From contig CAJXNM010000027.1 of the NCBI GenBank assembly GCA_913057135.1, positions 1-39,901 on the forward strand: a stretch of 39,901 bases of DNA, read 5' to 3'. A program made the translations under genes and the position numbers. The notes under the pieces are model-generated. The model saw nothing but the letters and a program-made list of their open reading frames with translations. It ran no database searches and was not told the DNA's origin. Below, one piece after another: positions 1 to 39,901 of this stretch (its first letter is position 1; every line of letters begins with the position of its first letter). Origin of the DNA: an uncultured Halieaceae bacterium (GTDB lineage Bacteria > Pseudomonadota > Gammaproteobacteria > Pseudomonadales > Halieaceae).

Positions 1-956
1 GGTACATCAACACCATGCGCCTCATGATACGCGCGAGCCTCGGCGCGGCGCTCACCGGGGATGCGCACATCATTGCCGTCGGTAAGTGCACTAAACATGG
101 TCTCTAGGTGCGTAACGAAACCATCGCTATAAAACTCAGGATCCATGGCAATAATGGTTTGTCCCACATTCGGTGGTCCGCCCTCGGTCGTGGCGAACAT
201 GGATGCCTCGTAAGAGCAATTACTGCCGGTAAGCACGCCACCCAGTACATCCACCATTAAACCCAAGCCGAAACCTTTGGGGCCGCCTACCGGCAGTTGC
301 GCACCCTTTAAGGCCGCCTCGGCATTGGTAGTGGGGTTACCTTCGGCATCAATGGCATGACCCGGTGCCAATGGCTGCCCTTCACGGGCCGCCTTCACAA
401 TGTTGACCCGCGCGGTAGACGCAGTAGCCATATCAATCACCAGGGGGTCATCGCCCGCGCGTGGGGCCCCAAAAGCGAAGGGATTAGTGCCGAAAAACGG
501 GACCTTACCCCCATGGGCCGCCACCGCTTTTGAGCTATTGGCAAATATCAATGCCACTAAGCCTTGGCGGGCAAGACGGCGCACAAACCACCCCAACACC
601 CCAGCCGATGAGGATTGGTGAATCGCCATAAGCCCCACACCCTGCGCTCTAGCGGTTTCAATAAGACGCGCCTCACCCTGTAAATAGGCGTGGTGACAAA
701 AGCCAAAATCCGCATCGATAACCGTAGCCGCAGCAGAGGTTTTCACAATGGTCGGCTGGGCACCGGCTTTCACTTTACCGCAACGCAGATGCTTCAAATA
801 CAGATGCATATAACCCAAGCCCACGTTACGGATACCCTCCGCCTCGGCATCGGCGATCTCTTCTGCCACTACGGCGGCTTGAGCGTCACTGGCGCCTACC
901 GATAAAAGAGCGTCGTAGCAGAGAGACTCAATAGCTTGAAGCGTCATAAGAGGCAT
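1..956 (-). CDS. Ldh_2 (malate/L-lactate/ureidoglycolate) family dehydrogenase, C-terminus cut by window edge
   Basis: Read on the minus strand, the frame is open from ATG at 956 to the window edge (318 codons). It was translated by hand. The start MPLMTLQAIESL has GGGTGA a few bases upstream; Met4 (947) is the alternative. Family signatures are LKHLRCGKV (about residues 56-64), FFGTNPFAFGAPR and GGPKGFGLGLMVDVLGG. The family consists of soluble NAD(P)H-dependent oxidoreductases acting on 2-hydroxy acids or cyclic imino acids. Oddly, the usual SHG motif reads NVG here and the usual SxHFG motif reads SSSAG, so both conserved histidines appear to be replaced. The substrate cannot be assigned, and its downstream partners lie outside the window. 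Confidence 0.88.
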   Translation of the reverse strand, partial: MPLMTLQAIESLCYDALLSVGASDAQAAVVAEEIADAEAEGIRNVGLGYMHLYLKHLRCGKVKAGAQPTIVKTSAAATVIDADFGFCHHAYLQGEARLIETARAQGVGLMAIHQSSSAGVLGWFVRRLARQGLVALIFANSSKAVAAHGGKVPFFGTNPFAFGAPRAGDDPLVIDMATASTARVNIVKAAREGQPLAPGHAIDAEGNPTTNAEAALKGAQLPVGGPKGFGLGLMVDVLGGVLTGSNCSYEASMFATTEGGPPNVGQTIIAMDPEFYSDGFVTHLETMFSALTDGNDVRIPGERRAEARAYHEAHGVDV

Positions 957-1041
957 AGGGTTCACCCATCAGTAGCTGACTCGTTAAAGCACCATTGTGG
1001 CAGACACGCTGGGCAGGGGGAAACGTGCGCCCCTTCTGCGG

Positions 1042-1069
1042 TTGCACAACACAATTCCTTCGGTATACT
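1042..1069 (+). promoter_or_regulatory. sigma70-type promoter for tRNA-Arg
   Basis: TTGCAC (1042-1047) and TATACT (1064-1069) are separated by 16 bp. A GC-rich discriminator (ACGCCGC) follows, as is usual for stable-RNA promoters. The tRNA begins 13 bases after the -10 box. Confidence 0.75.
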
Positions 1070-1081
1070 ACGCCGCTCTTC

Positions 1082-1158
1082 GCGCCTGTAGCTCAGCTGG
1101 ATAGAGTACCTGACTACGAATCAGGCGGTCGCACGTTCGAATCGTGCCAGGCGCGCCA
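1082..1158 (+). tRNA. tRNA-Arg (anticodon ACG)
   Basis: The full cloverleaf can be drawn. The acceptor stem GCGCCTG pairs with CAGGCGC (1148-1154), followed by G and an encoded CCA (1156-1158). The D-arm has GCTC/GAGT. The anticodon stem CCTGA/TCAGG encloses ACG at 1116-1118. The T-arm is GCACG-TTCGAAT-CGTGC. In bacteria this tRNA is normally edited at A34 to inosine and reads CGU, CGC and CGA. The gene stands alone, with its own promoter and terminator. Confidence 0.98.
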
Positions 1159-1200
1159 CACATAAAAAAACCCGGCCTTGTGCCGGGTTTTTTTATGTGT
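1158..1200 (+). terminator. Rho-independent terminator after tRNA-Arg
   Basis: A 19-bp perfect inverted repeat with a 5-nt loop (CTTGT). The GC core CCCGGC/GCCGGG is flanked by A7 on the left and T7 on the right. The symmetry means it could also work in the opposite direction. Confidence 0.93.
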
Positions 1201-1213
1201 AGTGTGTCTGGCC

Positions 1214-1316
1214 GAGCAACGTGCTCACGTTCGACCAAACGCGAGAGCGTTTGGCACCGAGGCGCGACAGCGCCGAAGCCCGCAGGGTGGAAACGCCAGA
1301 AGCAATGGCGTTTCCA
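1214..1316. repeat. cluster of four consecutive short hairpins
   Basis: There are four non-overlapping perfect stems in about 100 bp: GAGCA/TGCTC (1214-1226), CCAAACGC-GAGA-GCGTTTGG (1235-1254, GNRA-type loop), GGCGC-GACA-GCGCC (1261-1274) and TGGAAACGCC/GGCGTTTCCA (1288-1316). They fill the gap between the tRNA terminator and the 3' end of hipA. No credible protein is encoded. This could be a REP-like intergenic element, or structured 3' RNA of the hipBA transcript, which would read through it on the minus strand. The class is not recognised. Confidence 0.7.
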
Positions 1317-1353
1317 GTCATCGTGCCAACTATCTTGAGAAACGCTAGCAGCT

Positions 1354-2613
1354 TCAATCTTCATATGCAAAAGGATTGAGGAACTGCCGTCCCCATAAAA
1401 GCTTGCGATCTATCGGGGTGAGCTCGGCCTCATCGCAAACGCTATCCCAATTAGTCTCAATCGCATCGCGCTGATTCTGAAAAATTGCTAAAGCGGCCTC
1501 TTGAGACAGCAGAAAAGAGGGTGCGGCACTGAGGCAGGTTGAGAGCTTGCTAAATCTATCGTCCCCAGAAATCAGCATAGCCTGCGTCGCCTCATTTCCA
1601 GTCCGGTTTTGGGGGCAAATATCGTAGGCGGGGGTTAGGCGTAATGTTCTACCATTCCAGAAAGCTGCGTGGTTTCTAGCGTGGTCATCGGTATTACCGC
1701 ACAGTACATTAAAGACCAACCGAGAAAACAGCTCTTTAAGGGTCTTCTCTGGATCATCGAAACGGTGCCGAATGATGTCGGCGAGGGTTTCATAACTTGC
1801 GTACCGCGCCATCATGTCGTCCAAGCCAAAGAGTGTCAGTGCAGAGACCATAGATTTACGCGTCCAACCCGTAGCGCTCTGCTCGCGATCAAATCGCTCG
1901 ATTAAGAGAATGTCTTTTTGCGCCGCTCGAACCAACTTTACCGGCGCAGCGTTTACACCAGCAATTGCCGCTAGTCGCATGGCGATATATTCAGCCTTAA
2001 CTACGCTGTAGATATCTGTGTTCGATGAAAACTTCGCGACGTATTTTTTGCCCCCGTCCTCAATAAGAGCCTTCGGGCGAGCACCACCTATAGATGTACC
2101 ATGAAAAAGCGCCTGATCCAGCTCGGGCGTGAGCGGCGCACCCCGCTCAACTCGCTCAGCGGATTGAAGTAATTCCTCTAATGAGGCGTTATTCACCGAA
2201 CGCGGCACATATTCGGTGGGGGAACGCTGAAAATCCAATGCACCAATACGGTCTGAGCCAGATTCAAGCAAATAGGTTAATTCGCTTAGGGCATCGATAT
2301 CTGTTCCCCTGCGGCCGAGCATTTTATTGATGATAACGCGCCGACCCCAGGCGTCCAGTGCGGCATCTCGTATGCAACCGGGCATGGTTAGGCCATCAAG
2401 CAAGGGTAAGATGCCGGCTCTAGGTGGTAGTTCCGGCTCATAAATGGCAATGGCTGGGGGTTCAGCGCCAATACGTTGCAAATAACTCTTACCATAATTG
2501 AAAAGCACGCGGCCCCGATCGTCAGCTTCAAGTTTTCCGGCAACAACCGGTTCCGCGGCGCCGGGTAGCCATAGCCAAACGAAGGCCTCGTTATGGGCCT
2601 TGCTAGAAGTCAT
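1354..2613 (-). CDS. hipA: HipA-family serine/threonine kinase toxin
   Basis: 419 aa, close to E. coli HipA. A longer open frame exists upstream, but ATG at 2613 gives the normal N-terminus (MTSSKAHNEAFVWLWLPG, the couple_hipA domain) and overlaps the hipB stop by 11 bp. The kinase signature NTDDHARN lies at residues 307-314 (catalytic Asp and Mg-binding Asn), and AYDICP at 329-334 holds the second metal Asp. TSIGGARPK (173-181) corresponds to the loop carrying the autophosphorylated Ser in E. coli HipA. In that family the kinase phosphorylates glutamyl-tRNA synthetase and causes growth arrest and persistence. All key residues are present, so it should be active. The target here is inferred only. 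Confidence 0.95.
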   Translation of the reverse strand: MTSSKAHNEAFVWLWLPGAAEPVVAGKLEADDRGRVLFNYGKSYLQRIGAEPPAIAIYEPELPPRAGILPLLDGLTMPGCIRDAALDAWGRRVIINKMLGRRGTDIDALSELTYLLESGSDRIGALDFQRSPTEYVPRSVNNASLEELLQSAERVERGAPLTPELDQALFHGTSIGGARPKALIEDGGKKYVAKFSSNTDIYSVVKAEYIAMRLAAIAGVNAAPVKLVRAAQKDILLIERFDREQSATGWTRKSMVSALTLFGLDDMMARYASYETLADIIRHRFDDPEKTLKELFSRLVFNVLCGNTDDHARNHAAFWNGRTLRLTPAYDICPQNRTGNEATQAMLISGDDRFSKLSTCLSAAPSFLLSQEAALAIFQNQRDAIETNWDSVCDEAELTPIDRKLLWGRQFLNPFAYED

Positions 2614-2941
2614 CGTCAACCACCTTTGCTTTTCTGCGTACAGACTTGGGAAGCAACGCGAGTTTTTCGTCTGTTTGGCGAATCTGCCTAGTGAGTGCCG
2701 TCGCATCTGCGTCAAAGAGCTTGATACCCACAATGACTGCAACTTCGAAAGTGGCACCGAGCTCGCATTTGGGGTCACCCTTTTCTATGCGCTGCAACAG
2801 ACCACGAGAAATTCCCGCGCGATCCGAGAGCTCTTGAGCAGTCATCTTGCGCTCTTTCCTTGCTGCCCGAATCAATTTACCAAGCAAGCTGATGGCCTCG
2901 AGACTGTAGCGAGAGTATGTACGCACCGATATTTTCGACAT
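2603..2941 (-). CDS. hipB: HipB-like antitoxin, XRE-type helix-turn-helix
   Basis: 112 aa from ATG at 2941, which has GAGGG five bases upstream. A GTG two codons earlier (2947) overlaps that Shine-Dalgarno sequence and is less likely. The HTH is MTAQELSDRAGISRGLL followed by QRIEKGDP, typical of XRE/Cro antitoxins. The protein is somewhat longer than classical HipB, with an acidic/basic C-terminal tail. It overlaps hipA by 11 bp, implying translational coupling. By family analogy it binds and neutralises HipA and represses its own promoter. Confidence 0.92.
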   Translation of the reverse strand: MSKISVRTYSRYSLEAISLLGKLIRAARKERKMTAQELSDRAGISRGLLQRIEKGDPKCELGATFEVAVIVGIKLFDADATALTRQIRQTDEKLALLPKSVRRKAKVVDDDF

Positions 2942-3208
2942 AAGCACCCTCGATTTTTTGGTCTACATACAGCCCATAAAAGCACCATATGATTTATAAG
3001 TAAACCATAATGCAAGATCAAACCAACACAACAACCAAAGATCGATTGAATGAGCGATAGCACCTACCAGCCACCCATAAAATAAGCCGCATAAACCATC
3101 CTGTTTTCTACGAGGCAAACGTCGCCCGCCGACCGGCCGCGGCAGCAGCCCCGTTACCTCCGTGCTAATTTCCACCCAAGGTAATCCAGTACTCGGAGCG
3201 GTAAAACC
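2942..3208. other. divergent intergenic region between hipB and the antiporter gene
   Basis: 267 bp that must hold the hipBA promoter (minus strand) and possibly that of the antiporter (plus strand). The first 80 bp next to hipB are AT-rich. I see no convincing consensus promoter and no clean palindrome of the E. coli HipB operator type. A GGAG lies about 8 bases before the antiporter ATG. Short open frames here look spurious. Confidence 0.4.
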
Positions 3209-4879
3209 ATGGCTGAAAACCTGTTCTTTCAGGTTGGTATTATTCTGGGCCTGGCGGCCTTTGGGGGATTCATAGCCCGGCTGCTTAATCAGCCATTATT
3301 GGTGGCCTTCATTGCCATTGGTATTGTTTTGGGCCCCTCTGCTCTGGGGGTTGTTACCCCTAGCAACGAAATTGAATTGTTTGCCCGGATGGGCATTGCC
3401 TTGTTGCTATTCGTGGTGGGCCTACGGCTCGACTTACACGTCATCAAATCAGTCGGACCAGTGGCATTGGCCTCTGGCTTGGGGCAAGTGTTCTTCACCA
3501 CCCTTATCGGTTACGGCCTCGCCTTGGCATTGGGCATGACCACTACAACCGCGCTGTACGTAGCGGTTGCCCTTACCTTCTCTAGCACCATCATCATTGT
3601 CAAACTGCTGTCTGATAAGCGGGAAGTAGAGACACTTCATGGACGCATCGCGGTCGGATTTTTGATTGTTCAAGACATTGTGGTGGTCTTGGTCATGATT
3701 GCCCTCACCGCATTCGGGGGCGCCGATGGCGAGACACACCTGGGCGTCGAGGCGCTTAATATTGTCTTGAAGGGTGCACTCATGCTGGGGGCGGTAGCGC
3801 TTTTAGTGCGCTACATTCTGCCCTGGCTCATGCCAAAACTGGCAACCTCCACCGAACTGCTCATGCTATTTGCCATTGCCATGGCGGTATTGGGTGGAGC
3901 TGCGGGTGATGCGCTAGGGTTCAGCAAAGAAGTGGGCGCGTTTCTGGCGGGTGTAAGCCTGGCATCCACACCCTATAGGGAACAAATAGCAGCGCGTTTG
4001 ACCAGCTTACGAGACTTCTTACTGATCTTCTTTTTTATCGAGTTGGGAGCCGCCATTGATCTATTCCATTTGGGCGCGCAACTACCCAGTGCTCTCCTGC
4101 TGTCGTTATTCGTACTGTTGGGCAATCCGCTCATTGTCATGTGCATCATGGGTTTCATGGGCTACCGCCGCCAAACTAGCTTTTTAGCGGGTTTAACCGT
4201 AGCGCAAATCAGTGAGTTCTCGTTGGTACTCGCAGCGCTTGGTCTCGCCTTGGGGCATCTGTCGGAGCAAACCCTCGGACTCATTGCACTTGTGGGACTT
4301 ATTACCATCAGCGTCTCAACCTACATGATTATTTACTCTCACCCCTTGTATGCGCGCTTATCAGGCCTCCTCACGATTTTTGAGCGCAACGACCCGTTCA
4401 GAGAAAGAACGCCCGGTGGAGAATCAATGATCAGCCCCGATATCATATTTGTGGGGCTTGGTCGTTACGGTAGCCAGCTAGCTGTGGAGCTGGCCCAACA
4501 TGGTCATCGACTGCTTGCTGTTGAACTCGACCCGAGCAAACTGACCCTTTGTAACCACCCAAATATTGAGATTGCCTACGGCGATGCTTCCGATGCCGAG
4601 TTTCTTGGCACCCTACCACTACAAGACGCTAAATGGCTGGTGTCAACCGTGCGTAACACCGAGCAGGTGAGGCTCATGCAAGCATCACTGCGTAGCGTAG
4701 GACACGGCTGTCACTTAGCGATCGCCGCGCCCGACAAAACCACTTACGACCAGTTACAACTTGATGGTGTCGATATTGTCCTCATGCCTTATCAAGATGC
4801 GGCGGCAGCGGCGTTATCAGAGCTACTAGCAGTACTTCCAAAATCCGAAACCCCGTGGCAGGAGGCTTCACGTGCATAA
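3209..4879 (+). CDS. CPA2-family monovalent cation:proton antiporter (KefB/KefC/YbaL-like) with TrkA-N domain
   Basis: 556 aa. Residues 1-390 are hydrophobic with about 12 membrane segments (Na_H_Exchanger fold), including the FLIVQDIVVV segment at 151-160 with the conserved QD pair and GFSKEVGAFLAGVSLA at 237-252. From about 411 a cytosolic Rossmann RCK/TrkA-N domain begins with IFVGLGRYGSQLAVEL, a nucleotide-binding GxGRxG motif. A TrkA-C domain seems absent. The family exchanges K+ or Na+ for H+ across the inner membrane, gated by nucleotide or glutathione adducts. The specific ion is not decidable. The gene overlaps the following lipoprotein gene by 8 bp, so the two probably form an operon. 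Confidence 0.93.
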   Translation: MAENLFFQVGIILGLAAFGGFIARLLNQPLLVAFIAIGIVLGPSALGVVTPSNEIELFARMGIALLLFVVGLRLDLHVIKSVGPVALASGLGQVFFTTLIGYGLALALGMTTTTALYVAVALTFSSTIIIVKLLSDKREVETLHGRIAVGFLIVQDIVVVLVMIALTAFGGADGETHLGVEALNIVLKGALMLGAVALLVRYILPWLMPKLATSTELLMLFAIAMAVLGGAAGDALGFSKEVGAFLAGVSLASTPYREQIAARLTSLRDFLLIFFFIELGAAIDLFHLGAQLPSALLLSLFVLLGNPLIVMCIMGFMGYRRQTSFLAGLTVAQISEFSLVLAALGLALGHLSEQTLGLIALVGLITISVSTYMIIYSHPLYARLSGLLTIFERNDPFRERTPGGESMISPDIIFVGLGRYGSQLAVELAQHGHRLLAVELDPSKLTLCNHPNIEIAYGDASDAEFLGTLPLQDAKWLVSTVRNTEQVRLMQASLRSVGHGCHLAIAAPDKTTYDQLQLDGVDIVLMPYQDAAAAALSELLAVLPKSETPWQEASRA

Positions 4880-5354
4880 GCTACCGACTATAGCGGGCGT
4901 CGCCTTTGTCGTTTTTTCTCTAGCTGGCTGCAGCAACGACAGTCCGCGTGTCAGTTATCGGTGTGAGGAACCGCTGGAACCGTATTTGCAGCGCGCAAAA
5001 GAGCACATCAGCAACGATTACGAGGTGGAGCGTAATCGCAACGTGTTAGAGCGTTGTCCAGAGAAAGGCTTTCATCGGCGTTATCAATTCAGCTTTGACC
5101 GAACGGCACTGGTGAATCGCCAGAGCGCGACAGCTTTGGTAGAAGCCCAGTGGTGCAGTGATGACGATACTCGGCAAGTTAAAGCGGAACTCGACAGCTC
5201 AGCCAGCTTTTTAGTGTTCCAATTTCAGTACCCTTGGTCTACCGCAACCGGGAAATACCCGCGCACCGAATTTCGCCTCGATCGACAGACAATGAAAGGT
5301 GGATTCTTCGATGACCTGAATTGGGACTGCGCACTCGATAACGAATCTGGTTGA
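4872..5354 (+). CDS. small predicted lipoprotein of unknown function
   Basis: 160 aa with a GTG start preceded by a strong AGGAGG six bases upstream. It starts inside the antiporter gene. The N-terminus MHKLPTIAGVAFVVFSLAGC is a lipoprotein signal peptide with lipobox LAGC, so the mature protein should begin at Cys20. The rest is soluble, with five further Cys residues. No domain is recognised. The coupling suggests an envelope partner of the antiporter, but this is inference. Confidence 0.8.
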   Translation: MHKLPTIAGVAFVVFSLAGCSNDSPRVSYRCEEPLEPYLQRAKEHISNDYEVERNRNVLERCPEKGFHRRYQFSFDRTALVNRQSATALVEAQWCSDDDTRQVKAELDSSASFLVFQFQYPWSTATGKYPRTEFRLDRQTMKGGFFDDLNWDCALDNESG

Positions 5355-5375
5355 GCCTGGGCCATTTTGGCAGAG

Positions 5376-6254
5376 CTACGCCGCCGCCAACTTCCGGTAA
5401 TCTTTTGGTGCCACACCCACAACCCGTCTAAAAACCCTAGAAAAATACAGAGGATCCTCATACCCAAGCTCTGCCGCCACCTGTTTAACGCTTTGCTGGG
5501 TACTATCCAGCAATCGACAGGCTGCCTCCATTCGCATGTGGGTGAAGTGACGCAAGGGTGGATAACCGGTTAGCTCCCGATACCGCTGGGCAAAATGAGA
5601 ACGGGAGATGCCGGCAATATCAGCCAAGTCTGTCAGGGTAAGCGTGCTTGCCACCTGCGCGCGCATATACGCCTGTATGCGCTCGACATCGAACTCTCTT
5701 GAGCTTGTACGCGTTTGCCGTTCAACCCAATCAGCGCAGGCAAGCAGTAGCTGGCGCAGCCGCGCCGATGCCGCGAGATAAGCGCCAATGCTGTAACCGG
5801 TGCGCTCGACGGCCATTAATTGCGCAAATTCAGCTAACAAGGTGGGCTGCACACGCGGGTGAATCACTATTTGCTCGGGACTACCCAAATGTCGCATGAG
5901 GGTATTTGCTAGGGATCCCGCAAAATGCGCCCAATAAAGGGTCCAAGGGCTGTTGTCATCGGCCCAGTATCGATGAGGCAGCTGGCTGGGCAGCAACATG
6001 GCGTCACCGGCCTTAATCTGCCTGACTCCGAAACGGGTCTGAAGCGTGCCACTGCCCCGACAACAGAAAATAAACAGATTGTCATCATGCCGCTCCCGCA
6101 CCATTACATGACCCTGCGCTTCTGGATAAAAACCCATGGCTGTCGGGTAGCAATCTTGACTGAGCGGGTGCTGCGCTAAGGCTTCTCTAATGAACGTTGG
6201 GGTTAATAAGCGCTGGCCTAACGCAGGTAATGGCCAGTTACTGGGCGTACTCAC
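5376..6254 (-). CDS. mmsR: AraC-family regulator of the valine operon (MmsR-like)
   Basis: 292 aa with a GTG start at 6254 and GGAG eight bases upstream. Residues about 30-110 form a cupin-like sensor domain (VRQIKAGDAMLLPSQLPHRY). Residues about 190-290 hold two AraC HTH motifs (LTLTDLADIAGISRSHFAQR and VKQVAAELGYEDPLYFSRVF). The gene is divergent from mmsA, as mmsR is from mmsAB in Pseudomonas, where the regulator activates the operon in response to a valine metabolite. The activator role here is inferred from position. Its 3' end converges on the lipoprotein gene with a 21-bp gap. Confidence 0.85.
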   Translation of the reverse strand: MSTPSNWPLPALGQRLLTPTFIREALAQHPLSQDCYPTAMGFYPEAQGHVMVRERHDDNLFIFCCRGSGTLQTRFGVRQIKAGDAMLLPSQLPHRYWADDNSPWTLYWAHFAGSLANTLMRHLGSPEQIVIHPRVQPTLLAEFAQLMAVERTGYSIGAYLAASARLRQLLLACADWVERQTRTSSREFDVERIQAYMRAQVASTLTLTDLADIAGISRSHFAQRYRELTGYPPLRHFTHMRMEAACRLLDSTQQSVKQVAAELGYEDPLYFSRVFRRVVGVAPKDYRKLAAA

Positions 6255-6476
6255 TCACTTAGCTCCATGCCTTTAACCAGAAAAAACTCTAATAGAACTC
6301 ACCCAGAGTGCCACAGACAAAAACCATAAAATAGTCCATGCTTTGCCTTGAATAGATCCTGTTTATTGGCTCTCGGCGCTGTTAATTTAGCGCTACCAGC
6401 TCAGAACCTTACGAAAGCACACCAGCAGCCCAAGCTCAGCAACACACGTTGAACAACACAATCACAAGAGGCAGTT
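6255..6476. promoter_or_regulatory. divergent control region mmsR/mmsA
   Basis: 222 bp between the two divergent starts, the expected site for MmsR-type activator binding. mmsA has a good ribosome site (AAGAGG, five bases before its ATG). A possible weak mmsA promoter is TTGGCT and TTAATT around 6366-6392. I could not define an operator repeat. Confidence 0.5.
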
Positions 6477-7982
6477 ATGACCCACGCGGTACTTCACTAT
6501 ATCAACGGTGAATTCGTTACAGGCCAGGGCAGTGCCCAGGCGCTTATTACTAATCCGGCCACCCAGGCCACACTGGCAGAGTTAACTTTTGCGTCCACCG
6601 AGCAGGTAAATGAAGCCGTAGCCGCTGCCAAAGCCGCGTTCGCCACCTGGAAAGAAGTGCCAGTACCGGAGCGGGCTCGCCTGATGATGCGCTACCAAGC
6701 GCTCCTGAAAACTCACCACGACGATATTGCCGAGATACTGGCCCACGATACCGGCAAGACCTTTGAAGATGCCAAAGGGGATGTATGGCGTGGTATTGAA
6801 GTGGTCGAGCAAGCGGCCAACATCCCTGCACTGATGATGGGCGAGACCGTCGAGAACGTGGCCGGTAGCATCGACACCTATAGCTACATTCAGCCACTAG
6901 GCGTGTGCATGGGTATTACCCCCTTCAACTTCCCCGCCATGATTCCCCTGTGGATGTTCCCCATGGCCATTGCGTGCGGCAATACCTTTGTCTTGAAGCC
7001 TTCAGAACAGGTGCCTCTCACCGCAGTGAAGCTCGTGGAATTGTTCATTGAAGCCGGTGCGCCCGCGGGCGTACTCAATCTTATTCATGGTGATGCCAGT
7101 ACTGTTGATCAGCTCTTGAACCACCCCGATATCTACGCAGCATCATTTGTGGGTTCGTCGCGGGTGGGTCAGATCATCTATGAAACCGGCACCAAAGCCG
7201 GCAAGCGGGTGCAGTGCATGATGGGCGCCAAAAATCACATGGTGGTGATGCCCGACGCCAACAAGAATGCCACCCTCAATGCGCTGGTAGGGGCATCGGT
7301 GGGTGCCGCAGGTCAGCGCTGTATGGCCATCTCGGTGGCAGTGTTTGTAGGCGATGCCAAAGAATGGATTCCAGAGATCAAAGAGCAATTGGCCAAGGTG
7401 CGTCCAGGGGCCTGGAACGACCCAGGCGCCGCCTATGGCCCTGTTATCTCAAAAGCCGCTAAGGAGCGCATCACACGGCTGATTGCCCAGGGCATTGAAG
7501 AGGGGGCCACCTGCTTACTCGATGGCTCCGACTACACCCTACCCGAGCTACCCGAGGGCAATTGGGTAGGCCCCACTTTGTTTACCGATGTCACACCCGA
7601 AATGGCCATTTACAAGGAAGAGATCTTTGGCCCGGTGCTGTGCTGCATGAGCGTGGCTACACTGGAGGACGCTATTGCCCTTATCAACCGACTAGAGGTG
7701 GGCAACGGGACATCAATATTCACCCAGCACGGCGGCGCAGCCCGTAAATTCCAGCACGAGATTCTGGTCGGACAAGTGGGCATTAACGTACCTATCCCGG
7801 TACCCCTGCCCTTCTTCTCGTTCACCGGGTGGCGCGGATCCTTCAGGGGCGACCTACACGCTTACGGTAAGCAAGCAGTGCGCTTCTATACGGAAACCAA
7901 AACCGTTACCGCACGTTGGACCTATTCAGAAGACGAGATGCAAGCAAGCGGCCAACCTAATATGAGCATCAACCTGCGCTGA
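6477..7982 (+). CDS. mmsA: CoA-acylating methylmalonate-semialdehyde dehydrogenase
   Basis: 501 aa, full length for the family. It converts (S)-methylmalonate semialdehyde, CoA and NAD+ to propionyl-CoA, CO2 and NADH, the last step of valine degradation, in the cytosol. The catalytic Cys is Cys282 in [17 protein letters not shown]. The oxyanion Asn lies in [15 protein letters not shown] (148-162). The run [20 protein letters not shown] (243-262) is characteristic of this subfamily and lacks the general-base Glu of ordinary aldehyde dehydrogenases. It is first in a five-gene operon, with the next gene 13 bp downstream. Confidence 0.97.
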
Positions 7983-7995
7983 AGGGAGCTGGCCC

Positions 7996-9156
7996 ATGAA
8001 CTTCGAACTCTCGGATGAGCAGCGCGCCTTTACCGAAAGCGCCCGGGACTTTGCTCAGGGTGCGCTGGCACCCCACGCCGCGCACTGGGATGCGGAGGCA
8101 ATATTCCCCAAAGACGCCTTGAAAGCCGCCGGGGATATGGGCTTTATGGGTATGTACACCCCCGAGGCAGCAGGTGGCTTGGGCATGTCGCGGCTCGATG
8201 CCAGCCTTATTGTGGAAGAGCTCAGTCGGGGCTGCACCACCACCGCAGCCTTTCTGACCATCCACAACATGGCCACCGCCATGATCGGCAAGTACGGCCA
8301 GCAGAGTCTTATCGATACCTGGTGCCCAAAACTCGTAAGCGGCGAGCAACTTGCATCGTACTGCTTAACTGAGCCGGGGGCTGGGTCTGATGCCGCGGCT
8401 CTACGCACCCGTGCCGAGCGCGAAGGTGATCACTATGTGGTGAACGGCAGTAAGGTCTTTATATCCGGCGCTGGCGAAACCGACGTGCTGGTGGTGATGA
8501 CTCGCACCGGCGGTGAGGGCCCCAAAGGTATTACAGCGCTGGCCATTCCCGCCAATGCCGAGGGCGTGGGTTATGGCAAAAAAGAGCACAAAATGGGCTG
8601 GAACGCCCAACCCACTCGCATGATTACCTTCGATAACGTACGGGTACCTGTGAGTAATCGTTTGGGTGAGGGGGGCCAAGGGTTCGCGATTGCCATGGAA
8701 GGACTCGATGGCGGGCGCATCAATATAGCCACCTGTTCGGTGGGTACCGCCCAGCAAGCCCTTGAAGATGCCTTAGCCTATGTGAACGACCGGCAACAGT
8801 TTGGCAACGCCATTGCCCAGTTCCAAAATACCCAATTTAAGCTGGCCGACATGCTCACCGAATTGGTGGCAGCGCGGCAAATGATTCGCTTGGCGGCCAG
8901 CAAACTCGACAACCACGATGCACAGGCCACCACCTACTGCGCCATGGCGAAGCGTTTTGCCACCGACGTGGGATTCACCGTGTGTAATAACGCCCTGCAG
9001 TTGTTGGGAGGCTATGGCTACATCCGCGAGTACCCCATGGAACGCTATGTGCGCGATACGCGGGTGCATCAAATTCTTGAGGGAACCAACGAAATCATGC
9101 GCGTCATCATTGCCCGAAAACTGATGATGGATGGCGCTATGGAGGTCATTAAATGA
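7996..9156 (+). CDS. acyl-CoA dehydrogenase, probably isobutyryl-CoA dehydrogenase
   Basis: 386 aa, a standard homotetrameric ACAD. The FAD/substrate signatures are YCLTEPGAGSDAA and GYIREYPMERYVRDTRVHQI. The catalytic base is Glu362 in ILEGTNEIMRVI. Its place between mmsA and the hydratase, in an operon that also contains the hydrolase and dehydrogenase specific to valine, makes isobutyryl-CoA to methacrylyl-CoA the likely reaction, with electrons passed to ETF. Its stop overlaps the start of the next gene (ATGA). A 2-methylbutyryl-CoA activity cannot be excluded from sequence alone. Confidence 0.93.
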   Translation: MNFELSDEQRAFTESARDFAQGALAPHAAHWDAEAIFPKDALKAAGDMGFMGMYTPEAAGGLGMSRLDASLIVEELSRGCTTTAAFLTIHNMATAMIGKYGQQSLIDTWCPKLVSGEQLASYCLTEPGAGSDAAALRTRAEREGDHYVVNGSKVFISGAGETDVLVVMTRTGGEGPKGITALAIPANAEGVGYGKKEHKMGWNAQPTRMITFDNVRVPVSNRLGEGGQGFAIAMEGLDGGRINIATCSVGTAQQALEDALAYVNDRQQFGNAIAQFQNTQFKLADMLTELVAARQMIRLAASKLDNHDAQATTYCAMAKRFATDVGFTVCNNALQLLGGYGYIREYPMERYVRDTRVHQILEGTNEIMRVIIARKLMMDGAMEVIK

Positions 9157-9941
9157 GCATCAGCCCAAGCGACAAAGTTAAGGTATCCCTCGAGGGTAAC
9201 GTGGCTATCGTCACCATCGACAATCCTGCCGCCAACACCTGGGACACCGAAAGCCTTCCCGCACTGCAAGCGGTGATAGCGGCGCTCAACGCCGATAAAA
9301 ACGTTTACGCCCTGGTGCTCACCGGCGCGGGTGAGAAGTTTTTCTCCGCAGGCGCCGATTTGACCCTGTTCGCCGATGGCGACCCAAGAACCGCCCAGAA
9401 TATGGCTGACGCATTCGGCGCCGCCTTTGAGGCCTTGTCGGATTTCCGGGGGGTATCCATTGCTGCCATTAATGGCTATGCCATGGGCGGTGGTTTAGAG
9501 GTGGCCCTAGCCTGCGACATTCGGGTTGTTGAAGAGCAGGCACAGCTTGCATTGCCAGAAGCCAAAGTAGGGCTACTGCCCTGCGCCGGCGGTACCCAAC
9601 GATTAACCCAACTGGTAGGAGAGGGTTGGGCGAAGCGCATCATTTTGTGCGGTGAGCGCATCAACGCCGAGAAGGCCCATGCCATCGGCCTGGTGGAGGA
9701 AGTTACTGCCAAAGGCACCGCCTTGGAAACAGCAAAAGCCCTTGCGGAAAAAGTAAGTGGCCAAAGCCCCACATCCGTCGCCGCTTGCAAGCGCCTTATT
9801 CACGCGGCCCGCAACATCACCATTACCGAAGGTTTGGCTAATGAACGGGACGAGTTTGTGGCCCTATTTAGCACCGATGATCAGCGCGAGGGGGTTAACG
9901 CCTTTCTAGAGAAACGTGCCCCAGAGTGGAAAAACCAATGA
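9153..9941 (+). CDS. enoyl-CoA hydratase (methacrylyl-CoA hydratase role)
   Basis: 262 aa crotonase-fold protein. Both catalytic acids are present: Glu116 in GGGLEVALACD and Glu136 in LALPEAKVGLLPCAGGTQRL, spaced 20 residues apart as in classical hydratases. The oxyanion-hole loop is FFSAGADL (63-70). In this operon the expected reaction is methacrylyl-CoA plus water to 3-hydroxyisobutyryl-CoA. It overlaps both neighbours by ATGA junctions, so the three genes are translationally coupled. Confidence 0.94.
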   Translation: MSISPSDKVKVSLEGNVAIVTIDNPAANTWDTESLPALQAVIAALNADKNVYALVLTGAGEKFFSAGADLTLFADGDPRTAQNMADAFGAAFEALSDFRGVSIAAINGYAMGGGLEVALACDIRVVEEQAQLALPEAKVGLLPCAGGTQRLTQLVGEGWAKRIILCGERINAEKAHAIGLVEEVTAKGTALETAKALAEKVSGQSPTSVAACKRLIHAARNITITEGLANERDEFVALFSTDDQREGVNAFLEKRAPEWKNQ

Positions 9942-11050
9942 GCGGGGCGGTGCAGGTATCGGCTATTGGCAGTGGCGAGTATGTTGTTGGCCACCTCACC
10001 CTAGATGCCCCCAACACCCTCAATGCACTGACCCTCGATATGGTCGAGATCATGGCCAAGCAACTTTTGGCCTGGCGCGATGATCCGACCATTGCCGCTG
10101 TACTCATTGACGGTGTGGGGGAGAAAGCGTTCTGCGCGGGGGGCGATGTGCAGGCCCTGCGAAACTCCTCCATCGAAAACCCCGGCGGCCCCTGCGAGTA
10201 CGCGGAAACCTTTTTCGCCCGTGAATACCGGATGAACTACATTCTGCACACCTACCCAAAACCCATCATCTGCTGGGGTCACGGTGTGGTCATGGGGGGT
10301 GGCCTCGGGATTTTGGCGGGCTGCAGCCACCGGGTGGTCAGCGAGCGTACCCGCATTGGTATGCCTGAAATTACCATTGGCCTGTTTCCCGATGTGGGGG
10401 GCAGCTGGTTCTTGAACCACATGCCCGGAGAGGTAGGTCGGTTCTTGGCGCTGACGGCAGCTAACATTAATGCCACCGATGCCTTATTTTGCGGCCTGGG
10501 GAATCACTTCCTTGGCCATGACCAGAAACCATGGCTTATCGATGAACTGGCAGGTATGCACTGGCAAGCACCCAGCGAGCACCATGAACAAGTCACAGAA
10601 CTTTTAAGTGTACCCGCCACCCAGCCAAAGCCCGATGCACAAGTTGAGCCCACCCTCACCCAAGTTAATACGCTGATGGCAGGGGACGATTTGGCCGCCA
10701 TTGTGGAGAGAACCCTAGCCTGGGAGGGTGATAACCCCTGGCTTGCCAAAGCGCGGGATGGCCTAGCTCACGGCTCGAAATTGGCCGCTAGCTGGATCTT
10801 CCGGCAACTCAATGAGTCGCGCGCACGAGACTTAAAAGCGGTATTCGAGAGCGAGCTGCGACTAGGAGCCAACATTATGCGCTACCCCGAGTTTGCAGAG
10901 GGTGTGCGCGCCCTGCTGGTCGATAAAGACCGACAACCGAAATGGGCTTTCAACACAGTCGCTGATGTCCCCAACACCCTACTCGACAGTTTTTTCGAAG
11001 AGCCCGCCGGGGCACCGCTTATCGACTTCCCCGACGAGCCAACTCGATAA
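9938..11050 (+). CDS. 3-hydroxyisobutyryl-CoA hydrolase
   Basis: 370 aa from ATG at 9938, which overlaps the previous stop as ATGA. A GTG four codons upstream (9926) is also in frame. This is a crotonase-superfamily member of HIBCH length. The oxyanion loop is KAFCAGGDVQALR. The catalytic Glu and Asp lie in MPEITIGLFPDVGGSWFL (Glu144 and Asp152), with the 8-residue spacing of HIBCH. It hydrolyses 3-hydroxyisobutyryl-CoA to free 3-hydroxyisobutyrate and removes the reactive methacrylyl-CoA pool. Length and the FPDVGGS motif distinguish it from the shorter hydratase upstream. Confidence 0.95.
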   Translation: MSGAVQVSAIGSGEYVVGHLTLDAPNTLNALTLDMVEIMAKQLLAWRDDPTIAAVLIDGVGEKAFCAGGDVQALRNSSIENPGGPCEYAETFFAREYRMNYILHTYPKPIICWGHGVVMGGGLGILAGCSHRVVSERTRIGMPEITIGLFPDVGGSWFLNHMPGEVGRFLALTAANINATDALFCGLGNHFLGHDQKPWLIDELAGMHWQAPSEHHEQVTELLSVPATQPKPDAQVEPTLTQVNTLMAGDDLAAIVERTLAWEGDNPWLAKARDGLAHGSKLAASWIFRQLNESRARDLKAVFESELRLGANIMRYPEFAEGVRALLVDKDRQPKWAFNTVADVPNTLLDSFFEEPAGAPLIDFPDEPTR

Positions 11051-11080
11051 TAACTAAAACACAACACACAGGAGTGGCGC

Positions 11081-11980
11081 ATGGCGACCATTGCATTTAT
11101 CGGCCTTGGCAACATGGGTGGCCCCATGGCGAAGAACTTACTAAAAGTCGGGCATACGGTTACCGCCTTCGATTTATCCGATAGCGCCCTGGCCGATGTG
11201 GTCAGCGCAGGGGCAACCGCCGCCAGCTCAGCTCTAGCAGCCTGCGAGGGCGCAGGTGTTGTGATAACCATGCTTCCTGCGGGCAAGCATGTAAGTGCGG
11301 TCTACTTGGGTGATGAGGGTCTTCTTGTCCACTTACCCCCAGGGACGCTAGCACTCGACGCAAGCACCATCGATAGCGGCACCGCAAAAACTGTGGCAAT
11401 CGCCGCCAACAACGCGGGTATTCACTTTATGGATACCCCGGTTTCTGGTGGCGTTGCAGCAGCCGCCGCAGGCACATTGGCGTTCATGTGCGGCGGATCG
11501 GCCGATGCCTTTGCCCTAGCACAACCCATTCTGGCGGGCATGGGTAACCCGGACAAAATCTTTCACGCGGGGCCATCGGGCGCGGGCCAAGTAGCCAAAG
11601 CCGCCAACAACATGCTCTTAGCCATTCACATGATTGGTACCTGTGAAGCACTCGCCATGGGCGCCGCAAATGGCCTAGAGCCAGCCGTACTCTCGGAAAT
11701 CATGAAGGCGAGCTCGGGTAACAATTGGTCACTACAGGTTTATAACCCCTGGCCAGATGTCATGCCAACAGCCCCAGCCAGCAACGATTACAAGCCGGGG
11801 TTCATGGTGGATTTAATGGTGAAAGATTTGGGGCTAGCGCGGGATGTGGCTAGCAGCAGTGGCGTCGATAACAAAATGGGACAGCTTGCCCTTGCGCTTT
11901 ATGAGGCCCATCAAGCGCAAGGCAATGGGGCTATGGATTTTTCATCGGTGCTGGATTTGGTCCGCCCGTCGGGCGAATAA
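11081..11980 (+). CDS. mmsB: 3-hydroxyisobutyrate dehydrogenase
   Basis: 299 aa beta-hydroxyacid dehydrogenase. The NAD-binding motif is GLGNMGGPMAKNL (8-20), the substrate motif DTPVSGGVAAAAAGTLAF (118-135), and the catalytic Lys is Lys173 in GQVAKAANNM. It oxidises 3-hydroxyisobutyrate to methylmalonate semialdehyde, the substrate of the first gene of the operon. The ribosome site is CAGGAG, six bases before ATG. It ends 4 bp before the convergent ligase gene, with no terminator hairpin between. Confidence 0.96.
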   Translation: MATIAFIGLGNMGGPMAKNLLKVGHTVTAFDLSDSALADVVSAGATAASSALAACEGAGVVITMLPAGKHVSAVYLGDEGLLVHLPPGTLALDASTIDSGTAKTVAIAANNAGIHFMDTPVSGGVAAAAAGTLAFMCGGSADAFALAQPILAGMGNPDKIFHAGPSGAGQVAKAANNMLLAIHMIGTCEALAMGAANGLEPAVLSEIMKASSGNNWSLQVYNPWPDVMPTAPASNDYKPGFMVDLMVKDLGLARDVASSSGVDNKMGQLALALYEAHQAQGNGAMDFSSVLDLVRPSGE

Positions 11981-11984
11981 AACC

Positions 11985-13565
11985 TCAAGCACCAAACGCC
12001 TCGGCATAGCCCTGGGCCCACTTGTAGTCCTGCTTACCCGCCGGTGAGCGCTTTACCGCATCGACCCACAGATACTCGCGAGGCACCTTGTAACCCGCTA
12101 GCCGCTCGGCGGCGAAGGCTTTGATAGCCTCATCGATCGGGCGGTTAGCACCATCGCGACAGGATAAAATGGCCACAACACGCTGACCCCAGCGGTTATC
12201 CGCTTTGTACGTGACTACCGCATCGAACACATCAGGGTGTTCGCGCAAAACCTCTTCGACCTCTTCGGGGTAAATCTTTTCACCCCCCGAGTTAATGCAG
12301 GTTGAGCCACGCCCAAACAGGGTGATTTTGCCATCGTCATCGAGCCTGCCGGCATCGCCGGTCACCACCCAACGCTGTCCGGCCACTGTGCGGAACGTTT
12401 CGGCGGTTTTCTCGGGGTCGTTGTAATAACCTAGGGGAATGTGCCCTGCCCTGCCCACTAAACCCAGCTCGCCGACCGTGCCCAGTCTCTCGTCTACGAT
12501 CACTTGCTGTACTTGGGTGGCATCAATACGCATCATGCCATCGGGGCTCGGCTGCGCTGCACCCGCAACGCCGGTTTCTGAGGACCCCATGCCGTCGTTG
12601 ATAGTCACGTTGGGTAATAGCGCTTCAATGTCTCGCTTCACATGACTCGAAAACACCGCCCCACCCGAGCCGAAACCGACGACCGCTGCCAATTGCCAAC
12701 GACCAGGGTGATCACGAAGGGCATCACGTAGGGGAATGGCCATGGCATCGCCCACAATTTGCATCACATTCACCTGATGCCGTTCGACCAGTGTCCACAG
12801 ATGCTCTGGGTCAAAGCGGGTCGATTCATCGAGCACAAGGGTGAGGCCACCCAGCAAACAAGATAATGCCGTCCAAATAGCCGCACCGTGCATAAGGGGC
12901 GCAACCGTTAACAGGCGCAAGGCGTAGCCGCCGGTTGCCCGCTCGGCAATAGCCTCGGGTGACTCGACAGGACCGGCCGGATGGAAATGGCCACCGCCCC
13001 CCAGGCACGCAAAAAAGAAGGACTTATGAGGCCACATTACCCCCTTGGGCATACCGGTAGTGCCACCGGTGTAGAGCAGTAGGTAGTCTTCTTCGCTACG
13101 CTCGAAGGCTATGTCGGCAGCGCTATCAAGTAGTGGGTTATAGGGCTTACCATTCACATCGGGCTCACCAACCACTACGCGCACTTTCAGCTGTGGTAAC
13201 TGTGTTTTTAGATCAGCAACAGTGCTGGAAAACTCGGCGCCATACACCAAACCTACGGCATTAGCGTTATCTAACAGATAACGCAATTCCTCGACTCGGT
13301 AGCGGTAATTGATATTGAAGGGCACTGCGCCCAATTTCACTAGCGCCAAAAACGCTTCCACGTACTCAATGCTGTTATACAGGTACAAGCCAACATGATC
13401 GCCACGCTTAATGCCCAGTTCGGCAAAGCCCGCAGCCAAACGACTGGTGCGGTGGGCTAACTCTGCATAGGTCAAACTCGCCGAGTCGGTCACTAACGCT
13501 AATCGCTCTGGAACGGCGGCGGACGTAATATCGAATAAATCAGCAATATGGTACTGGGCTGTCAT
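11985..13565 (-). CDS. AMP-forming acyl-CoA synthetase (FadD-like)
   Basis: 526 aa from ATG at 13565, with AGGTGA upstream. Another ATG seven codons earlier lacks a site. The ANL-superfamily P-loop is LLYTGGTTGMPKG (about 164-176). The adenylate motif is INDGMGSSETG, and the C-terminal hinge is VVTGDAGRLDDDGKITLFGR. The catalytic Lys lies in KRSPAGKQDYKWA near the end. It activates a carboxylic acid to its CoA thioester. It lies downstream of two acyl-CoA dehydrogenase genes on the same strand, so the substrate is probably the acid that those enzymes then desaturate. Chain type cannot be told from sequence. Confidence 0.93.
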   Translation of the reverse strand: MTAQYHIADLFDITSAAVPERLALVTDSASLTYAELAHRTSRLAAGFAELGIKRGDHVGLYLYNSIEYVEAFLALVKLGAVPFNINYRYRVEELRYLLDNANAVGLVYGAEFSSTVADLKTQLPQLKVRVVVGEPDVNGKPYNPLLDSAADIAFERSEEDYLLLYTGGTTGMPKGVMWPHKSFFFACLGGGGHFHPAGPVESPEAIAERATGGYALRLLTVAPLMHGAAIWTALSCLLGGLTLVLDESTRFDPEHLWTLVERHQVNVMQIVGDAMAIPLRDALRDHPGRWQLAAVVGFGSGGAVFSSHVKRDIEALLPNVTINDGMGSSETGVAGAAQPSPDGMMRIDATQVQQVIVDERLGTVGELGLVGRAGHIPLGYYNDPEKTAETFRTVAGQRWVVTGDAGRLDDDGKITLFGRGSTCINSGGEKIYPEEVEEVLREHPDVFDAVVTYKADNRWGQRVVAILSCRDGANRPIDEAIKAFAAERLAGYKVPREYLWVDAVKRSPAGKQDYKWAQGYAEAFGA

Positions 13566-13597
13566 GGGCTCACCTGTCGTTATCATTGTGGCAGCTC

Positions 13598-13628
13598 GTC
13601 GAGACCTGCTAGTGGTCGAGACCTGCTA
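13598..13628. repeat. 14-bp direct repeat upstream of the ligase gene
   Basis: GTCGAGACCTGCTA occurs at 13598-13611 and again at 13615-13628, a 17-bp period. It lies in the 117-bp gap between the acyl-CoA dehydrogenase stop and the ligase start. Each copy holds GTC-GA-GAC, a short dyad. It may be an operator or a simple duplication. Confidence 0.8.
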
Positions 13629-13682
13629 ACAAGGCTTGTGTTTTAGAGCCAACGGCTTCTTGGGGGCTTGGGATTATTAACG

Positions 13683-14903
13683 CTAAAGATCCTTAAAGGG
13701 CACATCGCGATCGGTGCGTATCTCACCGGGCAACCCCAAAACTCGCTCGGCAATGGTGTTGCGCTGAATTTCATCGGTGCCCCCAGCAATACGCGCACCC
13801 GGTGCCGATATCCATAACAGGAACGGTAGGTGCCACTGACTGCCTAAATCCTCGGCGGATAACAAACCCTGGCCGCCGGCCAACTCCCGTGCAAGAGTGC
13901 CACCGGTTTGCATAGCGCGTGCCCCTACCAATTTGACGAGCGCCATTTCAGGGCCAGGGCTTTCACCCTTTGAGATAGCGCTCATGCCCCGGCGCACAAT
14001 AAGCTCAATACCGAAATCTGCTAGGTAGTTATCGACAATGCCATCTCGCACACGCTCACTGTCAATGGCGGGTCGGTTATTGAATGTGGCCTGCTGCGCC
14101 AACAGAATAAGATCTCGATACAAGCCACCCGAGAAGTGCTCCCCTAAGGAGAATCGCTCCTGCATCAGGGTAGACATCATCACCTTCCAGCCCTGATTTT
14201 CCGGGCCTAACAGGGCATCGGCTGGCAGCTGTACATCGGTAAAGAACACCTCGTTGAAGTGCTTATCGCCGCTGGCCTGGTGGATGGGCCGAACATCAAT
14301 ACCTGGGCTCGTCATATCCACCACAAACATCGATAAGCCTTTGGTTTTGGGCTGATCCCAGTTGGTGCGCGCCAGTAAAATGCCATAAGCGGCGTTATGG
14401 GCGCCCGAGGTCCACACTTTCTGTCCGTTCACTAACCAACCACTATCGGTGCGCTCGGCCCGGGTGCGAACATTGCCAATGTCAGAGCCTGCCGCAGGCT
14501 CTGAGAACAGCTGGCACCAAATATCCTGACCCGACAGTGCCAGCGCTAGGTAGCGCTGCTTTTGTTCATCACTGCCCCACATAGCTACCGTCGGTAGCGC
14601 AGTGCCTAAGCTCACTTCAAATACATGGGCGGGCACCAGGTAATTAGATTCCTCTTGGTCGTATACCACCTGCATGGCAGGCGTACCGCCCAAGCCACCC
14701 ATGGCTCTCGGCCAAGGGATAGCGGCATAACCTGCGGCCGCCTTTTTTGCCTGCCAGGCACGCGCTGCTGACAAATAGGCACTTTCATCCAGACCCTCAC
14801 CGAAGCGCTGATCACGACGCTCTTTGGGCTGAGCATGGGTTTGTAGCCAGGCGCGCACCTGCTCCCGGAACTGCGCTTCTTCGGGGGAGTCATTGAAATC
14901 CAT
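13683..14903 (-). CDS. acyl-CoA dehydrogenase, large subunit of a probable heteromeric pair
   Basis: 406 aa. FAD/substrate signature CQLFSEPAAGSDIGNVRTRA (130-149). The usual C-terminal EGT catalytic site reads AGGTDEIQRNTIAERVLGLP. The alternative isovaleryl-CoA-dehydrogenase-type position has Glu249 in STLMQERFSLGEH, a plausible catalytic base. This arrangement, next to a second shorter ACAD, is typical of the alpha2beta2 enzymes known from steroid side-chain degradation (FadE28/FadE29 type). Its start shares one base (TAATG) with the stop of the partner gene, so the two are co-translated. The substrate is not known. Confidence 0.92.
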   Translation of the reverse strand: MDFNDSPEEAQFREQVRAWLQTHAQPKERRDQRFGEGLDESAYLSAARAWQAKKAAAGYAAIPWPRAMGGLGGTPAMQVVYDQEESNYLVPAHVFEVSLGTALPTVAMWGSDEQKQRYLALALSGQDIWCQLFSEPAAGSDIGNVRTRAERTDSGWLVNGQKVWTSGAHNAAYGILLARTNWDQPKTKGLSMFVVDMTSPGIDVRPIHQASGDKHFNEVFFTDVQLPADALLGPENQGWKVMMSTLMQERFSLGEHFSGGLYRDLILLAQQATFNNRPAIDSERVRDGIVDNYLADFGIELIVRRGMSAISKGESPGPEMALVKLVGARAMQTGGTLARELAGGQGLLSAEDLGSQWHLPFLLWISAPGARIAGGTDEIQRNTIAERVLGLPGEIRTDRDVPFKDL

Positions 14904-16006
14904 TAGGCAGCCTCCTCAATGAGTGCAGTGGCCAATTTGTTGCGCCATAGCTGACGTGAGCCCAGTATCTGTGCCAACCAACGCGCGCGGCGAAGGTGTA
15001 AGTGACAGTCCATTTCCCAGGTAAAGCCAATACCGCCGTGTAAGTGAAGTGACTCTTCTGCTACTCGGTTGTAAGCCTCAGACGCAGCTACCCGCGCCGC
15101 TGCCGCCGCTCGGGGTAATTCATCGGCATCTGTCGACATAGCCCATGCGCCGTACCAGGCGTGGGCTCGGGCAATTTCAATGGCTGAAAACAAATCTGCC
15201 AGCGTGTGTTTTACCGCCTGATAACTACCCACTGCTCGTCCAAAGGTTTTGCGCTCTAGGGTGTAATCGCGAGCAGCGTAGAGCGCAGCCTCTGCGCCAC
15301 CCACTTGCTCGAAGGCAAGTAACACCGCGGCGCCATTGATGGCCCGCTGGGCTATGGCTGCATGGTTAGCGTCGCCGGCGAGTAGCTCGCAGGGCGCTGA
15401 CTGGAAACTCAGCTTGCCGAGGGGGCGAGTACCGTCGATGGATGTTTGTAACGAACGAGTGACTGACGTTTGAGAGAGGTCAACCAAGACGAAAAGGTCT
15501 TCCACCCTAAGGATGGCGTGGGACGCTGCGGTAGCATCGGGCAAAGCCTCTACGACCCCGGTAATGCTGGAACGATCTTCGCTTGCAAAATCCAAAGAGG
15601 TTGGTTCTGCAGCACATTCCACTGGTTGCTCCAACTGACACGTCATTATGCAAGTACCGGCAGCAATTTCTGGCAAGTACTTTTGCTGCTGCTCTTCGCT
15701 GCATGCACGCTTGATGACTTCAGCGGCTTGATAGACGGTAGACAACATAGGGGCAGCCACAAGTGCCCTGCCGCACTCTTCCGCTAACAGGCAAAGCTCC
15801 AGAGCACCCAGCCCGGTGCCATCATGCTCTTCTGGGATAGCAAGCCCCAGAGCACCCAACTGCGCTAGTTGCTGCCAAGTATTCTGGTCATAGGTAGCAT
15901 TGCCGTCGAGGACTTCACGCACCGCATATGAAGTGCTGTGCTCTGAGAGCACCTTGCGAATTTCATCCTGCAGCCGACGTTGATCGTCGGAGAAATCGAA
16001 GTTCAT
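14903..16006 (-). CDS. acyl-CoA dehydrogenase, small/degenerate subunit of a probable heteromeric pair
   Basis: 367 aa. The N-terminus is ACAD-like (MNFDFSDDQRRLQDEIRKV) and the C-terminal helical bundle is conserved (AARDYTLERKTFGRAVGSYQ, LHLHGGIGFTWEMDCHLHLRR). The middle beta domain is divergent and lacks the usual EPxAGSD motif. No catalytic Glu in an EGT context is visible. In FadE28/29-type heterotetramers one partner is similarly degenerate. It is first in a minus-strand operon with the large subunit and the ligase. GGACT lies about 6 bases before ATG. Confidence 0.9.
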   Translation of the reverse strand: MNFDFSDDQRRLQDEIRKVLSEHSTSYAVREVLDGNATYDQNTWQQLAQLGALGLAIPEEHDGTGLGALELCLLAEECGRALVAAPMLSTVYQAAEVIKRACSEEQQQKYLPEIAAGTCIMTCQLEQPVECAAEPTSLDFASEDRSSITGVVEALPDATAASHAILRVEDLFVLVDLSQTSVTRSLQTSIDGTRPLGKLSFQSAPCELLAGDANHAAIAQRAINGAAVLLAFEQVGGAEAALYAARDYTLERKTFGRAVGSYQAVKHTLADLFSAIEIARAHAWYGAWAMSTDADELPRAAAAARVAASEAYNRVAEESLHLHGGIGFTWEMDCHLHLRRARWLAQILGSRQLWRNKLATALIEEAA

Positions 16007-16338
16007 GTTGAGTCCTTTTGGAGTAGCGCCTACAAATCGCCCTCTCGACCCTTGTTGGTCCGGGAAGGCGCGATCGCCGCATCAGTATTTGTTACAAGGT
16101 CGCGAAATGTATAAAGGTTGGCTGTTGGATGCCAAGCGCTGAGTGCGGAAAGCGCTACTACATTTGGCCTAAGTCATTCCAGCAAATCGAGTACTCCGAG
16201 GGCGTGTAATGACGTCGCATTCAGACCCGATGTTGTCGGTTGGGTTACAGCACCACTTACCCCTTCACAGTCATATTTCGGGTTCCCGTCATAACCCAAG
16301 GGCCACTGTTTCTCGGTCCGCTGTATGAGAAAAACCAC
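16007..16338. promoter_or_regulatory. divergent region between the ACAD operon and the corrinoid operon
   Basis: 332 bp between divergent starts. A candidate plus-strand promoter is TTGTTA (16089-16094) and TATAAA (16110-16115) with a short 15-bp spacer, which would give a leader of over 200 nt. No cobalamin-riboswitch B12-box (GCCACTG type) is visible. The frame open from 16240 into the methyltransferase gene is not a convincing extension, because the recognisable protein and its basic N-terminus begin at 16339. Confidence 0.45.
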
Positions 16339-17880
16339 ATGACAGAACGCGCATCAAGACGTAAGGGTGGTGGCCGTGCAGGCCGACGAGAAACACGTTC
16401 CTCAAGCAGTAGCGCAGCCCCCGCCTTTATCGAGCGCAAAATTCCCTACACAGAAATTTTGTCTGAAGAGAACCTAGCGCTTATCGAGCACAACGCTGAT
16501 CAGCTACTTGCTGAGATTGGTATCGACTTCCTCGATGACCCCGAGGTGCTCGACTTATTCCGTGACGCAGGTGCCGACATCGATGGCACTCGCGTTCGCT
16601 TTGCTCCCGGCCTGTGCCGCAGCATCATCCAAGCCACGGCCCCCAGTGAGTACGTGCAACATGCACGTAACCCCTTAAGAAGCGTCACGATTGGGGGTAA
16701 AAACACGGTATTGGTGCCCGCCTACGGCTCCCCTTTTGTTCACGACTTAGACAAGGGTCGTCGCTACGCCACCCTGGAAGACTTCCAGAACTTCGTGAAA
16801 CTGGCTTACATGGCGCCCGGCCTGCATCACTCGGGCGGAACCGTATGTGAGCCGGTCGATTTACCAGTGAACAAACGCCACTACGACATGGTGTATAGCC
16901 ACTTCAAATACAGCGATAAACCGCTGATGGGGTCGGTCACTCACCACCGACGTGCGCAAGATTCCGTCGACATGGCCAAAATTGTGTTTGGCGATGACTT
17001 TGTTGACCAAAACTGCGTGCTAACTAGTCTCATTAATGCCAATTCACCCATGGTGTTCGATGGCACCATGCTGGGCTCACTTAAGGTGTACGCCCGCAAC
17101 AATCAGGCAACGGTGGTATCACCGTTTATTCTCGCTGGCGCCATGTCGCCAGTGACAGTCACAGGAACGGTGACTCAGATTTTAGCCGAAGCTATGGCGG
17201 GTATTGCCCTAACCCAGCTAGTGCGGCCAGGCGCGCCTGTGGTGTTTGGCACCTTTGCCGCGGCCGTCTCTATGGCTACCGGCGCGCCTACGTTCGGCAC
17301 ACCCGAACCCAGTATGGTGATTTACGCCGCTGCCGCGCTGGCCCGCCGCTTAGGAGTGCCGTTTAGAAGCGGGGGGGGGCTAACCGGCTCAAAATTGCCC
17401 GATGCGCAAGCTGCCTACGAAGCTGCCAACACCCTGCAAACAGCCGCACTGGCGGGTGTGAACTTCATGCTACACACCGCGGGCTGGCTTGAAGGAGGCC
17501 TGGCGATGGGCTACGAGAAGTTCATCATGGACTGCGATCAAGCCAGTATGCTGGCAGTGCTGCTAAGCGGTGTTGATATGTCAGAGAACGCCCAAGCCAT
17601 GGACGCATTCCGCGAAATAGGGCCCGGTAAGCACTATTTGGGCTCTGCACACACACTCGCCAATTTTGAGCAGGCGTTCTATCGCTCGACGGTGGCAGAT
17701 AACAATAGCTACGAGCAATGGTCAGCCGAGGGCAGTCTCGATACCGCTAAACGCGCCAACGGCCTGTGGAAGAATATGCTGACCGAGTACGAAGCGCCCG
17801 CCCTTGACCCCGCCATTGATGAGGCCCTACAGGCCTATATGACCGAGCAAAAAGCCGCCTTCCCCGATCGGGATTATTAA
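16339..17880 (+). CDS. MttB-superfamily (trimethylamine methyltransferase family) methylamine:corrinoid methyltransferase, non-pyrrolysine
   Basis: 513 aa from ATG at 16339. The N-terminal 27 residues are basic and Ser-rich (RRKGGGRAGRRETRSSSSS). The TIM-barrel MttB domain covers about 31-505, with HHSGGTVCEPVDLPVNKRHY (163-182), SPFILAGAMSPVTVTGTVTQ (261-280), TGAPTFGTPEP (314-324) and SGGGLTGSKLPDAQAAYEA (344-362). The frame holds no internal TAG, so it cannot encode pyrrolysine. It belongs with MtgB-like homologues that demethylate quaternary amines such as glycine betaine, proline betaine or carnitine. Expected reaction: methyl transfer to the Co(I) corrinoid on the next protein. The substrate is unknown. 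First gene of the operon, with a weak ribosome site. Confidence 0.93.
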   Translation: MTERASRRKGGGRAGRRETRSSSSSAAPAFIERKIPYTEILSEENLALIEHNADQLLAEIGIDFLDDPEVLDLFRDAGADIDGTRVRFAPGLCRSIIQATAPSEYVQHARNPLRSVTIGGKNTVLVPAYGSPFVHDLDKGRRYATLEDFQNFVKLAYMAPGLHHSGGTVCEPVDLPVNKRHYDMVYSHFKYSDKPLMGSVTHHRRAQDSVDMAKIVFGDDFVDQNCVLTSLINANSPMVFDGTMLGSLKVYARNNQATVVSPFILAGAMSPVTVTGTVTQILAEAMAGIALTQLVRPGAPVVFGTFAAAVSMATGAPTFGTPEPSMVIYAAAALARRLGVPFRSGGGLTGSKLPDAQAAYEAANTLQTAALAGVNFMLHTAGWLEGGLAMGYEKFIMDCDQASMLAVLLSGVDMSENAQAMDAFREIGPGKHYLGSAHTLANFEQAFYRSTVADNNSYEQWSAEGSLDTAKRANGLWKNMLTEYEAPALDPAIDEALQAYMTEQKAAFPDRDY

Positions 17881-17902
17881 GTTTTTACACGAGGATTACC
17901 CC

Positions 17903-18601
17903 ATGTCCGATGAAGACGACATTGTTCTTGCGGAGCTTTCGGATGATGACCTGATTCTTCAGATGCACGACGATCTGTACGACGGCTTAACGGAGGAAAT
18001 TGAGGAAGGCACACAAATTTTGCTCGATAGGGGCTGGTCAGCGGAAACCGTGCTGAGCAAGGCCCTGGTCGATGGCATGACCATTGTCGGCATCGATTTT
18101 CGTGACGGTATTTTGTTCGTACCCGAAGTACTGCTCGCCGCCAATGCTATGAAAGGGGGCATGGCTATTTTGCGGCCATTGCTTGCCGAGACCGGCGCCA
18201 AGCCCATTGGGACGATGGTCATTGGTACGGTAAAAGGCGACATCCACGACATTGGCAAAAACCTGGTGGCTATGATGATGGAGGGCGCCGGTTTTGAGGT
18301 GCACGACATTGGTATTAACAATGCGGTTGAAGACTACATTGCTGCCCTAGAGCGCCACAAACCCGATATATTGGGTATGTCTGCCCTGCTCACCACCACC
18401 ATGCCTTACATGAAGGTCGTCATTGACGCCATGGTAGAGCAAGGCATACGCGACGATTACATTGTCATGGTGGGCGGTGCACCACTTAACGAGGAGTTCG
18501 GAGTGGCGGTGGGCGCCGACGCCTACTGCCGCGATGCGGCCGAGGCCGCCACCTCCGCGGTACGGCTCATTACCGAGCGCAAAGCGCTGCAGGGCGCATA
18601 A
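17903..18601 (+). CDS. methyltransferase cognate corrinoid (B12-binding) protein, MtbC1/MttC/MtgC-like
   Basis: 232 aa. Residues about 10-95 form the B12-binding cap (four-helix) domain. The Rossmann-like B12 domain follows, with KGDIHDIGKN at 111-120, where His115 is the cobalt axial ligand in the DxHxxG motif. MSALLTTTMPYM (159-170) and MVGGAPLNEEFG (189-200) complete the nucleotide-tail pocket. It shuttles methyl groups between the MttB-like enzyme and the tetrahydrofolate methyltransferase. GAGGAT precedes the ATG. It sits 22 bp after the methyltransferase gene, the usual pairing. Confidence 0.96.
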   Translation: MSDEDDIVLAELSDDDLILQMHDDLYDGLTEEIEEGTQILLDRGWSAETVLSKALVDGMTIVGIDFRDGILFVPEVLLAANAMKGGMAILRPLLAETGAKPIGTMVIGTVKGDIHDIGKNLVAMMMEGAGFEVHDIGINNAVEDYIAALERHKPDILGMSALLTTTMPYMKVVIDAMVEQGIRDDYIVMVGGAPLNEEFGVAVGADAYCRDAAEAATSAVRLITERKALQGA

Positions 18602-18607
18602 AAAAGC

Positions 18608-19318
18608 ATGGCCAACCAGCCCCATCGGAAAAACGAGCATGATCTTGGAAAGCCCGATCGTCCAAAAGATCTGCTCATAATTGCCTGTGGCGCACTCGCA
18701 AAGGAGCTTGATTGGCTACGGCGCCATCATGGTTGGCAGCATGTTGATATACAGTGCATTGATGCGGCACTGCACAACACACCAGCGCTGATCCCCGCAC
18801 GTGTGAATGCCTTACTTGAGCGGTACCACGACCACTACGCTCAAGTCTTTGTTGCATACGCCGATTGTGGCACCAGCGGCAAATTAGATGAGGTACTTAA
18901 CCGCTGGCAGGTACAACGCTTACCCGGGCCCCACTGCTATAGCGTTTTTGCGGGCCATCAGCGCTTTCGGGCACTGGCAGAAGCGGAGCCCGGCACCTTC
19001 TATCTCACCGACTTTTTAGTGCGCCACTTCAGCCGGTTGGTGATTCAAGGTCTAAAACTGGACGCCCACCCAGAGCTTATACCCCAGTTCTTTGGTCACT
19101 ACCGAAAGGTCGTGTACCTAGCTCAGCAGCCAAGCCCTGAGCTAACAGAGAAGGCCTATGCTGCTGCCAAGTGGCTAGGGCTTCCGTTAGACATCGTCAA
19201 CACAGGCGTAGAACCTCTCGCTAAAGCTTTAAACAGCCAACTGATCGCTGTGCAGCAGCAAGCCCAAACCCACTCACCACACTCTTCGCTCTCGTCTGCC
19301 GCGTATGCAACGCATTGA
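18608..19318 (+). CDS. DUF1638 protein in corrinoid methyltransferase operon
   Basis: 236 aa. DUF1638 is recognised by LLIIACGALAKELDWL (22-37), YADCGTSGKLDEVLNRW (84-100), PGPHCYSVFAGHQRF (106-120) and YLTDFLVRHF (132-141). Four Cys (27, 50, 87, 110) and His117/His140 sit in these motifs and could bind a metal or cofactor. The first 20 residues and the last 25 are low-complexity. No biochemical function is established. It is placed between the corrinoid protein and the THF methyltransferase on one transcript and overlaps the next gene by 14 bp. A role in corrinoid loading, repair or methyl-transfer assistance is possible but only inferred. Confidence 0.88.
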   Translation: MANQPHRKNEHDLGKPDRPKDLLIIACGALAKELDWLRRHHGWQHVDIQCIDAALHNTPALIPARVNALLERYHDHYAQVFVAYADCGTSGKLDEVLNRWQVQRLPGPHCYSVFAGHQRFRALAEAEPGTFYLTDFLVRHFSRLVIQGLKLDAHPELIPQFFGHYRKVVYLAQQPSPELTEKAYAAAKWLGLPLDIVNTGVEPLAKALNSQLIAVQQQAQTHSPHSSLSSAAYATH

Positions 19319-19613
19319 TGTGTATTGGCGGGATATTCCCGCTCAGGTGCTAATCAAGCGGGGCCGAGAGCGCGGTAAATATTTATTGGCGCACCGCTTT
19401 CAAGCGGCCATCGACAGGGCCGCCATGCGCGCCGGTAAAGGCGGCAGCGATGCCTACCTTGACGAGTGGCGACGAGTAACCGTTGCACTACCCGATGAGG
19501 GCACCCATGCCCAAGCGCTGGCTGAGCAGCTAGGCGCTGCTATCGAGGCGAACTACAGCGACGAACAGCTGGCCGCTTTGGTAGCCAACAAAGGTTTTGA
19601 ACCCACCCCCTAA
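19305..19613 (+). CDS. small Virulence_fact-domain protein in corrinoid methyltransferase operon
   Basis: 102 aa. The sequence VYWRDIPAQVLIKRGRERGK, then KYLLAHRFQAAIDRAAMRAG and YLDEWRRV, resembles the small domain that databases call Virulence_fact. The name is historical and says nothing about function here. The protein is basic in its first half and acidic in its second. There is no signal peptide or membrane segment, so it should be cytosolic. It starts 14 bp inside the DUF1638 gene, so the two are probably made together and may interact. Confidence 0.85.
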   Translation: MQRIDVYWRDIPAQVLIKRGRERGKYLLAHRFQAAIDRAAMRAGKGGSDAYLDEWRRVTVALPDEGTHAQALAEQLGAAIEANYSDEQLAALVANKGFEPTP

Positions 19614-19634
19614 CACCCTGCCCGGGAGATACCC

Positions 19635-20540
19635 ATGACCACAACTACCATCAGCTCTGCCACCCGCGAAGTGCACATTGGTTTCGATAAACCCTTCGTG
19701 GTCATTGGCGAGCGCATCAATCCCACCGGGCGCAAAATACTGGCAGAGGAAATGAAGAACGGGGACTACAGCCGTGTGGAAGCCGATGCCTTGGCGCAAG
19801 TAGCGGCCGGCGCTCATATGCTTGATGTGAACGCAGGCATTCCGCTGGCCGATGAACCACGCATTCTGGCCGAAGCGGTGCAACTGGTGCAGTCAGTGAC
19901 CGATGTACCCCTTAGCATCGACTCATCCATTATCGAGGCGCTGGAAGCGGGTTTATCGGTGTATCAGGGCAAGGCCTTGGTGAACTCGGTAACCGGGGAA
20001 GATGAGGTGCTAGAGCGGGTTCTGCCTCTGGTCGCTAAATACGGCGCTGCAGTGGTAGCCATCTCTAATGATGAAACCGGCATCTCGGAAGACCCCGCAG
20101 TGCGCTTTGCAGTGGCCAAAAAGATTGTAGAGCGCGCCGCCGATTACGGCATTCACCACAGCGATGTGGTGGTAGACCCGTTAGTCATGCCCATTGGCGC
20201 TATCAATAGCTCGGGGGTTCAGGTGATGGATTTGGTGCGCAGGTTGCGCACCGATTTAAAGGTAAATACCACCTGCGGCGCTTCGAATGTGAGCTTTGGT
20301 TTACCCAATCGGAACGGCATTAATGCAGCGTTTCTTACCATGGCCATGGCCGCCGGTATGACCTCGGCCATTACCAGCCCGCTGCATGCTGAAGTCATGC
20401 AAGCGGTACGCGGTGGCGATGTGATGCTAGGCCACGACCCCGATTGCGCTAACTGGATACGCGCCTACCGCGAACCCGCCCCCGAAGGCGCGGGTCGAGG
20501 CGGTCGCGGTGGTCGCGCGAGCCGCCGGCGCAGCGCCTAA
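19635..20540 (+). CDS. methyltetrahydrofolate:corrinoid methyltransferase (DHPS-fold, MtgA/MtvA-like)
   Basis: 301 aa pterin-binding TIM barrel: VIGERINPTGRK (23-34), DVNAGIP (64-70), SIDSS (94-98), NSVTGEDE (117-124), DPLVMPIGAI (181-190) and NTTCGASNVSFGLPNRNGIN (211-230). In the paired systems it moves the methyl group from methyl-Co(III) corrinoid to tetrahydrofolate, giving 5-methyl-THF. The family without flanking genes can be mistaken for dihydropteroate synthase, but context and the GASNVSFGLPNR motif argue for the corrinoid type. The last 16 residues form an unusual Gly/Arg-rich tail (GRGGRGGRASRRRSA). GGAG precedes the ATG. Confidence 0.94.
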   Translation: MTTTTISSATREVHIGFDKPFVVIGERINPTGRKILAEEMKNGDYSRVEADALAQVAAGAHMLDVNAGIPLADEPRILAEAVQLVQSVTDVPLSIDSSIIEALEAGLSVYQGKALVNSVTGEDEVLERVLPLVAKYGAAVVAISNDETGISEDPAVRFAVAKKIVERAADYGIHHSDVVVDPLVMPIGAINSSGVQVMDLVRRLRTDLKVNTTCGASNVSFGLPNRNGINAAFLTMAMAAGMTSAITSPLHAEVMQAVRGGDVMLGHDPDCANWIRAYREPAPEGAGRGGRGGRASRRRSA

Positions 20541-20557
20541 AGTCGGTCGCCAGTAAC

Positions 20558-22594
20558 ATGGACAGCACAGCAGACGCTGAGGCGAATGGCCAGATTCAGG
20601 CGGTCTTTTTGCCATCGGGCCGTCGGGGTAGCTTCCCCGTCGGTACCCCCCTAGTCACCGCAGCGCGCAGTTTAGGAGTAGACCTGGATTCGGTGTGTGG
20701 TGGCCGGGGCTTGTGTGGTCGCTGCCAAGTACGCTGTATGACCGGCGCTTTCCCTAAGCATGGCATCCAATCGGATCAGAGCCATTTGTCGCCACTGACG
20801 GCGACTGAAATCAAATACAGTCAGCGCAAGGGACCCTTACCTGATGATGTGCGCCTTGGCTGTCACACCGAGCTAATGGGCGATGTGGTCATCGATGTTC
20901 CCCCCGAAAGCCAGCTGCACCGTCAAATTGTGCGCAAAGAAGCGGAATACCGGGACATCCACTTAGATACCGCCACACGGCTCTATTACGTTGAGGTGCC
21001 CGAACCCTCTCTTGAGCAGGCCATCAGTGAACAGGCGCTATTGCAGCAGGCACTGACCGACGAATGGGGGCTACCCTCACTCAGCATGCCTTGCTCTGTA
21101 GCCCCCACACTGCAAGCCGCGCTCGCCAGCGGCGATAGGGGCGTGACCGTGGCGGTGTTCCAATCGAAGGAGATGATTGGCCTATGGCCGGGTCTCTTCG
21201 ATCGGCCTCGAGGTGTAGCCATTGATGTGGGTTCTACCACCGTGGCCGCCCATTTATGTGATTTGAATACCGGTGAGGTGATCGCCACGGCGGGTGTTAT
21301 GAACCCCCAAATACGCTTTGGGGAAGATCTGATGAGTCGGGTGTCCTATGTGATGATGGAGCCCGAGGGCGCCGAGCAGATGACCGCAGCCATTCGGGAA
21401 TGCCTTAACGAGTTACTACAAAGCCTGAGTCAAGAGGTGGCCGGCGTAATCTCGGACATTCTAGAGATTACCCTAGTGGCCAACCCCATCATGCACCACT
21501 TAGTGCTGGGCATTAATCCCATTAACCTAGGTGGTGCGCCATTTGCCCTGACCATTGATAGCGCTTGCACCCTTCGGGCCGCTGACATTGGTATTAATAT
21601 TCAGGCAGAGGGTAAGGTGTATACCCTGCCCTGTATTGCCGGACACGTAGGTGCCGATGCCGCAGGAGTCATTCTGGCCGAGCAGCCCTACGAGCAAGAA
21701 GAGCTAAGCCTACTGGTAGATGTGGGCACCAACGCAGAGATCGTGTTAGGTAACAGCAAGCGGTTGCTTGCTTGCTCGAGTCCTACGGGGCCTGCTTTTG
21801 AAGGCGCTCAAATCAGCAGTGGACAGCGAGCTACCGTGGGCGCCATTGAGCGGGTGCGCATCGACCCGGATACCCTTGAACCCAATATCAAAATTATTGG
21901 TTCAGAGCTGTGGTCGGCGGAGCCCGATTTCGAGCTCGCCATTGCCGATACCGGGGTTACTGGTATTTGCGGCTCGGGCATTATCGAAGTAATTGCCGAG
22001 ATGTTTTTGGCGGGCATTGTGAGCGCCGACGGGGTTATTAACGGTGCCCTTGCCGATAAAACGCCTCGCATACGCCAGCAGGGCCGCACCTGGTGCTACG
22101 TGTTGTACACCCCACCACAGGACGGCCCGCGCCGCGAAGTGATCATTACCCAAAATGACATTCGGCAGATACAGCTAGCCAAAGCGGCCCTTTATGCAGG
22201 CATCAAGCTGCTCATGGACGAACTTGGGGTGACTACCGTTGACCGCATTCGATTAGCAGGCGCCTTTGGTAGTCATATTAGTGTGACCCACGCCATGGTG
22301 CTGGGACTCATACCCGATTGCCCACTCGAGAATGTGTCGCCGGCGGGTAATGCGGCGTCGATGGGGGCGCGCATTGCCTTACTCGATGAGACCGCAAGGC
22401 CTGCTATTGAGCGGGTGGTCACCCATATTGAACGGGTAGAAACTGCCACGGCCGATGCCTTCCAGCACTACTTTGTCGAGGCTATGGCGTTCCCTCACAA
22501 CAGTGATCCGTTCACGAATTTATTTGAAGTAGTACGACAACCTGTTGTGAGGGAGGTGGCATCGGCTGGAAAACGGCGGCGTCGAGCCAAGTAA
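20558..22594 (+). CDS. reductive activator of corrinoid proteins (RACo/RamA-like ASKHA protein with 2Fe-2S domain)
   Basis: 678 aa. The N-terminal plant-type [2Fe-2S] ferredoxin domain has Cys47, Cys53 and Cys56 (SVCGGRGLCGRC) and Cys102 (RLGCHT). A linker follows, then an ASKHA-type ATPase domain starting at GVAIDVGSTTVAAHL (219-233), with LLVDVGTNAEIVLGN and the DUF4445-type C-terminus. It uses ATP and a low-potential electron to return inactive Co(II) to Co(I) on the corrinoid protein. It has a single 2Fe-2S cluster rather than the two 4Fe-4S of archaeal RamA. The C-terminus ends in the basic tail GKRRRRAK. Last gene of the operon. Confidence 0.94.
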   Translation: MDSTADAEANGQIQAVFLPSGRRGSFPVGTPLVTAARSLGVDLDSVCGGRGLCGRCQVRCMTGAFPKHGIQSDQSHLSPLTATEIKYSQRKGPLPDDVRLGCHTELMGDVVIDVPPESQLHRQIVRKEAEYRDIHLDTATRLYYVEVPEPSLEQAISEQALLQQALTDEWGLPSLSMPCSVAPTLQAALASGDRGVTVAVFQSKEMIGLWPGLFDRPRGVAIDVGSTTVAAHLCDLNTGEVIATAGVMNPQIRFGEDLMSRVSYVMMEPEGAEQMTAAIRECLNELLQSLSQEVAGVISDILEITLVANPIMHHLVLGINPINLGGAPFALTIDSACTLRAADIGINIQAEGKVYTLPCIAGHVGADAAGVILAEQPYEQEELSLLVDVGTNAEIVLGNSKRLLACSSPTGPAFEGAQISSGQRATVGAIERVRIDPDTLEPNIKIIGSELWSAEPDFELAIADTGVTGICGSGIIEVIAEMFLAGIVSADGVINGALADKTPRIRQQGRTWCYVLYTPPQDGPRREVIITQNDIRQIQLAKAALYAGIKLLMDELGVTTVDRIRLAGAFGSHISVTHAMVLGLIPDCPLENVSPAGNAASMGARIALLDETARPAIERVVTHIERVETATADAFQHYFVEAMAFPHNSDPFTNLFEVVRQPVVREVASAGKRRRRAK

Positions 22595-22609
22595 AGCTAC
22601 TGCCAATCC

Positions 22610-23644
22610 TTAGCCATCGGCAACTTTTTCCTCACCCACAGCAGCACCAACCAAGCGCATATCGTTTGCGCCTTGCTTGCGATCGGTACGCGGCGACACG
22701 CCCATATACTTACGATAGCATCGACTAAAGTGCGTGGTGGAGGTAAAACCACACATGGCTGTAATTTCAACTATCGAACGAGAACTCTGCTTAATGAGCC
22801 GTCGGGCCCGCTGGAGCCTCAGCATCAAATAATGTCTCGATGGCGTGCAGTGCAAATTCTGTAAAAACAAGCGCTCCAGCTGACGCACAGACAAACCCAC
22901 AAGATTAGCCAACTCCGACAACGGGATCGGCTCCTCAAGATTAGCTTCCATCAACTGTAAAACTTCGGTCAATTTCGGCTTTAGCGCTACCCGCCGAGAC
23001 CACATTGGCACCACTTGAGGCTCGTAATCGGCCCTGTGCCGGTCACAGACGAGCATATCCGCAATCGCCTCCACAAGAGCTTCTGGGTGACTTTGGCCTA
23101 TGTAAGCCAACATCATGTGTAGCGAGACCGCGCCCCCTGAAGCCGTAATCCGATCTTGATCAATCGTGTAGATTTGGCTGTTGCAAAGCACATCGGGAAA
23201 CTGTTCCGTCATTGGTGTAAGACAATCCCAATGCACGCTGCACTGATGACCATCGAGTAAACCCGCGGCTGCCAAGACGTAGGACCCGGTGCACACTGCG
23301 CCCAATTTGGTACCTGCTCGGGCTTGCTTACGGAGCCATTGAATATCGGCTTTGTCTACCTGCTGCTCAATATTGACCCCTCCAACGACAATGACAAGAT
23401 CGAAGGGCGTGTCGTTGCCGAGGTGGCCGTCTAAGGCCACGCGAATACCATCACTGGACGTAACCGACCCATCTTCAGCACCACCCAGTAAGGTCCACTC
23501 GTAAAGAGTTTCATTGGTCAGCAGGTTGGCGATGCGCAGGGGGTCTATAGCACTGGACAGTGAAAGCAAGGTGAAGTTTTCAACCAATAGAAAACCGATC
23601 CTCTGCTGAGTGGCCTGCCTATTAAGCGGCATAAAATTTTGCAT
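22610..23644 (-). CDS. GlxA/GbdR-type transcriptional regulator (DJ-1/PfpI sensor plus AraC HTH)
   Basis: 344 aa from ATG at 23644, preceded by AGGTG. ATG at 23656 contains that site within its second to fourth codons and is less likely. The N-terminal GATase-1/DJ-1-like domain includes GAVCTGSYVLAAAGLLDG. The C-terminal AraC domain includes IPLSELANLVGLSVRQLERL and SIVEITAMCGFTSTTHFSRC. Relatives such as GbdR and CdhR sense glycine betaine/dimethylglycine or carnitine. It converges on the corrinoid operon with a 15-bp gap. It probably controls that operon, which hints at a methylated-amine inducer. Both claims are inference. Confidence 0.9.
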   Translation of the reverse strand: MQNFMPLNRQATQQRIGFLLVENFTLLSLSSAIDPLRIANLLTNETLYEWTLLGGAEDGSVTSSDGIRVALDGHLGNDTPFDLVIVVGGVNIEQQVDKADIQWLRKQARAGTKLGAVCTGSYVLAAAGLLDGHQCSVHWDCLTPMTEQFPDVLCNSQIYTIDQDRITASGGAVSLHMMLAYIGQSHPEALVEAIADMLVCDRHRADYEPQVVPMWSRRVALKPKLTEVLQLMEANLEEPIPLSELANLVGLSVRQLERLFLQNLHCTPSRHYLMLRLQRARRLIKQSSRSIVEITAMCGFTSTTHFSRCYRKYMGVSPRTDRKQGANDMRLVGAAVGEEKVADG

Positions 23645-23773
23645 ACGGCACCTCATGCATCTGATTATTTTTAGTGGAGGGTAAGTGACACCCGACCCAG
23701 TATCAACATCAGCTGACCATCACATAGGTGCAACGCGGAAAATTTATTGAACGGTGGAGTGTCTCGGAAACTT

Positions 23774-25159
23774 TCATCGGAGTTGCCAAATCACATCTCC
23801 AGCATCATCAGCAACGAGTATTGCGCCGAGCACGTCAACCGCCACACCCACGGGCCGGCCGTAAGCATCTCCCTCCGTGCTCAGAAAACCCTCTAATAGT
23901 GTCTCCGGTTCACCCGAGGGCATACCGTCGCTGAAAGGGACAACGATGACCTTGTAACCACTAGGTACCGAACGATTCCAAGATCCGTGCTGGGCAACTA
24001 TCGCCATGCCCTCCAAGGCCTGAAAGGATGCAGTAGCGGCGCTTCTCGATAATAGGTTGTCAACAGCGCCATTATCGTCACTTGAGCGGTTTGAATGATA
24101 AAAAGTCAGGCCCAGTGACGCCGTGTGAGCCCCTAGTGCATAATCCGGTGCGCGCGCTGACGCGACGATCTTAGGTTCCGCGGATGCTACACGCTCATCC
24201 AAGATATCGCCCCAATAGCTGTACGGCCAACCAAAAAAATCGCCATCCACTACCGATGTCAAATAATCGGGTACCAACTGATCACCTAACTCGTCTCTCT
24301 CGTTGACCACGGTCCAAAGAGCGCCCGAGCTTGGCTCGAAAGCCATACCAACGGGGTTACGTAAGCCGGATGCGAACACCCTGGTGGACCCCGTTTCAGC
24401 ATCAACAGCTAGGATGGCAGCTCGTTTGTATTCTGCATCCATGCCGTTTTCACCAATATTGCTGTTGGACCCAACCGAGACGTAGAGGGTACGGCCATCC
24501 AGATCAATAACTAACCCTTTAGTCCAGTGGTGATTCAAATCGCCGGCGGGTAGCGGTGCTAATACTTTCGGGGGCGCCTCTATTTCCAAAGATCCAAGGG
24601 TGTACGGCACCTTGAGCACCGCATCGGTATTAGCCACGTACAAGTAGCCATTGGCATAAGCCATACCAAAAGGCGAGTTCAACTCCTCCAACAGCGCCAC
24701 TTGCAGATCGGCGACTCCATCGTGATCGGAGTCTCTCAACAAAGTAATGCGATTAGCGCTAGCACCGCCGCCTCCGCCATATCGCATCATTACGCGGGCC
24801 ACCCACCCTTTGATGCCAGAGAAGCCACCTTTACTGGCGGGCTTGTTAGTCTCAGCGACTAGAACATCGTTATTCGGCAGTACCAGTAACCAGCGTGGGT
24901 GATCTAAACCTTCAGCGAAGCGAGTCACTACAATAGGATTTTCTGGATCCTGCAGGGCTTTACCAATCATAGGTGCCCCACCCTCGGGCCAACCAACCGC
25001 TTTAGCGATGGATACGGTGGGTAACGCACTTCTGCTGGGTGCCACCAGCTGGGGGGTTGTCCCGTACTCATTGGAAGCGGGTAGGTTCACCGCATCGCTG
25101 GCACAGCCACTCAACGCGGTGATCAGTGCCACAACGATCCAGCATCTTATCTTTGTCAC
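23774..25159 (-). CDS. PQQ-dependent sorbosone/glucose dehydrogenase-like lipoprotein
   Basis: 461 aa from GTG at 25159. The only ribosome site, AGAGG, is nine bases upstream of it and abuts an earlier GTG at 25168. The signal peptide IRCWIVVALITALSGC has lipobox LSGC. A six-bladed beta-propeller follows, with RFAEGLDHPRWLLVLPNNDV, NHHWTKGLVIDLDGRTLYVS, FASGLRNPVGMAFEPSSGAL and GMAIVAQHGSWNRSVPSGYK, all typical of the L-sorbosone dehydrogenase family. These periplasmic proteins oxidise aldoses or aldehydes with PQQ. The substrate is unknown and no PQQ synthesis genes are in the window. A hexamer repeat lies just upstream. Confidence 0.88.
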   Translation of the reverse strand: MTKIRCWIVVALITALSGCASDAVNLPASNEYGTTPQLVAPSRSALPTVSIAKAVGWPEGGAPMIGKALQDPENPIVVTRFAEGLDHPRWLLVLPNNDVLVAETNKPASKGGFSGIKGWVARVMMRYGGGGGASANRITLLRDSDHDGVADLQVALLEELNSPFGMAYANGYLYVANTDAVLKVPYTLGSLEIEAPPKVLAPLPAGDLNHHWTKGLVIDLDGRTLYVSVGSNSNIGENGMDAEYKRAAILAVDAETGSTRVFASGLRNPVGMAFEPSSGALWTVVNERDELGDQLVPDYLTSVVDGDFFGWPYSYWGDILDERVASAEPKIVASARAPDYALGAHTASLGLTFYHSNRSSDDNGAVDNLLSRSAATASFQALEGMAIVAQHGSWNRSVPSGYKVIVVPFSDGMPSGEPETLLEGFLSTEGDAYGRPVGVAVDVLGAILVADDAGDVIWQLR

Positions 25160-25181
25160 TTTTGTCACCCTCTGTTATTGC

Positions 25182-25223
25182 GGCTTCGGCTTCGGCTTCG
25201 GCTTCGGCTTCGGCTTCGGCTTC
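25182..25223. repeat. hexanucleotide tandem repeat (GGCTTC)7
   Basis: Seven perfect head-to-tail copies of GGCTTC (GAAGCC on the minus strand). They begin about 22 bp upstream of the GTG start of the sorbosone-dehydrogenase-like gene, in its 5' leader or promoter. In-frame stop TAA at 25175-25177 (minus) shows the repeat is not translated as part of that protein. Perfect short repeats of this kind are prone to slippage. Confidence 0.97.
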
Positions 25224-25415
25224 GAATAAAGATTAGCCGGCTTTCTGCGCCGCCAAGTTCGTCAATCGATTTTTACGAATGCCAAAAGCCATTTTTCCCG
25301 TTTTACTAATTCACTCCCTAGAGCCACACTAACTATAAGCGCTATCGCAAAGTCCACTTAATCAGCGACGACGCATCTCGACTTTTGGCTAAAACCACAC
25401 CATAGGAGAACGACC

Positions 25416-26063
25416 ATGGCCTTACGCATCAACGACACTGTACCCAATCTCGAACTGGAAACCGATCACGGCACCTTCATGCTGCACGATTTTATTGGTG
25501 ACCAATGGACCATTCTGTTCAGCCATCCGAAAGACTACACGCCAGTATGCACCACCGAGTTCGGTGCGGTAGCACAACTTGCCGATGAGTGGACCAAACG
25601 CAACACCAAAGTGATCGGTCTCTCGGTGGATTCAGTGGAAGAGCACGTCGGCTGGAAAAAAGATATCCAGAGCTACTCAGGTGCCCCTGCCAACTTCCCC
25701 ATCATTGGCGATGAAAATCTCGTGGTATCAAAAGCACTGGATATGCTACCCGCCGATGCCTACCTGCCCGATGGCCGTACCGCCGCCAACTCAGCGAGCG
25801 TACGCGTGGTATTCATATTCAGCCCCGACAAGAAGCTGCAGCTGGCTATGACCTACCCCATGTCAGTCGGTCGTAATTTCGCGGAAGTATTGCGCGCACT
25901 CGATGCACTGCAAGCCACCTATGGTGAGCCTATTGCCACCCCGGCGAACTGGGAAGTGGGTCAGGATGTGATCGTTGCATTGTCACTCAGTAACGAAGAG
26001 GCAGAAGCTAAATACGGGGATATTGATATCAAGCTGCCCTACCTGCGCACCACGTCTCTGTGA
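25416..26063 (+). CDS. 1-Cys peroxiredoxin (Prx6/AhpC-TSA family)
   Basis: 215 aa thioredoxin-fold peroxidase. The active-site motif HPKDYTPVCTTEFGAV carries peroxidatic Cys45, and PVCTTE is the Prx6-class signature. The conserved Arg of the active site lies in SASVRVVFIFSPDK, and C-terminal dimerisation elements are present. There is no second (resolving) Cys, so it is a 1-Cys enzyme. It reduces peroxides and lipid hydroperoxides in the cytosol. TAGGAGA precedes the ATG, a terminator follows, and the gene appears monocistronic. Confidence 0.95.
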   Translation: MALRINDTVPNLELETDHGTFMLHDFIGDQWTILFSHPKDYTPVCTTEFGAVAQLADEWTKRNTKVIGLSVDSVEEHVGWKKDIQSYSGAPANFPIIGDENLVVSKALDMLPADAYLPDGRTAANSASVRVVFIFSPDKKLQLAMTYPMSVGRNFAEVLRALDALQATYGEPIATPANWEVGQDVIVALSLSNEEAEAKYGDIDIKLPYLRTTSL

Positions 26064-26076
26064 GACAAAGAACAAC

Positions 26077-26120
26077 AAGGGGCAGAAACACCGAAACAGT
26101 TAGGTTTCTGCCCCTTTGAT
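26077..26120 (+). terminator. terminator-like hairpin after the peroxiredoxin gene
   Basis: A perfect 13-bp stem, AAGGGGCAGAAAC (26077-26089) with GTTTCTGCCCCTT (26104-26116), and a 14-nt loop. It begins 14 bp after the stop codon. The 3' side is followed by TGATTTC, only modestly T-rich. Confidence 0.7.
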
Positions 26121-26303
26121 TTCTGCTTGTCGTTGAGCTCTTGGGTTCCTGCCCTCGAATACTCATCGCTTGAGTGCCCCGGCACCCAAGCCCAATGACT
26201 GCATCCCCCAACGTCAGCAGATCCTGGATAGCCCCAAAGGCTGTACGGCTCTCATTAACATTTGGCCCCGATTAGTAGGCTGGCCTCTGTTAGCTTGCTA
26301 GAG

Positions 26304-26319
26304 CCCGCCAACCGGCGGG
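26304..26319 (-). terminator. hairpin downstream of the DUF2452 gene
   Basis: CCCGCC-AACC-GGCGGG, a 6-bp GC stem with a 4-nt loop, 7 bp past the DUF2452 stop. There is no T-run, so it may be a weak terminator or 3'-end stabiliser. The rest of 26121-26303 shows nothing recognisable. Confidence 0.4.
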
Positions 26320-26325
26320 ACTTCG

Positions 26326-26922
26326 TTAGTTATCAGACGCGAGGGAAAGTAATCGACGCAAGCCATCGTGCTTCAACCATACCTGCCCCGATTGCCCCGC
26401 CAAACCCGACAACAACAGCGATGTCTGCAGCGACGAACTGAGGGCCGTTGCCATCATCCGCTGCTGGTAGGGTAAGCACGCCTCATAGGTTGGCAGCGCA
26501 TCTTCCAATGTCTCAGCTACTGATAGGCGCGCCAAAAAACCCTGCAAATGCTGACTTAGCTCATCGACCAGCGCTGGGTCATTACCCAGCTCGGACGACA
26601 ACTGCATGTCCCAGGTCATGTCGGTTGCTAAAGTGGCCTCCGCAATAAACGGTCCCGGGCAACGCTTGCCCCACTCGCTTGGGCTAATAAGGGACAAGCG
26701 CCAGCCATCAGCTGCCCTGTATAGGTAGTAAGTCTTATTGGGCACCACCCGAAAATCAAAGCGCGCCGACAGCACCAGCGTCGATAAACAAAAATCCCGC
26801 AGGATAGTCTCGGGCGCCTTAGGCGCAGTGGACCAAGGCCGCAACGCATTCAGCGCATCCATGACCGGCACGAGGCCTTTGCCGTCGGGGTTTCCTTCGG
26901 GGTTGATGTCTGGTTGGGCCAT
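26326..26922 (-). CDS. DUF2452 protein
   Basis: 198 aa from ATG at 26922, sharing one base with the stop of the upstream thioesterase gene (TAATG). An in-frame codon further upstream would lie inside that gene and is rejected. DUF2452 features are NPDGKGLVPVMDALNALRPW, NKTYYLYRAADGWRLSLISP and DMTWDMQLSSEL. There is no signal peptide or membrane segment, so it is probably cytosolic. Function is unknown. Strict coupling to the hotdog thioesterase suggests a shared role in acyl-CoA metabolism, which is inference. Confidence 0.85.
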   Translation of the reverse strand: MAQPDINPEGNPDGKGLVPVMDALNALRPWSTAPKAPETILRDFCLSTLVLSARFDFRVVPNKTYYLYRAADGWRLSLISPSEWGKRCPGPFIAEATLATDMTWDMQLSSELGNDPALVDELSQHLQGFLARLSVAETLEDALPTYEACLPYQQRMMATALSSSLQTSLLLSGLAGQSGQVWLKHDGLRRLLSLASDN

Positions 26923-27347
26923 TAATGGGCCAATTCCGGTTGACGTGCCAACAAGGCACATCGAAAGGCCTCGGGCACCGGGCAGCTGCGACGTGTGGTT
27001 TTATCCACAAAGACGCTGGTAAACGTGCCCGATGCGGCCCGCTCACCACTGCGCTGATTGGTCATATCAAAAGCCAAGGTCACGCTGCTGTTGCCCAAGC
27101 GGGTGAACCCCACACTGACCTCGACAAAATCGCCCGGTAAACACTCGCTGTGGTAGTCAATGTTGGAGTTCACCATAAAAGTGAGCGCGGGCTGTGCCTG
27201 AACGGTGCTGAAATCCCAGCCCAATTCCGCCCAGTACTCGGCAGACACCTCATCGGCCAACACCGCGTAGCTGCCAAAATAAACGTGGCCGTTGGCGTCG
27301 CTATCGGCAAAACGCACTTTAATGACCCCTTTGTACGGCAATGCCAT
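26922..27347 (-). CDS. acyl-CoA thioesterase, hotdog fold (4HBT/YbgC-like)
   Basis: 141 aa. The N-terminal motif VRFADSDANGHVYFGSYAVLAD is the 4-hydroxybenzoyl-CoA thioesterase signature, with its catalytic Asp (DxDxxGHVxxxxY). Then VNSNIDYHSECLPGDFVEVS and ASGTFTSVFVD follow the hotdog pattern. It hydrolyses acyl-CoA thioesters in the cytosol. The substrate cannot be told. The start has AAGGAG upstream. It is first of a two-gene unit with the DUF2452 gene. Confidence 0.92.
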   Translation of the reverse strand: MALPYKGVIKVRFADSDANGHVYFGSYAVLADEVSAEYWAELGWDFSTVQAQPALTFMVNSNIDYHSECLPGDFVEVSVGFTRLGNSSVTLAFDMTNQRSGERAASGTFTSVFVDKTTRRSCPVPEAFRCALLARQPELAH

Positions 27348-27370
27348 TCCCTACTCCTTACAACGTTGAC

Positions 27371-27505
27371 CTAATACCGGTGGCTGTTTACCAATGACTA
27401 TCTAACTACTAGTGACTGCCCCATCTACTAGCGACCTAGTGACTGCGTTACCGGTGCTACCGGCGACGGTCGTACCAGTCGTACCAGTGACTATCGACTG
27501 CACCA
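27371..27505. repeat. degenerate micro-repeat tract
   Basis: The tract is built from variants of TAC(T/C)(A/G)G(T/C)GACT. Examples are CTACTAGTGACTG near 27406, CTACTAGCGAC near 27426, CTAGTGACTGCG near 27436, TACCGGTG and TACCGGCGAC near 27449-27466, and GTACCAGTCGTACCAGTGACT near 27471. It lies in the 330-bp gap between the divergent thioesterase and cytochrome c genes. No gene is credible here. The other parts of this gap (27348-27370 and 27506-27677) show only ribosome sites. Confidence 0.65.
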
Positions 27506-27677
27506 CTGTACGCGATTGGGCCTCGTTTGGGTTGCAGCGGGCACCATAAGCAATAGGACTCAATCAGGCCAAAGGATTAGGCCTTTTGACTACTTCTTAA
27601 GGCACCCCGAAAGCATTATCATTGCGCTCAAATCCCACCTCTTGAAACAACACTTTGCACTGAGGAGCGCAGCCACC

Positions 27678-28115
27678 ATGAACACAAACGCCATTGCAGC
27701 CCTTTTCCTTTTGGTTGTATCGGGCATTATTTATGCCGGCACCAGCAGTAACGACCCTAGCTGGACAGGTAACCGCAACGTTTGCGTGGGCGAGTGTTAC
27801 GAAGCCTGGAAAGAAACCCACGGCGGCAGCATTGCAAGTGTCGAGCAGGCCAAGCAAGAAGCACTGGCAGCCGCTTCCCCCGAGGCACTGGGCGAGGGCT
27901 ATTATGGCCAGTGCGTTGCCTGCCACGGCGCTAACGGTGAAGGGGGTATTGGCCCAACGCTAGCGGGTCAGGCGGCATCAGATATCACCGCAAAACTGAC
28001 AGCATACCGTGCGGGTGAGCAGCGCGGCGCACAGTCGGCCATGATGTGGCCCGTTGCCAAGCCCATGACCGATGCAGACATCAACAACCTAGCCGCCTAT
28101 ATCTCTTCTCTGTAA
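27678..28115 (+). CDS. small exported/membrane-anchored cytochrome c
   Basis: 145 aa from ATG at 27678, with GAGGAG about ten bases upstream. The open frame extends further but without recognisable sequence. An N-terminal hydrophobic segment, AIAALFLLVVSGIIYAG (5-21), acts as signal peptide or anchor. The single haem site CVACH is at 79-83. The likely axial Met is Met130 in AKPMTDADINNLAAYISSL, typical of class I cytochrome c. An extra pair Cys36/Cys40 (VCVGEC) precedes the haem domain. It carries electrons in the periplasm. Its partner is not in the window. Confidence 0.9.
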   Translation: MNTNAIAALFLLVVSGIIYAGTSSNDPSWTGNRNVCVGECYEAWKETHGGSIASVEQAKQEALAAASPEALGEGYYGQCVACHGANGEGGIGPTLAGQAASDITAKLTAYRAGEQRGAQSAMMWPVAKPMTDADINNLAAYISSL

Positions 28116-28126
28116 CCTGTCTCTGA

Positions 28127-28154
28127 CACTGTCGCGCTTTTGGGCGTGGCAGTG
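28127..28154. terminator. hairpin between convergent cytochrome c and kinase genes
   Basis: CACTGTCGCGC (28127-28137) pairs with GCGTGGCAGTG (28144-28154), including two G-U pairs, around a 6-nt loop. There is no following T-run. It is a possible weak or bidirectional terminator 12 bp after the cytochrome stop. Confidence 0.35.
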
Positions 28155-28250
28155 CGCGTTCATCCAATGCGGCGTAGCACGGTAAGTTAATCCCTAGCGA
28201 CAGCAGCCGGGATATACGTGGACGAGTAATCCAACCAGAGGAAGCCTTTG

Positions 28251-29561
28251 TCACAGCACCGGTAGCGTTAGTGCTGCCCTAAATCCTCCGGGACGGCGAT
28301 TTTCCAAAAGCAGTTGTCCGTCATGCTGCTCGGCAATCCAATGGGCAACCGCTAGGCCTAGACCAGAGCCCTGCTCAGTGGCATACGAGCCGCTCTGCTC
28401 AAAGGGCTTTATCAAATGTGGTAAAGCAGCCGGGTCCACACCTGGGCCCTCGTCTTCCACCGCCAAGGTAACCGCTTGATCGGTGCGCGTCGTTAGAACA
28501 GTCACAGCGTGAGTCACAGCGTGTCCGGCTGACGATGCCTTCACCGCGTTATCAATCAGTGCCATCAGGGCGTGCAGCAGCCACTCCCCGTCGGCGAGCA
28601 CTTCAACATCGTCAATGGCATCAAGCTGTACCTGAAGCTGTACCGCCTTTTGCTCAGCCATGGCCTGTGTTAAGGCAATGGCTTTGTCTAACACCGGTGC
28701 CAGCTCGGTGGGCTCTTTGGCAATAACCAACTCACCCGCATCAGATCGAGCCAATGCCAGCAAGTCACTAAAGCGACGGGACAACAATTGGGCGTGTTGC
28801 TGCATGACTGCAACGGCGTGCTGGCGACGATGCTCAGTAGTGCCATCGCTTGCGGCGACATCGGCCTCGGCGCGCAAAATGGTCAGGGGCGTGCGCAGTT
28901 CGTGGCTAAGTTTGGCAAAAAACACCCGGCGCTGACGATCGACAGCTGCCAATGCTGCAGCCTGCTCTTCCAGCTTTAGGGTTCGTCGCTGCACTTCCCG
29001 CTCTAACTGTTTGTGCTGATTGAACAGCTGCCAAAGCAACCAAAACGCCAACGTCAGGGGCAGCGCACCAATGGCTACCACAAAGCCGCCAATGCGGTCG
29101 CGCTCACTGGCCAATGTTGCCAGCGTACCCTGAATCTCTTGACTCTCTGCCCGCTCAAAGGCACTTAATAACTGCGCTAACTGCCGCCAGTCCTTGTCAT
29201 CGCCACTGGCGAAGTAGGTATCTCTGGCTATTTTTAACGCCTCAATACTGGCCAATTCGGCTTGCTCCCCCCCCTGCTCGGGGGCTTCAAGCTGCGCCAC
29301 CTCGCGAGCGACCGTGGCCACCAATTGGGCCAGTAATTGATCGCTAGCCATCGTGGTTTGAACACCCTGAGATAACTGATAACGCTCACGCACCACCGCC
29401 GCTTCCAAACGCGTGGCCAGTGCCAATTGCTCATAGGCGATTAACGTGCGCTGCAGCAGGGTCTCTGTACGCGCCGATAGCCAAAAACTCAAACTGACAA
29501 TAGCGCCGCTCAAACCTAGCATCAGCAACACTAGAGCCCAAGTTTTACCCCGTACCGTCAT
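28251..29561 (-). CDS. sensor histidine kinase
   Basis: 436 aa. Membrane segment 1 is at about 8-29 and segment 2 at about 157-180, enclosing a periplasmic helical sensor of about 125 residues with no recognised ligand domain. HisKA carries His220 in FFAKLSHELRTPL. The HATPase domain has the N box (ALIDNAVKAS, Asn338), G1 (VEDEGPGVD, 368-376) and G2 (QGSGLGLAVAHWI). All catalytic motifs are intact. It overlaps the response-regulator gene by 4 bp (ATGA), so the two form one operon with the regulator first. Confidence 0.95.
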   Translation of the reverse strand: MTVRGKTWALVLLMLGLSGAIVSLSFWLSARTETLLQRTLIAYEQLALATRLEAAVVRERYQLSQGVQTTMASDQLLAQLVATVAREVAQLEAPEQGGEQAELASIEALKIARDTYFASGDDKDWRQLAQLLSAFERAESQEIQGTLATLASERDRIGGFVVAIGALPLTLAFWLLWQLFNQHKQLEREVQRRTLKLEEQAAALAAVDRQRRVFFAKLSHELRTPLTILRAEADVAASDGTTEHRRQHAVAVMQQHAQLLSRRFSDLLALARSDAGELVIAKEPTELAPVLDKAIALTQAMAEQKAVQLQVQLDAIDDVEVLADGEWLLHALMALIDNAVKASSAGHAVTHAVTVLTTRTDQAVTLAVEDEGPGVDPAALPHLIKPFEQSGSYATEQGSGLGLAVAHWIAEQHDGQLLLENRRPGGFRAALTLPVL

Positions 29562-30310
29562 GGGGTGGAGGCACCCTGTAACCGAAAGCCCATACCGCGC
29601 ACCGTTTCAATGGTAACGGTGGCGCCGGTTAGTTTTTTGCGCAAGTAGCTGATGTAAACATCGACGGTGTTGGGGTTTACCTCTCGCGTCCCCGGCCAGG
29701 CATTCAAAAGCTGCTCACGGGTGACTACTTTGTCGTATCGCTGGGCCAAGAGCAGCAACGCATCGAACTCCCGACGGGTCAGCGCCACCGCCTTGCCAGC
29801 CACCACGGCTCTGCGCTCTTGGGCGAACAACACCACATTGCCCACCGTTAAACCTTGGTTTACATCCCGACTCAGACCGCTGCGCTTTAGCAGCGCCCGC
29901 ACTCGAACCATCAGCTCATCTAACGCAAAAGGCTTGGGCAGGTAATCATCGACGCCCGCATCGAACCCCGCTAACTTATCCTCAAGGGCATCGCGGGCAG
30001 TAAGTAAACAGACGGGCACCTCGTGGTGCTGGGCCCGCAAATCTGCCACCCAGTCGACCCCAGAGCCATCTGGCAGCATCCAATCGACCAGCAATACCTG
30101 GGGCCGATGTTGCTGCCACAGGGCGGCGGCGGCCGCTACCGATGCTCCGTGCCACACCTGATAACCGGCACCCACTAAGCGCTCGGTAATAAGGCGAGCA
30201 ATATCGGCATCGTCTTCCACAAGCAGCACCGTGGCTATGGGGGCGGCAGCGGACTGGAGCTCTTCGGGTGACGACCCTACTACTTGCTGCTCTAACTCAT
30301 TTTTTTTCAT
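29558..30310 (-). CDS. OmpR-family response regulator
   Basis: 250 aa. Residues 1-25 are a non-conserved, Gln/Ser-rich extension. The receiver domain has the acidic pair in VLLVEDDADIARL, phospho-acceptor Asp76 in VLLVDWMLPDGSG, the LLTARD Thr and the PKPF Lys. The winged-helix DNA-binding domain includes LTRREFDALLLLAQRYDKVV and REVNPNTVDVYISYLRKKL. It is divergent from the TonB-dependent receptor gene 102 bp away, which is a likely target (inference). Confidence 0.95.
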   Translation of the reverse strand: MKKNELEQQVVGSSPEELQSAAAPIATVLLVEDDADIARLITERLVGAGYQVWHGASVAAAAALWQQHRPQVLLVDWMLPDGSGVDWVADLRAQHHEVPVCLLTARDALEDKLAGFDAGVDDYLPKPFALDELMVRVRALLKRSGLSRDVNQGLTVGNVVLFAQERRAVVAGKAVALTRREFDALLLLAQRYDKVVTREQLLNAWPGTREVNPNTVDVYISYLRKKLTGATVTIETVRGMGFRLQGASTP

Positions 30311-30412
30311 GTTTTTAAAGATTTTCTCAGAATTTTTCCCGCAGCATTACCTATCGGCAGCGCCGAGCCACTACTACTTAAACCGAAAACAACAACTGAG
30401 AGCAACCGTGTT
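30311..30412. promoter_or_regulatory. divergent control region, response regulator / TonB receptor
   Basis: 102 bp carrying both start regions. Next to the regulator start is an AT-rich tract (GATTTTCTCAGAATTTTTC) with imperfect TTTTC/TTTTT half-repeats spaced about ten bases apart, which could be a binding site for an OmpR-type dimer. No clear -35/-10 pair is seen. GAGAG lies about ten bases before the receptor ATG. Confidence 0.4.
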
Positions 30413-32752
30413 ATGCGCCACATGAAGCAACCCTTAGCCGCAGCTATTACTGGCATCGTGACAGTCGCCAGTGCCAATACCCTAGGGGCCGCTGATGGCG
30501 ATGATGCCGCACTGGAAGAGATTCGGGTCATCGGCACCGCTATCACCCGAGGGGAACTGAATTTAAACGCCCTGCCCTTCGCGGTTCAGCGTTTTACCCA
30601 AGACGATCTGTCGGATGCGGCCTTTTTCTCGGCGGTGGATCTTTTGGAAGATCGCGCCACCAGCGTGAGCACCAATGCGGCTCAAAACAACCGTCTGCAA
30701 CCGGATGTGCAATATCGGGGCTTTACCGCATCGCCACTGCTGGGCTTGTCTCAAGGTTTGGCGGTGTATCACAACGGTGTACGGGTTAACGAGGCCTTTG
30801 GGGATACGGTTAACTGGGATCTACTACCCGCCAGCAGCATGGAAACCCTCGATTTGGTCGGCGGTTCAAACCCGGTCTACGGTTTGAACACCATTGGCGG
30901 CGCACTGGTGGTGAACACCCGCACAGGCTTCAGCAGCGAAGGCGGCAAAGCCAGCGTGACCCTTGGGGATTACAGCACCCAGGATTACACGGCCAGCTAT
31001 GGCGCCAATAACGGCGAATGGGGGTTTTTTATTAGCGCCGATGCCATGGATGAAGATGGCTGGCGTGACTTCTCAGAATCGGAAGCCCAAACCCTGTACT
31101 CGGCGCTCAGCTGGCGCGGTGCAGCATCGGAGCTAGATGTATTTTTCAACTACGGTGACAGCAACCTAAAGGGTAATGGTGCAGTGCCCCTCGATTTACT
31201 GAATGCCAGCCGCAGTGCCGTGTTCACTCACCCAGATCAGACCGAGAACGAGCTGATGATGACCAGCGTATCGTTCCGTCACGCCTTCAGCGACAGCAGT
31301 GAAATCAGTATCAATGGCTTCTATCGCGACCTAGAGACCCAGACCTTTAACGGCGATGGCTCCGAGTATGAGGAGTGTGGTGAAGACGACGATGATGACA
31401 ATGACGGCACGGAAGACATGGGTGGTGAGGAACATCCATTCGAGGGCTTCCTATGTAACGACGACGATGAACCGGTTACCGACAAGCTAGGTAATAGGGT
31501 CGATGAAGACTTCAATGCCATTAACAACCGCAGTAGCCGCCAGCAAGAGAGCTATGGCTTCACGTTGCAGTACTTGGGCCGCGCCGATACCGGTGCCATT
31601 GGCCATGAGTACGTGGCAGGGGTGGATTGGTTTAAAGGCCGAACGGACTTCGCCTCTACCGTAGAGTTTTCGGAGCTCACGGAAACACGGGGTACAGTAC
31701 TAACCGGCCGGTTCGACGCCGACGGCGATACCAACCTGAAAACCCAGGTGGAAACCTGGAGCGCCTTTGTCAGCGACAGTATGGCTCTGAATGACGCCAC
31801 TACCCTTACCCTGTCGGCTCGTTACAACAACACGCGTACACAAGGGAATGACCCCACAGGCCAGCGCCCGGAACTAGCAGGGGATCATCGCTTCAAAAAC
31901 TTCAATGCGGGCGCGGGAATTGTCTGGCAAATGACTAATACGCTCAGCCTATACGGCGGCGTGCAAAGCTCTGCCCGCACCCCAACACCGGTAGAGCTTG
32001 CCTGCTCGCACCCCGAGGCGCCCTGCACCCTGCCCAACTCGTTCCTTGCAGATCCGCCGCTCGATGACGTGCGCGCTGTAAGCACCGAGTTCGGTATTCG
32101 GGGCAGCTGGGGTGCAATCGATCAATTCCGATTGGGTGGCTTTGTTATCACAGCCAATGATGACATTCTGTTTCAAACCACCGGTGGCGTTTCCAGTAAC
32201 GAAGGGTTCTTCCAAAATGCTGCCGACACCCGTCGCGCCGGCCTCGAGCTCGAGTTGGCCGGTGGCAATGAGGTTTGGGATTGGTACGTGAACTACACCT
32301 ATATGCAGGCCACTTTCGAGGACGACTTTTTCTCGAGTAGCCCCAATAACCCCCAATCGGAGAACGACAGGTTATTTGTGAGCGCTGGCAGCGATATACC
32401 CGGCCTACCCGATAGCAACTTGAAGTTCGGCGCCGCCACCCGCATTACCGACGCGCTGCAAATAGGGGCCGATGTGCGCTACATGAGTGGCGTGTATTTG
32501 CGCGGTGACGAGGCCAACGTGGATGACAAAACCGAAGATTGGAGTGTCATTGATGTGTACGCGCGCATGAATTTGGGCAACAAACTTTTCGTAGAAACCC
32601 GCGTGGATAACGTACTCGATGAGGACTACGAGACCTTCGGCCTTTACGGTGAAGCGGATGAGGTGCTCAGCAATATTCAGGACACCAGTGGCCGCTTCCT
32701 CGGGCCCGCCATGCCACGGATGTGGTGGGTCACTGTGGGGGCGCGGTTCTAA
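30413..32752 (+). CDS. TonB-dependent outer membrane receptor
   Basis: 779 aa. The signal peptide is AAAITGIVTVASANTLGAAD; Met4 (30422) is an alternative start. A TonB-box-like EEIRVIGT is at 35-42. The plug domain (about 52-170) includes VQYRGFTASPLLGLSQGLAV and PVYGLNTIGGALVVNTRTG. A 22-strand barrel follows, ending in MPRMWWVTVGARF with a C-terminal Phe. Residues about 313-366 form an unusual very acidic insert with two Cys (322 and 348), probably an extracellular loop. The ligand is unknown; it is not recognisably BtuB or a known siderophore receptor. It is divergent from a two-component system. Confidence 0.95.
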   Translation: MRHMKQPLAAAITGIVTVASANTLGAADGDDAALEEIRVIGTAITRGELNLNALPFAVQRFTQDDLSDAAFFSAVDLLEDRATSVSTNAAQNNRLQPDVQYRGFTASPLLGLSQGLAVYHNGVRVNEAFGDTVNWDLLPASSMETLDLVGGSNPVYGLNTIGGALVVNTRTGFSSEGGKASVTLGDYSTQDYTASYGANNGEWGFFISADAMDEDGWRDFSESEAQTLYSALSWRGAASELDVFFNYGDSNLKGNGAVPLDLLNASRSAVFTHPDQTENELMMTSVSFRHAFSDSSEISINGFYRDLETQTFNGDGSEYEECGEDDDDDNDGTEDMGGEEHPFEGFLCNDDDEPVTDKLGNRVDEDFNAINNRSSRQQESYGFTLQYLGRADTGAIGHEYVAGVDWFKGRTDFASTVEFSELTETRGTVLTGRFDADGDTNLKTQVETWSAFVSDSMALNDATTLTLSARYNNTRTQGNDPTGQRPELAGDHRFKNFNAGAGIVWQMTNTLSLYGGVQSSARTPTPVELACSHPEAPCTLPNSFLADPPLDDVRAVSTEFGIRGSWGAIDQFRLGGFVITANDDILFQTTGGVSSNEGFFQNAADTRRAGLELELAGGNEVWDWYVNYTYMQATFEDDFFSSSPNNPQSENDRLFVSAGSDIPGLPDSNLKFGAATRITDALQIGADVRYMSGVYLRGDEANVDDKTEDWSVIDVYARMNLGNKLFVETRVDNVLDEDYETFGLYGEADEVLSNIQDTSGRFLGPAMPRMWWVTVGARF

Positions 32753-32774
32753 CGCGATTCTTCTGGCGCTTATG

Positions 32775-32790
32775 CGGCTCTTCGGAGCCG
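32775..32790. terminator. UUCG-tetraloop hairpin between convergent genes
   Basis: CGGCTC-TTCG-GAGCCG, a perfect 6-bp stem capped by the very stable UUCG loop. It sits between the receptor stop (32752) and the desaturase stop (32792). On either strand there is no long T-run, but the location and loop fit a shared bidirectional terminator. Confidence 0.65.
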
Positions 32791-32791
32791 T

Positions 32792-33913
32792 CTAGATAAT
32801 TGAAGCGGCAGCCGACACAAGCACAAGCCACCGCAACCCGTCGGTTGCCACACACAACCACCGCGCTCTACCTTCCAACCACCAGGCAGTAGCCACCCCG
32901 GTCCACACCAGTAACAACCACCAAACCCAGTACTGGCTTTGAGTCAACGACTGAAACTGACCAAAAGCTAACAACCCTGTAGCCAGCGCCACCTGAGAGC
33001 CCCCGTAGATCTTAACCGCTTGACTCACAGGCGGGTCGTATCGCTGAAAGGTCGACAAATCAGCTTTGGCCCGTGGCCATTGGGCTGCAACATCGGCAGG
33101 TTGCCAGCCCGTTCTTGCAACTAATACCCGCCAACGGTTGGCCCATGTGCGGGTGCGCCACATGTCTAACAGCATGTCTTGATAAATATGGGTTAGCGCC
33201 ATTACCGGATTCCAGCTCTTAATAGCACCACGAATACCGTAGACACATGGCTCGTCGGACAACTCGCGCTGGTAGGTACCAAATAGTCGGTCCCACACAA
33301 TGAACACACCGCCGTAGTTCTTATCCATGTACTCATCATTCTGGGCATGGTGAACCCGGTGGTTCGAGGGGCTCACAAACACGTACTCGAACCAACCGAG
33401 TTCCGGCACGTGCTGGGTGTGCACCCAAAACTGATAGATAAGATTCAGGGCGCCCACGGTAATGACCACTTCAGCGGGGATACCCACAAGGTACATAGGA
33501 ATATAAAACACCCAGCTTAGTAGGAACCCTGTGCTGGTTTGGCGCAGTGCGGTGCCCAGGTTGTAATCTTCACTCTGATGATGAGCTACATGGGCCGCCC
33601 ACAGTATCTGCCGCTCGTGCCCCATACGGTGCAGCCAGTAATAGCAAAAATCGTAGAGCACAAAGGCAAAGACCCATGTGAGCCAGTGATCTGCTGGCCA
33701 CAACGTGCTATGAGTAAAATCAGTGATAAGCCCGTATACGGCACCGCCCACACCCAGCAATACAAACTTGCGGGCTTGGCTAAGAATCCCCAGCATCAAA
33801 CTGCTGAAGGTGTCGTTCATGCGGTAGGTATTGTTGCCCTGGCGTAGCCCCCAGGCGAGCTCAGCACCAATGGCGAGTAAGAAAAAAGGAACGGCGTAGG
33901 CGATAAGATCCAC
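32792..33913 (-). CDS. sterol desaturase / fatty acid hydroxylase family membrane oxygenase (AGMO-like)
   Basis: 373 aa from GTG at 33913, which has a strong AAGAGG six bases upstream. An in-frame ATG at 33931 has no such site and lies at the foot of a hairpin. The di-iron histidine boxes are HRMGH (95-99), HVAHH (108-112), HTQH (165-168) and HRVHH (185-189), set between hydrophobic helices. A further hydrophobic C-terminal part resembles alkylglycerol monooxygenase relatives. The family inserts oxygen or double bonds into lipids at the inner membrane. The exact substrate is unknown. It follows a FadL gene on the same strand. Confidence 0.92.
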   Translation of the reverse strand: MDLIAYAVPFFLLAIGAELAWGLRQGNNTYRMNDTFSSLMLGILSQARKFVLLGVGGAVYGLITDFTHSTLWPADHWLTWVFAFVLYDFCYYWLHRMGHERQILWAAHVAHHQSEDYNLGTALRQTSTGFLLSWVFYIPMYLVGIPAEVVITVGALNLIYQFWVHTQHVPELGWFEYVFVSPSNHRVHHAQNDEYMDKNYGGVFIVWDRLFGTYQRELSDEPCVYGIRGAIKSWNPVMALTHIYQDMLLDMWRTRTWANRWRVLVARTGWQPADVAAQWPRAKADLSTFQRYDPPVSQAVKIYGGSQVALATGLLAFGQFQSLTQSQYWVWWLLLVWTGVATAWWLEGRARWLCVATDGLRWLVLVSAAASII

Positions 33914-33930
33914 GATGTGCCTCTTAAACA

Positions 33931-33956
33931 TGGGTGCCCAGGGCTCTGGGCACCCA
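33931..33956 (-). other. 11-bp hairpin between fadL-like and desaturase genes
   Basis: TGGGTGCCCAG (33931-33941) and CTGGGCACCCA (33946-33956) form a perfect stem with a 4-nt loop, between the FadL stop (33968) and the desaturase GTG (33913). It has no T-run, so it may attenuate, protect or separate the two messages rather than end transcription. Confidence 0.7.
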
Positions 33957-33967
33957 CAGCACTAGGT

Positions 33968-35368
33968 TCAGAAGGTGTAGGCCACCTCAAGTTCCCACTG
34001 GCTCATCTCTAGACTGACTTGCTGCGTGGGATCAAACAGGTTGGGCCCCGTCACGGTATTCGATGGGGCGTACATTACCGCCACCGAGATGTGATCGCCA
34101 CTGTCTAAGTCGTAGCAGAAGCCACCGGTGAAGTGCTCTTCAACCACCGCTGGGGCCAAAATGTTGATGGCCGCGTTTTCCTCACTGATGGGTTGCTCAC
34201 CGTAGTTATAACCCGCGCGCCAAGTGACTTTGGGCATGTAGGCAGGAGACCATTCCAAGCCAAACTGGTAAACGGTGACGTCATCCCAGCCAAAACCGAA
34301 GCCTTCGCTACCGCCCAAACAGTTCTCGACGTTGCTACCACCCGCAGTAGGACAACCACTCGATGCTAATCCAGGGCTCGGAAATACATTGGTCATGGGG
34401 TTCGCAACCGAGGCGACATCGCTGTAGTAGGTACGCTCTACATCGAAATGCAGCTGAAGCTGGGGCGTAGCCTGTAAGCTCACACCAATACGTGCTGTGG
34501 CTGGAATATCGAAATCACCGCCCTCGGCAAACAGGTCGCTGTACTTCGAGAACTCCTCCATGTCGGTTTCGGTTTGGTAGGCGGCCTGAAACGCCAATGT
34601 ATCGCTGACATTCCAAATAGCACCCACCTTTACACCGAAGCCAAAGCTATCGTCGGAGCCGTTATTGGTTAGGCCAGTGGGCATGCCAGGCTCGCCCGTA
34701 GTAACGAAGCTTTCGGCATACGTCTTGGTGTAAGGCGCGAACGTCGCAACGCCCTCGGCTTCAAACATCTGATAGGCGATGACAGGGGCAATCCCCACCG
34801 CCACATCCCCAAACTTCACACTGTAGGTCAGCTCTAAGAAGGCTTGGCTTAGGTTTACACCAGCGGTGCCCGCACCAAAGGTGCCGGGCATGGTCATGGC
34901 CTCTGCTGGCCCTGGGCCATCGGGGTCAAAGGTGGCGCTACCGCTGGTGTACTCGGTGTTCATACCACCACGGCCGTAAAACGCCACGGTGAATGCTCGG
35001 GTGTCGCTCAAGTGCCAGTTCTTAGCAATGTACGGAATAGGAAACAGCTCGTTGTCACTGTCGATACCATCGGCGTTTAAGGTGAAAGCACCCATCTGGC
35101 CGTCCAGCTCGCTCTCGGTGGTGCTGTATTCCCGCATGGGTGAGAACAGCGCCAAACCAATATCTAGGTGTTCATCCACCAAAATACCCGCGGCTGGGTT
35201 GTTGGCGACATCAATGGCCATGTCTGGCATGGCATCGCCTGCCCCCGCCATGGCCTTGCTGTGGGTGCCAACCCCGTGGGTGAAGTATCCATTGGTGGCG
35301 TGGGCGGGTAACGACAGCGCTGCCCCTACAGCGGCTGCGAGTACCCCAACTCGTAAGGGTGCGTTCAT
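33968..35368 (-). CDS. FadL/OmpP1/TodX-family outer membrane transporter
   Basis: 466 aa. The signal peptide MNAPLRVGVLAAAVGAALS ends near PAHA/TNGYF. The mature N-terminus TNGYFTHGVGTHSKAMAGAG is the FadL hatch signature, followed by DVANNPAAG. A 14-strand barrel ends in WELEVAYTF with terminal Phe. FadL proteins take up long-chain fatty acids and other hydrophobic molecules by lateral diffusion. AGAGGA lies seven bases before ATG. It is probably co-transcribed with the membrane oxygenase downstream, suggesting uptake and modification of a hydrophobic compound. Confidence 0.95.
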   Translation of the reverse strand: MNAPLRVGVLAAAVGAALSLPAHATNGYFTHGVGTHSKAMAGAGDAMPDMAIDVANNPAAGILVDEHLDIGLALFSPMREYSTTESELDGQMGAFTLNADGIDSDNELFPIPYIAKNWHLSDTRAFTVAFYGRGGMNTEYTSGSATFDPDGPGPAEAMTMPGTFGAGTAGVNLSQAFLELTYSVKFGDVAVGIAPVIAYQMFEAEGVATFAPYTKTYAESFVTTGEPGMPTGLTNNGSDDSFGFGVKVGAIWNVSDTLAFQAAYQTETDMEEFSKYSDLFAEGGDFDIPATARIGVSLQATPQLQLHFDVERTYYSDVASVANPMTNVFPSPGLASSGCPTAGGSNVENCLGGSEGFGFGWDDVTVYQFGLEWSPAYMPKVTWRAGYNYGEQPISEENAAINILAPAVVEEHFTGGFCYDLDSGDHISVAVMYAPSNTVTGPNLFDPTQQVSLEMSQWELEVAYTF

Positions 35369-35726
35369 TGGGTTTTCCTCTATGGGTTTATTGCGTTGTT
35401 ATAGCCCGTGACGTCGAACATCACTACGTGCCAAAAATACACCAAAGCCCTGCTAATGCCAAAAAGAAATAACTGTATTCCAAATTTAGTGGTGCTTCTT
35501 ACGCCCCATCGGCTGTTTGGCAAAAGCTGTGCAAGCCTGTGGCAGAGGGCAATCAGCAGGTGCAAAGTATGACAGTGCTGCTACTGTAAGGCGCACAAGG
35601 CCCACAGCACAGCCTTGCTGGCACAGACATGGCTCGTCTGATGCGATTATTTCGTGCACCTGAGCTTGGGCTGACGCTGACAACAATAACAACCCTCGGT
35701 TATCGAGTTAATACCGGACACAGATT
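35369..35726. other. intergenic region between FadL-like and acylase genes
   Basis: 358 bp between divergent starts. It must contain both promoters, but I find no convincing -35/-10 pair. A short minus-strand frame (35486-35692, TTG starts only) would encode a Cys-rich peptide with a weak signal-like start (LLLSASAQAQ). The evidence is too thin to call it a gene. No riboswitch or terminator is visible. Confidence 0.35.
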
Positions 35727-37952
35727 ATGGTCTATTGCAGTATCGCGTTGCCTCAGCTCTTTCATCGTAGCCGCTCTTATTTTAGCCGCTCTTATTGTAG
35801 CCGCTCTTATACTCAGCACTCTTGTTTTCCGCGCTCTTATTCTCTGCCCTTTGCGCTTCCCTCACCACAGCTCAAAGTCTGGCTGACTCTTTTTGTGTGC
35901 CTTGCAGGGCTCACAACCCTCAATGCGCAAGCCAATGACAGCACCAAATGGCAGGCCACCATCGAGCGGGATCGCTGGGGGGTGCCACATATATATGGTA
36001 AAACCGATGCGGACGCCGCCTTTGGCCTTGCCTATGCCCAAGCGGAAGACACCTGGGATGTGCTGCAAAACACTATTCCTTACTACCGAGGCAATGCAGG
36101 TGCCCTCTTTGGCCCTGACGGAGCCCGCTCGGATTTTCTTGTGCACTGGCTCAACCTGTGGGGCACACTAGATGCCCGCTACGAGCAAGACTTAAGCCCC
36201 GCCACAAGACGTTACGTGGAAGCCTTCGCCGCAGGTTTTAATCAGTTCGCCGCCGATAACCCCAAACGGGTAACACTCGATATTCTGCCCATTACCGGTA
36301 AAGACATTGTGGCAGCCCATATGCTGCGACATCTGTTCTTTTACGGCTTTGACAAAACCGTAAAAGAGGTCTTGGGCGATAAACAAGCCCAGCCAGTTAG
36401 CCCGCCGCCGGTGGTAGCCCAGCCCCATCAACCCACCGGGTCCAATGCTATTGCCGTAGGGCCCGGGCGCAGCAGCGACGGCTCTACCATGCTGATTATT
36501 AACTCCCATCAACCGCTAACCGGGCCTGTGGCCTGGTACGAAGCCCATGTGCAAAGTGATGAGGGGCTGAACGTTATGGGCGGCCTGTTCCCGGGCGCCC
36601 CCGCCGTTGGGGTTGGCTTCACCCCAACTACCGCGTGGGGAGCAACGGTTAACCAACCGGACTTGGTCGATGTCTACAAACTAGAGATGCACCCTAGCGA
36701 AGACTACCTGTACCGCTACGATAATCAGTGGCTAGAACTAGAGCGCAAAGAGGTAGACATTGACGTGCTCATTTGGGGCTTTATTCCCTGGTCGGCCACT
36801 GAAACCGTGTACCGCTCGGTGCATGGGCCTGTTCTTGAGAGCCCTCATGGCTGGTACGCGGTACGTTACGCGGGTATGGATGAGTTGCGCCAAGTCGAGC
36901 AATGGCTGGCCATGAACAAGGCTCGCAATTTTGAGGAATGGCGCGCGGCGGTGGCGCTTAGCTACATTCAGAGCTTCAATTTTGTTTACGCAGGAAAAGA
37001 TCAGACCATCTACTTCGTGCATAACTCAACCATGCCCAAGCGGGCCCGGGGCTGGCAGTGGCAGCAGTATCTGCCCGGAGACAGAAGCGAACTGGTGTGG
37101 CAAAGCTACCTGCCCTTCAACGAGCTGCCCCAGGTCGAGAACCCACCGTCGGGGTTTATTCTTAGCACCAACCAATCGCCGTTTCATATCTCAGCGCCTG
37201 GCAGTAACCCCGATATTAGTGCCTACCCAAAGGAATCGGGCTGGCCCACACGCATGACAAACCGCGCAGTGCGGGGGCTTGAGTTATTCGAAACCCTCAA
37301 GACCGTAAGCCCCGAGCAGCTATTAGCCATTAAACACGACAACCAATACTCGCCCAATTACCGGGGCATGCAGTATTTGCAATCGGTATTCGCGCTTTCT
37401 GTCGAGGACCCCACTTTGGCATCGGCGCAGCTAATACTACGACGTTGGAACGGTGCCACTGATATTGATAACCGAAGCGCTCCTTTGGGGGTCTGTGTGC
37501 TGTTAGCCGAGTGGGATGCCGAACGCAATGGCGTACAGCCACCAGCGCCGATTGACGTGCTCAAAGATTGCGTGGACAAAGTGAAAACTCTTGCGGGCCG
37601 GCTGGACCCCACTTGGGGAGACGTGAACCGTCATGGGAGAGCCGATGTACACCTGCCCTTAGCAGGTGGACCCGACACACTGCGCGCCGCTTATGCGGGA
37701 GAGGATCACGAGGATCACCGCCACGTGACAGCCGGTGACGGACTGTATTATTTGGTGCGCTGGGATAGCACAGGCCAGCAAGAAATATTAGGTGTGCATC
37801 AATACGGCAATCATTTCGATGACCCTAATCACCCCCATTATCAGGATCAGGTAGAGGACTATGTGGCCGAAAAACTGCACCCGGCATTGTTCACTGCAGA
37901 ACAGCGCCGAGAGGCCATCACTAAAACCTACACGGTGACCCAGTCTCGCTGA
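35727..37952 (+). CDS. penicillin acylase family Ntn hydrolase (acyl-homoserine lactone / aculeacin acylase-like)
   Basis: 741 aa as read from ATG at 35727, the only in-frame ATG before the domain. The mature part starts near ANDSTKWQATIERDRWGVPH. The self-cleavage and nucleophile site is TGSNAIAVG, with Ser239 becoming the N-terminus of the beta chain. The expected beta-chain motifs NSHQPLTGPVAWYEAHVQS and WGATVNQPDLVDVYKLE follow. Such periplasmic enzymes cleave amide-linked acyl chains (AHL signals, cyclic lipopeptides, beta-lactams). The hydrophobic core of the signal peptide (VWLTLFVCLAGLTTLNAQA, 51-69) is preceded by about 50 unusual residues that include xSRSY repeats. The start is therefore uncertain. 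Confidence 0.92.
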   Translation: MVYCSIALPQLFHRSRSYFSRSYCSRSYTQHSCFPRSYSLPFALPSPQLKVWLTLFVCLAGLTTLNAQANDSTKWQATIERDRWGVPHIYGKTDADAAFGLAYAQAEDTWDVLQNTIPYYRGNAGALFGPDGARSDFLVHWLNLWGTLDARYEQDLSPATRRYVEAFAAGFNQFAADNPKRVTLDILPITGKDIVAAHMLRHLFFYGFDKTVKEVLGDKQAQPVSPPPVVAQPHQPTGSNAIAVGPGRSSDGSTMLIINSHQPLTGPVAWYEAHVQSDEGLNVMGGLFPGAPAVGVGFTPTTAWGATVNQPDLVDVYKLEMHPSEDYLYRYDNQWLELERKEVDIDVLIWGFIPWSATETVYRSVHGPVLESPHGWYAVRYAGMDELRQVEQWLAMNKARNFEEWRAAVALSYIQSFNFVYAGKDQTIYFVHNSTMPKRARGWQWQQYLPGDRSELVWQSYLPFNELPQVENPPSGFILSTNQSPFHISAPGSNPDISAYPKESGWPTRMTNRAVRGLELFETLKTVSPEQLLAIKHDNQYSPNYRGMQYLQSVFALSVEDPTLASAQLILRRWNGATDIDNRSAPLGVCVLLAEWDAERNGVQPPAPIDVLKDCVDKVKTLAGRLDPTWGDVNRHGRADVHLPLAGGPDTLRAAYAGEDHEDHRHVTAGDGLYYLVRWDSTGQQEILGVHQYGNHFDDPNHPHYQDQVEDYVAEKLHPALFTAEQRREAITKTYTVTQSR
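35752..35841. repeat. degenerate 15-bp tandem repeat at the 5' end of the acylase gene
   Basis: Six units of 15 bp with consensus GTAGCCGCTCTTATT. The units from 35767, 35782 and 35797 differ from each other by one or two bases, and those from 35752, 35812 and 35827 are more diverged. In the acylase frame they encode (R/F/C)SRSY pentapeptides. In the +1 frame they encode a hydrophobic VAALI/LAALI run. Confidence 0.9.
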
Positions 37953-38068
37953 TAGCTTGACTGACCCTAGATGGCGGCGCTGAAGAATACGGCACCCACC
38001 AAGAACAGCGACGTACAACGGCAGCTAATAACGGCGGCCTTATATAGGAAAAGGCAGGAGCGCTTTTA

Positions 38069-39685
38069 ATGACTGAATCCATGACTGAATCTGAGCCCCG
38101 CGAGGATGAACCGGTTACCGGCGCCAAAGCCCTCATTACTGCCTTGGCAGATGAAGGGGTGGATGTCTGCTTTGCAAACCCAGGCACGTCAGAGATGCAA
38201 TTAGTGGCCGCCATCAGCGAAGAGCCCCGTATTCGTGCGGTTTTAGGGCTGTTTGAAGGTGTGGTCACCGGCGCCGCCGATGGCTATGGCCGCATGGCAG
38301 ATAAGTCCGCGCTCACCTTGCTGCACCTAGGCCCTGGTCTCGGTAACGGCACAGCCAACTTACACAACGCCCGGCGCGCCCACTCGCCGGTGCTCAATAT
38401 GATTGGGGACCACGCCACCTACCACCGGCAGTACGATGCCCCCCTCACTTCCGACATTCACGGCTTTGCCGCACCGGTGTCTGACTGGATAGGCGAATCG
38501 GAATCACCAGAACATTTGGCCGAGGTGGGAATACAGGGTTTGCGAGAAGCCTGCGTCTACCCCGGTCAAGTAGCCAGCTTTATAGCACCGGCCGATCATG
38601 CCTGGAGCGCCGTAAAGACCTCAGATCAAAACGCGGGCACCAATGAAGCCGCCACAGCTCTGAAAGCAGTCCCCAAAGCGGACGACGCAGCCATCGAAGC
38701 TGCGGCGGAAGCTCTCAGGAATAGCCAAAGCAGCTGCCTGTTTTTGGGGGGTATGGCACTAAGAGAAGAGGCACTGTTTGAGGCCGGTCGTATTGCCGCC
38801 GCCACCGGTGCGCGATTGATTACCGAGACCTTCTGTACACGATTACAGCGGGGGGCTGGGCGGGTACCTGTAGAACGCTTGCCCTACTTCGGCGAGCAAG
38901 CCTGTGACTATCTTGCGGGCTTTGATGCCCTGGTATACGTGGGTACCAAAGCCCCCGTATCGTTTTTTGCCTATCCCGGAAAACCCAGTTTATTGGCACC
39001 ACCCTCAGCTAAACAGGTAACCTTGGCGTCCACGCGAGTCGATGCGCTGGATGCCCTACAGCGACTGGCCGCAGCACTTGACGCGCCACTCGAACCTGCG
39101 GTGCTGCAGCCACGAGTCACCCACGCCATTGAGCCCGGGCCTCTCGATGCAATGGCCATTGGGAAAATCATAGCTAACCATTTACCCGCCAACGCTATCG
39201 TGTCCGATGAGGGCGCCACCAACAGCCTAGGGCCCTTTCTATTCACCGGCAGTGCCGAGCCCCACGACTGGCTAATGCTCATGGGCGGCGCTATCGGCCA
39301 AGGCCTACCTGTGGCGGTAGGCGCAGCTATGGCCTGCCCCGACCGGAAAGTAGTTGCGCTACAAGCCGACGGCTCGGCTATGTATACCGTGCAGGCCCTT
39401 TGGACCATGGTGCGTGAACAACTGGATATTACCGTGGTACTGCTAAACAACAGCTCCTACGCCATTTTGAACATTGAAATGGAGCGAGTGGGCGCCAGCA
39501 CGCCGAATGCTGATGCCAAGCAATTGTTGGATTTGTCGAATCCTACGATTGACTGGGTGAGTATTGCTCGAGGGATGGGGATGAGTGCGGTGCGTGTTGA
39601 TAGTGTGGATGACTTTGGTGCCGCGTTTACCCGCGCGATGACTCAGCGAGGGCCAACACTCATAGAAGCCATACTCCCAGGCTAG
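38069..39685 (+). CDS. thiamine-diphosphate-dependent enzyme (acetolactate synthase large-subunit / benzoylformate decarboxylase-like)
   Basis: 538 aa. ATG at 38069 has GGAG about nine bases upstream. A 12-bp duplication makes the start read MTESMTES, and the second Met (38081) is also possible. The N-terminal Pyr domain is VDVCFANPGTSEMQLV, with the cofactor-activating Glu63 in GLFEGVVTGAADGYGRMADK. The C-terminal PP domain has the ThDP/Mg motif LQADGSAMYTVQALWTM, with NNSSYAILNIE 30 residues later. It would decarboxylate or ligate 2-oxo acids. No small ALS regulatory subunit is adjacent, so true branched-chain synthesis is doubtful. Likely cytosolic. Confidence 0.9.
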   Translation: MTESMTESEPREDEPVTGAKALITALADEGVDVCFANPGTSEMQLVAAISEEPRIRAVLGLFEGVVTGAADGYGRMADKSALTLLHLGPGLGNGTANLHNARRAHSPVLNMIGDHATYHRQYDAPLTSDIHGFAAPVSDWIGESESPEHLAEVGIQGLREACVYPGQVASFIAPADHAWSAVKTSDQNAGTNEAATALKAVPKADDAAIEAAAEALRNSQSSCLFLGGMALREEALFEAGRIAAATGARLITETFCTRLQRGAGRVPVERLPYFGEQACDYLAGFDALVYVGTKAPVSFFAYPGKPSLLAPPSAKQVTLASTRVDALDALQRLAAALDAPLEPAVLQPRVTHAIEPGPLDAMAIGKIIANHLPANAIVSDEGATNSLGPFLFTGSAEPHDWLMLMGGAIGQGLPVAVGAAMACPDRKVVALQADGSAMYTVQALWTMVREQLDITVVLLNNSSYAILNIEMERVGASTPNADAKQLLDLSNPTIDWVSIARGMGMSAVRVDSVDDFGAAFTRAMTQRGPTLIEAILPG

Positions 39686-39791
39686 TAACGCTTGTATGTG
39701 TTAATCCGGGAATGTTGCAACGCGCCTAGAGAGCTGTTCCCTGCTACAGGAAAATACTGGCGTTTAATCACGCTATGGTTACACTGCAGCC

Positions 39792-39901
39792 ATGAAACGA
39801 AGTATTGCGTTACTCGGATGCTCGTGGGCCATAACCACCCAAGCCCAAACCGTGCCCTCCGAACTCCTCGACATGTCTATCGAAGACCTACTGCAGACCC
39901 G
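39792..39901 (+). CDS. TonB-dependent receptor, N-terminal fragment cut by window edge
   Basis: 36 codons plus 2 bases, translated by hand: a signal peptide (MKRSIALLGCSWAITTQAQ) followed by VPSELLDMSIEDLLQT. LxxLSIEDLL-type starts are typical of one group of TonB-dependent receptors. The frame is open to the edge. No strong ribosome site is visible. The upstream gap 39686-39791 shows no terminator. Confidence 0.6.
   Translation, partial: MKRSIALLGCSWAITTQAQTVPSELLDMSIEDLLQT

What the first reader, a model, noticed from the sequence alone, without database searches (positions are those of the whole stretch)
16339..23644. Six-gene corrinoid methyltransferase operon with unknown substrate in an apparently aerobic gammaproteobacterium
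The sequence directly shows, on one strand with short gaps or overlaps, an MttB-family methyltransferase, a corrinoid protein with DIHDIGKN, a pterin-binding methyltransferase and a 2Fe-2S/ASKHA corrinoid activator. These are all parts needed to move a methyl group from a methylated amine to tetrahydrofolate. Such systems are best characterised in anaerobic archaea and acetogens, because the Co(I) state is oxygen-sensitive. The rest of the window (cytochrome c, ACADs, PQQ-type enzyme, membrane oxygenase) points to aerobic life. The demethylated substrate is unknown, and no transporter or methyl-THF oxidising gene is adjacent, so the pathway has not been closed.
Basis: partly seen in the sequence, partly recalled or inferred. 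Interest (0 to 1): 0.82.

Follow-up and report, generated by a model that had tools for sequence, protein, structure and literature searches.

The report
Aerobic B12-dependent glycine betaine demethylase operon
This is a bacterial gene cluster that probably uses vitamin B12 to strip a methyl group from the osmolyte glycine betaine in air, a kind of system already described in 2025 in other marine bacteria, together with one small conserved partner protein of unexplained role.

Summary
The six-gene cluster is real: MttB-family methyltransferase, corrinoid protein, DUF1638, PF13769 protein, pterin methyltransferase and RACo-type activator, 16339-22594 (+), facing a GbdR-like regulator. The window MttB is 44% identical to authentic MtgB and keeps four docking-predicted GBT residues. 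It nests among Halieaceae orthologues, sister to 17 Porticoccaceae/SAR92-type ones; 11 of the 17 lie with DMG-dehydrogenase-like, sarcosine-oxidase, GbdR-like and formyl-THF-ligase genes. The same genome encodes SoxBDAG, MetF, a BCCT transporter and two haem-copper oxidases. It has full-length MetH and no separate homocysteine module, so here the system is probably catabolic only. Against: a GbcA-like oxygenase (below cut-off) also exists, and no activity was tested. Less known: the 102-aa PF13769 protein, labelled 'virulence factor', has hits in 38 of 39 relatives and co-occurs with MttB over 194 genomes; no paper in the library contains its accession. Verdict: new member of a known kind, modest interest.

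The parts
16339..17880 (+). MtgB-like (MttB superfamily, PF06253) methyltransferase, 513 aa from the ATG at 16339
   Evidence: PF06253 746 bits; PDB 4yyc 732 bits, MtgB 2qne/9yce 429/428 bits, pyrrolysine MttB 120 bits; Y129 N233 R343 H379 at the docking-predicted GBT positions
17903..18601 (+). MtgC-like corrinoid protein with DIHDIGKN, 232 aa
   Evidence: PF02310 and PF02607; best NCBIfam model MtgC_2, 195 bits, below its cut-off of 370
18608..19318 (+). DUF1638 protein, 236 aa; probable corrinoid-reactivation partner
   Evidence: PF07796 98 bits; homologue co-fit with the methionine synthase genes in Phaeobacter (PMC5764234)
19305..19613 (+). PF13769 'Virulence_fact' small protein, 102 aa, overlapping the DUF1638 gene by 14 bp; role unknown, conserved companion
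   Evidence: PF13769 69 bits; tblastn hit in 38 of 39 relatives that have MtgD and RACo-like hits; 194-genome profile
19635..20540 (+). MtgD-like methylcorrinoid:tetrahydrofolate methyltransferase, 301 aa
   Evidence: PF00809 107 bits; NCBIfam PRK07535 364 bits, cut-off 259; PDB 2yci 146 bits
20558..22594 (+). RACo/DUF4445-type ASKHA corrinoid activator with N-terminal 2Fe-2S domain, 678 aa
   Evidence: RACo_C_ter 303 bits plus middle, linker and Fer2; PDB 3zyy 271 bits
22610..23656 (-). GbdR-like (DJ-1/PfpI + AraC HTH) transcriptional regulator, convergent to the operon
   Evidence: NCBIfam GbdR 445 bits, below its cut-off of 480

Best explanation
The operon encodes an aerobic MtgBCD-type demethylase. 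MtgB (16339-17880) moves one methyl group from glycine betaine to Co(I) of the corrinoid protein MtgC, leaving dimethylglycine. MtgD passes the methyl from methyl-Co(III) to tetrahydrofolate. When Co(I) is oxidised to Co(II), the RACo-type ASKHA protein, helped by DUF1638 and probably the PF13769 protein, restores it with ATP and an electron from its 2Fe-2S cluster. Dimethylglycine and sarcosine are then demethylated by DMGDH-like enzymes and SoxBDAG encoded elsewhere, methyl-THF is oxidised through MetF and further C1 enzymes, and the convergent GbdR-like protein is the likely regulator. Shown here: gene content, homology, orthology, pocket residues, synteny. Inferred from published homologues: every catalytic step, the substrate, the reactivation, the regulation.
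For: Family hits. The window MttB is 44% identical to D. hafniense MtgB and 65% to 4yyc. It carries YNRH at the four positions that PMC6855144 predicts by docking; 90 of 90 other rows at or above 60% identity have YNRH, against 5 of 28 below 60%, one of the five being MtgB itself. Tree: inside a 14-row clade of Halieaceae and HTCC2080 (SH-aLRT 99) and a 31-row clade with a 17-row Porticoccaceae/SAR92-type group (100). In 11 of those 17 rows the operon sits in one neighbourhood with Fhs, DMGDH-like, GbdR-like and SoxB genes (at least 5 of the other 6 lie on short contig pieces or in a locus whose neighbours I did not map). In L071 these labels were checked: FTHFS 893 bits, GbdR model 436 bits, SoxB 726 bits over its cut-off of 529, DAO+GCV_T fusion. 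The genome's own SoxB is 74% identical to that of L071 and L061. Own SoxA 1454 bits, SoxB 714, SoxD 121, SoxG Pfam 143, BCCT 470, formate dehydrogenase alpha 887. Precedent: Ruegeria mtgC and mtgD mutants fail to grow on GBT even with methionine (PMC12478193).
Against: No enzyme assay. The YNRH residues come from docking, not a ligand-bound structure. In R. pomeroyi two PF06253 proteins rise on GBT, and I saw no mtgB mutant in the parts and passages read, so the MtgB step is not genetically proven there. The genome also holds a GbcA-like Rieske oxygenase (488 bits, cut-off 670) and a GbcB-like reductase above its cut-off (633 vs 500), which could demethylate GBT with O2. No DMG or sarcosine gene lies in the window, and the DMGDH-like proteins have only generic domain hits. 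MtgC, pyrrolysine-MttB, AcsV and GbdR models all score below their curated cut-offs. MtpB, MtcB and MtyB were not available for the tree.
Confidence: 0.72

Rival explanations
1. Same machinery, other substrate: the MttB-like protein demethylates another quaternary amine or sulfonium compound (proline betaine, carnitine, gamma-butyrobetaine, trigonelline, DMSP), while GBT is handled by a GbcAB-like oxygenase.
For: MttB-superfamily members differ in substrate (MtpB, MtyB, MtcB and others; PMC12478193 discussion). The genome has a GbcA-like oxygenase and a GbcB-like reductase on contig C6, within about 6 kb of SoxB.
Against: That oxygenase is below the GbcA cut-off (486-488 vs 670) and matches 3n0q and 3vca/4qup at 478 and 458 bits; 3vca/4qup are, from recall, the stachydrine demethylase Stc2, so C6 may be a proline-betaine route. 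Orthologues of the window MttB at 77-85% identity sit with DMGDH-like and sarcosine oxidase genes. YNRH pocket conserved. The neighbouring regulator is GbdR-like.
Confidence: 0.2
2. The cluster mainly makes methionine: MtgC and MtgD act with a homocysteine module as a split methionine synthase, as in Phaeobacter and Ruegeria.
For: Homology of the B12, pterin, DUF1638 and RamA-like parts to that system (PMC5764234; PMC12478193).
Against: PF02574 hits only once in the genome, inside a full MetH with its own reactivation domain (404 bits), so no separate MtgE was found. An MttB gene heads the operon. A core-MetE-like protein does exist, so a corrinoid-fed core synthase is not formally excluded.
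Confidence: 0.05
3. Trimethylamine methyltransferase in the strict sense (pyrrolysine MttB).
For: Pfam family name only.
Against: Open frame without an in-frame amber codon; TIGR02369 262 bits vs cut-off 525; 25% identity to the pyrrolysine enzyme, which has FCYY instead of YNRH.
Confidence: 0.01

Closest known systems
Aerobic MtgBCD with RamA-like and DUF1638 proteins of Ruegeria pomeroyi and other marine Proteobacteria (Mausz et al. 2025, PMC12478193; outline, parts 1-4 of 6 and passages seen)
   Same: Same modules, aerobic marine hosts; Gammaproteobacteria are named among carriers, and co-location with later GBT steps, even in operons, is reported.
   Different: Here the listed parts plus a PF13769 gene form one operon ('virulence' does not occur in that paper's main text). 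The genome has MetH and no MtgE; that paper finds 108 of 156 MtgBCD genomes without metH and says carriers of both are typically Hyphomicrobiales, SAR324 and certain Alphaproteobacteria. No metF gene beside mtgD here.
MtgB/MtgC/MtgA of Desulfitobacterium hafniense (2qne, 9yce)
   Same: GBT:corrinoid methyltransferase family, same four docking-predicted residues.
   Different: 44% identity; anaerobe; its acceptor enzyme MtgA is said to lack sequence identity with known structures (abstract start in listing), while the window MtgD aligns with 2yci at 146 bits.
4yyc, 'putative trimethylamine methyltransferase' (Sinorhizobium meliloti by recall)
   Same: 65% identity, same 91-row clade.
   Different: The record name seen gives no tested function.
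Split methionine synthase with RamA-like and DUF1638 proteins of Phaeobacter inhibens (PMC5764234, passages seen)
   Same: Homologous corrinoid, pterin and reactivation proteins.
   Different: Makes methionine; 'virulence factor' does not occur in the main text and no MttB is mentioned in the passages seen.

Membership tests
Aerobic MtgBCD GBT demethylase | PF06253 protein of the MtgB type without pyrrolysine | tested here: met
Aerobic MtgBCD GBT demethylase | Separate corrinoid protein (PF02310) and pterin-binding methyltransferase (PF00809) | tested here: met
   both in the operon
Aerobic MtgBCD GBT demethylase | RamA-like/DUF4445 activator and DUF1638 | tested here: met
Aerobic MtgBCD GBT demethylase | Later steps (DMG and sarcosine demethylation) encoded | tested here: inconclusive
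   Sarcosine oxidase met: SoxA, SoxB, SoxD over NCBIfam cut-offs, SoxG over Pfam's but 135 vs 144 in NCBIfam. DMG step: two DAO+GCV_T fusions, no specific model
Aerobic MtgBCD GBT demethylase | Dedicated metF next to mtgD (as in Ruegeria) | tested here: not met
   22 bp or less between neighbours around mtgD; single PF02219 MetF at C62 beside an S-adenosylhomocysteinase; a 7xg9-type MTHFR at C10. Not defining: also absent in some relatives
Aerobic MtgBCD GBT demethylase | Activity on GBT | not testable with these tools
   needs assay or mutant
Pyrrolysine trimethylamine methyltransferase MttB | In-frame UAG and TIGR02369 cut-off | tested here: not met
   (262 of 525 bits)
Split methionine synthase (MtgCDE) | Separate homocysteine-binding PF02574 protein | tested here: not met
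   one PF02574 hit in the genome, within MetH
GbcAB GBT monooxygenase (elsewhere in genome) | GbcA model above its curated cut-off | tested here: not met
   best 488 bits vs 670; GbcB-like is above its cut-off, 633 vs 500
GbdR regulator | NCBIfam GbdR equivalog cut-off | tested here: not met
   445 bits vs 480: related, not assignable

The most novel reading that the evidence does not exclude
The small PF13769 protein is a dedicated, previously unrecognised accessory part (with DUF1638 and the RACo-type activator) that loads, shields or re-reduces the corrinoid and lets Co(I) methyl transfer run in air; its database name 'virulence factor' is wrong for this lineage.
Probability: 0.4. Interest if true: 0.55.

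Novelty: new member of a known kind. Interest (0 to 1): 0.36.

Why it matters
It adds a Halieaceae-like gammaproteobacterium that keeps its own MetH to the carriers of the aerobic B12-dependent glycine betaine route, separating the catabolic role from the methionine role that overlaps in Ruegeria. It also offers a compact operon in which the unexplained accessory proteins DUF1638 and PF13769 can be tested directly for how an oxygen-sensitive Co(I) enzyme is kept running in aerobic cells.

Tried and rejected
Upstream footprint: the 200 bp before mtgB in the window and 11 Halieaceae/HTCC2080 loci show no convincing shared motif by eye. Fold searches: DUF1638 (pLDDT 87.3, pTM 0.78) and PF13769 (pLDDT 93.6, pTM 0.83) gave no PDB match at E <= 0.001 (best 2.3e-3 at query TM 0.25, and 0.61), so no mechanism can be read from them. 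Redundancy with GbcAB: first a strong objection, weakened when the oxygenase proved below cut-off and also close to 3vca/4qup, not removed. MttB and GbcA-like genes (E <= 1e-100) are neither linked nor mutually exclusive in the 194-genome draw: 16 and 29 genomes, 3 shared, Fisher p 0.71. The MTHFR-like protein in the metF slot of some relatives looked new, since the members of L015 and L072 have no NCBIfam hit and that of L015 no Pfam hit at the thresholds used, but its family matches MTHFR 7xg9 at 238 bits. CobQ (TIGR00313) has no hit in the genome: suggests B12 salvage, one marker only. Paper searches, 10 of 10 used: 'PF13769' is in 0 papers, 'DUF1638' in 3.
Full report
Observation. The six + strand ORFs are present with gaps of 22, 6, -14, 21 and 17 bp. 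Pfam places them as MTTB, a two-domain corrinoid protein, DUF1638, PF13769, a pterin-binding methyltransferase and a RACo-type activator with a 2Fe-2S N-terminus. A GbdR-like regulator converges on the operon at 22610-23656 (445 bits against a cut-off of 480).

What the proteins are. Against solved structures the MttB-like protein scores 732 bits with 4yyc, 429 and 428 with 2qne and 9yce (9yce is named glycine betaine methyltransferase; PMC6855144 calls 2qne D. hafniense MtgB) and 120 with pyrrolysine MttB. The frame has no internal stop. PMC6855144 (passages) predicts by docking that Y94, N199, R309 and H345 of MtgB may meet GBT. I inferred a one-residue offset between that numbering and chain 9yce, because only then do all four residue types fit; the window then has Y129, N233, R343, H379. 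All 90 other rows with at least 60% identity have YNRH; among 28 rows below 60% only 5 do, MtgB among them; of the other 23, one (L035) keeps the tyrosine (YNRQ), the rest do not. The rows are related, so this describes subgroups and is not a statistical test.

Phylogeny and neighbourhood. The nearest are Luminiphilus and other Halieaceae (84-88% for L049-L060 and L062), then Porticoccaceae/SAR92-type records (77-85%); one further Halieaceae record, L084, is at 72%. The tree (quick method, SH-aLRT only, midpoint root for drawing) puts the window in a 14-row clade (99), a 31-row clade with 17 Porticoccaceae/SAR92-type rows (100) and a 91-row clade with 4yyc (96). In 11 of those 17 (L061, L063, L064, L065, L067, L068, L071, L072, L073, L075, L077) the order is Fhs, DMGDH-like, MttB, MtgC, DUF1638, PF13769 (not called as an ORF in L064 and L073, but found by tblastn), MetV-MetF or an MTHFR-like gene, MtgD, RACo-like, GbdR-like, SoxB. 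HMM checks in L071 bear the labels out: formate-THF ligase 893 bits, a DAO+GCV_T fusion, MetV-type DUF5981 89 bits, MTHFR 129 bits, GbdR model 436 bits (below its cut-off), SoxB 726 bits. This looks like a GBT-to-glycine set. Of 39 loci with both MtgD and RACo-like hits by tblastn, 38 have PF13769, 36 DUF1638, 34 MtgC, 28 MetF, 24 DMGDH-like and 17 SoxB hits. The ORF-based count in the same call, with 37 such loci, is lower (27 with PF13769, 33 with DUF1638): ORF calling missed small or overlapping genes, and some loci end nearby.

The rest of the genome. G000 has 2.86 Mb in 103 contigs, 97.7% complete by the tool's figures; the window is the whole of contig C27. It has one PF06253 gene, one PF02219 MetF, MetH with its activation domain and no other PF02574 protein, SoxB, SoxD, SoxA and SoxG in a row with a serine dehydratase, two further DAO+GCV_T fusions, a formate dehydrogenase alpha subunit, one BCCT transporter, two haem-copper oxidase subunits and no CobQ hit. 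Its SoxB is 74% identical to those of L061 and L071; its nearest DMGDH-like protein only 37%. So the later steps have candidate genes, not next to the operon. Against my reading, a GbcA-like oxygenase lies on contig C6 (488 bits, below 670) and a GbcB-like reductase above its cut-off. The oxygenase also matches 3n0q (478 bits) and 3vca/4qup (458 bits). From recall the last two are the stachydrine demethylase, and the DapA-like, aldehyde-dehydrogenase and amine-oxidase-like neighbours would fit proline or hydroxyproline betaine breakdown. I did not settle this.

Accessory proteins. Across the same 194 same-order genomes, MTTB is in 16, PF13769 in 15 and DUF1638 in 13. MTTB and PF13769 share 13 (Fisher p 9.7e-16; 12 shared and p 1.0e-14 without the own genome; not corrected for relatedness). 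By comparing the lists, all 13 DUF1638 genomes have MTTB; 12 of them also have PF13769, and in those 12 the two domain hits are 38-187 bp apart. Exceptions: G010, G052 and G082 have MTTB without PF13769 (the last two 75% and 87% complete); G164 has MTTB and PF13769 but no DUF1638 hit; G017 and G092 have weak PF13769 hits (40 and 38 bits) without MTTB. Among 14 control genomes PF13769 rings only in Bacillus subtilis, where MTTB does not ring, while DUF1638 and MTTB ring only in Methanosarcina acetivorans: PF13769 is thus not universal to corrinoid systems, and its domain has other uses. Both proteins fold confidently in AlphaFold2 but match nothing in the PDB at E <= 0.001. No paper in the held library contains 'PF13769', and the 2025 paper's main text does not contain 'virulence'; a paper using another name for the gene could have been missed.

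What is known. Mausz et al. 2025 (PMC12478193; outline, parts 1-4 of 6 and passages) showed by proteomics and by mtgC and mtgD mutants that aerobic Ruegeria pomeroyi needs MtgCD to use GBT and to make methionine, that two PF06253 proteins and RamA-like and DUF1638 proteins rise with it, that carriers include Gammaproteobacteria, and that about 70% of carriers lack MetH. Price et al. 2018 (PMC5764234, passages) tied RamA-like and DUF1638 proteins to a split methionine synthase and offered no specific function for DUF1638. Thus the system in the window is a member of a published kind. Its particular features are the one-operon layout, MetH without a homocysteine module, the empty metF slot (no MetF or MTHFR-like hit by tblastn in L049, L050, L056, L058, L059 either) and the PF13769 gene.

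Limits. No chemistry was tested. The taxonomic name of the genome was not obtained; 'Halieaceae-like' rests on the MttB tree. The six other listed genomes of its own family lack MTTB, so the operon is patchy there. The relatives were chosen by similarity to MttB, so synteny counts describe that sample only.

Noticed in passing
In the seven named loci it lies beside or near DMGDH-like flavoprotein genes, in L051, L052, L053 and L060 upstream of the mtg operon; the neighbours of L034 were not examined. Substrate unknown.
   Followed up: partly
L072, L073, L075, L077, L082, L087: Between the PF13769 gene and mtgD lies, instead of MetV-MetF, an MTHFR-like protein of the 7xg9 type: apparent replacement of one methylene-THF reductase kind by another.
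   Followed up: partly
L015:9121-11308 (G000:C10): DmdA-like protein (375 bits, cut-off 410) followed by a 7xg9-type MTHFR without Pfam or NCBIfam hit at the thresholds used: a possible second methyl-THF source (DMSP?) and oxidiser.
   Followed up: partly
L011:12505-13536 (-) (G000:C6): Core-MetE-like protein (PF01717 only) next to the serine dehydratase gene that follows SoxBDAG; it could be a folate-independent methionine synthase.
   Followed up: no
L013:4851-12360 (G000:C26): Enolase-superfamily protein (cis-3-hydroxy-L-proline dehydratase model 330 bits, cut-off 500), aldehyde dehydrogenase and a Rieske oxygenase closest to carnitine monooxygenase (207 bits), near a DMGDH-like gene: perhaps another betaine pathway.
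   Followed up: partly
   Followed up: no
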